A stretch of 43,285 nucleotides of DNA, taken from positions 1-43,285 of the IMG/VR virus record IMGVR_UViG_3300039210_000339. One strand, 5' to 3'. The number at the start of each line of letters is the position of its first letter. Positions within the stretch are counted from its first letter, which is position 1. A program made the translations under genes and the position numbers. The notes under the pieces were generated by a model. The model saw only the letters and a program-made list of their open reading frames with translations. It was not told the DNA's origin and did not search any database. This stretch comes from a virus. This document shows, one piece after another, positions 1-43,285 of this stretch.

Positions 1-11
1 CGACAAAAGGT

Positions 12-302
12 TTGAAAAAATTAAACACTTATCAAAAAAGTAAAGAAGAAAAAATTGACAGCGCAAGCATTGGAATATTCGATCATTCAGAGATAATCGA
101 TTCTGTAATCACGCACACAAAAGAAATAGTAAGCAATAAAAGTAATAAAGAAAACAAAGGGTGGGTTGCAGATTTATTTGGAGGCGCAGTAAGTAAAATA
201 GTGTACATCGTTTCGGGTGTAACTATTTTAGGTATCGTGATTTTTATAATAGTCTTGATTGTAAGACACCGGAGAAAAGTTAAACTAAGATCAGTAACAT
301 GA
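12..302 (+). CDS. small membrane protein, possibly 5'-truncated
   Basis: A 96-residue product if it starts at the TTG at 12, but the frame stays open to the window edge, so the real start may lie upstream. Residues about 1-60 are polar and lysine-rich. Residues about 62-85 form one strong hydrophobic membrane segment, followed by a basic tail (RHRRK). It heads a block ending in the lysozyme-like gene at 2600, so a holin or spanin-like role is possible but not shown. Its stop overlaps the next start (ATGA), indicating translational coupling. Confidence 0.6.
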   Translation: MKKLNTYQKSKEEKIDSASIGIFDHSEIIDSVITHTKEIVSNKSNKENKGWVADLFGGAVSKIVYIVSGVTILGIVIFIIVLIVRHRRKVKLRSVT

Positions 303-394
303 GCCAGGCAAAATTTATAGCAGTAATAATAATGATTATCCTTATTGTATTTGTGTTAATCGGGCTGGCATGGGTTAACAATGTAAAACAGTAA
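299..394 (+). CDS. 31-residue single-pass membrane peptide
   Basis: The start ATG at 299 overlaps the previous stop as ATGA. The 31-residue product is almost entirely one hydrophobic helix (about residues 5-25) with the short polar end NNVKQ. It is too short for automatic callers. Translational coupling to the preceding membrane protein and its position in the lysis block suggest a lysis accessory or holin-like peptide; this is inference only. Confidence 0.5.
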   Translation: MSQAKFIAVIIMIILIVFVLIGLAWVNNVKQ

Positions 395-424
395 ACAATT
401 TTTCAAACAAATAAAATTAAAATT

Positions 425-910
425 ATGAAACATTTATTTTTCTTATTGTCAATCGCATTCTCATTAAATGTGTCTGCGCAAAGTCCTTTTAAACGATTAG
501 CCCGTCCTGAAATGAAGTACGGTCTTTCAATGGTAGGCGCAGCACCTATTACTCAAATTGCATGGCGAATCAGCGTACCTACCGTAGGATACCTTTATAC
601 AAAAGGGAAAAGTCAAGTTGCAACATCGTTGGGCTTTGGCTGGAATAAATGCGTATGGGATACCGCAAAGGGTGGTAGCTGGTACACACAAATTGGTTTT
701 AATGCAATTATTATTGGAGGTGGTACTATTGCTCCCAACCCTACTGATCTTGCAACAGTTATGTCAGTTGGATTTTCAGTTGTCTTTTTAAGAGGTCATC
801 TTGGTATTTCTCCGGTTTATAATATACCAAAAGCAGGACAACCAACGGGTATTCGTCAAAATCTTGGAATATTTGTAAATACAACAATACCTATATTTCC
901 GCTAAATTAA
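425..910 (+). CDS. secreted protein of unknown function, beta-rich
   Basis: 161 residues with a clear signal peptide: a hydrophobic core at residues about 4-14 and a SAQ cleavage site near residue 19. The mature part has alternating hydrophobic and small residues and a glycine-rich centre (IIIGGGTI), consistent with a beta-barrel or beta-sandwich that ends up in the periplasm or outer membrane. I do not recognise the family. An outer-membrane protein in a phage accessory block could alter the host surface, but nothing in the sequence proves it. Confidence 0.7.
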   Translation: MKHLFFLLSIAFSLNVSAQSPFKRLARPEMKYGLSMVGAAPITQIAWRISVPTVGYLYTKGKSQVATSLGFGWNKCVWDTAKGGSWYTQIGFNAIIIGGGTIAPNPTDLATVMSVGFSVVFLRGHLGISPVYNIPKAGQPTGIRQNLGIFVNTTIPIFPLN

Positions 911-915
911 TTTTT

Positions 916-1104
916 ATGAGATGGCAAAATATTGATACACCAAAAAAAATAATTAACCCTCGCCGCTACAATCGCCTGTCAGACGAAGAAAAGAAAAAAT
1001 GGAAAGAATATGATGAAAGGAAAGTGGATCACGCCGACCTACTTAATGTATTAGGCGGCGGTCTATTGGGGGAAGATTCTGATGATAATTCAGATGAAGA
1101 TTAA
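916..1104 (+). CDS. small charged hypothetical protein
   Basis: 62 residues, starting 6 bases after the previous stop. The N-terminal half is basic (KKIINPRRYNR, EEKKKWKEYDERK) and the C-terminus is very acidic (GEDSDDNSDED). A GGGLLG turn separates them. No family recognised. Confidence 0.6.
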   Translation: MRWQNIDTPKKIINPRRYNRLSDEEKKKWKEYDERKVDHADLLNVLGGGLLGEDSDDNSDED

Positions 1105-1110
1105 AAAAAT

Positions 1111-1356
1111 ATGGTAAAGACAAAATTAAAATTAGAAAATGTAAGGCAATTTAAGACACAATTAATGCAGGCAAGCCCAGGGCAGATAGTGTTGGTAATT
1201 GATAATACCGAAGAAATAAGAGTTGTAGTTCTTGGAAATCTTGACGGCGATGGGAAATTTACAAATCAGCAAGTGGGTGCAAATTGGGTAGTGGATTCGT
1301 TAGATGGATTTATCGCTTTAGAAAGCGGGTCTGAAATTAAAATAATTCAACGGTGA
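1111..1356 (+). CDS. small hypothetical protein
   Basis: 81 residues, starting 7 bases after the preceding gene. Predicted soluble, mixed alpha/beta, with no membrane segment or signal. It probably belongs to the same transcription unit as its neighbours. No family recognised. Confidence 0.6.
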   Translation: MVKTKLKLENVRQFKTQLMQASPGQIVLVIDNTEEIRVVVLGNLDGDGKFTNQQVGANWVVDSLDGFIALESGSEIKIIQR

Positions 1357-1378
1357 ATTAAAACAAAATAAAAGTATT

Positions 1379-2134
1379 ATGCAAGACTTAAAATTAGGCA
1401 AAACACCTGCCCGTAAGGCAGTAAAATTTAAACTTAGAGATTTTGTTGATTTCTCACAACTTCCAAAACCTCCAAACAATTTTGGACACGAGAATTTAAT
1501 CGAAAGAAAAAGTTGGGGAATGCTCGGTAACGATGTTGCGGGCGATTGTGTTTTTGCTGGTGCAGCCCATGAAACTATGATGTGGAACTTATGTGGTGGT
1601 AAGATTGCAAAATTTGATGATGCTTCTACTCTTAAAAATTATTCAGCAGTAACGGGTTACAATCCTAAAGATCCAAATACAGATCAAGGTACTGATATGA
1701 AGACTGCCGCCGAATATAGAAGAACGACAGGTATAATTGATGCAAAGGGAGTGATACATAAAGTAGAGGCTTACTTAGATATTGATGCCGGAAACTTACA
1801 GGAACATTATGTAGCAATGTATTTATTTGGGGCAGTGGGTATAGGTATTCGTTTTCCTGCGACCGCAATGGATCAATTTAAAGCCGGCAAAGTATGGAAG
1901 GTGGTACGCGGTGGCTCACCAATAGAGGGAGGTCATTATGTACCCATGGTAGCCAAAAGAACATTTTTACAATGCGTTACCTGGGGGCAAACACAACCTC
2001 TTTCAAATTCATTTTTCTCAACATATAATGACGAGAGTATAACATACGTAAGCAAAGAAATGCTTACCAATAATAAGTCACCTGAAGGATTTGATTCTGA
2101 TGGTTTGATAAAAGCATTAAGTCAATTAAAATGA
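1379..2134 (+). CDS. papain-like / C39-like cysteine peptidase domain protein
   Basis: 251 residues. The motif GNDVAGDCVFAGAAH (Cys57) has the form of the nucleophile region of papain-fold peptidases. The second motif EGGHYVPMVAK supplies His186, and TWGQ (about residues 201-204) fits the third active-site position. Similar GND-x-x-GDC proteins are common in tailed phages as uncharacterised peptidase-like proteins. There is no signal peptide. It sits four genes upstream of the lysozyme, so cell-wall cleavage or a virion-associated role are both possible. The stop overlaps the next start (ATGA). Fold assignment is fairly secure; substrate unknown. Confidence 0.7.
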   Translation: MQDLKLGKTPARKAVKFKLRDFVDFSQLPKPPNNFGHENLIERKSWGMLGNDVAGDCVFAGAAHETMMWNLCGGKIAKFDDASTLKNYSAVTGYNPKDPNTDQGTDMKTAAEYRRTTGIIDAKGVIHKVEAYLDIDAGNLQEHYVAMYLFGAVGIGIRFPATAMDQFKAGKVWKVVRGGSPIEGGHYVPMVAKRTFLQCVTWGQTQPLSNSFFSTYNDESITYVSKEMLTNNKSPEGFDSDGLIKALSQLK

Positions 2135-2310
2135 CGCCTATAACAATAAAAGAAGTAAACGACTGGATGAATGACCCAATGATTGCACCGGGCGCAGAAA
2201 GTGATTACTGGGCTACAATGCTAATCGATAATCCTACCGCTTTGCAAAACTTTGATTTAGTCGTAGCCTTTTTGTGGATAAGAAAATATATAATGTCACT
2301 AACAGCATAA
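2131..2310 (+). CDS. 59-residue hypothetical protein
   Basis: Starts at the ATG that overlaps the stop of the peptidase gene (ATGA) and ends 3 bases before the next gene. The product has an acidic N-terminal half (NDWMNDPMIAPGAESDYW) and a short hydrophobic C-terminal stretch (LVVAFLWIRKYIM). Translational coupling suggests it works with the peptidase, but no family is recognised. Confidence 0.55.
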   Translation: MTPITIKEVNDWMNDPMIAPGAESDYWATMLIDNPTALQNFDLVVAFLWIRKYIMSLTA

Positions 2311-2313
2311 AAA

Positions 2314-2577
2314 ATGAAAAAAATAATCTTAGCTATCGTTTTGTTGACGTCAACAAAATGTTCGTTTGCACAAAAAGTAGAAACGAAAAAAGACACTCTT
2401 ATAATCACAGGTTATGAGAGTATAAATTTTATAAAAATTGCAGATAAAGTTTATAAGATAAAAGTGGAATTGGAAGTGGTACCTGAAAATAGAAACTGGT
2501 TTTCGGGTGATTCAACCAATTTAATTAAGCATAACTGGTTTATACGATCTAACGGTAGTCGAATAACCGATTTATAA
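2314..2577 (+). CDS. small secreted protein
   Basis: 87 residues with a signal peptide (hydrophobic residues 4-12, then KCSFAQ; cleavage near residue 20, possibly a lipoprotein-like Cys at 16). The mature part is short and charged, with a probable small beta-domain. It lies directly upstream of the endolysin, a position where phages often carry spanin or periplasmic lysis helpers. That role is inference. Confidence 0.6.
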   Translation: MKKIILAIVLLTSTKCSFAQKVETKKDTLIITGYESINFIKIADKVYKIKVELEVVPENRNWFSGDSTNLIKHNWFIRSNGSRITDL

Positions 2578-2599
2578 ATATCAAAAAAAGCAAAGTTAA

Positions 2600-3136
2600 A
2601 TGACACCACAACAAACAAGGCAGCAGCTTTTTGACAGCATGATAATTAAGCCAGAGCTTAATAATATCATTGAAAAAAAAACTTCTTCAATGATTGATAA
2701 TAAAGATATTTATCAAGCAATTGCAGATGCGGTTAATAAAGATATGCCCTGGTATTGCGTGGCTGTTATTCACGAATTAGAATGTAACCAAGACTTTTAT
2801 AAATATTTAGGTAATGGACAGGATCTGTCTAAAGTAACAACAATAGTTCCCAAAGGCCGTGGGCCATTTATAGATTTTGAATCCGGTGCAATTGATGCTT
2901 TGAATCAGGTCGCGTTTGATAAAATGAGCGACTGGAGCTTAGGCCACCTTCTGTCAATGATAGAAGGTTATAACGGTTTCGGTTATGAAGTTTATCATAA
3001 TATGCCAAGTCCGTACTTATGGGCAGGAACGCAATTTTATGTTAAAGGAAAATACACTTCAGACGGACATTTTGATCCTGCGACAGTGAGTAGTCAAATA
3101 GGAGTAGCATTATTATTAAAGAAATTAATTAATTAA
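2600..3136 (+). CDS. lysozyme-like endolysin
   Basis: 178 residues, the best candidate endolysin. The signature is MPWYCVAVIHELECNQDF followed by GNGQDLSKVTTIVPKGRGPF and a FESGAIDAL segment. This matches a phage lysozyme-type family whose members read roughly VIHxLE...HLHNGDPL...VPxGRP...SAxDAL. Glu59 or Glu61 in the HELE stretch would be the catalytic acid. No signal peptide, so a holin is expected; the small membrane proteins at 12-394 are candidates. It is the last gene of the block and is followed by a hairpin terminator. Confidence 0.75.
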   Translation: MTPQQTRQQLFDSMIIKPELNNIIEKKTSSMIDNKDIYQAIADAVNKDMPWYCVAVIHELECNQDFYKYLGNGQDLSKVTTIVPKGRGPFIDFESGAIDALNQVAFDKMSDWSLGHLLSMIEGYNGFGYEVYHNMPSPYLWAGTQFYVKGKYTSDGHFDPATVSSQIGVALLLKKLIN

Positions 3137-3171
3137 CGAGGTCTTTTTTTTCATTTATGGATTTAGGACAC

Positions 3172-3195
3172 AGCCCTGGGTTTCTACCCGGGGCT
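3172..3195. terminator. hairpin terminator after the lysis block
   Basis: AGCCCTGGGT and ACCCGGGGCT form a 10-bp stem with one G-T pair and a TTCT loop, followed by a T/A-rich run on the plus strand. It ends the endolysin operon and, in the other direction, lies just downstream of the minus-strand gene at 3199-3318. Confidence 0.7.
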
Positions 3196-3198
3196 TAT

Positions 3199-3318
3199 TT
3201 ATTTTATTATGCCCAGCAACCATAAAATAAAGCCAACCACCACTATAACAGCAGCCACCAGTAAGGTAATACCCATCCAGCCTTTCACACTTTTTTTTGG
3301 ATCATCATAAATTCCCAT
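3199..3318 (-). CDS. 39-residue membrane peptide
   Basis: A short minus-strand frame (ATG complement at 3316-3318). The N-terminus is polar (MGIYDDPKKSVKGW) and is followed by one hydrophobic helix (about residues 16-37). Composition and topology look like a real small membrane protein rather than chance. It is in the same direction as the antirepressor block but separated from it by terminator-like hairpins, so it needs its own promoter. Function unknown; a superinfection-exclusion or lysis role is possible. Confidence 0.5.
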   Translation of the reverse strand: MGIYDDPKKSVKGWMGITLLVAAVIVVVGFILWLLGIIK

Positions 3319-3336
3319 ACTGCAATATAAAATTCA

Positions 3337-3374
3337 TTTGTCCTTTTTCAATCATCCTTATAAAATCACTTTTG
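3337..3374 (+). promoter_or_regulatory. orphan late-type promoter (copy 1 of 7)
   Basis: TTTG at 3337-3340 within TTTGTCCTTTTT, then exactly 26 bp, then CACTTTTG at 3367-3374. This is the same arrangement as the promoters before the tail and head genes. No plus-strand gene follows; a hairpin is met 35 bp downstream. It could make a small RNA of roughly 55-60 nt or an antisense transcript to the antirepressor. Confidence 0.55.
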
Positions 3375-3408
3375 GCACTGGTTTAGAATTTTTTTTTATA
3401 AGTAAATA

Positions 3409-3435
3409 AAAATGCCCGTGATTAGCGGGCATTTT
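3409..3435. terminator. bidirectional hairpin terminator
   Basis: AAAATGCCCG and CGGGCATTTT form a perfect 10-bp stem with a 7-nt loop. It can stop minus-strand transcription from the antirepressor gene, and plus-strand transcription from the orphan promoter at 3337. A second, weaker hairpin lies at about 3441-3473. Confidence 0.7.
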
Positions 3436-3480
3436 GCATGGGCAACCATTTGCTGTACTGCAAACAGTTGGCTAATTTTT

Positions 3481-4068
3481 TTAGTCAGCCGTTGTCTCTA
3501 CAGACAATGGTTGCTTCTCTGATTGCCAAAGTTCCAACTGGCTTGTAACAATATCTTCATCAGATTTGCGCAACGATTTATTTTCCTTTTTTATTTTATC
3601 TTCCAACGCTTCAATCTCTACTTCAAGCTCTACAGCTAATGGAACTTTTGGTAAATTGGCCAACTCTGCTTTCTTCTTTTCCAATTCAACTTCTAACTGC
3701 GTTTTTACCTTAAGCATTTTTGTACGCTCTGTTAGTGCCCCATGAAAATAATTGTACAAAAGCTCGTAGCATTTCCATTTGTAAGCCTTTAGTTCTTTAC
3801 TTTCTGATTGGATTGACATAAGCCATCCATAAATAAAAAACTCAGGTAAACAGGCCCATCCTCTGGCCTGATCACCGGGTACCTGCATTTGCTGTGTAGC
3901 AAACGCAGGTCCCAAAATGTCATCTTCTTTTATGTTCTGAAATTGGCGATTATAGTTCACGCCTAAAGCTTCGCAAATTGGTTTTATGGCAATATACCAA
4001 GCGCCATTTGCGGTAATAAAATAAACTTTCTTTTCATTGAATTCGAGAAATTTTTTAAGATTGTTCAT
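3481..4068 (-). CDS. phage antirepressor, P22 AR N-terminal domain type
   Basis: 195 residues. Residues about 15-60 (WYIAIKPICEALGVNYNRQF, then IKEDDILG) match the P22 antirepressor N-terminal domain (P22_AR_N), which continues through GWACLPEFFIYGWLM to about residue 110. The rest is a charged coiled coil (KKKAEL, EVEIEALEDKIKKE). In the family, antirepressors bind and inactivate phage repressors to trigger induction. The gene is transcribed away from the SHOCT gene and lies near operator-like boxes resembling those at the repressor gene, which supports a role in the lysogeny switch. Confidence 0.8.
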   Translation of the reverse strand: MNNLKKFLEFNEKKVYFITANGAWYIAIKPICEALGVNYNRQFQNIKEDDILGPAFATQQMQVPGDQARGWACLPEFFIYGWLMSIQSESKELKAYKWKCYELLYNYFHGALTERTKMLKVKTQLEVELEKKKAELANLPKVPLAVELEVEIEALEDKIKKENKSLRKSDEDIVTSQLELWQSEKQPLSVETTAD

Positions 4069-4095
4069 GATTGTTTTTTTTAAGAGTTTAATAAT

Positions 4096-4551
4096 TTACT
4101 TACTATCCGGCTCCGGCGTGTAATACATATTACGTACTACCCAGCCCATCCTTACATAAAAATTAATCAGATCAATAGGCATCCTTACCTCATCATCATC
4201 CATCTCATAAAAATCGTTAACGGCTGATAAAAACATAGAATCAAATACTTCCTGTAACGTTTGGTTCTCCTGATCGTGCTGAAAATCAAGGAAAACCTTG
4301 TTCATGGCTACTTCTAAGCCTGTAAGGCTTGATACGATACCTTCGTATTCGTTTTTGGGTTGTTGGTTAATGGCATGTAAGCCACTGTTTTTGCGGTGTG
4401 TTGCATTGTAAATAAAATTTAAGATGAAAAAATAGCCGGTCACTGCAACACACCTACATGACATAGATAGGCGGGACTTACACCCGATTGCCGGCTTTAA
4501 TTTTAATTTCCTAATTGAATTTGTGATTAACATGATGATGTGTTGCATCAC
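4096..4551 (-). CDS. hypothetical partner of the antirepressor; start uncertain
   Basis: The frame runs 151 codons, but only the last 90 or so look protein-like (an acidic helical region including EVRMPIDLINFYVRMGW). The first 60 codons cover a strongly structured stretch and have odd composition, so they are probably an untranslated leader. An alternative start is the ATG at 4406 in the other frame, preceded by an A/T-rich Bacteroidetes-type initiation region. That frame reads MQHTAKTVAYMPLTNNPK and would join this one by a -1 slip at the five-A run (complement of 4352-4356). It is co-directional with the antirepressor 28 bp downstream. Confidence 0.5.
   Translation of the reverse strand: MMQHIIMLITNSIRKLKLKPAIGCKSRLSMSCRCVAVTGYFFILNFIYNATHRKNSGLHAINQQPKNEYEGIVSSLTGLEVAMNKVFLDFQHDQENQTLQEVFDSMFLSAVNDFYEMDDDEVRMPIDLINFYVRMGWVVRNMYYTPEPDSK
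4395..4505 (-). promoter_or_regulatory. structured leader, possible attenuator
   Basis: On the minus strand AGCCGG (complement 4491-4496) pairs with CCGGCT (complement 4434-4439) and is followed by ATTTTTT, like a terminator. Inside is a CGGG/CCCG hairpin (4472-4486). One inner segment, GGTGTGTTGCA (complement 4444-4454), can instead pair with TGCAACACACC (complement 4395-4405), which contains the ATG at 4406. The two pairings look mutually exclusive. Inference from base pairing only. Confidence 0.4.
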
Positions 4552-4554
4552 AAA
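4520..4554. promoter_or_regulatory. inverted repeat, possible operator
   Basis: TTTGTGAT (4520-4527) and ATCACAAA (4547-4554) are perfect inverted arms. They enclose a second, nested palindrome TGATG-TGTTG-CATCA. It sits at the upstream edge of the minus-strand antirepressor leader. Confidence 0.35.
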
Positions 4555-4613
4555 CGTAGGAACATTTATTAAACCGGCAAATTATTTTTTGGGAAGAGTG
4601 TGCATGGAGAATG

Positions 4614-4712
4614 TTACAAGTTTTTATACAGGTTGTTCTCCTGTGTTAATTGTTACATAAACGTAATACAATGTTTTTTATATTGCAAATATTACTTAGC
4701 TTGTATTACAAA
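4614..4712. promoter_or_regulatory. repressor-type boxes between divergent genes
   Basis: Contains TGTTACAAG (about 4614), GTTACATAAACGTAATA (4652-4668) and TGTATTACAAAAC (about 4700-4712). The central box matches GTAACGTAAACGTAATA at 16771-16787 in 15 of 17 positions. It lies between the minus-strand antirepressor block and the plus-strand SHOCT gene, so one protein could control both. Confidence 0.5.
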
Positions 4713-4723
4713 ACTTTAACATT

Positions 4724-5017
4724 ATGGGAGTGCTAATCGTTTACTTATTTTTTGCAATAATAGTTGGTGTCATTGGCGATACAAGAACATTAGGTTTTTG
4801 GGGAGCCTTTTTATTATCGTTAGTTTTAACGCCTGTAGTTGGTTTAATAATTTGTATTCTTTATCCTGATAAAGCCGCTGCTGCCAAAAGGTTGAAAGAT
4901 GCAAACCGTGGCACAGTAAGCATTGCAGATGAACTAACAAAAATAGCGCAGCTTCGTGCAGATAATTTAATTACCGACAGGGAATACCAACGCCTCAGAA
5001 ATAATTTAATTAATTAA
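4724..5017 (+). CDS. membrane protein with C-terminal SHOCT domain
   Basis: 97 residues. Two hydrophobic helices (about residues 2-18 and 24-47) are followed by a linker and a C-terminal SHOCT-like motif (IADELTKIAQLRADNLITDREYQRLRNNLI, read in parts). SHOCT is a short oligomerisation or interaction domain. The gene has its own terminator and faces the antirepressor block across repressor-type boxes. A small membrane protein expressed under repressor control is a fair candidate for superinfection exclusion, but this is inference. Confidence 0.65.
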   Translation: MGVLIVYLFFAIIVGVIGDTRTLGFWGAFLLSLVLTPVVGLIICILYPDKAAAAKRLKDANRGTVSIADELTKIAQLRADNLITDREYQRLRNNLIN

Positions 5018-5020
5018 TTT

Positions 5021-5049
5021 ATATTCGCACTGCGAACAGTTACGAATAT
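5021..5049. repeat. hairpin related to the element at 34313
   Basis: ATATTCG (5021-5027) pairs with CGAATAT (5043-5049); inside, ACTG-CGAA-CAGT forms a tetraloop hairpin. The segment TGCGAACAGTTACGAATA closely resembles the left arm of the cloverleaf-like element at 34313. Confidence 0.5.
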
Positions 5050-5052
5050 TTC

Positions 5053-5078
5053 AGCCACCCTCACCGGTGGCTTTTTTC
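5053..5078 (+). terminator. intrinsic terminator after the SHOCT gene
   Basis: AGCCACC (5053-5059) and GGTGGCT (5066-5072) form a 7-bp stem followed by a run of T residues. It isolates the SHOCT gene from the tail operon, whose promoter starts two bases later. Confidence 0.8.
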
Positions 5079-5079
5079 A

Positions 5080-5117
5080 TTTGTCCTTTTTACCCTCTTT
5101 ATACTACTGCACTTTTG
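5080..5117 (+). promoter_or_regulatory. late promoter before tape measure gene (copy 2 of 7)
   Basis: TTTG at 5080-5083 in TTTGTCCTTTTT, 26 bp, then CACTTTTG at 5110-5117. The start codon at 5136 lies 18 nt beyond the -7 box. Confidence 0.7.
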
Positions 5118-5135
5118 GATTAAATAAATAATCCT

Positions 5136-8105
5136 ATGAGTGTACGGCAAGATGTAGTTAACCTAATAGTTAATATAAATGGCAACGAGGCACAAAACAA
5201 TTTAACCGATCTCCGCAAACGTGCTGCTGATCTTAAATTTGAGATGAATGGAATCAAAAAAGGAACCCAGGAATATCTTGATAAAAGCAAAGAGCTTAAA
5301 ACGGTTACCGGCCAGATGGATGCTTTGAAAAAACAAATTGGTATAACCGGGCTTACTTTAAAAGAATTAAACCAGGAGGCAGGTAAACTAAAAAGCTTAC
5401 GCGATAACGTAGTTGGTGGCACAACTGAGTGGAAAAATTATGATAAGCAATTACAGGCTGTAATAGCCCGGCAAAAAGAAGTTGGTGGTGGCGTAAAAGG
5501 TTTTCAAAAAGCACAGTCTGAACTTACCGGCACCAACCACACACTTGCAGAAAGCTTTAAAAATATTTTTGTAAGAGTTGGTGAATACCTGAGCGCCTTC
5601 GCCATTTATAATACAATAAAAAACTTCATTACCAGCACTGTTGATGCTGCTTTGGATGCAGATAAGGCCATCCACAGATTTAAAGGTACACTTGATAATC
5701 TTGGAAGAAGTGATGCATTTGCAAGATTGGAAAAAGCTACACATGATCTGCAGGAAAGATTTAAAGTTTTCGATCATACCGAATTTACCCATGTTTTTGA
5801 ACAACTGATAACATACGGAAGGCTTACTGAAAAACAAATACTGCAACTCACACCTGTTATTGCAGACTTCGCATCTAAGTCAGGCAAATCAATGGAAGAA
5901 TCAGCTAGCCTAATTATCAAAGCACTTGAAGGAAATGCCCGTGCATTAAAAGATTTTGGTATTAATATTAAAGATGCAAAAACTGAAGGGGAGCGTTTTA
6001 GCCTTGTGATGGGTGAGCTGGAAAAAAGGGTGCATGGCGCCACAGATGCTTTTGGCGAAAGCACGCAGGGAAAGATACAGGCAACAGAAGTCCGCTTTAA
6101 AGATTTAAAAGAAGAAATTGGAAATAATTTTCTGCCAATATGGAACGAAGTTTTAAATGTTACCAATAAATTTCTTGAAGGAATAAATAAACTACCTGAT
6201 GCAATTTCTTATGTTTTAAAAGTGGCGGATTTCAACAAGCAAAAGAAAAAAAACAATGGATTAGTTCAGCGGGTAATGGAAGGCGAACAGGCACAGGAGT
6301 CTAAAAATGTATTTGTACAACAGGAAGATATCACAGGTTCTTTTGATAAAAAGGGGAAATTTATTAATGATAAAAATAAAAAATTGGGCACTGGTAAAGA
6401 GTTAAGCGATGTAGATAAAGCAGCACAGGAAAGAGCAAAGTCGGAACGTGAGGCATCACTCAAGCGTGCAGAACAATATCATGCGGATGGATTAAAACTT
6501 TTAGCTGATGCCAACAAGGCTGAAGCCGAAGAATTGAAAGCAAAATATAAAGCTGAGGCAGATGATCAAACTAAAAGCCTGGAAGAAAGATTTGCTGCGC
6601 TGAAATTATATTATGAAGCAGGTAAAAAATTAATAGAGCAAAATAAACAGGACAAACAAAATGAAATTAATGATACAGAAAAAAGAGAAGTGGCCGGAGC
6701 AAAAACTAAAACTGAAAAAGATCAGGCTATATGGAAAGCAGCACAGGCAACTGATGCATTAGTAAAATCCAGTGCGCTTGATGCATCCAATTTTGAAATT
6801 GAGGTAAGCAACGAATTCACCAAAGCAGCCGATCAAAATTTTAAAAAACTTACAGCCGAAAGCCAGAAGAGTTACGAGGCAATGAAGAAACATGATGCTG
6901 ATGCATACAAAAATCAGCAGGATATTATTTCTATCGATACAAATAATAAACTCCTTAAACTCGATCAGGATTTTCAAAACGGAAAAATAAAAAATGTAAA
7001 AAAATACCAGGCTCAGCGGGAGCAGATCATTTATGACGGCCATCAAAAAGAATTGCAGTTTGAATTAAATTATGTAACCACCATCGAAAAAATATTACGA
7101 GCCGCAGGCCTTATTAATGTTGACATTGAACAAAAAATTGCTGATCTAAAAGTTAAAATAAACAAAGCAAAAAATGATAAGCAGATAAAAGATGATGAGG
7201 ATGCAAAAACGAAGAGAGAGAAAATAATTAAGGAGATACAGGATGGCGCTCAGCAGGTTTTAGATACTGCAGCAAATCTTGCACAGTTAATAAGCACACG
7301 TGAGCAGGCAGCATTTAATAAAGAGAAAAAAGCAAATGAGGACAAGCTTGCATTTTATAAAAAACAATTAAACGGCAAGCTTATAAGCCAGCAGGCGTAT
7401 GATAAAAAAGTAAATGCAATAAATGAGGAGCAGGCAAAAAAACAACATGAACTTGATGTACGGGATTTTAAAAGAAAGAAGGCCCTTGCATTGGCAAAGG
7501 CAATTATAGATACCGCCGCCGGTGTTGCAGGATCATTTCCAAATTTTATTAAGATGGCAATAATTGCAGCAATAGGCGCTGTAGAAATTGCAACCATTGC
7601 AAGCGAACAACCACCCGAAGCCGCAGAAGGTAATTGGTTTCGCAATGGTGAAAAACATAAAGATGGAGGCATACCGGTGGTAATAGAAAGAGATGAGGCA
7701 GTGATGAAAGCAGATGCCATGACGGACCAGACTGTTGTTAGCGCCACCGGCACCACAGCACAAATAACATCAGCATTAAATAAACGCAAAGGCGGCGTAA
7801 ACTGGGCCGGAGGTGCAACTGTGCATGATACGCCACAATGGAGAACTGCAAAGCCTGCATACATCAGCTCCAGCATTCCTAAAATAATGGCTCAGGGCGG
7901 ATACAATGGCAACTCATCATCAACGGCCGCAGGCAATTCTAATTTAGAAAAGTTGTTACAACGAAATAATGAATTGATGGAAATGCAAATTGAAGAAACG
8001 AAAAATAAAAATGCAAGCCTTCATGCAGTTGTCTCAATTAAAGAATACCGCAGAGAAGAAAAAAAATATGATGACTCAGTGAAAGCCGGAGGAATAAATC
8101 AATAA
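5136..8105 (+). CDS. tail tape measure protein
   Basis: 989 residues, the longest gene here. It is mostly charged coiled coil (about residues 20-110 and 430-790) with a helical globular region at about 180-330 containing ITYGRLTEKQILQLTPVIADF. A hydrophobic segment lies at about 795-825 (FIKMAIIAAIGAVEIATIAS). Near the C-terminus is EKHKDGGIPVVIERDEAVM, a stretch typical of tape-measure C-termini. The family sets tail length and helps DNA exit. At about 150 nm per 1000 residues it would suit a tail of that order, assuming siphovirus scaling. It opens the tail operon behind a late promoter. Confidence 0.85.
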   Translation: MSVRQDVVNLIVNINGNEAQNNLTDLRKRAADLKFEMNGIKKGTQEYLDKSKELKTVTGQMDALKKQIGITGLTLKELNQEAGKLKSLRDNVVGGTTEWKNYDKQLQAVIARQKEVGGGVKGFQKAQSELTGTNHTLAESFKNIFVRVGEYLSAFAIYNTIKNFITSTVDAALDADKAIHRFKGTLDNLGRSDAFARLEKATHDLQERFKVFDHTEFTHVFEQLITYGRLTEKQILQLTPVIADFASKSGKSMEESASLIIKALEGNARALKDFGINIKDAKTEGERFSLVMGELEKRVHGATDAFGESTQGKIQATEVRFKDLKEEIGNNFLPIWNEVLNVTNKFLEGINKLPDAISYVLKVADFNKQKKKNNGLVQRVMEGEQAQESKNVFVQQEDITGSFDKKGKFINDKNKKLGTGKELSDVDKAAQERAKSEREASLKRAEQYHADGLKLLADANKAEAEELKAKYKAEADDQTKSLEERFAALKLYYEAGKKLIEQNKQDKQNEINDTEKREVAGAKTKTEKDQAIWKAAQATDALVKSSALDASNFEIEVSNEFTKAADQNFKKLTAESQKSYEAMKKHDADAYKNQQDIISIDTNNKLLKLDQDFQNGKIKNVKKYQAQREQIIYDGHQKELQFELNYVTTIEKILRAAGLINVDIEQKIADLKVKINKAKNDKQIKDDEDAKTKREKIIKEIQDGAQQVLDTAANLAQLISTREQAAFNKEKKANEDKLAFYKKQLNGKLISQQAYDKKVNAINEEQAKKQHELDVRDFKRKKALALAKAIIDTAAGVAGSFPNFIKMAIIAAIGAVEIATIASEQPPEAAEGNWFRNGEKHKDGGIPVVIERDEAVMKADAMTDQTVVSATGTTAQITSALNKRKGGVNWAGGATVHDTPQWRTAKPAYISSSIPKIMAQGGYNGNSSSTAAGNSNLEKLLQRNNELMEMQIEETKNKNASLHAVVSIKEYRREEKKYDDSVKAGGINQ

Positions 8106-8110
8106 TATAA

Positions 8111-8146
8111 TCTTCTCCATTTCCCCCCACCGGGGGATAGGGGGCT
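8111..8146. repeat. GC-rich palindromic element
   Basis: CCCCCACCGGGGG followed by ATAGGGGGC. Nearly the same unit occurs at 41783 and, in frame, inside the primase at 19821. Confidence 0.7.
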
Positions 8147-8156
8147 AAATAACATT

Positions 8157-9977
8157 ATGCTAAAAGTTTTTGTTTACGGCGATAAATACCAGGGCTTTCT
8201 TGATCTGCCGGCAGATACATTTTTGGATATGGAAATATCATCAGAAATGTTTGATGAAGATCTGAAGCTTGGTGAAATAAGTTTACCCCTACCGGTACCA
8301 TGGACGGATCCAAATAAAAAAATATTTGGATTTATTGAAATGCTGAATACAGTGCCGGCGAAAGAAAAAAACTTTTGGCGCTGTGATGTTTTTAATGATG
8401 ATATCCCGGAGATCCTCGATGGTAAAATAACGCTCCTGCAGAGTGATGGTGATTTTAATTATCAAAACGGTTTGTACAGCTTTACAATCAGCGGTAATAA
8501 AGGATTGTTCGGTTCATTGATCGGCAAAAAAACATTAAGAGATCTCACACTCGGTAAAATTCTTTTTCCTGCAGTAGACAGCAGGCACTTTGCAAGGCTC
8601 GTGATGATGAATGATCCTTCAGTAAGCCAATATCCTTACCTGCGTTTTGCACCGGTGGCCATGCTAAACTTTTTTGATGTTGACCGCCGTGATTATAATA
8701 ATGAATTTATTGCGCAGGATATTGTAAACAATGTTGTTGTTAACCCTGCCGGCGGCGGCCCGGATGATTGGTTATTTGGAAGACCATCAGCCGCAGACAC
8801 TGCAATAGCGGCCGTTTCAGGCACTGCCGAATATTTAGATTATCGTACCATTCCTTTTTTTACTTACAAATGGATACTCCAAAAATTGTTTGAAGAATTT
8901 GGTTACACCCTCACCGGCCAATGGATAAATGATGCTGCCTGGGATGATGCAGCAATGTTTAATAACCGTTCGATAGAGCTGTATGATACTGTTGCATTCA
9001 CTGATACAAATCGGGAAATAAATATCGCTGATCACATGCCGAAAAAAGCGATCGGAATTTTTCTTGCAGACTTTCAAAAACTTTTTAATGTTCGCCTGTC
9101 ATTTTTAACCGGCAGAAATATCAGCATCGATTACCGCATAACATCTTTAAAAAATAATGGAGCAAAAGATGTTACCCGGATCATAAATAAAAAATTTCAA
9201 AGCTTTACAACAGATTATAAAGACAAAGGATTTACGCTGGCTTTTGCTGTTGATAATGCTGACAGTTATTTTGGTGACCGCGTAAAAGAAATTGATGCAA
9301 ATAAAGTGGTGGCCACAGTAGATAAATTTACTGACCTCGCTACACTTGTTATTGGCCGTGCATTTGAATACAATGATCTTGTATATGTAAATGCTGAGAA
9401 CCAATATTATGGTTATACAAACGGTGTGGGCCCAAAGGCATGGGATTATTTTAGTGAGCGCCTGATGCCTTTTGTAATTGGTGCCGGCGATTATAAATTT
9501 GAAACTTCCATCGCTCCGATGGCCACGTATATTATATATGATCCTGCAAATGATAATCTCGTTAACCAGGACATGGTGGCCGCCGACATGAAAGGATCTT
9601 ATTTTACAAAAACTTTTAAGCTGGTAGAAAATGATTTTGATACACGAATATTTTTTGCAAAACGTGTAATTAAGAACGGCGTTAATGTTGCCTCATCATT
9701 TGTAAACAGCAGGGATAGGTACAATGTAACCCGCGTTCCGAAAAGCCTTGCGTGGTTTGGCGCTGATGGCCTGTATAATTATTGCTGGAAGGATTGGTTA
9801 GATTTCTTAACCCGGACACGCAACATAAAAACAACGCTCACACTTAATCAAAAAACATACAACGAATTAAAAGCTGCCGGTAAGATCTCAATTGATGGTA
9901 CAGTGTATTTGCCAACCGTTACACGGCCGCGGATACCAATTAAAGAAGAAGTAGAATTTGAAGCATTCCGGTTATAA
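8157..9977 (+). CDS. tail protein following tape measure, possibly hub / distal tail
   Basis: 606 residues, beta-rich with many aromatic residues and no membrane segment or signal. It begins MLKVFVYGDKYQGFLDLP and contains a region of short strands (for example YSFTISGNKGLFGSLIGKK). Position directly after the tape measure gene fits a distal tail or tail-hub protein, by analogy with siphovirus gene order. I do not recognise the family itself. A palindromic element separates it from the preceding gene, and the XRE cassette follows. Confidence 0.6.
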   Translation: MLKVFVYGDKYQGFLDLPADTFLDMEISSEMFDEDLKLGEISLPLPVPWTDPNKKIFGFIEMLNTVPAKEKNFWRCDVFNDDIPEILDGKITLLQSDGDFNYQNGLYSFTISGNKGLFGSLIGKKTLRDLTLGKILFPAVDSRHFARLVMMNDPSVSQYPYLRFAPVAMLNFFDVDRRDYNNEFIAQDIVNNVVVNPAGGGPDDWLFGRPSAADTAIAAVSGTAEYLDYRTIPFFTYKWILQKLFEEFGYTLTGQWINDAAWDDAAMFNNRSIELYDTVAFTDTNREINIADHMPKKAIGIFLADFQKLFNVRLSFLTGRNISIDYRITSLKNNGAKDVTRIINKKFQSFTTDYKDKGFTLAFAVDNADSYFGDRVKEIDANKVVATVDKFTDLATLVIGRAFEYNDLVYVNAENQYYGYTNGVGPKAWDYFSERLMPFVIGAGDYKFETSIAPMATYIIYDPANDNLVNQDMVAADMKGSYFTKTFKLVENDFDTRIFFAKRVIKNGVNVASSFVNSRDRYNVTRVPKSLAWFGADGLYNYCWKDWLDFLTRTRNIKTTLTLNQKTYNELKAAGKISIDGTVYLPTVTRPRIPIKEEVEFEAFRL

Positions 9978-10019
9978 AAAAAGTTACTAAAAATAATTTT
10001 AAAAAAAGTTATAAAATAA

Positions 10020-10050
10020 TTTGTTAGTATCAAAAATGATACTATATTTA
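10020..10050 (+). promoter_or_regulatory. canonical promoter with built-in operator for XRE cassette
   Basis: TTTG (10020-10023), 19 bp, then TATATTTA (10043-10050), the usual Bacteroidetes spacing. The spacer holds the palindrome AGTATCAAAAATGATACT (10026-10043) with perfect 6-bp arms, ending on the first base of the -7 box. A regulator bound there would block transcription. The XRE protein at 10695 is the obvious candidate. Confidence 0.7.
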
Positions 10051-10099
10051 CATAACAATTAAAGCAGGCGGCAACTGGGTAAATACGGCGAAAAATAAA

Positions 10100-10492
10100 A
10101 TGAAAAGTTCACTTCAAGTTAAATGGTACGGAATTCAGAAAATGTCTTCAAAAACTACCGACGTAGCGAAATTGCCTAAAAGTTTATTAAAGGGCTGTTT
10201 GGTAGGGTACTCGCACTACGGATCTGTTATTTTAACACATTCAAAATCCGTGGCACGGCAGATCGCAAAAAATGCCGCTAAGAGAGGTAAAAACGATTTG
10301 TTGCCGTTTGAAATTACAGATAAACAATTTGGAATGACTGTTACGGCTTTTGGCAAAAAAGCTGAGGTACCTGTCCCTTTTAAACATGCTGTTTTTTGTA
10401 AAATAGGTAATATTAACATGGCAATTCCAGTAACTTTAAAGCAACTTGGGATGAACTGGATTGAAGAATTTCAAAAAGAAAATTTAAATTAA
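10100..10492 (+). CDS. hypothetical protein, first gene of XRE cassette
   Basis: 130 residues, soluble, basic, mixed alpha/beta, with no recognised domain. It has its own host-type promoter and operator about 50 bp upstream, unlike the surrounding tail genes. It is followed after 5 bp by a 66-residue gene and then by an XRE regulator. The arrangement resembles an autoregulated toxin-antitoxin or defence-type cassette dropped into a structural operon. An internal ATG at 10142 (MSSKTTDV) is an alternative start. Confidence 0.65.
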   Translation: MKSSLQVKWYGIQKMSSKTTDVAKLPKSLLKGCLVGYSHYGSVILTHSKSVARQIAKNAAKRGKNDLLPFEITDKQFGMTVTAFGKKAEVPVPFKHAVFCKIGNINMAIPVTLKQLGMNWIEEFQKENLN

Positions 10493-10497
10493 ACAAT

Positions 10498-10698
10498 ATG
10501 AACAGAAGATTTTTTTTGATACCGGACAATGATACCCAGCAATTATACATACTATGCACAAGACCATTGGCATTTATGTTGGTGAAGTATGAAGGACTTG
10601 AGTTAATTACAGGCGAAGAAGACCGACAAATGCTACTTGATGCAGAGGTGTTTTATAAAAATTTTTCAAGTCAAAAATTTGAATTAATAAAAAAATGA
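10498..10698 (+). CDS. small hypothetical protein of XRE cassette
   Basis: 66 residues, starting MNRRFFLIPDNDTQQLYILC. Probably a small alpha/beta protein. It lies 5 bp after the first cassette gene and overlaps the XRE gene by 4 bp. No family recognised. Confidence 0.6.
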   Translation: MNRRFFLIPDNDTQQLYILCTRPLAFMLVKYEGLELITGEEDRQMLLDAEVFYKNFSSQKFELIKK

Positions 10699-11042
10699 TG
10701 AACGAAAAAGTATTACTGGAAGCCCGAAAATTAATTTCGGGCTTTTTAAAAAGCCGCCGGGAAGAGTTGAAAATATCACAGGCCGCCCTTTCTGAAAAAA
10801 CGGGGCTTGGAATTGCAACAATAAAGCGCATGGAAGATGCTAAATTCTGGCCCGGTCTTAAACAATATTTAATCGTTTGCGAAGCGCTGCACTTATTCCC
10901 CGCTATTGCGGAAATGGAAGCTGATGAAGCCTTCGCAAATGAGTTGCGTAAAAACTGGATAGCCAAACCAAAAGCGATGACCATAGAAGATGCTTTAAAA
11001 TTAAAAGCACAACGACATAATAGAGACGGCCAACATAATTAA
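10695..11042 (+). CDS. XRE-family HTH regulator
   Basis: 115 residues. A Cro/CI-type helix-turn-helix lies at about residues 15-72: LKSRREELKISQAALSEKTG then LGIATIKRMED. The C-terminal 40 residues are charged and may form an interaction tail. It is the last gene of the three-gene cassette and probably represses the promoter at 10020 through the AGTATC...GATACT palindrome. Similar short XRE proteins act as antitoxins in type II systems; whether the upstream genes encode a toxin cannot be told from sequence. Confidence 0.8.
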   Translation: MMNEKVLLEARKLISGFLKSRREELKISQAALSEKTGLGIATIKRMEDAKFWPGLKQYLIVCEALHLFPAIAEMEADEAFANELRKNWIAKPKAMTIEDALKLKAQRHNRDGQHN

Positions 11043-11070
11043 TTTATACTTGGCCCTTCCAAAAAAACCG

Positions 11071-11108
11071 TTTGTCCTTTTCCCCCTACCCTGTTCCTTT
11101 TACTTTCG
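11071..11108 (+). promoter_or_regulatory. late promoter, predicted leaderless (copy 3 of 7)
   Basis: TTTG at 11071-11074 in TTTGTCCTTTT, 26 bp, TACTTTCG at 11101-11108. The ATG at 11113 is only 4 nt beyond the -7 box, so the transcript probably starts at or next to the start codon. Confidence 0.7.
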
Positions 11109-11112
11109 GTAC

Positions 11113-11985
11113 ATGATCACAGTTAATCTTTATCAGCCTGATAAAATAAATTGTACCGTTCAGTTCCCTGCAGCCTGGGACGATCTTTTTCCGCAAGAGG
11201 TGATGGAGATCTGCCGGCAGCAACTGCAGGATGGTAATGATCAGTACAAGGCCCGGGCGGCCATTTTAAAATTCATAATAAAATTCAGGGCAAAAATTAC
11301 AAAGCAAAAATTCAATCCGGATTGGTTTAATTTAATCGATGCTGAGCAGGCCGTGGTTAATGGATATCCATTGCTCGATTTTATTTATGATAACAACACA
11401 CTTACAAAACCGCCTGAGCTATGCATCACACTTCGTACATCGTACTTCTTACCTCGCACATCTTACTATGGTCCCGGGGCAACATTTGAGAATTTAACCG
11501 TCGGTGAATTTGAAGACGCAGAACAATTGTACAACGGATTTTTTAATGATCCTGATGGTAAACCACTGGCCCATCTTGCAGCTATTTTATGGCGGCCCAA
11601 AACAAAGCGCTTTGGCTCAAGCTTTGGCGGCACAAGGCTTCCATACATTTCATATAATTATAAATCTGCATCCTACAAAACTTACAACGCCGAAAAAAGG
11701 ATTCCTGATTTTTTAAAATTAGAGCCCTGCAGGTTGTATGCCATTTATACCTGGTACACCGGCTGCAGAAATCAGTTGCCTTTATTGTTTCCAAAAATAC
11801 ACGAGCATCATGGCGATAAAAGTGGCAAGCCTGATATCATGGCATTCACAAATTGTATTCATGCCGGCGCCGGTCCTAAAAATGGAACCAGGCAGCAGAT
11901 ACGCTTATTAAAATTATTTGAGTTTATGTATGACATGGAACAGGAAGCAAAAAAAATAATCGAAAAAATTCCACCAAATGAGTGA
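11113..11985 (+). CDS. tail or connector protein of unknown function
   Basis: 290 residues from the ATG at 11113. The longer frame from 11050 would run through the promoter, so it is rejected. The N-terminal 100 residues are helical (PAAWDDLFPQEVMEICRQQL). A basic region at about 180-215 (RPKTKRFGSSFGGTRLPYIS) follows, and the C-terminus is helical. No known family identified. It restarts the tail operon after the XRE cassette and overlaps the next gene by 8 bp. Confidence 0.6.
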   Translation: MITVNLYQPDKINCTVQFPAAWDDLFPQEVMEICRQQLQDGNDQYKARAAILKFIIKFRAKITKQKFNPDWFNLIDAEQAVVNGYPLLDFIYDNNTLTKPPELCITLRTSYFLPRTSYYGPGATFENLTVGEFEDAEQLYNGFFNDPDGKPLAHLAAILWRPKTKRFGSSFGGTRLPYISYNYKSASYKTYNAEKRIPDFLKLEPCRLYAIYTWYTGCRNQLPLLFPKIHEHHGDKSGKPDIMAFTNCIHAGAGPKNGTRQQIRLLKLFEFMYDMEQEAKKIIEKIPPNE

Positions 11986-12532
11986 TAAAAATAACGTCAG
12001 CACATACATTGATTATTTCCGCCAGCTTGCAGTAATGCATAAAGATATCCGTCATGATCCGGCCAGCGAAGACGGTGACGGTGAAGTATCCGCAAAAAAA
12101 TTTACAAAATTTTCTTCTGACGAAATTATAGATGGCCTCAGCAGATCCATTGGCTTTCCTGCATTGTGCATAGAGCTGTATGAGAGCACAAGCGAATCAC
12201 AAATTGTTTATGATATATGCCTGAAGCCAAGAGGATCCTTTATGGTAATTGATAAACCTGCAGATAAATCTTTTTCTGCAGAGCAGGCATGTTACGAAAA
12301 AACAGAAGAGATAATATTATCGTTGTTGCAGCGCATGTGGCAGGATCATTATAAGCCCGGTGTCGATCGTTGTGAAACTCCCTTCAGAGAAATTGACCTG
12401 GCTAAATTAAATATCATTCCTGTTGGCCCTTTATTTTCAGGAGTGTTTGGATGGCGCTGTGAGTTTGATTTTGAATTTCAAAAAACGGTTGATATCTCAA
12501 CCGCTCCGGAAGAAGGAACATTTATTGAATAA
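11978..12532 (+). CDS. hypothetical tail-module protein
   Basis: 184 residues, acidic. The segment SIGFPALCIELYESTSESQIVYDICLKPRGSF (read in parts) looks like a small alpha/beta core of the kind seen in tail-completion or neck proteins, but the match is only general. It overlaps the preceding gene by 8 bp, showing coupled translation. Confidence 0.55.
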   Translation: MSDKNNVSTYIDYFRQLAVMHKDIRHDPASEDGDGEVSAKKFTKFSSDEIIDGLSRSIGFPALCIELYESTSESQIVYDICLKPRGSFMVIDKPADKSFSAEQACYEKTEEIILSLLQRMWQDHYKPGVDRCETPFREIDLAKLNIIPVGPLFSGVFGWRCEFDFEFQKTVDISTAPEEGTFIE

Positions 12533-12544
12533 AAATTTAAAATG

Positions 12545-12583
12545 CTTCCCCCCTCTCCGAAAGGAGAGGGGCCGGGGGTGAGG
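12545..12583. repeat. GC-rich palindromic element
   Basis: CCCCTCTCC-gaaa-GGAGAGGGG followed by CCGGGGGTGAGG. It would translate as SPKGEGPGVR, a peptide typical of such elements in Bacteroidetes. Same family as 40719. Confidence 0.75.
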
Positions 12584-12590
12584 CTAAATT

Positions 12591-13028
12591 ATGTACGGAG
12601 ATTTAAAAATGACTTTCCAACTGCAGTGCCTGCAGGAGTACAACGCCAGCGTTATTTCAACAATGAAGATTCTTGCAAAGCGAATGGGCATAGGCGTTAC
12701 AGACGATGCAATAAATTCTCTTGCATACCGTGCATATCAACGCGGTGCCGGAGCTTCATCACAATTATCATTTCTGCAGTATTTGCGAATGGTTGATATG
12801 GGTGCCGGCCGTGGCCATCCATTGGGAGGATTAAGATCAACAAGAATAAACCTGCAGGCTTCAAAAGGCGGAGGGCTTGCACAGGTAAAAGATAATATCC
12901 GCAAACCAAAAAAAATATATTCAAAAGTGGCTTACGGAAAACTAACTTATCTGCAAAACAAATTATTGCATGGCTACACAGAAGAAACAATCGCGTTATT
13001 AAAAGAGCAAATGCAATCACCACAATGA
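12591..13028 (+). CDS. hypothetical tail-module protein
   Basis: 145 residues, basic. It contains DDAINSLAYRAYQRGAGASS and a glycine-rich turn (DMGAGRGHPLGG) followed by a helical C-terminus. No recognised family. Its position between other tail genes suggests a structural or assembly role. An alternative start is the ATG at 12609 (MTFQLQ). Confidence 0.55.
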   Translation: MYGDLKMTFQLQCLQEYNASVISTMKILAKRMGIGVTDDAINSLAYRAYQRGAGASSQLSFLQYLRMVDMGAGRGHPLGGLRSTRINLQASKGGGLAQVKDNIRKPKKIYSKVAYGKLTYLQNKLLHGYTEETIALLKEQMQSPQ

Positions 13029-13063
13029 AAATAAATTTCAATAATAAAAGAACTTTCGTAAGT

Positions 13064-13090
13064 CCTCCCTTTAGGGAGGATTTAGGAGGG
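13064..13090. repeat. GC-rich palindromic element
   Basis: CCTCCCT-tta-GGGAGG followed by ATTTAGGAGGG. Intergenic, of the same general type as the other short palindromes. Confidence 0.65.
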
Positions 13091-13104
13091 TATAAATTAT
13101 TTTT

Positions 13105-15276
13105 ATGGAACTCCTGCTAATTAAAACACCTTACGAAATAAATTTTTCCGGTAACCCGGTGGCATTTTCATTTGCCATCACTCCGTACAGATCTGCAGAG
13201 CAACAATTAAATCTTACAATAATTGTGCGCACAGAAATTGAAGAAGTTTTTGGCAGCAATATTTTTATTGAAGCAAAAGAATCTGTGTACAGCCCGTTAA
13301 AAGATGGATCACTAACAACGCCGCTGCAAACGGTTTTGCGCAGTTATCTCACACAATATATTCCACCACTTGCGCAGGCGCTGGCAATAAATATTACAGG
13401 CCAGGTAAAACGTTTTCGCATTACATATCGTTTGCTGAATGATAATGTACTCGTTAACGGATCAGTAAATACCAGCGATATTTTTTATGTTATAAAAGGA
13501 GGCATGAGCTTCCAGGAGTGGCACCCGAATAAATATTTTACACAGGTGATCGTGAATGATAAACCGTTCCTTCGCTTTGCTGCAAAAAGAGAAAAAGTTT
13601 TTGCATCAGAAAATAAATACCTCTCCTGGTTGTATCCGTACGATGATGATCTTGATCAAAATATTTATTACAACATCGGTTTTAATGATGGCACAGAATT
13701 GGGCGAAACATTATTTGCAACTCTTCCATCAGTAAAATGGCAATTAAATATTACGCCTGCAGGCTTTGATCAACTTGCATTAGGTCCGCTTGTACCGGTT
13801 GATAAATACGCAGTGTGGTACAGCGTTTCAGTAAAAAATACAAATGATGTTGTTATCTGCAACGCACAAAAATTTTATTTAGATTATCGGCAATTTTATA
13901 AAACAAGCGATCTTCTTTTTACATCCTCGATCGGCGGAATTGAAACCGTAAGGCTTCGCGGAATTATTGATGCACAAACAGAATATGAAAGAATTAATGC
14001 AGATCGTGTAACAGCGCCTGAATATTTTTCTCATGGAATTATTGATACCGCCAATGAAAATATTTTTAATGCTGAGCTGGAAAAATTTACCGGTGATACA
14101 GGTTTTCTTCCCCTTGATGCGCTCGACCGGTTGCGTGACCTTGTGAATAATAAAAATGTTTTCGAAATAAAAAACAACAGGCTTGTACCGGTAAATATTG
14201 TTAGTAAAAATGATAAATGGTACACCAACAAACAAAGTCTTTATTCGCACATTGTAGAGTGGCAGAATGCATTTAAAAACGAATACTACTCGCCTGCAGG
14301 AACGATCAACACAGGCGTGTGCCCGGCAGTAGAAAAATTGCAGGTACGGCAAACCGGCAGCGACAAACTTACCATCGCCTGGGCTTTGGAAACCGGTTAC
14401 GATAAAATTGAAATTGTTATTGATAACGGCACCACCCGGGAAACTTTTATTGCCTTAGGCAATCATGGCCAGGTAGAAAGATTATTTGTAAACCCTGCAC
14501 CTGCAGGCGGTACAGCAAATGTTTCTGTAGAAGCAAAAACAATTTGTAATGATCTGGTAGATCCCGCAGACAAAGGGCCTAAAACAACGATTGTAATTTT
14601 AGTAAGCGCAAACGTTGCACCAATAGCTAATGATGATTATTATTCATTAGTCCGTGGTTATACAACAGATGTAATTTTAAAAGGCAGTGTGTTGGCAAAT
14701 GATTATGATGCCAATGGAGATCCCGTGGCCGTGATACCCAATAGCGGTGCAACATTGAAGGGCGGAACATACAATATTGATGCTGCCGGCATTATTACCT
14801 ACAGGCCGCCATCCGGTGCATTTACCGGCGTTGATAATTTTATTTACACAGTCACTGAAACATCCGGAGCAACGCCGTTAACAGCATTAGCAGTGGTTTA
14901 TATAACAGTTGGTAGCGGCATCACCGGCCCTACCGGTATTGTGTATGTAAAACAAACTGTTCGCAATTCGCAAACAATTTTATTATCTTTATTTAGTCGA
15001 CAAGACAATGGCGAGGTATGGCTTGAATATTACAGCGATGCCGCAGGCACACAGCCTTTAGATGTTACCGGCCTTGGCCTTACAGTTAATGTAGATAATG
15101 AAATACAGATAGAGCATGTAAGCGATGTTACAACACACCTTGTAATAAATGCAGTAGGTATAGATCAAAGAATTTATACAGGCTGGCTATTTAGAGACCT
15201 TAGAAGAGATGGTCAACACGTTCATGATTTTGTTTATTATTTTTTAAAGCCCGGTGTAGGTTACCAGGTAATATAA
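13105..15276 (+). CDS. large tail protein with Ig/cadherin-like C-terminal domains
   Basis: 723 residues. The first 400 are beta-rich and unrecognised (contains GGMSFQEWHPNKYF). About residues 405-500 look like a fibronectin type III-like domain (VEKLQVRQTGSDKLTIAWAL). Residues about 502-603 are a cadherin-like / VCBS-type domain (APIANDDYYS ... SVLANDYDANGDP ... FTGVDNFIYTVTE). The last 110 residues form another beta region. Such domains on phage tails bind cell-surface carbohydrate. It ends the tail operon. No signal peptide, consistent with a virion protein. Confidence 0.7.
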   Translation: MELLLIKTPYEINFSGNPVAFSFAITPYRSAEQQLNLTIIVRTEIEEVFGSNIFIEAKESVYSPLKDGSLTTPLQTVLRSYLTQYIPPLAQALAINITGQVKRFRITYRLLNDNVLVNGSVNTSDIFYVIKGGMSFQEWHPNKYFTQVIVNDKPFLRFAAKREKVFASENKYLSWLYPYDDDLDQNIYYNIGFNDGTELGETLFATLPSVKWQLNITPAGFDQLALGPLVPVDKYAVWYSVSVKNTNDVVICNAQKFYLDYRQFYKTSDLLFTSSIGGIETVRLRGIIDAQTEYERINADRVTAPEYFSHGIIDTANENIFNAELEKFTGDTGFLPLDALDRLRDLVNNKNVFEIKNNRLVPVNIVSKNDKWYTNKQSLYSHIVEWQNAFKNEYYSPAGTINTGVCPAVEKLQVRQTGSDKLTIAWALETGYDKIEIVIDNGTTRETFIALGNHGQVERLFVNPAPAGGTANVSVEAKTICNDLVDPADKGPKTTIVILVSANVAPIANDDYYSLVRGYTTDVILKGSVLANDYDANGDPVAVIPNSGATLKGGTYNIDAAGIITYRPPSGAFTGVDNFIYTVTETSGATPLTALAVVYITVGSGITGPTGIVYVKQTVRNSQTILLSLFSRQDNGEVWLEYYSDAAGTQPLDVTGLGLTVNVDNEIQIEHVSDVTTHLVINAVGIDQRIYTGWLFRDLRRDGQHVHDFVYYFLKPGVGYQVI

Positions 15277-15280
15277 GTTT

Positions 15281-15316
15281 CTTCGTCATTGCGAGGAGGC
15301 ACGACGAAGCAATCTC
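15281..15316. repeat. REP-like element
   Basis: CTTCGTC (15281-15287) and GACGAAG (15303-15309) are inverted arms around CATTGCGAGGAGG, followed by CAATCTC. This CGTCATTGCGAGG...GAAGCAATCTC type is a widespread bacterial intergenic repeat. It lies at the boundary between the tail operon and the DUF4468 gene. Confidence 0.65.
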
Positions 15317-15358
15317 ATATCAGCAATAAAAATTGTATTTTGTATAAAATATAATTTT

Positions 15359-15898
15359 ATGATCAGGATCTTGACATTACTATTTTTTGTTCCTCTTTTT
15401 TGTTCTGCACAGGATGTACTTCCAAAAAATGTAGAGGGTAAATATGAATTTACAGAAGTGGTAAACGTTGACAGCGCAAACGCTGATAAACTTTACAGCC
15501 GTGCAAAAATATTTATTGTAGATGCATTTAAATCGGGCAAGGATGTTACGCAATTAAATGATGATGCAAGCAAAACCGTGATCGGAAAAGGAATAATTCA
15601 GATCTCTTTTAAAAGTTTAATAGGCTCTGCTGATAAGAAGCTTGTAAATTTTAAATTAACGATCCAATGTAAAGATGGTCGTTATAAATACACGCTAACA
15701 AATTTTGTTCTTGAAATGATTGGGCCTAATTATAATGACAGCGCCCCATTGGAAGATGAAGAGAGAATTAAAAAGCACATGCTCGGAAAAAAACAAACCG
15801 CAGAACTTTTCGATCAACTTAATGAAAAAATAAAAGCATTGATCACAAATCTAAAAAATACAATGGCTGGCAAAACTTCAAGCACTAAGGATTGGTGA
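15359..15898 (+). CDS. secreted DUF4468-type protein
   Basis: 179 residues. Signal peptide with hydrophobic residues 4-14 and cleavage at FCSAQ (about residue 18). The mature N-terminal half (KYEFTEVVNVDSANADKLYS ... TVIGKGIIQISF) matches the DUF4468 family, Bacteroidetes secreted or lipoprotein-like proteins with a TBP-like fold and unknown role. It is host-like cargo placed just outside the tail operon, after a REP-like element. Its 3' end overlaps the convergent BRCT gene by 14 bp. Confidence 0.75.
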   Translation: MIRILTLLFFVPLFCSAQDVLPKNVEGKYEFTEVVNVDSANADKLYSRAKIFIVDAFKSGKDVTQLNDDASKTVIGKGIIQISFKSLIGSADKKLVNFKLTIQCKDGRYKYTLTNFVLEMIGPNYNDSAPLEDEERIKKHMLGKKQTAELFDQLNEKIKALITNLKNTMAGKTSSTKDW

Positions 15899-16259
15899 TT
15901 CCAATTAAATGCAGGTATGGTAAAGTTTCCAGATTAAAAACTCTTTCATTCATCACAACTAATAATTTACCAGAGGCAAGTATATCAATTACTTTTTCCA
16001 TCTTGGATGGTCCGGGCTTTTTACCGATTACTACAACATCTGTTTTACCACTCACCTGCTGATCTACATCACCGCCTAATGTTTGCACAAGGTATGCTGC
16101 AGTTTGCCTGTCCCATCCTTCGAGATCGCCGGTAAAAACTACTTTCTGTTTATAAAATGGATTCCCTACCGGAGCGTTCTCTGGCTTACAAACCAAAAAA
16201 GAAGGACCCAATTGTTTGTATTCAAATTGTGTAAGCATGCATTCATATTTAAAAATCAA
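15885..16259 (-). CDS. BRCT-domain protein
   Basis: 124 residues (or 117 from the ATG at 16238). A BRCT domain covers about residues 30-105: KVVFTGDLEGWDRQTAAYLV, then LGGDVDQQVSGKTDVVVIG and LVVMNERVF. The GG turn and TDVVVIG strand are typical of the BRCT of NAD-dependent DNA ligases and replication factor C. As a stand-alone domain it may bind DNA ends or nicks. It lies downstream of the repressor in the same direction, so it may be expressed in the lysogen. Confidence 0.8.
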   Translation of the reverse strand: MIFKYECMLTQFEYKQLGPSFLVCKPENAPVGNPFYKQKVVFTGDLEGWDRQTAAYLVQTLGGDVDQQVSGKTDVVVIGKKPGPSKMEKVIDILASGKLLVVMNERVFNLETLPYLHLIGITNP

Positions 16260-16304
16260 AACTTAATTGTTTGTGCGTAGTAACTTTGCGCCTCCATACA
16301 ACTC

Positions 16305-16697
16305 TCAAGCAGTTTTTTTGTGCGCAGGTTTTACCAATGTAGAAATAGTTGCCTGCTGGCTTTCAATAGTTCGTTGCTGGCTCTGCAGCAATTCGACAAG
16401 CGTTTCTTTATTTATATAAATGCCCTGTTCTTCTGCAACAGTATTTTTTTTGAAAGTATTAACATGATCTTTTTTTGGTGATTGTTTCCATTTATAAAGA
16501 TCGATACCGAGGCCTTTTAATTTTAATTTTAGATCATAATCCAATACTCCGTTATTAGCCTCTGCCTTACGTTTCAGCCGGTTAAGATGTTGTCGACTCA
16601 TGCCAATAAATGCAACAAATTCTTCTATGGTTTTATAGTCAAATTTGATTATGAGATTAAGTAAATCTAATTCCGTTTCTAAATTATTAACACCCAT
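16305..16697 (-). CDS. phage repressor-like HTH protein
   Basis: 130 residues. An N-terminal helix-turn-helix region at about residues 15-60 (TIEEFVAFIGMSRQHLNRLK) is followed by a linker and a glutamine-rich coiled coil (LLQSQQRTIESQQATISTLV) suited to dimerisation. No peptidase domain, so RecA-driven self-cleavage is unlikely; inactivation by the antirepressor at 3481 is a better fit. It is divergent from the Cro-like gene at 16802 across a cluster of operator-like boxes. This is the likely lysogeny repressor. Confidence 0.7.
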   Translation of the reverse strand: MGVNNLETELDLLNLIIKFDYKTIEEFVAFIGMSRQHLNRLKRKAEANNGVLDYDLKLKLKGLGIDLYKWKQSPKKDHVNTFKKNTVAEEQGIYINKETLVELLQSQQRTIESQQATISTLVKPAHKKTA

Positions 16698-16710
16698 GTG
16701 GATAAATTAA

Positions 16711-16790
16711 TTATGTTACAATGTGGAACATATCGGAATATTATGTTACGTTTGTTTCCGTTATGATTTTGTAACGTAAACGTAATATAA
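16711..16790. promoter_or_regulatory. lysogeny-switch operators
   Basis: Boxes: TATGTTACA (about 16713), TATGTTACGTTT (16742-16753) and GTAACGTAAACGTAATA (16771-16787). The second is the inverted form of AAACGTAATATA (16778-16789) with one mismatch. The array lies between the divergent repressor and Cro-like genes. Related boxes recur at 4614-4712. Confidence 0.6.
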
Positions 16791-16801
16791 AACTTTTAAT
16801 A

Positions 16802-17014
16802 ATGCAAATAGCCGGAAGGATGGTAAACGTGGGAGAGGAAGAAATTAACAATTGGAAAACTTATTTCAACCTACAAGGCACCAAAACACATTTTGAACGC
16901 AATAAAAAAACACCACGTCAAACCTTGTTGCGGGTACTAAATACTGGTACAGGAAAAGAAAGTGTAATAAAAAAAATAAGGGCTTACATGCTTAAACAAT
17001 CCCAAACCGCTTAG
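16802..17014 (+). CDS. Cro-like small DNA-binding protein
   Basis: 70 residues. The segment TPRQTLLRVLNTGTGKESVIKKIRAYM resembles the recognition-helix end of small Bacteroidetes phage HTH proteins (tPRQTvsRvLN...KIR). It is the first gene rightward of the repressor operators, the classical Cro position. Its stop overlaps the next start by one base. Confidence 0.6.
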   Translation: MQIAGRMVNVGEEEINNWKTYFNLQGTKTHFERNKKTPRQTLLRVLNTGTGKESVIKKIRAYMLKQSQTA

Positions 17015-17400
17015 TGCTTACACTCCACTATACGGTAAATGCAAACGGCAAACTCTTTAACGATTGCTTTAATGATATAAGGCCCAGCCAGGAGTTTTAT
17101 CATCCCGGCGCTGAGGCACAAATAATTTACAAAAGCATGAACATGGGCATAGGAAAAATAATTGCAGTGCGCACATTTCCTTTTAGCAAGATCAGTGATC
17201 TGCTGTCATATTTAAACATTGGCCATCATGCTGCCTACCAGGCAGAAATGTTAAAAAGATACAATCACGGATCTGTAACTCCCGATTTTAAACTTGATCA
17301 ATTAGTAATTGCATACACGCAAAGAAATTATGAAGTACAGAGCGAACTATTAACCGAGTGGTGGAAATCTAAAACCCCTGCTGATCATGAAAATGCTTAA
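17014..17400 (+). CDS. hypothetical early protein
   Basis: 128 residues, starting at a GTG that shares one base with the previous TAG. Soluble, mixed fold (MLTLHYTVNANGKLFNDCFN). No recognised family. Early operon. Confidence 0.55.
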   Translation: MLTLHYTVNANGKLFNDCFNDIRPSQEFYHPGAEAQIIYKSMNMGIGKIIAVRTFPFSKISDLLSYLNIGHHAAYQAEMLKRYNHGSVTPDFKLDQLVIAYTQRNYEVQSELLTEWWKSKTPADHENA

Positions 17401-17420
17401 ACTATTAAAACTTTTATTTT

Positions 17421-17873
17421 ATGCTATATAATTTTATCGAAACTCAAATTACCGATTGCTATGTATCGCCAAACCTTTGCCAACAGCTTGTTATAGCAGG
17501 CTTTGATATTGAAACGGCATACAGTTGGAAAATTTTTCCCACTGTATGTTATATAGATGTAACACAAAGGTTTGATCCCGATGATTATTATACAGGTTTG
17601 CAGGAAATAGAAAAATTAAATCCTGCTGATTGCATATTGCCGGCATTTTCAATTAAGGATTGCGAAAAATTTTTACCCGAACTGCTGCTTACCACCCGGC
17701 AATTTGAATACACCGCATCACTCACAAATATTTATTCAGAAGTTGAAGAGGCCGTTGCTAACCGGTTGCCGGATGTGTTTGCGCAATTGCTGTTGAATGC
17801 ATTAAAAAAGAGGGCCATTAGCATAGAAAAAATAATGCAGAATTACGGAAGGGAGTGCACAAAAAAGTCTTAA
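17421..17873 (+). CDS. hypothetical early protein
   Basis: 150 residues, acidic, starting MLYNFIETQITDCYVSPNLC, with a helical C-terminal half (EVEEAVANRLPDVFAQLLLN). No recognised family. Early operon. Confidence 0.6.
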   Translation: MLYNFIETQITDCYVSPNLCQQLVIAGFDIETAYSWKIFPTVCYIDVTQRFDPDDYYTGLQEIEKLNPADCILPAFSIKDCEKFLPELLLTTRQFEYTASLTNIYSEVEEAVANRLPDVFAQLLLNALKKRAISIEKIMQNYGRECTKKS

Positions 17874-17891
17874 TCATAAACCAAAATAAAA

Positions 17892-18275
17892 ATGAAAAAA
17901 TTTAAAGTATTGTATGAACTGGATGGCCGAAAGTTTTTTTCTGAGGTTGCTGCTGAAACGGCAATGCAGGCACAGATGCGGGTACTAAACAAAATTAATT
18001 TTATTGAGATACAGGAAATGGAGCCACTACCAAAAAGAGATCCGCAATTACAAAATTCATTCATGGGAGCCATTGCGCTTGGATTATTATGCAGCGAACG
18101 CACCAGAATACAAATGAAACTGGATGATCTTCTGAAGATTCCGTATGATGATCAGCGATTCCTTTTTATCTATATAAGGGAGGCAAAACAAAAGATCCAA
18201 AATCTAACTGCAGAAATTGAAGAACTGCAAAAAAATAATCCTTCAATAAAAATGTTTAAAGCAAACATGCAATAA
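17892..18275 (+). CDS. hypothetical early protein with coiled coil
   Basis: 127 residues. A small N-terminal alpha/beta region (KFKVLYELDGRKFFSEVAAE) is followed by a coiled coil near the C-terminus (REAKQKIQNLTAEIEELQKN). The stop abuts the next ATG directly, so the Fis-like gene is translationally coupled to it. Confidence 0.6.
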   Translation: MKKFKVLYELDGRKFFSEVAAETAMQAQMRVLNKINFIEIQEMEPLPKRDPQLQNSFMGAIALGLLCSERTRIQMKLDDLLKIPYDDQRFLFIYIREAKQKIQNLTAEIEELQKNNPSIKMFKANMQ

Positions 18276-18473
18276 ATGGCGGAAGAAATTTTAAATATTG
18301 AACATCACATAAAGCACCTGGTAGTAAAAGCAATGAACAAATTTAAAAACAACAGGGCAGCAGCTGCTGAGGCATTGCAGATTTCACTAAGGCAGTTACA
18401 TATATACAAACGGCAATTCAATATTAAATACGATCCTTCGGACAACCAATATTTTTTAAAACAAAATAAGTGA
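18276..18473 (+). CDS. Fis-type helix-turn-helix protein
   Basis: 65 residues. About residues 10-50 (HIKHLVVKAMNKFKNNRAAA, then AEALQISLRQLHIYKRQF) match the HTH_8 / Fis C-terminal fold. It starts on the base after the previous stop. A small activator or nucleoid-type regulator in the early region is a candidate for switching on later genes. Confidence 0.7.
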   Translation: MAEEILNIEHHIKHLVVKAMNKFKNNRAAAAEALQISLRQLHIYKRQFNIKYDPSDNQYFLKQNK

Positions 18474-18475
18474 AG

Positions 18476-18583
18476 ATGAACATACTAATTTTTTTTGTGG
18501 CGATACTTTTTTTAATGGGTTACGCTCTTGCATTTTTAGTAAACCTGGCAAAGGATTTTAATGAGTGGTGTACAAAAAAATAA
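18476..18583 (+). CDS. 35-residue membrane peptide
   Basis: Starts 2 bases after the previous stop. One hydrophobic helix (about residues 3-24) then a polar end (NLAKDFNEWCTKK). Followed immediately by the tRNA gene. Too short for family assignment. Confidence 0.5.
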   Translation: MNILIFFVAILFLMGYALAFLVNLAKDFNEWCTKK

Positions 18584-18587
18584 CAAC

Positions 18588-18660
18588 AGCGCCGTAGAGC
18601 AGCGGTAGCTCACTGGACTCATACTCCAGGGGTCGGCAGTTCGAATCTGCCCGGCGCAAC
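18588..18660 (+). tRNA. tRNA-Met (CAT anticodon)
   Basis: A complete cloverleaf. Acceptor AGCGCCG pairs with CGGCGC (position 1 is an A-A mismatch with position 72), TA at 8-9, D stem GAGC/GCTC, anticodon stem CTGGA/TCCAG around loop CTCATAC, variable GGGTC, T stem GGCAG/CTGCC around TTCGAAT. No CCA end encoded. The CAT anticodon could also be read as tRNA-Ile after lysidine modification. It sits in the plus-strand early operon, 4 bases after a small gene. Confidence 0.9.
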
Positions 18661-18684
18661 TAACAAACAATAAAATAAAAAACT

Positions 18685-18984
18685 ATGGCAACTAACAATG
18701 CAGATAAAACAGGGCAGCTTGTTGTATCTAAAAAATCAGTATTTGTTCCTGCAGGTATAAAAGACCAGCACCAGGACACGCATAAATTTATTGCAGGTGA
18801 TGGAGAGATAGTAGTGCAGCTTTCCAACTTTACACGGCAAAGCAAATTTTTTAACGTACACATAGAAGAAGTAGATGCAAATGGAAAAAGTTTTTCCACA
18901 CCTGCAAAAACCGAAGTAAAAAACAAGGTTGAAAAACCCGCTGCAAAACCCGCTGATGAAAAAATGGAAGAGATTATAAAATAA
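18685..18984 (+). CDS. hypothetical early protein with Lys/Pro/Ala tail
   Basis: 99 residues. The first 65 or so may form a small beta-domain (GQLVVSKKSVFVPAGIKDQH, EIVVQLSNF). The rest is a disordered tail with KPAAKPADEK. It follows the tRNA. It could be an accessory replication protein, but no family is recognised. Confidence 0.6.
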   Translation: MATNNADKTGQLVVSKKSVFVPAGIKDQHQDTHKFIAGDGEIVVQLSNFTRQSKFFNVHIEEVDANGKSFSTPAKTEVKNKVEKPAAKPADEKMEEIIK

Positions 18985-19022
18985 AGATCACGGCGAAGCA
19001 TTTGCCAGTATCCATTATCGCT

Positions 19023-19060
19023 GTATGTGGTGGCACATACTACTGCCGTGTAAGTGCGGC
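19023..19060. repeat. tandem hairpins before a small gene
   Basis: GTATGTG-gtgg-CACATAC (19023-19040) is a perfect 7-bp hairpin. GCCG...CGGC (19045-19060) follows, then AATTTTTAAA and the start at 19079. Similar hairpin plus AT-run leaders precede the genes at 20641 and 20954. Confidence 0.45.
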
Positions 19061-19078
19061 AATTTTTAAATCTAAATT

Positions 19079-19177
19079 ATGCAAGAAAATTTTTACGACA
19101 ACGATGTGCTCAGCTTCCTGATGGGATTGTGTGTTGGTTTTTCACTTGGACTTATTATAGCGGCTATTATATTATGA
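19079..19177 (+). CDS. 32-residue membrane peptide
   Basis: Polar N-terminus (MQENFYDNDVLSFLMG) followed by one hydrophobic helix to the end. Its stop overlaps the start of the primase gene (ATGA), so the primase is translationally coupled to it. Confidence 0.5.
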   Translation: MQENFYDNDVLSFLMGLCVGFSLGLIIAAIIL

Positions 19178-20277
19178 TAAAACAAAACTCCATAGAAGAG
19201 CTCCGCAACAAATGTGATATCACAGATGTTGTAAATAAATATACTGTTGTAAAACGTGATATGGCCTGCTGTCCCTTTCATGATGAGAGAACGGCAAGCT
19301 TTAAAATATACCCGGCAAAACAAACCTATAAATGTTTTGGCTGTGGCGAAAGTGGCGATGTGTTTAAGCTCATCATGAAAAAAGAGAATTTAAATTTTGT
19401 GGAAGCTGCAGAATATTTAGCAGCCGCCGCCGGCATCGGGCTGGAGTATGATCAGCAGAGCCAGCAGGAAGCCCAGGAAATAAAAGATGAGCGCAAAGAA
19501 ATGCTCGCCATTGCAGAATGGGCAAATAAAAAATACATCACATCATTGGTGCAACTACCGGATGATGCTGCCGCCATAGAATATTTAAATGTGAGGGGCT
19601 ACAGTCGCGAAAGAGCAACAGCCTGGGATCTTGGCTTTGCCCCGGATGACTGGAAATTTATCACAACTCCGCTGATCAACATGGGTAAACTAATGGATGC
19701 AATAAAAACCGGGTTGGTTTATTCCCGTGATGGAAAGAACTGGGATTTTTATCGCACCAGGATAACCATACCAATCCATGATCACAATGGTATTGTAGTC
19801 GGCTTAGCCGGGCGGCTTATCCCTCCCCCACCGGGGGAGACGGAGGGGGCAAAGCAGCCCAAATATTTAAACCCGGTAGAGAGCCTTATTTACAGCAAGA
19901 AGAAAATTTGGTACGGGCTATGGCAGGCACAAAAAGCGATAAAGGAAGAAAAGTTTTGTTACGTGGTAGAAGGATATTTTGATGTGCATGCCATGCAGGA
20001 TAATGGAATGCTCAACACCATTGCCGCCTGCGGTACAGAGGTTGATGACAGCCAGATAAAGTTTTTAAAAAGATACACCGAGCGTGTAGTGATAGCATTT
20101 GATGGTGACGGGCCAGGGACAAAAAAACAAATGCTGCTGATCAATATTTTTTTACAAAACAATTTTAAAGTTGATGTGCTTGTACTTCCCCAAGGGAAGG
20201 ACCCGGATGAATATATAAATGAATTATTAAAGATCCCGCAGGCGGCGGTTGACGAAACATATATGGTCAGGAGTTAA
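19174..20277 (+). CDS. DnaG-type primase with CHC2 zinc finger and TOPRIM
   Basis: 367 residues from the ATG at 19174, chosen because it overlaps the upstream small gene as ATGA and begins the DnaG-like IEELRNKCDITDVV. Upstream codons are not DnaG-like. The CHC2 zinc finger is C33-x2-H36 ... C54-x2-C57. The catalytic N-domain follows. A TOPRIM region at about 260-345 has VVEGYFDVHAM (Glu about 265) and AFDGDGPG (Asp about 310 and 312). The usual helicase-binding C-terminal domain is absent. It should lay RNA primers for phage replication with the helicase at 24723. A 10-codon palindromic insertion lies at 19821-19850. Confidence 0.9.
   Translation: MIKQNSIEELRNKCDITDVVNKYTVVKRDMACCPFHDERTASFKIYPAKQTYKCFGCGESGDVFKLIMKKENLNFVEAAEYLAAAAGIGLEYDQQSQQEAQEIKDERKEMLAIAEWANKKYITSLVQLPDDAAAIEYLNVRGYSRERATAWDLGFAPDDWKFITTPLINMGKLMDAIKTGLVYSRDGKNWDFYRTRITIPIHDHNGIVVGLAGRLIPPPPGETEGAKQPKYLNPVESLIYSKKKIWYGLWQAQKAIKEEKFCYVVEGYFDVHAMQDNGMLNTIAACGTEVDDSQIKFLKRYTERVVIAFDGDGPGTKKQMLLINIFLQNNFKVDVLVLPQGKDPDEYINELLKIPQAAVDETYMVRS
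19821..19850. repeat. in-frame GC-rich palindromic insertion in primase
   Basis: CCCCCACCGGGGG followed by AGACGGAGGGGGC, 30 bp in all. It is the same family as the intergenic copies at 8111 and 41783. It encodes PPPPGETEGA between GRLI and KQPKYLNP, where DnaG proteins normally have a short loop. Confidence 0.7.
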
Positions 20278-20315
20278 ATTTTCTTACTGCAAAAATCACA
20301 AATAAAAAAATAATT

Positions 20316-20597
20316 ATGGACTACTTCAGCTACATCAGTTACACATTATCAATGTCAAATAAATTAGAGAAAGCAATCTACGAATTTATAAAAACCAAAG
20401 AACGGAAGGTAGTTGATGGGATAGATATTTTTCAATTCCGTAGTGATATCATTGCTGGAATAAAAAAATTAAACCAAGAGCATCCAAGATGCAAACCACG
20501 CAATGTAGAGTGGTATCAGCCAGAGAAAAAAAAGGGTGATTGGTTTTTACATGGTGTTGGATTTTGTACACTTGTTTTATACGCAACAAAAATTTAA
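20316..20597 (+). CDS. hypothetical early protein
   Basis: 93 residues. An alternative start is the ATG at 20352 (MSNKLEKAIYEF). Basic, with a hydrophobic C-terminal end (FLHGVGFCTLVLYATKI). No recognised family. Confidence 0.5.
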   Translation: MDYFSYISYTLSMSNKLEKAIYEFIKTKERKVVDGIDIFQFRSDIIAGIKKLNQEHPRCKPRNVEWYQPEKKKGDWFLHGVGFCTLVLYATKI

Positions 20598-20610
20598 ACT
20601 TTTAAGCCCG

Positions 20611-20628
20611 GCCACTGCTAAGTGTGGC
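20611..20628. repeat. GCCAC/GTGGC hairpin before a gene
   Basis: GCCAC (20611-20615) pairs with GTGGC (20624-20628), 13 bases before the start at 20641. Same type as 20922-20941. Confidence 0.4.
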
Positions 20629-20640
20629 GAATATATAATT

Positions 20641-20910
20641 ATGACAGACGCAAATCTGGCCACAGGTGAAGGCCTTAAAAAAACAATTGACAAGATCACC
20701 GCCATACAGGCAAAAAATGCAGCGGCAGGAAGTAAAGGAGTTGTTCTTGTTACTGATGCAACTGACGAGGTATTGGCATCAGAAGCAAATTTAATAGAAG
20801 TGCTTGGCGATAGTGCTTACAATACGCTTGCCGCAAATGCACTAACAGCATTGAACACAGCGCTTGTTGATGCAAAAACAACAGCCAACACGGCTTACGC
20901 TGCATTGTAA
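20641..20910 (+). CDS. alanine-rich hypothetical protein
   Basis: 89 residues from the ATG at 20641; the longer frame upstream reads through the previous gene in another frame and is rejected. Helical and rich in Ala and Thr, especially at the end (ALNTALVDAKTTANTAYAAL). No recognised family. Confidence 0.55.
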   Translation: MTDANLATGEGLKKTIDKITAIQAKNAAAGSKGVVLVTDATDEVLASEANLIEVLGDSAYNTLAANALTALNTALVDAKTTANTAYAAL

Positions 20911-20921
20911 ATTTTAACCGG

Positions 20922-20941
20922 GCCACCGGGTTACAGGTGGC
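20922..20941. repeat. GCCACC/GGTGGC hairpin before a gene
   Basis: GCCACC (20922-20927) pairs with GGTGGC (20936-20941) and is followed by AATTTTTATATT and the start at 20954. It could act as a terminator or as a start-proximal RNA structure. Confidence 0.45.
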
Positions 20942-20953
20942 AATTTTTATATT

Positions 20954-21172
20954 ATGGATGCAAATAATAAATTAAAAGAAGAGGTAGAAACATTCCTGTT
21001 GCAAGCGATGTCGGGAATAGACAAAGCTGTGCATGTGATGGTTCAAAAATTAAGTAGTGAAGAGTATGAAAAGGAGGTTGACACACTCATTAAAAGTAAT
21101 CGCGAAATTAAAAAGGTGTTGAATAAACACTTTGATTTTATTGCAAGAAAAAGAGGAACTATAAATGCCTGA
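20954..21172 (+). CDS. hypothetical protein, paralogue of 21445
   Basis: 72 residues, helical and acidic. It shares most of its sequence with the product at 21445 (KLKEEVE, LLQA-SGI, AVHV-VQKLS-EEY, SNREIKKVLNKHFDFIARK), so one arose by duplication. Function unknown. A 15-codon frame (ATG at 21165) overlaps its end. Confidence 0.6.
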   Translation: MDANNKLKEEVETFLLQAMSGIDKAVHVMVQKLSSEEYEKEVDTLIKSNREIKKVLNKHFDFIARKRGTINA

Positions 21173-21222
21173 AAAAGAAATTGAAGCTTATCCATTAAGA
21201 CTATTAATTTAAAAAAAAATGT

Positions 21223-21435
21223 ATGCCAGAATTAGTAAATGCACAAAAGATGAAAGAGGTAGCTCAAAAAATAAAAGAAGAGTTACCGGATAAAGGATTC
21301 GCCCTGGTAGTATTTGATTTTGGTGAAGGCATGAGAGATTTTAATTACATCAGCACTGGCCAGAGAGAAGATATGATCGCTACGTTTGAAGCGCTTTTAT
21401 TAAAATGGAAAAATCAAAAGGTAACAGACAATTAA
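21223..21435 (+). CDS. hypothetical protein between two paralogues
   Basis: 70 residues: MPELVNAQKMKEVAQKIKEE then GFALVVFDFGEGMRDFNYIS. A small alpha/beta protein of a type often seen in phages of this host group, role unknown. It lies between the two duplicated genes. Confidence 0.6.
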   Translation: MPELVNAQKMKEVAQKIKEELPDKGFALVVFDFGEGMRDFNYISTGQREDMIATFEALLLKWKNQKVTDN

Positions 21436-21444
21436 AAAATAGTT

Positions 21445-21645
21445 ATGGCAAATGATAAATTAAAAGAAGAGGTAGAAAAATACCTGTTGCAAGCGCTGTC
21501 GGGAATAAACAATGCTGTGCATGTTATAGTTCAAAAGCTAAGTGGTGAAGAGTATGGAGAAGAAGTTGACACACTCGTTAAAAGTAATCGCGAAATTAAA
21601 AAAGTGTTGAATAAACACTTTGATTTTATTGCACGAAAAAAATAA
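21445..21645 (+). CDS. hypothetical protein, paralogue of 20954
   Basis: 66 residues, clearly homologous to the product at 20954 over nearly its whole length, with nucleotide identity high enough to suggest a recent duplication. Confidence 0.6.
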   Translation: MANDKLKEEVEKYLLQALSGINNAVHVIVQKLSGEEYGEEVDTLVKSNREIKKVLNKHFDFIARKK

Positions 21646-21649
21646 CGCA

Positions 21650-21880
21650 ATGGCAAAAATAAGTAAATACCCTGTACGCACCTGCAGAGTGTGTGGCTGC
21701 ACTGATGATGATTGCAGCCAATGCATTGCAAAAACGGGCGAAGCATGTTATTGGGTTGATGAAGAATTATGCTCTGCATGTGTTAATCACAACGAAGTTT
21801 TAGAATCACTGAAGGTTTTTAACAAAGCAGTCAAAAAATCCTTTACCGGTAAAGGATTAAAATCTTTATTAAGCGATTAA
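21650..21880 (+). CDS. zinc-finger-like protein
   Basis: 76 residues from the ATG at 21650, four bases after the previous stop. The cysteine pattern TCRVCGCTDDDCSQC ... GEACYWVDEELCSAC gives several Cys, enough for one or two zinc sites. This CxxCGCT...CxWv..LCsaC motif recurs in phage early proteins of unknown role. The C-terminal part is basic. Confidence 0.65.
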   Translation: MAKISKYPVRTCRVCGCTDDDCSQCIAKTGEACYWVDEELCSACVNHNEVLESLKVFNKAVKKSFTGKGLKSLLSD

Positions 21881-21891
21881 AAAATGATCTT

Positions 21892-22146
21892 ATGAAATAC
21901 GGAAATTTTAATAAAGCGCAGGCGCTGGTTGAAAAAATTAGTGAGTATACAGTTATGCTTCAACGCTTAGAAAGTGAGAGTGTTACTGTTATAATTAATG
22001 AAAGAGAACCGGGCTTTCGTCTCATAGAAATAGTCAAAGGTTATGATCATGAATTTTCAGACTTAGCAGCAACTTTTCTAAATGAAATAAAGGGCAATCT
22101 CCAGGTAAAAATCAATAAGCTAAACATACAGCTGGAAGAATTATAA
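21892..22146 (+). CDS. hypothetical early protein
   Basis: 84 residues, helical at both ends, with a central strand-like stretch (SVTVIINEREPGFRLIEIVK). Its stop abuts the next ATG. No recognised family. Confidence 0.55.
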   Translation: MKYGNFNKAQALVEKISEYTVMLQRLESESVTVIINEREPGFRLIEIVKGYDHEFSDLAATFLNEIKGNLQVKINKLNIQLEEL

Positions 22147-22299
22147 ATGCAGAACCAAGCGATCATATTACCCATTAACCCGGAACTTAAAAAAGTACCT
22201 GCTAAACAGGCACCGGTAAAATTATTATTACCACCGGCGGATAAATCTTTCTTACATTCATTGGCTCAAATTTTTGTAACCAAAATTCTCCAGTCATGA
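22147..22299 (+). CDS. 50-residue basic peptide upstream of recombinase
   Basis: Starts on the base after the previous stop and overlaps the recombinase start (ATGA). The product is proline and lysine rich (PINPELKKVPAKQAPVKLLL) with no membrane segment. Tight coupling suggests it may assist or tune the recombinase; it could be a recombination directionality factor, but no motif proves that. Confidence 0.5.
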   Translation: MQNQAIILPINPELKKVPAKQAPVKLLLPPADKSFLHSLAQIFVTKILQS

Positions 22300-23879
22300 A
22301 AAAAGCGATCGCATACAAACGCATCTCTACAAAAGATCAAAGCAATTTTTCTTTGTCCGGCCAGGAGAAATATATAAATGAATTTGCGATCGCAGAAAAT
22401 ATTTTAATTGTTGGAAGCTTTACTGATGACGGCAAAAGTGCAAAAAACTTTGACAGGCCCGATTGGAAGTTGCTGGAAGCCTTTGTGCGTGAGCATCACA
22501 GGGATGTTGATTATTTAATTGTAATTAAATATGATCGCTTTAGCCGCAACGCTGCACAAGGTTTACAAAAAATAGAATGGCTGGAACAGAAGTACCGCAT
22601 CATGATCATCAGCGTTTTTGAAAGAATGTTTATTGATTACGACAGTCCATTTTATTTTAAGCAACGTGCCGACATGCTGGTATCTGCAGAGTTTGAATTA
22701 CGTGTGATCCGCGACAGGACAAAGTTTGGAATTCACCAGGCATTAAGCAGCGGAAGATTTATAAATATGGCGCCGTTTGGATATCGCAATGACCGTGATG
22801 AAAAGAAAGTACCGGTGATAAAAATTGTTGAAGAGAAAGCTTTAATAATAAAGAAGATCTTCTCCATGTTTTTAGCCGGAAGTAATAAGGTTGAAATATT
22901 TAGATCTGCAAAGCTCGCAGGTTTTACCAGGACATCACACAGCTCCATCCCGGACGTTTTAAGCAACTGTGTTTATGCAGGATTGATCTACGTGCCGGCA
23001 TACAGAAAAGAAGCTGCAAAATATGTGAAGGGTGTGCATGATGCAATTATTGATGAGCATACATATTGGCAAGTGCAGGAACGCCTTGGCAATACATTGC
23101 AAAAAAGAAATGTGCTCAACCCGGAAGTGCATTTGCGTGGTGTACTAAAACACACCTGCGGAAAATTATTAACGGCCGGCAACAGCCGCAGCAAGAGCGG
23201 AAAATATTATTGGTATTACAAATGCAATGATCATCCTGAGACAAATTATTCTGCAAACAAAATTCATTTGCAGTTTGATGAAGTACTGCAGCATCTCAGC
23301 CTCACTGATCAGCACATAAATTATTTGACGCAGGCAGCGCATGAAGAAATGAAAATTCAATTGCAGGACAGGGATAAAAAAATTATCAAATTAAAACATG
23401 AGTTACAGGTTGCCATGAAAAATATCGACAACCTGGAAGAGAAATTTATTATTGGGGATCTGGCACCGGCAACTTATAAAAAATGGTACAGCAAATATGC
23501 AGCAGCAGAAAGTTCCATCCGTCACCAGCTGGCGGAATTAGAAAAAAATTCCGAAGACAAATGGAATTTATTTTATACCGAATTACCGAAGCTTTCTGAT
23601 ATGCAGTTCCTATACCAGGCAGCAGATCTATCACAGAAAAGAACTTTTGTGCGCCAGGTGTTCAACTCACAACTGTCGTATGTGGATGGTGTTTATAGAA
23701 CACCTTTTCTGTTACCATTGCTAAGTCACAACACATTGATTTTAAAACAAAAAGGGCTGCTCATTGTTGAACAGCCCCCGCTACAAGTTGAAGAAAATGA
23801 AGGAAGTACCCCGAACCGGAGTATAATTGAACTCCACTCCTCTTTTCTACAACTGGTTGCGGAAATTAAAACCGCTTAG
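22296..23879 (+). CDS. large serine recombinase (integrase)
   Basis: 527 residues. The N-terminal resolvase domain (about 1-150) has AYKRIS with catalytic Ser11 and the arginine motif KYDRFSRNA. A recombinase domain (about 165-275) includes APFGYRND. A zinc-ribbon-like region (about 285-320) has HTCGK and KCNDH with fewer cysteines than usual. A coiled coil lies at about 345-405. The family integrates phage DNA between attP and attB without host factors. It is the only integrase seen. It starts by ATGA overlap with the small basic peptide. attP is not evident. Confidence 0.9.
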   Translation: MKKAIAYKRISTKDQSNFSLSGQEKYINEFAIAENILIVGSFTDDGKSAKNFDRPDWKLLEAFVREHHRDVDYLIVIKYDRFSRNAAQGLQKIEWLEQKYRIMIISVFERMFIDYDSPFYFKQRADMLVSAEFELRVIRDRTKFGIHQALSSGRFINMAPFGYRNDRDEKKVPVIKIVEEKALIIKKIFSMFLAGSNKVEIFRSAKLAGFTRTSHSSIPDVLSNCVYAGLIYVPAYRKEAAKYVKGVHDAIIDEHTYWQVQERLGNTLQKRNVLNPEVHLRGVLKHTCGKLLTAGNSRSKSGKYYWYYKCNDHPETNYSANKIHLQFDEVLQHLSLTDQHINYLTQAAHEEMKIQLQDRDKKIIKLKHELQVAMKNIDNLEEKFIIGDLAPATYKKWYSKYAAAESSIRHQLAELEKNSEDKWNLFYTELPKLSDMQFLYQAADLSQKRTFVRQVFNSQLSYVDGVYRTPFLLPLLSHNTLILKQKGLLIVEQPPLQVEENEGSTPNRSIIELHSSFLQLVAEIKTA

Positions 23880-23880
23880 T

Positions 23881-24153
23881 ATGGCAGAATCATTAGTATT
23901 AAAAGGAAATGCAGAAACAATAATACAGGTGAAAGATCTTGTAAAAAAGTTAAATGGAAGTGGCAAATACAAGTTCCACTATGATTATTCCAACAAATTA
24001 GGAAGGGCCAAAATAGTCATTGATGCCACTGATCCTATGCATTTTTATATGCTTGGCGTTTTTAGCCAGGATATCATGAAAAAACTATTTAATGAAAAAC
24101 TTAGTAGGACAAACGGTTCGGATATCTCCCCAGGACAAATCCAGGGGCGGTAA
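23881..24153 (+). CDS. hypothetical early protein
   Basis: 90 residues from the ATG at 23881, the base after the recombinase stop codon. A small alpha/beta domain (LVLKGNAETIIQVKDLVKKL ... KIVIDATDP). Its last 62 bases overlap the next gene in another frame. Confidence 0.6.
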   Translation: MAESLVLKGNAETIIQVKDLVKKLNGSGKYKFHYDYSNKLGRAKIVIDATDPMHFYMLGVFSQDIMKKLFNEKLSRTNGSDISPGQIQGR

Positions 24154-24355
24154 CAACACACGAACGGTAAAAATTATTTATGAATTCCATGATGATGATA
24201 ATGTGCGCTGGTATAATGTGCAGGAAGAAGATAAAAATTTTGCTGCAAATGCAGATATCTATGATCACCTTTTTTTGCGCACCCGGGATAAAATTTTACC
24301 TAAGAGAACAAAGGATGTGATTCACAACACGAGTAATGTTAATTATAAAAAATAA
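24092..24355 (+). CDS. hypothetical early protein
   Basis: 87 residues, overlapping the previous gene by 62 bases. The N-terminal MKNLVGQTVRISPQDKSRGG and the following strands suggest a small SH3-like or beta-barrel fold. No family recognised. Confidence 0.55.
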   Translation: MKNLVGQTVRISPQDKSRGGNNTRTVKIIYEFHDDDNVRWYNVQEEDKNFAANADIYDHLFLRTRDKILPKRTKDVIHNTSNVNYKK

Positions 24356-24360
24356 AATTT

Positions 24361-24633
24361 ATGTGTAAATGTATTGAGAATACTACCCAGCTTGCCTCTA
24401 AAAAACTTGTTACAGAAGTTGAAAAAGGCAGTACAGTTTCTGAATGGATTAATAAAGGAAGTTTTGAAAATAAAGGACTTAGTTTATCAGGTGGCCCTTC
24501 TAAAATTTCAATGCCATTCATCATTAAATACATTCGAAAAAAAGTAAACGGAGAACCTGAAAAAAGGGAAACTACAGCACATACTTATATCTATCTATCA
24601 TTCTGTCCATTCTGTGGAGAAAAATATAATTAA
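24361..24633 (+). CDS. hypothetical protein with zinc-ribbon-like cysteines
   Basis: 90 residues. Begins MCKCIENTT and ends FCPFCGEKYN, so a C-x-C near the start and C-x-x-C near the end could bind one zinc. Phages of this type often carry such proteins; role unknown. Its stop overlaps the next start. Confidence 0.6.
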   Translation: MCKCIENTTQLASKKLVTEVEKGSTVSEWINKGSFENKGLSLSGGPSKISMPFIIKYIRKKVNGEPEKRETTAHTYIYLSFCPFCGEKYN

Positions 24634-24716
24634 TGAAGCGGCCACACTTTCTTAACCAGGATAAAAGGATTTTTTTAATTCACAAGCATTATACTAACCC
24701 TGATATTAAAATTTAA
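24633..24716 (+). CDS. 27-residue basic peptide
   Basis: Starts at the ATG overlapping the previous TAA by one base and ends 6 bases before the helicase gene. Product MKRPHFLNQDKRIFLIHKHY plus 7 residues. Could be a coupling ORF for the helicase. Confidence 0.35.
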   Translation: MKRPHFLNQDKRIFLIHKHYTNPDIKI

Positions 24717-24722
24717 TTTCTG

Positions 24723-26906
24723 ATGACCCAACCTCCAAACCTAAATGCTCACTTCATCACGCTACAGAAAGATGCAGTGCTATGGAAGGCTGAAAAGCTT
24801 TGGCAAAAAGCAAACGACCCGGACGAGCAGGCCATGGCCATGGACGAGCTCGTAAAAATGATGTGCTGCATAAGCAATGATACCAAGCGCACCTACTATA
24901 TCACTGATGTACAAAAAGTAAATAAAATAAAAAACCGCCTCTTAGAAAAAAATGTAAAAGAAGAATTACAACTGCAGAAAAAAAAGCTTGAAGAAAAAAT
25001 AAACCGTGCCCGGCTGGATCAGGAAAAAATATCTGCAGAAGATGTTGGGCTGGTAGAAGGATTTAAGGGAGCTGTGTATGATGCAATAAAATACGGCATC
25101 TATGAGCATGAAGGCGTGTACTTCACCAGGGGAACAAAAGGAAGTGATTACCCGGTGTCAAATTTTACAATGAAAATATTGTATCACGTAGATACCAGTG
25201 ATGATGCAGCTTTCAGGCTTATCGCTGTAAAAAATGTTTACGGGTTTGAGGTAACCATAAATTTAAACACGGATGATTTTGTAAGCCTCGGTGCATTTAA
25301 AAAAGTATTGGCCCGGCGTGGTGATTATATTTTTAAAGGCGCAGACAGTGACCTGAGCCGCCTGCAGGAATACTTGCAGAAGGATGAAATAAAAACCATC
25401 TATGTAAAAAGTTTGGGCTTTCATAAACGCGGCCAGTTCTGGGCCTGGGGAAATGGAATAATGCCGGTGATTGATACGCCTGATGTGCCCATGCAATTTT
25501 TAGAAGTGGATGAATACGGCATCGTTCCCTTTGGTGAAAAAAAATATTTTATTCCCGCCTGCAGTAAAATGTATGAGGACAAAGATGAAATGTTTGTGAA
25601 TGAGAAAAAATTTATTTACATCGAGCCGGTCAAAGATTTTGGTTTTAATGAGTGGAGCAAATTGGTGTATAAAACTTATGGTGAAAAAAGTATTGTGTCA
25701 ATTCTTTTTTATGTGGGATCTCTGTACCGCGATATTGTGATGAAGCATTTGCAACGCTTTCCGATATTAAATTTATTTGGTCCGCCCGGAGCAGGCAAGG
25801 GACAGATGGCCGAAACAATTCTTAGCATGTATGGCACAAAGCAGGATCAGATAATGCTTGGCGGCGCCAGCACTGTTGTTGGCTTTATGCGAAAGTTTGC
25901 ACAGCTGATAAATGGCATTGTGTGGCTTGATGAATACAAAAATAATTTACCGGTAAAATTTATTGAGAGCTTCAAAAATATTTATGATGGCAAAGGTTAT
26001 GAGCGCGGAAAAATGACGAATGATTTTACAACAGAGAGCACGCCGATCAACAGCAGTTGCATTTTATCCGGGCAGGATCTTCCAACAGTGGAACCATCAC
26101 TGTTTATGCGTTGTGTGATGCTGGCATTTGAAGAAGGAAAATTTACAACTGAGCAACGGGAAAATTTTCAAAAATTAAAATCAGAATATGAAAGTGTCGG
26201 ACTGAGCTTTATCACTGCAGATCTTATCCGGTACCGGAATATTGTGCAGGAAAAATTTAAAGAACAGCAACAATTAATTTTTAAGCAAACAATAAAAGAT
26301 GTTGCAAATGTAGAAGTGGATGACCGGATGATAATGAACATCAGTATTTTTTTAACTATGATGAATGTGTTGCAGGATGTTGTTGAATTTCCTTTTACCT
26401 ACGCTGAGGCAAAAGCTTTTTTAATTGCCAATATGTTGCAGCAGCACAGCATACTTGCCGGTAATAACGAGGTTGCAAAATTCTGGGATGTGGTAGAGCA
26501 GTTGCTTCACCAGGATCAGATCTTCGAAGGCAAAGATTTTATTTTTGAAGATGGATATATCTTCATCCGCATACAGCAGGTGCACCCGATGTATCAAAAA
26601 GAATTGATACAGCGCCGGGACATGACAGGCTTATCAAAAGCTACTCTGGATTATTATCTGCAGTTGGATAAATCTGCATTTAAAGACAATGTAAAAAAAC
26701 GCTTCCCGGATGGAAGTAACACATGGTGTTTTCAAATGAAATATGAAAAGCTGAAAATCGATCTTATTAAAATGAAGAAGGGTGAAATGCAAACTATTGA
26801 TCAATTTAATTCTGCTCTCAATGAAAAATATAAAAATGCCGGCATTGAAAATCCTGATTTTAAAGAGAGTGAAGAGTTACCATTTCCAATTGAAAAAACA
26901 GCATAA
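24723..26906 (+). CDS. phage P-loop replicative helicase
   Basis: 727 residues. The Walker A motif GPPGAGKG lies at about 353-360 and a Walker B motif IVWLDEYKN at about 400-408 (Asp403, Glu404), followed by SSCILSGQD, a sensor-like segment. The N-terminal 350 residues include a coiled coil and a domain resembling DUF927-type phage proteins. The C-terminus looks winged-helix-like. With the primase at 19174 it forms a replication pair; the iteron-like cluster at 27559 lies just downstream. ATPase assignment is secure, the exact helicase family is not. Confidence 0.75.
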   Translation: MTQPPNLNAHFITLQKDAVLWKAEKLWQKANDPDEQAMAMDELVKMMCCISNDTKRTYYITDVQKVNKIKNRLLEKNVKEELQLQKKKLEEKINRARLDQEKISAEDVGLVEGFKGAVYDAIKYGIYEHEGVYFTRGTKGSDYPVSNFTMKILYHVDTSDDAAFRLIAVKNVYGFEVTINLNTDDFVSLGAFKKVLARRGDYIFKGADSDLSRLQEYLQKDEIKTIYVKSLGFHKRGQFWAWGNGIMPVIDTPDVPMQFLEVDEYGIVPFGEKKYFIPACSKMYEDKDEMFVNEKKFIYIEPVKDFGFNEWSKLVYKTYGEKSIVSILFYVGSLYRDIVMKHLQRFPILNLFGPPGAGKGQMAETILSMYGTKQDQIMLGGASTVVGFMRKFAQLINGIVWLDEYKNNLPVKFIESFKNIYDGKGYERGKMTNDFTTESTPINSSCILSGQDLPTVEPSLFMRCVMLAFEEGKFTTEQRENFQKLKSEYESVGLSFITADLIRYRNIVQEKFKEQQQLIFKQTIKDVANVEVDDRMIMNISIFLTMMNVLQDVVEFPFTYAEAKAFLIANMLQQHSILAGNNEVAKFWDVVEQLLHQDQIFEGKDFIFEDGYIFIRIQQVHPMYQKELIQRRDMTGLSKATLDYYLQLDKSAFKDNVKKRFPDGSNTWCFQMKYEKLKIDLIKMKKGEMQTIDQFNSALNEKYKNAGIENPDFKESEELPFPIEKTA

Positions 26907-26908
26907 TT

Positions 26909-27133
26909 ATGGACACTACTACAGAAGAATCTTTATCAAAAATACAAGCGATCGAATTAATGCTTTGGGGTTATAAACTAACGCATAGAGTTTTTCCACC
27001 TGGCGAATTTGTTTATTCAAAATATGGTGTGATAAGAGATGAAGTGAATTCAGTGATGCGAAACTTTTGTGAGGACCGCAAAGGAATTATGTGGGAAACC
27101 GGTTGGCGTATTTATAACCCTCTATCTCCCTAA
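26909..27133 (+). CDS. hypothetical early protein, 3' end inside a repeat
   Basis: 74 residues. The main part (ELMLWGYKLTHRVFPPGEFV) is a small domain of unknown role. The last codons (NPLSP) and the stop are encoded by a palindromic element that begins at 27117, so the element has replaced the original C-terminus. Confidence 0.6.
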   Translation: MDTTTEESLSKIQAIELMLWGYKLTHRVFPPGEFVYSKYGVIRDEVNSVMRNFCEDRKGIMWETGWRIYNPLSP

Positions 27134-27152
27134 AGGGAGTAACACAGGAGAT
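27117..27152. repeat. GC-rich palindromic element
   Basis: ACCCTCTATCTCCC-taaa-GGGAGTAACACAGGAGAT; nearly identical to the copy at 33105. It supplies the stop codon of the preceding gene. Confidence 0.7.
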
Positions 27153-27180
27153 TATGTAGAAGAAAAATAAAAATAAATAT

Positions 27181-27591
27181 ATGGACCTATTTACAGAAAC
27201 AATTCGTAAAGGATGGTGGCAGGTTTTAAATGATCTGCTGAAATATGAATTATTAAAAAGCGGCGTGCATTACCTGGTGGAAGATGACCGGCTGTACGTA
27301 AGCTTTACCCCGGTATTTACTTTGTTTGTAAACTACATCCGGCTTACCAACCAAAGGGCTGATCTGCTGGTGCCGTCGGTATATATTCGTAAGGCTTTGA
27401 TTATTGAAGATGGATTTTTATACCAGCAACGCAAGCGGATGAGCGATACAGTAAATGTAAATACGCTTGTATTTGTATGGAACAACCAGCTACGGCCACC
27501 GGGAAAACTTATTTTTTTGGATCAATCGAAAATTTTGCAGAAAACAGAAAAAAAGCTTGGAACACATGGAACACGTGGAACAAATTTATAA
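27181..27591 (+). CDS. hypothetical protein
   Basis: 136 residues. About residues 15-118 look like a folded domain (HYLVEDDRLYVSFTPVFTLF ... VNTLVFVWNNQL). The last 12 codons (KLGTHGTRGTNL) are encoded by 9-bp GGAACA repeats, so this end is unlikely to be functional. Lies between the helicase and the iteron cluster. Confidence 0.6.
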   Translation: MDLFTETIRKGWWQVLNDLLKYELLKSGVHYLVEDDRLYVSFTPVFTLFVNYIRLTNQRADLLVPSVYIRKALIIEDGFLYQQRKRMSDTVNVNTLVFVWNNQLRPPGKLIFLDQSKILQKTEKKLGTHGTRGTNL

Positions 27592-27712
27592 ATCTTTAAA
27601 TATCAATGAACAATGGAACGGACTACGGTAAAAAATGTTCCATGATGTTCCATAGTGTTCCACCATGTTCCATTGTTCCACTGTTCCACCACCAAAAAAC
27701 GGGTGTGGAACA
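27559..27712. repeat. GGAACA/TGTTCC iteron-like cluster, candidate origin
   Basis: GGAACA occurs at 27559, 27568, 27577 (9-bp spacing) and 27707, with a GGAACG at 27615. TGTTCC occurs at 27636, 27646, 27656, 27666 (10-bp spacing), 27674 and 27682 (8 bp). Eleven copies in 154 bp, able to fold as a large hairpin or bind a protein array. Position beside the helicase suits a replication origin. Confidence 0.55.
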
Positions 27713-27729
27713 ACATTAAAAAAAAAATT

Positions 27730-27936
27730 ATGAGTAAAAAAGATTACATCTCCATTGCGGTTTGCCTGGCAGGAATTGCTTTCGGTTTTTGGTACGGCCA
27801 TTTCATGGGCGGATTAGTTGCCGGCTTTAGTATTTGCCTGTTAACTTTTACAACCATTGGGCAAATACTATTTGCCAAAGCAGCCAGGAGAATTGATAAA
27901 AGAACTGAGGATATTAGAAATGGAGGTGATGATTAG
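27730..27936 (+). CDS. small two-helix membrane protein
   Basis: 68 residues from the ATG at 27730; the longer frame upstream runs through the repeat cluster and is rejected. Two hydrophobic segments (about 6-20 and 25-45) then a charged tail (RRIDKRTEDIRNGGDD). Function unknown. Confidence 0.55.
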   Translation: MSKKDYISIAVCLAGIAFGFWYGHFMGGLVAGFSICLLTFTTIGQILFAKAARRIDKRTEDIRNGGDD

Positions 27937-27990
27937 CTAACGGCTGGGGTGTTTGCGAAGTGGCAATTTTTAAAAGTTTAAACTAAAAGT

Positions 27991-28878
27991 ATGGAAGAAT
28001 TAAAAAAGTTGATTGAACAATGGCAGCGAGAATCCGATGAGTATAAAAAGTTGAGAGATATACAAACGATTGATGATTGGCAATGGTCATTATTGAATGC
28101 AAGATGGCATCGGCTTCTTGATTGTATTTATGAAGCTCGGCAACTTTTAAAAACTTGGCACGATAGCAAACACCATGTTAGCAGAATCCAATTTAAGCCT
28201 ATCCTTTTCTCCACGCCTATGGTGCAAGCTATCCTTGCAGGAAGGAAAACACAAACCAGGCGAATAATTAAAGAAGCGAATGGTTGGGATATTAATTGGA
28301 AAGTGATGCCGATTAAAGAAGAACATTTGGACGGCGTACAGCGATACGAAATAAGGTGTGGCACTCAATATCATTTACCCTGGTTCAAAGCTAAATGCGA
28401 AGTTGGAAATATTTTTTGGGTACGAGAAACATTTACAATTATTGACTGGTGGGAAGATTCAAAAGCAGTGCAAATAATGTATGAAGATGCAAAGACGGCT
28501 TTAAAAACATTAACTGATATTGAGTGGAAAAAGTTTGAAAATTGGGATAATAAATCTGAAAGAAAACCATCTTTATTTTTATTCAAATCTTTAAGCAGAA
28601 TTTTTTTAGAAGTAACAGATATACGGGCAGAAAGGCTGCATGATATTACTGGTGACGATGTTCTTTCAGAAGGTGTTGATAACGGCAAAAGCAATAAAGC
28701 TATGGGTGTCCGTTGGGAAAATATGCAGCGAATGGCATTTGAAGATTTGTGGAATAAGATAAATAAGAACTGGAATGATAACCCATTCGTTTGGGTCATA
28801 ACCTTCAAAGTAGTAGATGTCCCTAAGGTTTCTGCTAACAATCGAATTGCTACGATTGCAAAAGAAACATTTAAATAA
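27991..28878 (+). CDS. ASCH-domain phage protein
   Basis: 295 residues. After a 65-residue helical extension comes PILFSTPMVQAILAGRKTQT, RRII, then VGNIFWVRETF, FKSLSRIFLEVTDIRAERLH and FEDLWNKIN ... NPFVWVITFKVV. This is the standard layout of phage ASCH proteins (a PUA-like RNA or nucleotide-binding fold). The usual role in phages is unknown. The N-terminal extension is longer than in typical members. Confidence 0.8.
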   Translation: MEELKKLIEQWQRESDEYKKLRDIQTIDDWQWSLLNARWHRLLDCIYEARQLLKTWHDSKHHVSRIQFKPILFSTPMVQAILAGRKTQTRRIIKEANGWDINWKVMPIKEEHLDGVQRYEIRCGTQYHLPWFKAKCEVGNIFWVRETFTIIDWWEDSKAVQIMYEDAKTALKTLTDIEWKKFENWDNKSERKPSLFLFKSLSRIFLEVTDIRAERLHDITGDDVLSEGVDNGKSNKAMGVRWENMQRMAFEDLWNKINKNWNDNPFVWVITFKVVDVPKVSANNRIATIAKETFK

Positions 28879-28888
28879 TAATTTTTTT

Positions 28889-29206
28889 ATGGAAGCACAA
28901 AAATTAAAACTGCCTAACGAAAATAATTGCCTGGCATGCGATGCATTCATTGTAATAAATTTTGCACCAAAGGATCCGGTGAAAGAAGAGGACCTTAAAA
29001 GAATTTATTTTATAAACAATGAATTCAATGCACAGATAGTTGATCTGAAAATATTAACCTTTGACCAGGTGAATGTTTGCAGTCATATTACATTACCGGC
29101 AACCGGCTTAGAAGCGCATGAATGGCGGCTTCTGTGGAAACAAAAAAATCCTGCAATAAAACCTGAAACAAAAATGTGTGTGTACTATTATAAAAAATTG
29201 AAGTAA
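28889..29206 (+). CDS. hypothetical protein
   Basis: 105 residues from the ATG at 28889, preceded by a T-rich leader. Compact mixed fold (ACDAFIVINFAPKDPVKEED ... VNVCSHITLPATG). No recognised family; the last gene before the putative late regulator. Confidence 0.55.
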   Translation: MEAQKLKLPNENNCLACDAFIVINFAPKDPVKEEDLKRIYFINNEFNAQIVDLKILTFDQVNVCSHITLPATGLEAHEWRLLWKQKNPAIKPETKMCVYYYKKLK

Positions 29207-29244
29207 TTAATCTATCTTAGGACAGCCCTCAACTAACCCGCTTA

Positions 29245-29754
29245 ATGAAAGGTTGTATTCCTATTGAAATACCCACAAAGAGTTACATACGTGCATACAT
29301 CATTGCGCAGCTCGGCGAAAAGCCGTTGATGAATACAAGCCATAACATCGGTTTAAAAATGTATGACCTTCTGCATCACAAAACAAATGAGCAGGATAAA
29401 AAATTTACTGCTGAGAACACCCGGTATAATGCAAAAATAAAAATCTACATCAACTACAGTTTATTTAAGCAACGTGGTTTTATTCTTAACAGCACACACA
29501 CAAAAAATTTTAATTTGTTTGTAGAAGAAGAAGTGAAAACAAGATTTCATTTTTTGATGGATTTTTTTTGCGAGATACTTCCGAGCTTTGAAGCGAACCT
29601 TCCGGAGGTGCGTAGAAAATTAGGAATTGATTTGGAAGCGTGGCCGGATGACAGTATGAAAAAAGATTATTACCGTTACCGGTTGCGAACACGAAAAGAA
29701 ATTTTTTATAAAAATAATGATGCCAATGGGGACAGGTTCACAACTCCGTTTTAG
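29245..29754 (+). CDS. conserved-looking protein, possible late regulator
   Basis: 169 residues, basic and helical (VEEEVKTRFHFLMDFFCEIL ... RKLGIDLEAWPDDSMKKDYY). I cannot assign a family. It is the last gene of the early region, directly before a pair of 22-bp direct repeats and the structural genes. That is where late activators often sit, so it is a candidate for recognising the TTTGTCCTTTT promoters. Inference from position only. Confidence 0.55.
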   Translation: MKGCIPIEIPTKSYIRAYIIAQLGEKPLMNTSHNIGLKMYDLLHHKTNEQDKKFTAENTRYNAKIKIYINYSLFKQRGFILNSTHTKNFNLFVEEEVKTRFHFLMDFFCEILPSFEANLPEVRRKLGIDLEAWPDDSMKKDYYRYRLRTRKEIFYKNNDANGDRFTTPF

Positions 29755-29761
29755 CGAAATC

Positions 29762-29829
29762 TGTACGCAGAATGTCCCCAGGTAAAAAATGCCATTTTTG
29801 CAAAACTTGTACGCAGAATGTCCCCAGGT
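29762..29829. repeat. 22-bp direct repeat pair upstream of late genes
   Basis: Identical 22-bp copies at 29762-29783 and 29808-29829, 46 bp apart, beginning TGTACGCAG and ending GTCCCCAGGT. A -7-like CATTTTTG (29793) and a perfect TAATTTTG (29852-29859) follow. They may be regulator sites for the gene at 29865, whose ATG is 5 nt beyond the second box. Confidence 0.55.
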
Positions 29830-29864
29830 GCAATCTTCCAACTATCTAATCTAATTTTGTAAAC

Positions 29865-30425
29865 ATGAAACCTGTATATGGCGATATTAATTTACAACCG
29901 GGTGCACACGTTGGCGGCCTGGTTCAGGTTTTGTTAGCGCCTATTGAATGGCTTAATGATGATGTACTGATTGATTTTGATACACGCAGTGTAGTTGCAC
30001 CGGCAGCTTTAAAGGCAGGCCGCAACTGGCTTTTAATAGAATTTACTCCACAAAGCTATGATTATATTGAGACCGATAAAGACAGTGGCAGCGGATCGTA
30101 TAGTGAGATAGCGCTCAGTGGCACCATTAATAAATATAATGAAGCGGTACAGCAGCAGCTGGAGACAATGCGATATCATCAACACGTTGCCATACTCACT
30201 GACCGGAACAAACGTAAAAAAATTGTTGGCAATACTGATGCAGGCCTGCGGCTTTTAAAAGTTCATGAAATAAAAAATAATCCTAACGGAAAACAAAGTG
30301 CAGAACTGATTTTCCGATTAGATAGTGAAGAAGCTGCACCCTATTATTTATCTGATATCTCTGCGTTCATTGCAGACAGCCACCGCCTTATTGATGATGA
30401 TGGCGCATTTATTCTCTACGAGTAA
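29865..30425 (+). CDS. hypothetical virion-module protein
   Basis: 186 residues, mixed fold (MKPVYGDINLQPGAHVGGLV ... SAELIFRLDSEEAAPYYLSD). First gene of the late block, separated from the protease gene by a late promoter. Possibly a head or tail structural protein; no family recognised. Confidence 0.5.
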   Translation: MKPVYGDINLQPGAHVGGLVQVLLAPIEWLNDDVLIDFDTRSVVAPAALKAGRNWLLIEFTPQSYDYIETDKDSGSGSYSEIALSGTINKYNEAVQQQLETMRYHQHVAILTDRNKRKKIVGNTDAGLRLLKVHEIKNNPNGKQSAELIFRLDSEEAAPYYLSDISAFIADSHRLIDDDGAFILYE

Positions 30426-30435
30426 TCCCTTCTTT

Positions 30436-30473
30436 TTTGTCCTTTAATTGATTGTTGCTTCTATGCATTTTTG
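30436..30473 (+). promoter_or_regulatory. late promoter before prohead protease (copy 4 of 7)
   Basis: TTTG at 30436-30439 in TTTGTCCTTT, 26 bp, CATTTTTG at 30466-30473. The start codon is 13 nt further on. Confidence 0.7.
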
Positions 30474-30486
30474 GTAGCATAAAAGT

Positions 30487-31620
30487 ATGGACAAGAAAAA
30501 AACATATTTTGGTATTAAGGCCTCCCTTGATAATTCTACCCTGGAATTATTTTTTACTGACTATATATATGATGGCATTGATTGGTACACCTGGGAAGCA
30601 ACTAACATGGTGCAGGATACTATTGATAAAATAAAAGCCGCCAATCCTACCACGATAAAAGTTACCATCAATTCTTTGGGCGGTGATGTGATGATAGGGC
30701 TTGCGCTGTACAATTATCTTAAAAATTATAATGCTGAAATAGAAGTTGAAGTGATAGGCTTTGCCGCTTCCATTGCTTCGGTAATTGCCATGTGTGCCAG
30801 CCCTGGTAAATTAGAAATGGCAAAGAACAGTTTTATGATACTTCATGCCGCATCGAGTTATGCCGGCGGCAATGCAAAAGATCTTAGGGAAGAGGCTGAT
30901 GTGCTTGATAAGATCTCCGGAGAGATGGCAGAAATATATGCAGGCCGGAGTGGCAAAACCGGAAAATATTTTACTGATATGTGGAGTGATGGCGGAGACC
31001 ACTGGCTTACTGCTACGGAAGCAAAAGCAATTGGGCTTGTTGATGAGTTAATAGATGCAACACTTGCTACAGCCCGCGTTGATATTGCTTCTTCAGGGTT
31101 TAAAAATATCCCTACAGCATTACTTATTAATAATAAAAAACCAAATATTACTATGGCATTCGAAAAAACTTTAAAGGCTGCAAAAGCGCAAAGCTTCGCG
31201 GTTGTTGATGGCGGTTTTCTTTTAACAGAAAATGATCTTAATAACAGTGAGGCAGAAATTGCCAGGCTGGATGCAGCAATAGATTCTGCCAACCTGCTTA
31301 ACCAGCAAGGGCAGTCAGAAGTTACAAAAATTACTGCAGAGCTGGCCACAACAACCACTGCCAAAGATGCAGCAGAAAAAGCGGTAAAAGAAAATGCAGC
31401 AACCATTACTACCCAGGCTGCAAAGATTGTTGAGCTGGAAGCTGAAGTAGTAAAACTTGGCGCAGGCACCAGCGGCAACGGAACCATTGTAGGCGGTGCA
31501 CCATCAGTTGAAATAATTACTGACACAAAACCCGGTGCAAAAATAAGTTTGATGCATCCTGATCATCCTATTAATCAGGCAGTGACAGCAAGGCTTCCAA
31601 AGAAAGTTGAGCAAAAATAA
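30487..31620 (+). CDS. ClpP-type prohead protease with scaffold-like tail
   Basis: 377 residues. The N-terminal 210 are a ClpP-like (S14) protease: TINSLGGDVMIGLALYN, then GFAASIAS with Ser95 as nucleophile and MILHAASS with His120, 25 residues apart as in ClpP. The C-terminal part (about 220-345) is a low-complexity Ala/Glu coiled coil resembling a scaffold domain. It would cleave head proteins during capsid maturation. It directly precedes the major capsid gene. Confidence 0.85.
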   Translation: MDKKKTYFGIKASLDNSTLELFFTDYIYDGIDWYTWEATNMVQDTIDKIKAANPTTIKVTINSLGGDVMIGLALYNYLKNYNAEIEVEVIGFAASIASVIAMCASPGKLEMAKNSFMILHAASSYAGGNAKDLREEADVLDKISGEMAEIYAGRSGKTGKYFTDMWSDGGDHWLTATEAKAIGLVDELIDATLATARVDIASSGFKNIPTALLINNKKPNITMAFEKTLKAAKAQSFAVVDGGFLLTENDLNNSEAEIARLDAAIDSANLLNQQGQSEVTKITAELATTTTAKDAAEKAVKENAATITTQAAKIVELEAEVVKLGAGTSGNGTIVGGAPSVEIITDTKPGAKISLMHPDHPINQAVTARLPKKVEQK

Positions 31621-31651
31621 TATCCAATAATATTCTTTTAAAAATCTTTTA

Positions 31652-31666
31652 CTAACCAAAAAAAAC
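31652..31666 (+). promoter_or_regulatory. shared A-rich leader motif before capsid gene
   Basis: CTAACCAAAAAAAAC just upstream of the capsid start at 31674. Similar CTAACC or ACC plus A-run leaders precede the genes at 33185 and 33680. Probably a strong Bacteroidetes ribosome-binding region. Confidence 0.5.
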
Positions 31667-31673
31667 TATCAAG

Positions 31674-32654
31674 ATGGACCTGAATAAAATTGAATTAACG
31701 ATTGATGATGTAGTTAATGCCTGGGGCGAATACTACCTCAACAGCGGACAGAACATGACCAACCTGCACATGCTTCCGTTTGAAGAATACGACAGCATGA
31801 CGGCCGGAACGGTTATAGAAACTGACCAAACAGTTTTGCGGGAAGCCAATGTTGACACTGATGAAGTGTTGCAACAATACCAGGATGATTTTACCAGCAA
31901 AGGAGGCGTTAGCTTTAAGCCGGTAGAGATCTTTCTGCAGAACATCAAAATTGATGTGGGTATTATTCCGCATAAATTAATTAAGGCCTGGACAGGCTTT
32001 TTAACCAACAGCAGCAATTTGCCGGAAACATATCCATTTATACAATGGCTAATTGAGCAGTATTTGCTTAAGCAGGGCAAGCAGGATTTTGAATTGAAAA
32101 GTATTTACGGCGGTGTGTATGAAGCGCCTGCAGAGGGTGTTGCAGGTGACCCAACAAAAGTTATTGACGGGATAAAGATAATACAGGACAGGCTTGTAGC
32201 TGCCGGTAAAATTGATGTGCTTACTACAGGAGATCTTAGCGCAATGACTGCGAAAGATATGGTTACTGCTCTTGAAGATCTTTTTGTAAAACAGATCCCT
32301 GAAAAATACCGGTACAATTACCAGCTTGAGCTGAGCATGAGCAGAACGCTCAGGGATAAATTTAAACAGGGTATGCGTGATAAATACAATGTGTATTATC
32401 CGCAGGCAGGCGCAATGTTGCAGTTTATGGATTATCAAAATATCACTGTTGTAGGACGTGCATCTATGATCAATCAAAAACGTGTGTGGACAACACCTAA
32501 AACCAATTTATTTTTCCCGGTTAAAGGCTTTAGTAACAGGAATGGTTTTGATGTACAGAAGGTTGATCGTAAGATCAAATTCCTTACAGACTGGTGGCAG
32601 GGTGTTGGTATCATTCAACCGGCATTAGTGTTTATGAATGAAGGGGAAGCGTAA
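31674..32654 (+). CDS. major capsid protein
   Basis: 326 residues, acidic, no signal or membrane segment. It follows the prohead protease and carries a long helical stretch and beta region consistent with an HK97-fold capsid (SMSRTLRDKFKQGMRDKYNV ... RVWTTPKTNLFFPV). I do not recognise the exact family; the call rests on position, size and composition. It is followed by a strong hairpin, as often seen after highly expressed capsid genes. Confidence 0.75.
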   Translation: MDLNKIELTIDDVVNAWGEYYLNSGQNMTNLHMLPFEEYDSMTAGTVIETDQTVLREANVDTDEVLQQYQDDFTSKGGVSFKPVEIFLQNIKIDVGIIPHKLIKAWTGFLTNSSNLPETYPFIQWLIEQYLLKQGKQDFELKSIYGGVYEAPAEGVAGDPTKVIDGIKIIQDRLVAAGKIDVLTTGDLSAMTAKDMVTALEDLFVKQIPEKYRYNYQLELSMSRTLRDKFKQGMRDKYNVYYPQAGAMLQFMDYQNITVVGRASMINQKRVWTTPKTNLFFPVKGFSNRNGFDVQKVDRKIKFLTDWWQGVGIIQPALVFMNEGEA

Positions 32655-32692
32655 CCCCCTATCCCCCTAAAGGGGAGGACATGGAGAAGATC
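32653..32692. repeat. GC-rich palindromic element
   Basis: CCCCCTATCCCCC-taaa-GGGGAGGACATGGAG, directly after the capsid stop. Confidence 0.65.
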
Positions 32693-32719
32693 TTTTTAGT
32701 AAATAAAATTTTATAACAT

Positions 32720-32743
32720 CTTCCCCGGGTAACACCGGGGAAG
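32720..32743 (+). terminator. strong hairpin after capsid gene
   Basis: CTTCCCCGG and CCGGGGAAG form a perfect 9-bp stem with a 6-nt loop. No long T run follows, so it may protect the capsid mRNA 3' end or give partial termination. Confidence 0.55.
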
Positions 32744-32758
32744 AATAAAAAAAACAAA

Positions 32759-33106
32759 ATGGCGAAAGCAATTTTAACTACCGAGCAGCAACTTACGGCC
32801 AGTAATGACCAGGTTGATCAACTGACAAAAGAAGTAGAAGAAAAGGATGTAGAGATCGCTTCTTTAAAAGAAGAGATCGCTTCATTAGGCAATGTTGTTA
32901 CAGAAAAAAAACAACCGAAGGCGGAAAAGAAAACGCCTGTAATACCGGAGCCTATTGAGGTTGACGGTACAACGGTAAAATTTAATTTTCCTTGTTTCCG
33001 GTTTTGCGGCAACCGTTACGAAGCGGAAGATGCTGCAACTGATCAGGAACTGATGCGCAAAATTATTGCAACACCAGGGCAGGGAATTTTAAAAATAATG
33101 GCATAA
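32759..33106 (+). CDS. coiled-coil head-module protein
   Basis: 115 residues. Residues about 5-50 form a coiled coil (VDQLTKEVEEKDVEIASLKE), followed by a Lys/Pro linker and a small C-terminal domain (VKFNFPCFRFCGNRYEAEDA). Between capsid and secreted protein genes; a head accessory protein is likely. Confidence 0.55.
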   Translation: MAKAILTTEQQLTASNDQVDQLTKEVEEKDVEIASLKEEIASLGNVVTEKKQPKAEKKTPVIPEPIEVDGTTVKFNFPCFRFCGNRYEAEDAATDQELMRKIIATPGQGILKIMA

Positions 33107-33141
33107 CCCTCTATCTCCATAAAGGGAGTAACACAGGAGAT
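33105..33141. repeat. GC-rich palindromic element
   Basis: ACCCTCTATCTCCATAAAGG then GAGTAACACAGGAGAT; near-copy of 27117, starting in the stop codon of the previous gene. Confidence 0.7.
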
Positions 33142-33184
33142 CGAAGTAGAAAAAATAATTTTTAAACCAACCAAAAAAAAAGCA

Positions 33185-33622
33185 ATGAAAAAATTTCTTT
33201 TAATAACATTATTTATGAGCCTGATGTTTTTCGCATCCAACGCTCAAAAAATTCTTTCAGTAAATGGCAGTGAAAACAGCGGCCACACCATTAAAACAAC
33301 CGACAGCGCCTATCATTATGTTGACAGTGTTGTGATATCAGCTAATGAAGCCGGCATCATTGAAGTAAGCGTTATCGGATTTTCGTACGATACTGCCTAC
33401 AGCGTTACCGGTGTGCAAACGGTGCGGTACAATAAACACAGGGACACATTAACGATGGGCACTCCCACAGATGTATTAGCAAAAGAAACTGACACTGTTT
33501 TAGGTTCAGCAACATTTGATTTGATATCATCCGGGAACAAGATCTATGTGCGAATAAAGGGCAAACTTAATTACACTATGCGATGGCTAAGCATTGTGAA
33601 ACGAAAGAGTGTATTTGAATAA
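33185..33622 (+). CDS. secreted beta-sandwich-like protein within head genes
   Basis: 145 residues with a clear signal peptide (LLITLFMSLMFFASNAQ, cleavage near residue 21). The mature part is beta-rich (VDSVVISANEAGIIEVSVIG ... VYVRIKGKL-like end) and resembles a small Ig-like or decoration domain. An exported protein in the middle of the capsid genes is unusual; it may be host-directed cargo or a membrane-attached assembly factor. No family recognised. Confidence 0.6.
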   Translation: MKKFLLITLFMSLMFFASNAQKILSVNGSENSGHTIKTTDSAYHYVDSVVISANEAGIIEVSVIGFSYDTAYSVTGVQTVRYNKHRDTLTMGTPTDVLAKETDTVLGSATFDLISSGNKIYVRIKGKLNYTMRWLSIVKRKSVFE

Positions 33623-33679
33623 ATTTTTATTCCAAAATCTTATAAAAAAACTTTTCTAACCAAAAAAAATAATTACCCG

Positions 33680-34228
33680 ATGAGCTACTCATTTAAAAAT
33701 TTAAGAACACCACAAAATTTAAGCGTTCGCGGTGTTGCAGAATATGCATTGCTTGCGCCGAAAAGCTATTTTGAAGTTAACGGAATAAAAGCGCCTGTTG
33801 GGCCTTTTATTAACCAGGGCGACATGATCACCATCACCACGCCTCACGTATTTACAGCCGGCATGGGCTTCCTGTATTTTCAATTAGCGCCACAAAAAAA
33901 CCAACTGGATAGTGAGACCACGGGAGACCGCGGCCTGCAATCTATCACCAGTGGCATTGATATATTTGTGCCTGGAAGTTATAAGGAAGTGCACGAGCAA
34001 ATGCAAAATCTTATCAACGTTCCATGTATAGCGATGCAAAAGGATGCAAGCTGTCCGGATAATTTAATTTATCAGTTGGGCTGTGATTGCAATTTTGCGT
34101 GGCTTAACTGGAAGTTTACAACCGGGACTACAAAAGATGGCGTAAAGGGATTTGCAGTAAAAGTTGATTATGATGGCGCCATACAATTTTACAATGTAGC
34201 GGGCGGACCAGAACTAATGGCTGATTAG
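33680..34228 (+). CDS. virion protein, possibly major tail protein
   Basis: 182 residues, beta-rich (RGVAEYALLAPKSYFEVNGI ... DMITITTPHVFTAGMGFLYF). It shares the CTAACC plus A-run leader with the capsid gene, suggesting high expression, and ends at a strong terminator. Major tail tube protein is plausible by size and expression, but no motif proves it. Confidence 0.5.
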   Translation: MSYSFKNLRTPQNLSVRGVAEYALLAPKSYFEVNGIKAPVGPFINQGDMITITTPHVFTAGMGFLYFQLAPQKNQLDSETTGDRGLQSITSGIDIFVPGSYKEVHEQMQNLINVPCIAMQKDASCPDNLIYQLGCDCNFAWLNWKFTTGTTKDGVKGFAVKVDYDGAIQFYNVAGGPELMAD

Positions 34229-34264
34229 AGATCCAATTCCCTATAAAACACACCTGTAACCAAG

Positions 34265-34294
34265 ATCCCCTGCAATTCTGCGGGGGATTTTTTT
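34265..34294 (+). terminator. intrinsic terminator of capsid operon
   Basis: ATCCCCTGCA and TGCGGGGGAT form a 10-bp stem (one T-G pair) with loop ATTC, followed by seven T residues. Confidence 0.85.
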
Positions 34295-34312
34295 ATTTGC
34301 TATCTTCGATGT

Positions 34313-34397
34313 GCGAACAGTTTTACGAATAGCCCAACCACCTTATGGTGGCTGGCACGGCATTGTAAGTATGCCATGGCTATTCGTAGCTGTTCGC
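34313..34397. ncRNA. cloverleaf-like structured element
   Basis: GCGAACAG + ACGAATAGCC on the left pair with GGCTATTCGT + CTGTTCGC on the right, 18 bp with a small internal loop. Inside are two hairpins: CCACC-TTAT-GGTGG and GGCAT...ATGCC. The result is a three-way junction of 85 nt between a terminator and the gene at 34417. Part of the left arm recurs at 5021-5049. Could be a structured RNA, an mRNA leader or a mobile palindrome. Confidence 0.45.
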
Positions 34398-34416
34398 CTG
34401 ACCAGCCACTACTTTT

Positions 34417-34752
34417 ATGGGTAAAAAAATTAATGACCAGGGAGATCTTGAAGATGATGAAGAGAACCTTGATGAGGAGATAAGAAAAGCACAACAGAAA
34501 GAATTAGCGGAGCTGTTGCGGATGCTTAATAAAATAAAAAGTTTTCTGCTGGAATATTATAAACCGGTTGAAGATCTTACGGACCCGGGTGCCATACATT
34601 TAAGCACTGCAGAAATACATCAGCAACTTTATTCTTTTTATCCTACACAGGAATTAACAGCATCACTGGTGGCCAGTTGGCTTAATGCTGCAGGTTTTAA
34701 ATTCTATGATTTTGGTATGATGAGATTTGAATGGATGCTGAAGAAAGTGTAA
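34417..34752 (+). CDS. hypothetical late protein
   Basis: 111 residues. A strongly acidic N-terminus (DLEDDEENLDEE), then a helical domain (LLRMLNKIKSFLLEYYKPVE ... TASLVASWLNAAGF) resembling a winged-helix-like fold. Starts 20 nt after the cloverleaf-like element. Confidence 0.55.
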   Translation: MGKKINDQGDLEDDEENLDEEIRKAQQKELAELLRMLNKIKSFLLEYYKPVEDLTDPGAIHLSTAEIHQQLYSFYPTQELTASLVASWLNAAGFKFYDFGMMRFEWMLKKV

Positions 34753-34763
34753 TTTTATTACTG

Positions 34764-34922
34764 ATGATTAAGCGAACAATTTTTGTTTTAAAATTTATTC
34801 CACTTACAGTTGGGATGATATTTTTTTCAATATTAACGCCTTTTTCATATATATTTTTTGGAAAGAGCCTGGTCTTTTATTTCATTGATACATTCTTTGA
34901 TGATGAGGGCTTTCCAAAATAA
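34764..34922 (+). CDS. small membrane protein
   Basis: 52 residues from the ATG at 34764. An upstream ATG at 34731 lies within the previous gene and is less likely. Two hydrophobic segments (about 5-30 and 33-43) and an acidic end. Function unknown. Confidence 0.45.
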   Translation: MIKRTIFVLKFIPLTVGMIFFSILTPFSYIFFGKSLVFYFIDTFFDDEGFPK

Positions 34923-34936
34923 GTTATAATATAACC

Positions 34937-35191
34937 ATGGCACGAGAATTCCCACGTTTTTTATTTAGCAAACGCACACGTGTTAAACATCCGGGAGCAT
35001 GGATAGTACATACACTGCATCCACAATTTATTGCAAAAGCTTATTTAGATTTTGATGAAGTACCTCAGGTAGATTTATTACAGGTTTTTAGTCCGCTGGT
35101 ACCTGCTACTGATCGCACTGTTACTGATGCTTTTGATGCGATGAAGAAATGGTTTAATGCGCAATTATTATCAGGAGATATTCAGATTTAA
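34937..35191 (+). CDS. hypothetical late protein
   Basis: 84 residues: MAREFPRFLFSKRTRVKHPG, then mixed fold to the end. No recognised family. The next promoter begins one base after its stop. Confidence 0.5.
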   Translation: MAREFPRFLFSKRTRVKHPGAWIVHTLHPQFIAKAYLDFDEVPQVDLLQVFSPLVPATDRTVTDAFDAMKKWFNAQLLSGDIQI

Positions 35192-35229
35192 TTTGTCCTT
35201 TATCAGGCGCACGCCTGCACCTATTTTGC
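35192..35229 (+). promoter_or_regulatory. late promoter, predicted leaderless (copy 5 of 7)
   Basis: TTTG at 35192-35195 in TTTGTCCTTT, 26 bp, TATTTTGC at 35222-35229. The ATG at 35234 is 4 nt further on. The -7 box fits slightly better with a 25-bp spacer. Confidence 0.6.
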
Positions 35230-35233
35230 ATGA

Positions 35234-36049
35234 ATGCTGGAAACATTACGTGCATGGCTTAATGGAAAAAGAGATTATAACACCGGTGTTGCGCTGTATG
35301 CACAATTAGGGGCCAATAAAGAACTGCTTGCACTTTTAAAAAAAGGTGCCAATGAATTTCGGGAGAAGCGCCTGCATGAAGAGTTATTAATAATTTGTAA
35401 TGAATTAAAATCAAAAAAAAATGGCAAAACAATATTACCGGAAACCTGTATGGATAAAGGCGCTGCCGGAAATAATAAAAGCACTGGAGAACCAAAGAGC
35501 GATAACAGAAATGGGGAAGTGGGGACCATTAGAGCAACCGAAACCGAGAAGACCATTGACAATAATGCCAGATCAATTATTTTGGATCGCTCCACCTCCA
35601 GTAGTAATCTTCCCGTAAACTTAGAACTCTACAACGCCTGCAAAGCAGCCGCTGATAAGAAGTACAAAGAAATAATGAATTTGCGTACCAGGCTTTTTAT
35701 TCTTGCTGAGCCTGATGAATTTTCCAATCCAAATACTGCAGAAAAAATAAATGCAAGAAGTAAACTTGCATTAGATGTTGTGCTTGGCCAACATGAATAC
35801 TCACGCCTTTATGATGTTGCTGACTTTGTAAAATTACATGGCCGCCTTCCTGATCAGGAAGAAGGTGATGAAAATATTGAGCCTGTTATCCCGGATCATC
35901 TTGTAAAAGAAAAATTAGATAATGCACGCAAAGCTTTTAATAAATTAAAACGCAGAGAACAAACACCGGCGAGAGTTGCATTGCTGCAGCAACATACAAT
36001 AAACATTGAAAAACTTTTACCACGATGGCGTTCGTTACAACTAAAATAA
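35234..36049 (+). CDS. packaging-module protein of unknown function
   Basis: 271 residues. An N-terminal helical unit (MLETLRAWLNGKRDYNTGVA), a long disordered middle (about 60-130, rich in Ser, Thr, Asn, Lys) and a C-terminal helical domain (VADFVKLHGRLPDQEEGDEN). It lies upstream of the terminase genes. It could be a terminase partner; no family recognised. Confidence 0.55.
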   Translation: MLETLRAWLNGKRDYNTGVALYAQLGANKELLALLKKGANEFREKRLHEELLIICNELKSKKNGKTILPETCMDKGAAGNNKSTGEPKSDNRNGEVGTIRATETEKTIDNNARSIILDRSTSSSNLPVNLELYNACKAAADKKYKEIMNLRTRLFILAEPDEFSNPNTAEKINARSKLALDVVLGQHEYSRLYDVADFVKLHGRLPDQEEGDENIEPVIPDHLVKEKLDNARKAFNKLKRREQTPARVALLQQHTINIEKLLPRWRSLQLK

Positions 36050-36129
36050 ATGAGAGCGTGCAGGATGCTGCAGACTTTATTAATGCATCCGGAGAGTGCG
36101 CTGATTTTGCTCACCGGCACAAACGATGA
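36025..36129 (+). CDS. possible 34-residue ORF overlapping the previous gene
   Basis: ATG at 36025 gives MAFVTTKINESVQDAADFIN plus 14 residues and ends by ATGA overlap with a 16-codon frame (36126-36176). That in turn overlaps the next gene start by ATGA. A competing frame (36050-36145) starts on the base after the upstream stop. Coding status uncertain. Confidence 0.3.
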   Translation: MAFVTTKINESVQDAADFINASGECADFAHRHKR

Positions 36130-36172
36130 GCCTGGATCTGTTTAATAAATCAAAAATTAAAATGCTCGATCG

Positions 36173-36805
36173 ATGAAAAAAGATGTGATAAAAGTATTGG
36201 AAGAAAAGCGTGATCAGATTGCAGCCGGAACAGAAATGATTGTTGCTAAAACCCGCGACTGGCAAGTGATTGTCGCGTACATGAATAACAGGTTTAATGA
36301 GATAGACCTTACACCTGAGCAGCAGGAAAAATTAAAACGATATCAATACATCCACGCAGAATTAAGCAGCTTTAAATATACAGAGCAGGAAGTGATCATC
36401 CAGGTGATGAATATGTTTGATGTGAAAATTGTGCAGGCTTACGAAGATCTTAATTCCACCAAAGAAATATTTTCGAAAGTGCTCAGCATTAAAAAAAGAT
36501 TTGAACAAAAGATGCAGTACGAAGCCGCAAAAAAAGTGTTGCACAAATGTGAAGAGCTTCAGGATTTTAAAGCGTATGCTGCGGTGCATAAAAATATTGT
36601 GTTGTTGCTTAGAGATATTCAGGAAGAGGAAGATAATGCCGGAGAATTATTTGATGGCCATACTTTTGAAGTGGTTGTTGATCCGCGTTTGATAGGGGCT
36701 CCAAAAGTTGATAGAAAAGCTGTGTTGGATGCTATTAATGCAAAGAGATCCAAAAAAATAAATGCATCAATTTTTGAAGACATCGATCATGAAGATGTGA
36801 AATAA
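36173..36805 (+). CDS. probable terminase small subunit
   Basis: 210 residues, highly helical (LTPEQQEKLKRYQYIHAELS ... VKIVQAYEDLNSTKEIFSKV), with a basic C-terminal region (KVDRKAVLDAINAKRSKK). No clear HTH motif is visible, but size, helical content and position immediately upstream of the large terminase support the small-subunit call, which recognises DNA for packaging. Confidence 0.55.
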   Translation: MKKDVIKVLEEKRDQIAAGTEMIVAKTRDWQVIVAYMNNRFNEIDLTPEQQEKLKRYQYIHAELSSFKYTEQEVIIQVMNMFDVKIVQAYEDLNSTKEIFSKVLSIKKRFEQKMQYEAAKKVLHKCEELQDFKAYAAVHKNIVLLLRDIQEEEDNAGELFDGHTFEVVVDPRLIGAPKVDRKAVLDAINAKRSKKINASIFEDIDHEDVK

Positions 36806-36810
36806 TTTCT

Positions 36811-38448
36811 ATGAAAAAACAAATGCATTATAATGTTCCGCAAGTAAGGAGCATGATGATTGCGGCAGCGATTGAATACATTGTTCACGGTAGAGGCACC
36901 GGTAAAACTGTTGGGCCACTGGCATACAAAAGCGTAAACAAATATGTTAGGACAATGCCACGCGGCACTCACGTGATCCTGGGTGCAACTTACACACAGG
37001 TACTTACAAGAACTTTAAAAGAATTAATTCGCGGATGGCAAATGCATGGTTATGTTTATGATCATCATTTTATTGTTGGCAAAAGGCCAACTGATAAATG
37101 GAAGAAGATGTGGAAGTGGAAAGGACCTTATGCGCCTCCGGAAGATTATAAAAATTATATCTGTTGGTGGAATGGTGCCATCAGCCAAATCGTTAGCCAG
37201 GCTAATCCTGGATCCTCGAATGGTATGAGCATCGATTCAATTATTGGTGATGAATTAAAACTTATAAACAGAGAAAAATTTCAAACAGAATTGTTGCCGG
37301 CAAATCGTGGGATCATTCCTGCGTTTGCAAATAATCCTTATCATCATGGAATGACTTTTACAACCGATATGCCTGTTGGCACTGCAGGCCGGTGGATATT
37401 GGACATGAGAGATAAAATGGATAATGAAAAAATTAATGAGGTGTGGAAAATGCTTGCAGTGCGGTATGATATCACAAATGATATTAAAAAAGAAACGGAT
37501 AAAAAAATACTGAAGGAATTAAATAATGATTTGTTCCTGGTTGATGATGAGCTTAACGAATTACGCAAAGGATTGCTTTATTATCATGAAGCTTCAACAT
37601 TGGCAAACATTGATGCGTTGGGCCTTGATTACATTAAAGAGCAATTGAGAACATCAACACAATTTCAATTTGATACACAAATTTTAAATATCCGTCCATT
37701 AAAAATGGAAGATGGATTTTACCCGGACTTTGACGAAGAGGTGCATGGTTATTTTGCAGAGAATGAAGATTATTTTACTAACCTTGAATATGATCCCTTC
37801 TCCACTGTATTGGATTGCAGGAAGGATAAGGACCTTAATACAAACGCTCCACTGCATATTGGCATGGATTATAACAGACGCATACATTGTATCTCTGTTG
37901 GGCAGGAGACGGCTAATGAGGTACGTTCTCTCAAGGGCATACATTGTTTGTACCCGGAGAAGCTTAAGGATGTAGTAGAGAAGTTCTGTGTGTACTATAA
38001 GGCACATAAACGTAAGCTGGTGTACTATTGGTATGATCATACAGCAGTGGGTGATCAGCATGAGACACGGATATGCGATGATGTGATAGCAATACTACGT
38101 AAGCATGGATGGGTAGTTATTCAAATGTACATTGGCCACCAACCAGGGCATGAAGAGAGATACAGGATGTGGGGAGATTTGCTAACGTTTAATGGTAAGT
38201 ATAAGCAAGCGTATAAGATCAATAGAGAGAACTGCAATAAACTAATACTCTCAAAATGCCAGGCACAGGCAGAGCAGCGTAAGGATGGCTTTGGCAAGGA
38301 TAAGAAGAGTGAACATGATCGTAACTTTCCTGCCGAAGAATCTACTCACTACACTGATGCCGAGGATACATGGGTCTTTGGTATATTGGAATCTAAGATG
38401 AGCTTCAGCACTGGGTCTGGTAGTGGTGGTAGTATTATACTTGGGTAA
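36811..38448 (+). CDS. terminase large subunit
   Basis: 545 residues. ATPase: Walker A GRGTGKT (27-33) and Walker B SIIGDE (Asp147, Glu148). Nuclease domain from about residue 345: HIGMDYNRR (Asp353), YWYDHTA and TDAEDTWVF supply likely metal-binding acids. The enzyme cuts concatemers and pumps DNA into the prohead. Codon use changes sharply near residue 335: by eye lysine is about 22 AAA to 4 AAG before and 3 AAA to 17 AAG after, with a parallel rise in GAG. This suggests the nuclease half was acquired by recombination. Confidence 0.9.
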   Translation: MKKQMHYNVPQVRSMMIAAAIEYIVHGRGTGKTVGPLAYKSVNKYVRTMPRGTHVILGATYTQVLTRTLKELIRGWQMHGYVYDHHFIVGKRPTDKWKKMWKWKGPYAPPEDYKNYICWWNGAISQIVSQANPGSSNGMSIDSIIGDELKLINREKFQTELLPANRGIIPAFANNPYHHGMTFTTDMPVGTAGRWILDMRDKMDNEKINEVWKMLAVRYDITNDIKKETDKKILKELNNDLFLVDDELNELRKGLLYYHEASTLANIDALGLDYIKEQLRTSTQFQFDTQILNIRPLKMEDGFYPDFDEEVHGYFAENEDYFTNLEYDPFSTVLDCRKDKDLNTNAPLHIGMDYNRRIHCISVGQETANEVRSLKGIHCLYPEKLKDVVEKFCVYYKAHKRKLVYYWYDHTAVGDQHETRICDDVIAILRKHGWVVIQMYIGHQPGHEERYRMWGDLLTFNGKYKQAYKINRENCNKLILSKCQAQAEQRKDGFGKDKKSEHDRNFPAEESTHYTDAEDTWVFGILESKMSFSTGSGSGGSIILG

Positions 38449-38449
38449 T

Positions 38450-38760
38450 GTTGGGTGTTGCTTCGCCCGGGCTTTCCATTACTATCTCTCACTGCGTTCA
38501 AGGATATACATTACAATCCCTAACACAAACAACAATGCAACATGGTGGCTTCGCCTTACATAGGGGATACCTCGGGCTACGCCCAACGTAGGGAGGCGTT
38601 TCCGACATCCTGTCATTTTGTCTTAGCGAACGTAGGGAGGCGTTTCCGCCATCCTGTCATTTTGTCTTAGCGTTTGCGACAGCCTGTCATATTTGCCTGC
38701 CATTTTGTCTTGGCGTGCGCTCTTACCCCTTTGGGCGGGGGCTCGATTCCAGTTTACGAA
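38450..38760. repeat. gene-free repeat-rich region with 44-bp tandem repeat
   Basis: Between the terminase and the next gene (38449-38907) no convincing gene is seen. It holds REP-like sequence (TTGCTTCGCCCGGGCTTTCC, CTCTCACTGCGTTCAAGGAT), then two tandem 44-bp copies at 38585-38628 and 38629-38672 with one mismatch. A degraded third copy runs to 38715. Each carries CCTGTCATTTTGTCTTAGCG or a variant. A short CCCC...GGGG hairpin follows near 38727-38740. Confidence 0.65.
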
Positions 38761-38865
38761 AACGAAGTTTTGAAAAAAGAAAAAAATAATCGTTTGAGCA
38801 TCAATGGAATGCGTAAAAATAGAGCGAAATAGGCAAAATAACTGTCCTAAAATTTGCATAATATA

Positions 38866-38903
38866 TTTGTCCTTTTCACCTCCCCACAGCTAATTTACTT
38901 TAG
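38866..38903 (+). promoter_or_regulatory. late promoter, predicted leaderless (copy 6 of 7)
   Basis: TTTG at 38866-38869 in TTTGTCCTTTT, 26 bp, TACTTTAG at 38896-38903. The ATG at 38908 is 4 nt further on. Confidence 0.7.
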
Positions 38904-38907
38904 CCGA

Positions 38908-39225
38908 ATGGCATTAACCTTAAAAGAAGCTATACAACTTTTAGAATCCGGAGACTGGTTAAAACACCTGCGCTTTATCACTGCAGATATAAACAAACGT
39001 GTCGGCGGCAAGGTTGTAGAATTTAATAAATGCAGAATTGCCAGGCATCAGGACACACCAAAATCAACCAGCAGTACTCCTGCACCCGGCAGATATGCAT
39101 CACGTATAACACGGGATCCTCAGCACAGTACCCATTTCACACGTAATATTGAATTAGCTAACCGCGAGATCCGCAAAGTGCATCCAATTATCATTACCCA
39201 CATAAACCACCAGTCTATCCTATGA
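38908..39225 (+). CDS. hypothetical protein upstream of portal
   Basis: 105 residues from the ATG at 38908, chosen because the promoter geometry places transcription start there. Basic, with an N-terminal helix (LKEAIQLLESGDWLKHLRFI) and a disordered middle. Overlaps the portal start by 4 bp (ATGA). Confidence 0.6.
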   Translation: MALTLKEAIQLLESGDWLKHLRFITADINKRVGGKVVEFNKCRIARHQDTPKSTSSTPAPGRYASRITRDPQHSTHFTRNIELANREIRKVHPIIITHINHQSIL

Positions 39226-40706
39226 ACGAGTACTACGACGGCCCGGTAACCTATTTAGAACAAAGCGAAAGCGCAGTATATTTCTCCCGTGAAAGCGTTA
39301 CTGCCGGTACATTTCAGGCAAACAGCCAAAAAAACGGAAGTGCAGATTCTACAGCGATCATCATTCGCAAACTGCAAAGCCAGATAGATCTTGCTTATTG
39401 GGGAGAAGATAACCGGTTTCCTCAAAATATTGTACGCCAAATGGCTTACTGTGGCATTGGCCAGTACGGGCTTGATCGTAAGGCCCGCAAACTGTGGGGC
39501 AATGGCATTATTCCCGGAAAAATAACCGGCTACGATGCTAATGGCACAGAAATATTTGTTCCCTTAAAACCTCAAAAAAATTCACCGGTATACAAATATT
39601 TCAACGACCGTAAAACACTTCGTTTTTGGCTGGAATATCTACAGGATTGGGCATGGTTCTCCAATTGCTTCCCCGAAGCAATTCTCAGCAAGGATTGTAA
39701 AACAATTACCCACTTCGCACACCAGGAAAGCTGCGATTCCCGGTTCAGGCAAATGAATGATGCAGGGAAAATTGAATACATGTTCCTCTCAAAAATTTGG
39801 GGCCTTTCACGTGATCAGTTTGCAACATTCGACCCAGATAAAGCCATGAAGGGCCTGTACACAAATCAGGAAAATTTTAGCGAAATAGATAATAAATATA
39901 TCAAGAAGCTTGACTGCATCGATATGTACGATTCGGTTAACAGCCTGAAGGAAATTGCAAAAAAATTAAAATCAAAATCGGGTTTAAAATCTGCAATTCT
40001 TCCCGTTAATTATCCTTCACCAAATAAAACATATTACCAGGTGCCGGTATGGGATGGAGCACGCCTGGGCGGTTGGGTTGAGATTGCATGTAAAGTTCCG
40101 TCACTCATTAAAACGCTTTACAACAAAGCATTTAAAATAAAAAATCACATCGAGATCCCATCATCTTACTTTCCTGAAAGATTTGGCGAAGAAGCCTGGG
40201 CAGCAATGAAGGATGACGAAAAAATCAGGAAGAAAAAAGATGTGCTCAAAGAAATGGATGAATTCCTCTCCGGGGATAAAAATGCTTTCAAAACATTCGT
40301 AAGCATATTCCAGGTTGATAATATAACCAAAAACGAATACGCACGCATAAAAATCACGCCGATAGAAGATAAAGCAAACATCGATAACGATATTATTACC
40401 GGCTCTGCAGCTGATACTCAAATATTAATTGCGATGGGCCAGAATCCCACTATTTCAGGCGCAGGTAAAGCAGGATCAGGACAGCAACGCAGTGGCGGAT
40501 CAGATATCCGCGAAGGCGACCTGGTAGAAACTTCAGTGCTAAATCTTGAGAGAAATGTTTTTATGGAACCGCTTTACCTCATGCGTGATTTTAACCGCGA
40601 AGTAGGTGGTATTAGCGAATGGAGCGAAGATCTTGTCTTCCGTGTTCGTGATACCGTATTAACCACGCTGGACACCGGTGCCGGAACAAAAAAAGTAGTT
40701 AGTTAA
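39222..40706 (+). CDS. portal protein
   Basis: 494 residues. Near the start is IDLAYWGEDNRFPQNIVRQM, a motif of Bacteroidetes-phage portal-like proteins, followed by GLDRKARKLWGNGI. A long helical stem region lies at about 300-350 and the C-terminus is helical. Portals form the dodecameric ring through which the terminase packs DNA. Position after terminase and before a connector-like gene fits. No membrane segment. Confidence 0.75.
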   Translation: MNEYYDGPVTYLEQSESAVYFSRESVTAGTFQANSQKNGSADSTAIIIRKLQSQIDLAYWGEDNRFPQNIVRQMAYCGIGQYGLDRKARKLWGNGIIPGKITGYDANGTEIFVPLKPQKNSPVYKYFNDRKTLRFWLEYLQDWAWFSNCFPEAILSKDCKTITHFAHQESCDSRFRQMNDAGKIEYMFLSKIWGLSRDQFATFDPDKAMKGLYTNQENFSEIDNKYIKKLDCIDMYDSVNSLKEIAKKLKSKSGLKSAILPVNYPSPNKTYYQVPVWDGARLGGWVEIACKVPSLIKTLYNKAFKIKNHIEIPSSYFPERFGEEAWAAMKDDEKIRKKKDVLKEMDEFLSGDKNAFKTFVSIFQVDNITKNEYARIKITPIEDKANIDNDIITGSAADTQILIAMGQNPTISGAGKAGSGQQRSGGSDIREGDLVETSVLNLERNVFMEPLYLMRDFNREVGGISEWSEDLVFRVRDTVLTTLDTGAGTKKVVS

Positions 40707-40718
40707 ATATTCTTTGCC

Positions 40719-40757
40719 TTCTCCCCTCTCCTTTGGAGAGGGGCCGGGGGTGAGGTT
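40719..40757. repeat. GC-rich palindromic element
   Basis: CCCCTCTCC-ttt-GGAGAGGGG followed by CCGGGGGTGAGG. Translates in one frame to SPLSFGEGPGVR; same family as 12545. Confidence 0.8.
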
Positions 40758-40770
40758 AAATAAAGCACAC

Positions 40771-41775
40771 ATGTTATTCAAAGACAAAAATAAACTCGCC
40801 GAATATGCAGCCATTGTTGGCACAACAAATTTTGCGGCCGTAAAACCTACAATCGAAACTGTTGAAGAGCAGGAGCTCGTTCCCTGGATCGGAGAAGAGC
40901 TGTATGATTACATAAATAGCCAATACACAGATGCAGCCAATGAAGATGCATTAGAAGCTCCTGAAAAAGATCTGCTGCATAAATGCCGCCGCGTAATTGG
41001 CCCCTTTTTATGCTATTATTTCGCTCCTAAAAGCGATGTGCAGCTTGATGAATCAGGAATGCGCCGTAATGAGACCGGAACTGTAAAAACAGCCTTCCAG
41101 GAACAGCGGGAAAACTTTTTAGAACAAAATTTAAAAGAAGGCGAGCTCGCTGTTGAATCATTACTCCAGTTTCTCGAGAAAAATAAAGCCAACTATCAAA
41201 CATGGGTTGAAAGCGATTCATTTAAAAAATACCGCAAACTTTTTATAAAAACAGGCAAAGAATTTCAGAACCTGTTCCCATCGGCCAGTCCCTTCCGCAA
41301 TTATGCTGCAATGCGGCCTAAAATGATGGAAGTAGAAGAAAATATCATCAGAAAAGCCCTCGGAAACGTGCTTTTTGATGCCCTAAAAACCAAAGATGCA
41401 ACCCAGGAACAGGGCTTTTCTGACGGCGAAAAAGTGCTGCTGGAAAAAATAAAATTAGCCATCGCCCATTTAACAGTAGAGCAGTCAATTCCTTTCTTAA
41501 ATATCCGCCTCGACGGCAGCGGATTTACCGTTGCAAGCACTTCCCGAACAACAAATAACCAATTAAGCAGCAGAAATGCTGCTCCCGATAATGCAGTAAG
41601 CCTTTTACAAAAAAGTTGCGAGAGATCCGGCGCTATTTGGATAGCAAATACAAAAAATTATTTAAATGATCCTGAAAATGCCGGCGTATTCACCGGGTGG
41701 CCGATAGCAGTAACAAAAACAAAGTGTACCGATGAAACGGATCGGAATGGTGCAGGCGCTTATGGTTTTTTATAA
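40771..41775 (+). CDS. probable head-tail connector / DUF6712-like protein
   Basis: 334 residues from the ATG at 40771; an upstream frame would translate the palindromic element and is rejected. Helical throughout (LFKDKNKLAEYAAIVGTTNF ... ELVPWIGEELYDYINSQYTD). It resembles proteins annotated as DUF6712 in Bacteroidetes phages, placed after the portal, so a head-tail connector role is likely but not certain. Confidence 0.6.
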   Translation: MLFKDKNKLAEYAAIVGTTNFAAVKPTIETVEEQELVPWIGEELYDYINSQYTDAANEDALEAPEKDLLHKCRRVIGPFLCYYFAPKSDVQLDESGMRRNETGTVKTAFQEQRENFLEQNLKEGELAVESLLQFLEKNKANYQTWVESDSFKKYRKLFIKTGKEFQNLFPSASPFRNYAAMRPKMMEVEENIIRKALGNVLFDALKTKDATQEQGFSDGEKVLLEKIKLAIAHLTVEQSIPFLNIRLDGSGFTVASTSRTTNNQLSSRNAAPDNAVSLLQKSCERSGAIWIANTKNYLNDPENAGVFTGWPIAVTKTKCTDETDRNGAGAYGFL

Positions 41776-41782
41776 AAAATAA

Positions 41783-41818
41783 TCTCCTCCGTTTCCCCCA
41801 CCGGGGGATAGGGGGCTT
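41783..41818. repeat. GC-rich palindromic element
   Basis: CCCCCACCGGGGG followed by ATAGGGGGC; nearly the same as 8111. Confidence 0.75.
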
Positions 41819-41826
41819 CTTTTGCA

Positions 41827-41864
41827 TTTGTCCTTTTTAAAAAAGTAAAATAAAATCATTTTTG
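41827..41864 (+). promoter_or_regulatory. late promoter before tail-fibre genes (copy 7 of 7)
   Basis: TTTG at 41827-41830 in TTTGTCCTTTTT, 26 bp, CATTTTTG at 41857-41864. The ATG is 7 nt further on. Confidence 0.7.
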
Positions 41865-41871
41865 AAAAACC

Positions 41872-42279
41872 ATGCCAACAGTAGTACTTCCTAAAAAAGT
41901 TAATGAGCTTGATCCGCTTCCGGATTTTGAAAATACAAAGTTGCTTGTTGTTGCAGATCCTGTTACCGGGAAAAGTTACAAAGCAACAATGGCGCAGCTT
42001 AAAGGTTTGTCCAGGGAAAAAATAATTTTTAATAACGATGGCTCATACACATTACCTGCCGGAACCTTACTAATAAAATTAATCGTAATCCTCACCGGAA
42101 ATTTTCTTTTAAACATCGGCAATTCAGCCGGCACACATGAAATCTTAGAAGACTATAAAATAGTTGATCAGGATGTAATCGCCATCGACATTTTCGCATT
42201 AACGCCCCGCAATATTTATTTCAGCGGCATCACCGGTAACGGCCCAGTAACAATAATTTTTATAAAAAGTATCGAATAA
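41872..42279 (+). CDS. small fibre-associated protein
   Basis: 135 residues. Begins MPTVVLPKKVNELDPLPDFE, like N-terminal attachment parts of phage fibre proteins (KVNELxxLxxFxxxKLLVVADP). A hydrophobic middle (LLIKLIVILTGNFLLNI) and a beta-rich end follow. It directly precedes the tail fibre gene, so a fibre base or chaperone role is likely. Confidence 0.55.
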   Translation: MPTVVLPKKVNELDPLPDFENTKLLVVADPVTGKSYKATMAQLKGLSREKIIFNNDGSYTLPAGTLLIKLIVILTGNFLLNIGNSAGTHEILEDYKIVDQDVIAIDIFALTPRNIYFSGITGNGPVTIIFIKSIE

Positions 42280-42281
42280 CC

Positions 42282-43285
42282 ATGAAAAACTGTTTCGCAA
42301 AAACATTCGCAAATATCTTCTCCATTTCCTTCCCCCTCAGGGGGAAGATAGAAGGGGGTTTCTTCCTTCGCACAACTTTCTTATTTCTTATTTCTTATTT
42401 CTTATTTCTTATTTCCGCCACAGCCCAAAACGGCGGCCAGTTCAACAAGTTAATTGTAAAGGATAGCTTTAAGCTTGGCAACACCTGGTACACCACATTT
42501 ACATTTGGTGGCGGCATCACTGATACAATTCCCTTGCACGATGAAATTTTTGCCCGTGCGCTGGATAATGCAGTTGTGCATCTCTCCGGCACCGAAACCA
42601 TCACCGGCATAAAAACATTTTCGCAATCACCAAAAACAATTGCACCGGCTGCAGGTGACAGCTCCACAAAAATCCCGACAACAGAATGGGTGATGAAACA
42701 AATTGCCAATGGCCCAACCATTGATGTTTCCGGAAAATTAAACAAGAGCGATAGCAACACTATTTATTATCCCGCAAGTAATCCACAGCATTTTCTTACC
42801 ACGGCAAACGAAACTGATCCTACAATACCTGCATGGGTAAAATCAATTGCTAATGGAACGGCAGTAAATCAATATCTTGGCTTTAACGGCAGCGCCTGGA
42901 TAGCACGGCAGATACAATTTACAGACATTGCTTCGGTAATGAGCTTCCCTTATGTTGCCAATAGGTTCCTTAATGGCTATGGCGCATTTACGCCATTAAA
43001 CACTGACAGTGTACCGGAAGGGCCTACAAACAAATATTTTACAAATGCCAGGGTAGCAACATACGGCGATGCACATTATTACCCACTCTCATCAAATCCT
43101 GCAAATTATTTAACGGGCACACCATCGGCTCTTACAAAAACAGATGATACAAATGTTACTTTAACGTTAGGTGGCACACCATCAACATCTTTATTACAGG
43201 CTACATCTTTAACGTTAGGCTGGACAGGGACGTTAGCAGATGGAAGGATTACCTCGGCATCAAATTGGAATACAGCATATAGCTG
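42282..43285 (+). CDS. tail fibre protein, partial, with repeat-encoded signal peptide
   Basis: Open from the ATG at 42282 to the window edge (about 334 codons seen, no stop). Residues about 15-26 are encoded by a palindromic element. Residues about 32-45 are encoded by (TTTCTTA)5 and form a hydrophobic core ending SATAQ, a typical Bacteroidetes signal peptide. The mature part has fibre-type repeats (GTETITGIKTFSQSPKTIAP, PTTEWVMKQIA, LGWTGTLADGRI). Repeat units of 7 bp mean slippage would shift the frame. The signal peptide is odd for a virion fibre; it could instead be a surface-exported adhesin. Confidence 0.7.
   Translation, partial: MKNCFAKTFANIFSISFPLRGKIEGGFFLRTTFLFLISYFLFLISATAQNGGQFNKLIVKDSFKLGNTWYTTFTFGGGITDTIPLHDEIFARALDNAVVHLSGTETITGIKTFSQSPKTIAPAAGDSSTKIPTTEWVMKQIANGPTIDVSGKLNKSDSNTIYYPASNPQHFLTTANETDPTIPAWVKSIANGTAVNQYLGFNGSAWIARQIQFTDIASVMSFPYVANRFLNGYGAFTPLNTDSVPEGPTNKYFTNARVATYGDAHYYPLSSNPANYLTGTPSALTKTDDTNVTLTLGGTPSTSLLQATSLTLGWTGTLADGRITSASNWNTAYS
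42316..42360. repeat. in-frame GC-rich palindromic element
   Basis: CCCCCTCAGGGGG followed by AAGATAGAAGGGGG, within the first 27 codons of the fibre gene. Confidence 0.65.
42377..42415 (+). repeat. heptanucleotide repeat (TTTCTTA)5
   Basis: Five perfect TTTCTTA units plus TTTC inside the signal-peptide coding part of the fibre gene. Because 7 is not a multiple of 3, gain or loss of a unit changes the reading frame. Confidence 0.85.

Follow-up and report, generated by a model that had tools for sequence, protein, structure and literature searches.

A perfect heptanucleotide repeat forms the core of a putative signal peptide on a tail-fibre-like gene of a Duneviridae-like phage

The window analyzed here is a stretch of 43,285 nucleotides covering positions 1 to 43,285 of the IMG/VR virus record IMGVR_UViG_3300039210_000339, and its right-hand end carries a row of probable structural genes that closes with the 5′ part of a tail-fibre-like gene (Table 1). 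The reading frame of the fibre gene runs past the end of the window; the complete gene is found in a contig of a sister phage (L004, in G001, positions 6001-9051), where it encodes 1016 amino acids. The assignment of this gene to the tail fibres held at the level of a fibre-like product, since the C-terminus of the protein matches the tail-fibre family PHROG 9017 (2.5e-8), with weaker matches to PHROG 22179 and 7760; the only match of the N-terminal module was to BppL_N, below the cutoff.

Table 1. Features at the fibre locus (positions in the window)
Feature	Position	Strand	Remarks
Probable portal protein, 494 aa	39222..40706	+	assigned from its place beside the adaptor, an order shared with Ingeline_1 and L282
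DUF6712 (PF20459) adaptor-type protein	40771..41775	+	likely start MLFKDKN, not TTG 40714
Small protein, 135 aa, 'KVNELD' N-terminus	41872..42279	+	homologue of the small protein at the same position in L282 (24% identity, E 9e-7)
5′ part of tail-fibre-like gene	42282..43285	+	truncated by window end; PHROG 9017 at C-terminus
Putative fibre signal peptide, residues 1-48, cleavage ATA|Q	42282..42425	+	by inspection and syntenic relatives
GC-rich palindromic element TCCCCCTCAGGGGGAAGATAGAAGGGGG	42331..42358	+	in frame in the signal-peptide n-region, just upstream of the array
Perfect heptanucleotide array (TTTCTTA)5 + TTTC	42377..42415	+	encodes hydrophobic core FLFLISYFLFLIS

Two genes upstream of the fibre, the DUF6712 protein shows homology to the adaptor found in Duneviridae phages (Flavobacterium phages 6H, 23T, 2A and laban6-1, and Cellulophaga phage Ingeline); the matches have about 25% identity and cover up to 86% of the protein, the adaptor being the one core protein compared. 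The probable portal protein has a weak match to a PHROG of unknown function. These sequence comparisons suggest that the phage is temperate, Duneviridae-like and of a Bacteroidota type, the family link being drawn from the adaptor. The window also contains a large serine integrase (PHROG 95, 22296-23879) and a tRNA-Met gene (18588-18660), consistent with a temperate phage. For the fibre N-terminus and the small protein upstream of it, direct homologues in IMG/VR were found only in the same phage and its sister, a DNA-level search of the phage collection gave no match, and a search of 396 genomes of the family returned only three weak protein matches.

The array itself was confirmed as it had first been described, a run of (TTTCTTA)5 inside a coding region: it lies in frame in the open reading frame that begins at ATG 42282, and TRF reports a period of 7, 5.6 copies (5.57) over 39 bp and a match of 100%, the unit count being five full units plus the partial TTTC. 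It is flanked by CTTCGCACAAC and CCGCCACAGCCC, and a scan of the window for perfect tandem arrays (period 4-12, at least 21 bp) returned no second one. We ruled out a chance origin of the array, as the longest perfect period-7 run was 39 bp in the window compared to a maximum of 22 bp in 60 order-2 Markov simulations. Selection on the protein at the codon level was also ruled out as the source of the perfect repeat; successive copies of a 7-nucleotide unit carry different codons, and the repetition is therefore at the level of the DNA. A search for secondary structure in the DNA of the array found none. Elsewhere in the window, a 44-bp unit occurs in two tandem copies (97% identical) in the intergenic region upstream of the portal block (38585-38672).

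The perfect short tandem repeat thus lies in the 5′ coding region of the fibre gene and has a unit length that is not a multiple of three, so that the gain or loss of a unit shifts the fibre frame, as had been proposed. When we modelled such changes, arrays of 2, 5, 8 or 11 full units gave a product of 1009-1030 amino acids, while every other count up to 12 gave a product of 47-77 amino acids. A change of one or two units thus truncates the fibre, a change of three units keeps the frame, and two thirds of the possible lengths are OFF. Switching is therefore possible in principle, and with its present length in the ON frame the locus is a candidate contingency locus.

The array falls within what appears by inspection to be a Sec signal peptide, in agreement with the first-pass annotation, which had placed the repeat in a signal-peptide region. 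The N-terminus of the fibre, MKNCFAKTFANIFSISFPLRGKIEGGFFLRTTFLFLISYFLFLIS-ATA|Q-NGGQ, has a basic n-region, a hydrophobic core and an AxA-type cleavage site (AxA|Q); the call was made by eye from this pattern together with homologues. The n-region is unusually long, at about 31 amino acids. Since 7 is coprime to 3 and the unit is free of stop codons in every frame, three units of TTTCTTA read F-L-F-L-I-S-Y in all three frames, and the array would consequently form a hydrophobic core whichever frame is read. Judged by its translation, such a heptamer, with no stop and a hydrophobic product in each of the three frames, can provide a signal-peptide core in any of them.

The GC-rich element just upstream of the array (TCCCC..GGGG..AGGGGG) is present in four copies in the window, where none would be expected by chance, the other three lying at 19824-19849, 32655-32676 and 41794-41815. 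Its exact form in the fibre gene was absent from the 61 genomes searched, and a looser form of the motif is common, being found in 10 of 41 Chitinophagaceae-family genomes with a maximum of 35 copies (in G005).

To place the signal peptide in a wider context, we can compare the locus with those of divergent relatives. A prophage (L282) found through its adaptor, and carried by a genome that shares its family with a Chitinophagaceae centre genome (a family that recurs below), has the same gene order as the window, with a portal-sized protein, an adaptor of about 40% identity, a small 'KINEL' protein that is the homologue listed in Table 1, and a fibre of 572 amino acids that opens with the compact signal peptide MKQIFLFFLLSISLISFSQ. 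A scan of IMG/VR with the adaptor alignment gave four more relatives (L295-L298) with 43-47% identity; the fibres of L297 and L295 begin with the signal peptides MKKILLFSLLLSFCSIVFSQ and MKNRLIKLLSTSLLLTMSFAAISQ, the fibre at the syntenic place in L296 lacks one, and in L298 the fibre is missing from this place. A signal peptide is thus present in three of the four divergent relatives that have a fibre at this place (L282, L295 and L297, not L296), compared to 3 of 70 fibres in a wider set that shares modules with the window fibre, by the same hydrophobicity rule. Past the cleavage site, the fibre aligns with those of L282 and L297 along a short stretch of about 20 residues. None of the four syntenic fibres (L282, L295, L296 and L297) has a tandem repeat at its start. 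The presence of the signal peptide in relatives that lack the repeat suggests that the signal peptide is the older feature and the repeat a local replacement; on the sequences compared, the signal peptide would thus belong to this lineage, with the heptamer as a local means of making its core.

These relatives also bear on the position of the start codon. Downstream of the array, in-frame starts are available at TTG 85, GTG 99 and 137, and ATG 138 and 220 (searched to about residue 230), and if translation began at GTG 99, just before the VHLSGTETITGIKTF module, or at ATG 138, the repeat would belong to an untranslated leader and the fibre would be cytoplasmic, as phage fibres mostly are. This would fit the scarcity of signal peptides among the module-sharing fibres and the occurrence of an intergenic-type GC element within the long n-region. 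However, the syntenic relatives do carry signal peptides, and residues 50-75, which a downstream start would remove, align with their mature N-termini. Furthermore, ATG 42282 begins only 2 nt after the stop codon of the upstream gene, which suggests coupling. We therefore do not favour a start 3′ of the repeat, which seems improbable, and the upstream start that the first-pass annotation had assumed is, by comparison with relatives that likewise open their fibre with a signal peptide, probably real.

The earlier proposal went further and held that the repeat could make the fibre phase variable; no length variant that would support this was found. The locus is present in four assemblies, namely the window and three IMG/VR contigs. 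One of these (G003) is 100% identical to the window over its 9267 bp, while the other two (G001 and G002) come from a sister phage of mosaic make-up, in which 34926-43285 is matched without gaps at 99.7% identity; between the window and G001, 21 of the 23 differences fall in 34930-35107, an interval on the border of the shared block, leaving 2 SNPs in the remaining 8.2 kb. The array is 39 bp long in all four assemblies, which are few and nearly identical copies, each showing the majority allele only. In pattern scans of the site across IMG/VR, arrays of 4-33 bp were absent, and those of 39-69 bp were confined to the same three contigs, each at 39 bp. Counting of repeat units in related genomes, which had been suggested as a check, thus gave 39 bp alone in the close copies, and the array is missing from the divergent relatives. 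With so few and such similar copies, and with the majority allele as all that an assembly reports, the single length speaks weakly against frequent slippage.

Outside the portal-adaptor-fibre block, which is near-identical between them, the sister phages diverge by up to several percent; this block (34926-43285) may have been exchanged by recent recombination, or the assemblies may have been mixed. In G001 the fibre is followed by a GDSL hydrolase, a spanin-like lipoprotein and more genes, and then by the match to window position 1. Since this contig (L204) runs from the fibre region back into window position 1, the genomes appear to be circularly permuted, with a length of about 47 kb. The fibre gene also contains a 455-bp direct repeat whose copies are 93% identical (L204 9920-10374 and 10592-11046; window 43104-43285), and the contig probably breaks at the window end because the window stops inside the first copy.

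Whether the locus is a true contingency locus, in which frequent slippage toggles the fibre ON and OFF and is selected through altered adsorption or host range, can be judged against known systems. The out-of-frame unit, the perfect repeat in the 5′ coding region and the two thirds of lengths that are OFF are all as such a locus would have them, and a heptanucleotide switch has been proven in another prophage gene, neuO of CUS-3 in E. coli K1, where (AAGACTC)n ranges from 2 to 93 copies (PMC3046976, PMC13001214). Like the fibre locus, neuO is phage-borne and has its heptanucleotide array in the 5′ coding region, with every third count ON and three units giving one heptapeptide; unlike the fibre, it encodes a capsule O-acetyltransferase, its array forms a charged extension rather than a signal peptide, and its copy number is known to vary. 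By analogy, the fibre locus could be described as neuO-like in architecture, so far without the variation. This example also qualifies the remark that simple-repeat phase variation is rarely noted in phage fibres, as neuO is a proven phage-borne case, although not a fibre. At hmw1A and hmw2A of Haemophilus influenzae, (ATCTTTC)n is present in 11-24 repeats that vary over time in isolates (PMC8262952), and this too is a simple repeat of 7 bp, rich in pyrimidines, at the gene of a surface adhesin, but it lies between promoters and grades transcription. Against a contingency locus stand the lack of a second length in the four contigs and the site scans, and the shortness of 5.6 units, arrays in proven switches being usually longer (neuO, 2-93, PMC3046976; hmw1A, 11-24, PMC8262952). 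In addition, the array is not kept across the related lineages; such retention would be supportive rather than defining, as contingency repeats can be lineage-specific. On balance we consider a selected switch unlikely. Rather unlikely, too, is its combination with export, in which slippage would toggle a Sec-exported receptor-binding fibre, or an exported and a cytosolic form if an internal start were used.

The origin of the heptamer may lie with the hosts. Arrays of at least 4 TTTCTTA units are spread over many phyla, and most of them lie outside long open reading frames. Among exported proteins unrelated to the fibre, a TTTCTTA array forms the signal-peptide core of two Lnb_N-type proteins, L089 (6.0 units) and L129 (4.4 units), and L225 has a 4.4-unit array in a lipoprotein-type N-terminus, with a similar case in L119 (Bacteroidaceae). 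The Chitinophagaceae signal peptides (L089, L129 and L225) resemble that of the fibre in the unit, its role as core and the unit number (4.4-6.0), but belong to chromosomal genes for other exported proteins; evidence of switching is found in neither these nor the fibre. The arrays of L089 (2424-2465, minus strand; 42 bp) and L129 (2032-2062; 31 bp) are both in frame, in related genes from different genomes, and could possibly be a contingency site in the hosts. Among 296 genomes of the family sampled, at least 4 units were found in one, G005, the centre genome that had been picked for having them. A pattern search of 296 Chitinophagaceae genomes for an array with a GCNCAR cleavage codon pair after it found none, which suggests that a signal peptide built from such a repeat is a rarity in the family. 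A G005-like host as the source of the repeat is a reasonable guess.

Taken together, we favour, with moderate confidence, the interpretation that a host-type simple repeat serves as the core of an older signal peptide on a fibre-like protein, and that the gene is ON and its repeat mostly stable rather than a selected switch. A 39-bp simple-sequence repeat, of a type that some Bacteroidota genomes contain, would have been captured, or have grown in place, at the start of the fibre gene, where it would supply the hydrophobic core of an ancestral and genuine signal peptide, with the gene ON at the present length. The locus could switch, since slippage by one or two units would yield a truncated fibre; at so short a length, however, it is more likely to be a mostly stable, occasionally mutating site. 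Steps of three units would alter the core by seven residues (to about 8, 15 or 22), and selection for a working signal may for this reason hold the length. Within this interpretation, the export of the fibre, the host origin of the repeat and the low slippage rate are what we infer.

Arguably, the exported fibre is of greater interest than the repeat. Tail fibres are usually held to be assembled in the cytoplasm, and a putative signal peptide on a tail-fibre-like protein is unexpected in itself. As a speculation, an exported fibre could join virions by attachment at or after lysis. Should the array slip in nature, the receptor-binding apparatus of the phage would vary at random, through the same simple means by which bacteria vary their surfaces; and a Bacteroidota-type phage group with export signals on its fibre-like proteins would sit badly with cytoplasmic fibre assembly. 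Literature searches for heptanucleotide phase variation with signal peptides, and for Bacteroidetes phage fibres with signal peptides, found nothing relevant.

A signal peptide on a fibre-like product could also mean that, instead of being a fibre of the virion, the protein is secreted or located at the surface, is made in the lysogen or during lysis, and reuses fibre modules. In G001 the next gene is a GDSL hydrolase with a signal peptide of its own (L004 6001-10288), and in Ingeline_1 (L249, 24089-30497) four consecutive genes have signal peptides, a pectate lyase among them. This alternative appears distinctly improbable, since the fibre gene adjoins the portal-adaptor block, its product carries a tail-fibre domain at the C-terminus, and two of the four Ingeline_1 genes are annotated 'structural protein'. 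The fibre-like or structural genes of Ingeline_1, L282, L295 and L297 resemble that of the window in starting with a signal peptide that ends in AxxQ/SQ and in being accompanied by a related adaptor, and differ from it in that their signal peptides contain no tandem repeat; the Ingeline_1 proteins are not close homologues of the window fibre. By the same hydrophobicity rule as above, the fibre genes of 6H and laban6-1 have no signal peptide. For Ingeline_1, signal peptides on lyase-domain proteins were noted by those who described the phage (PMC8776804).
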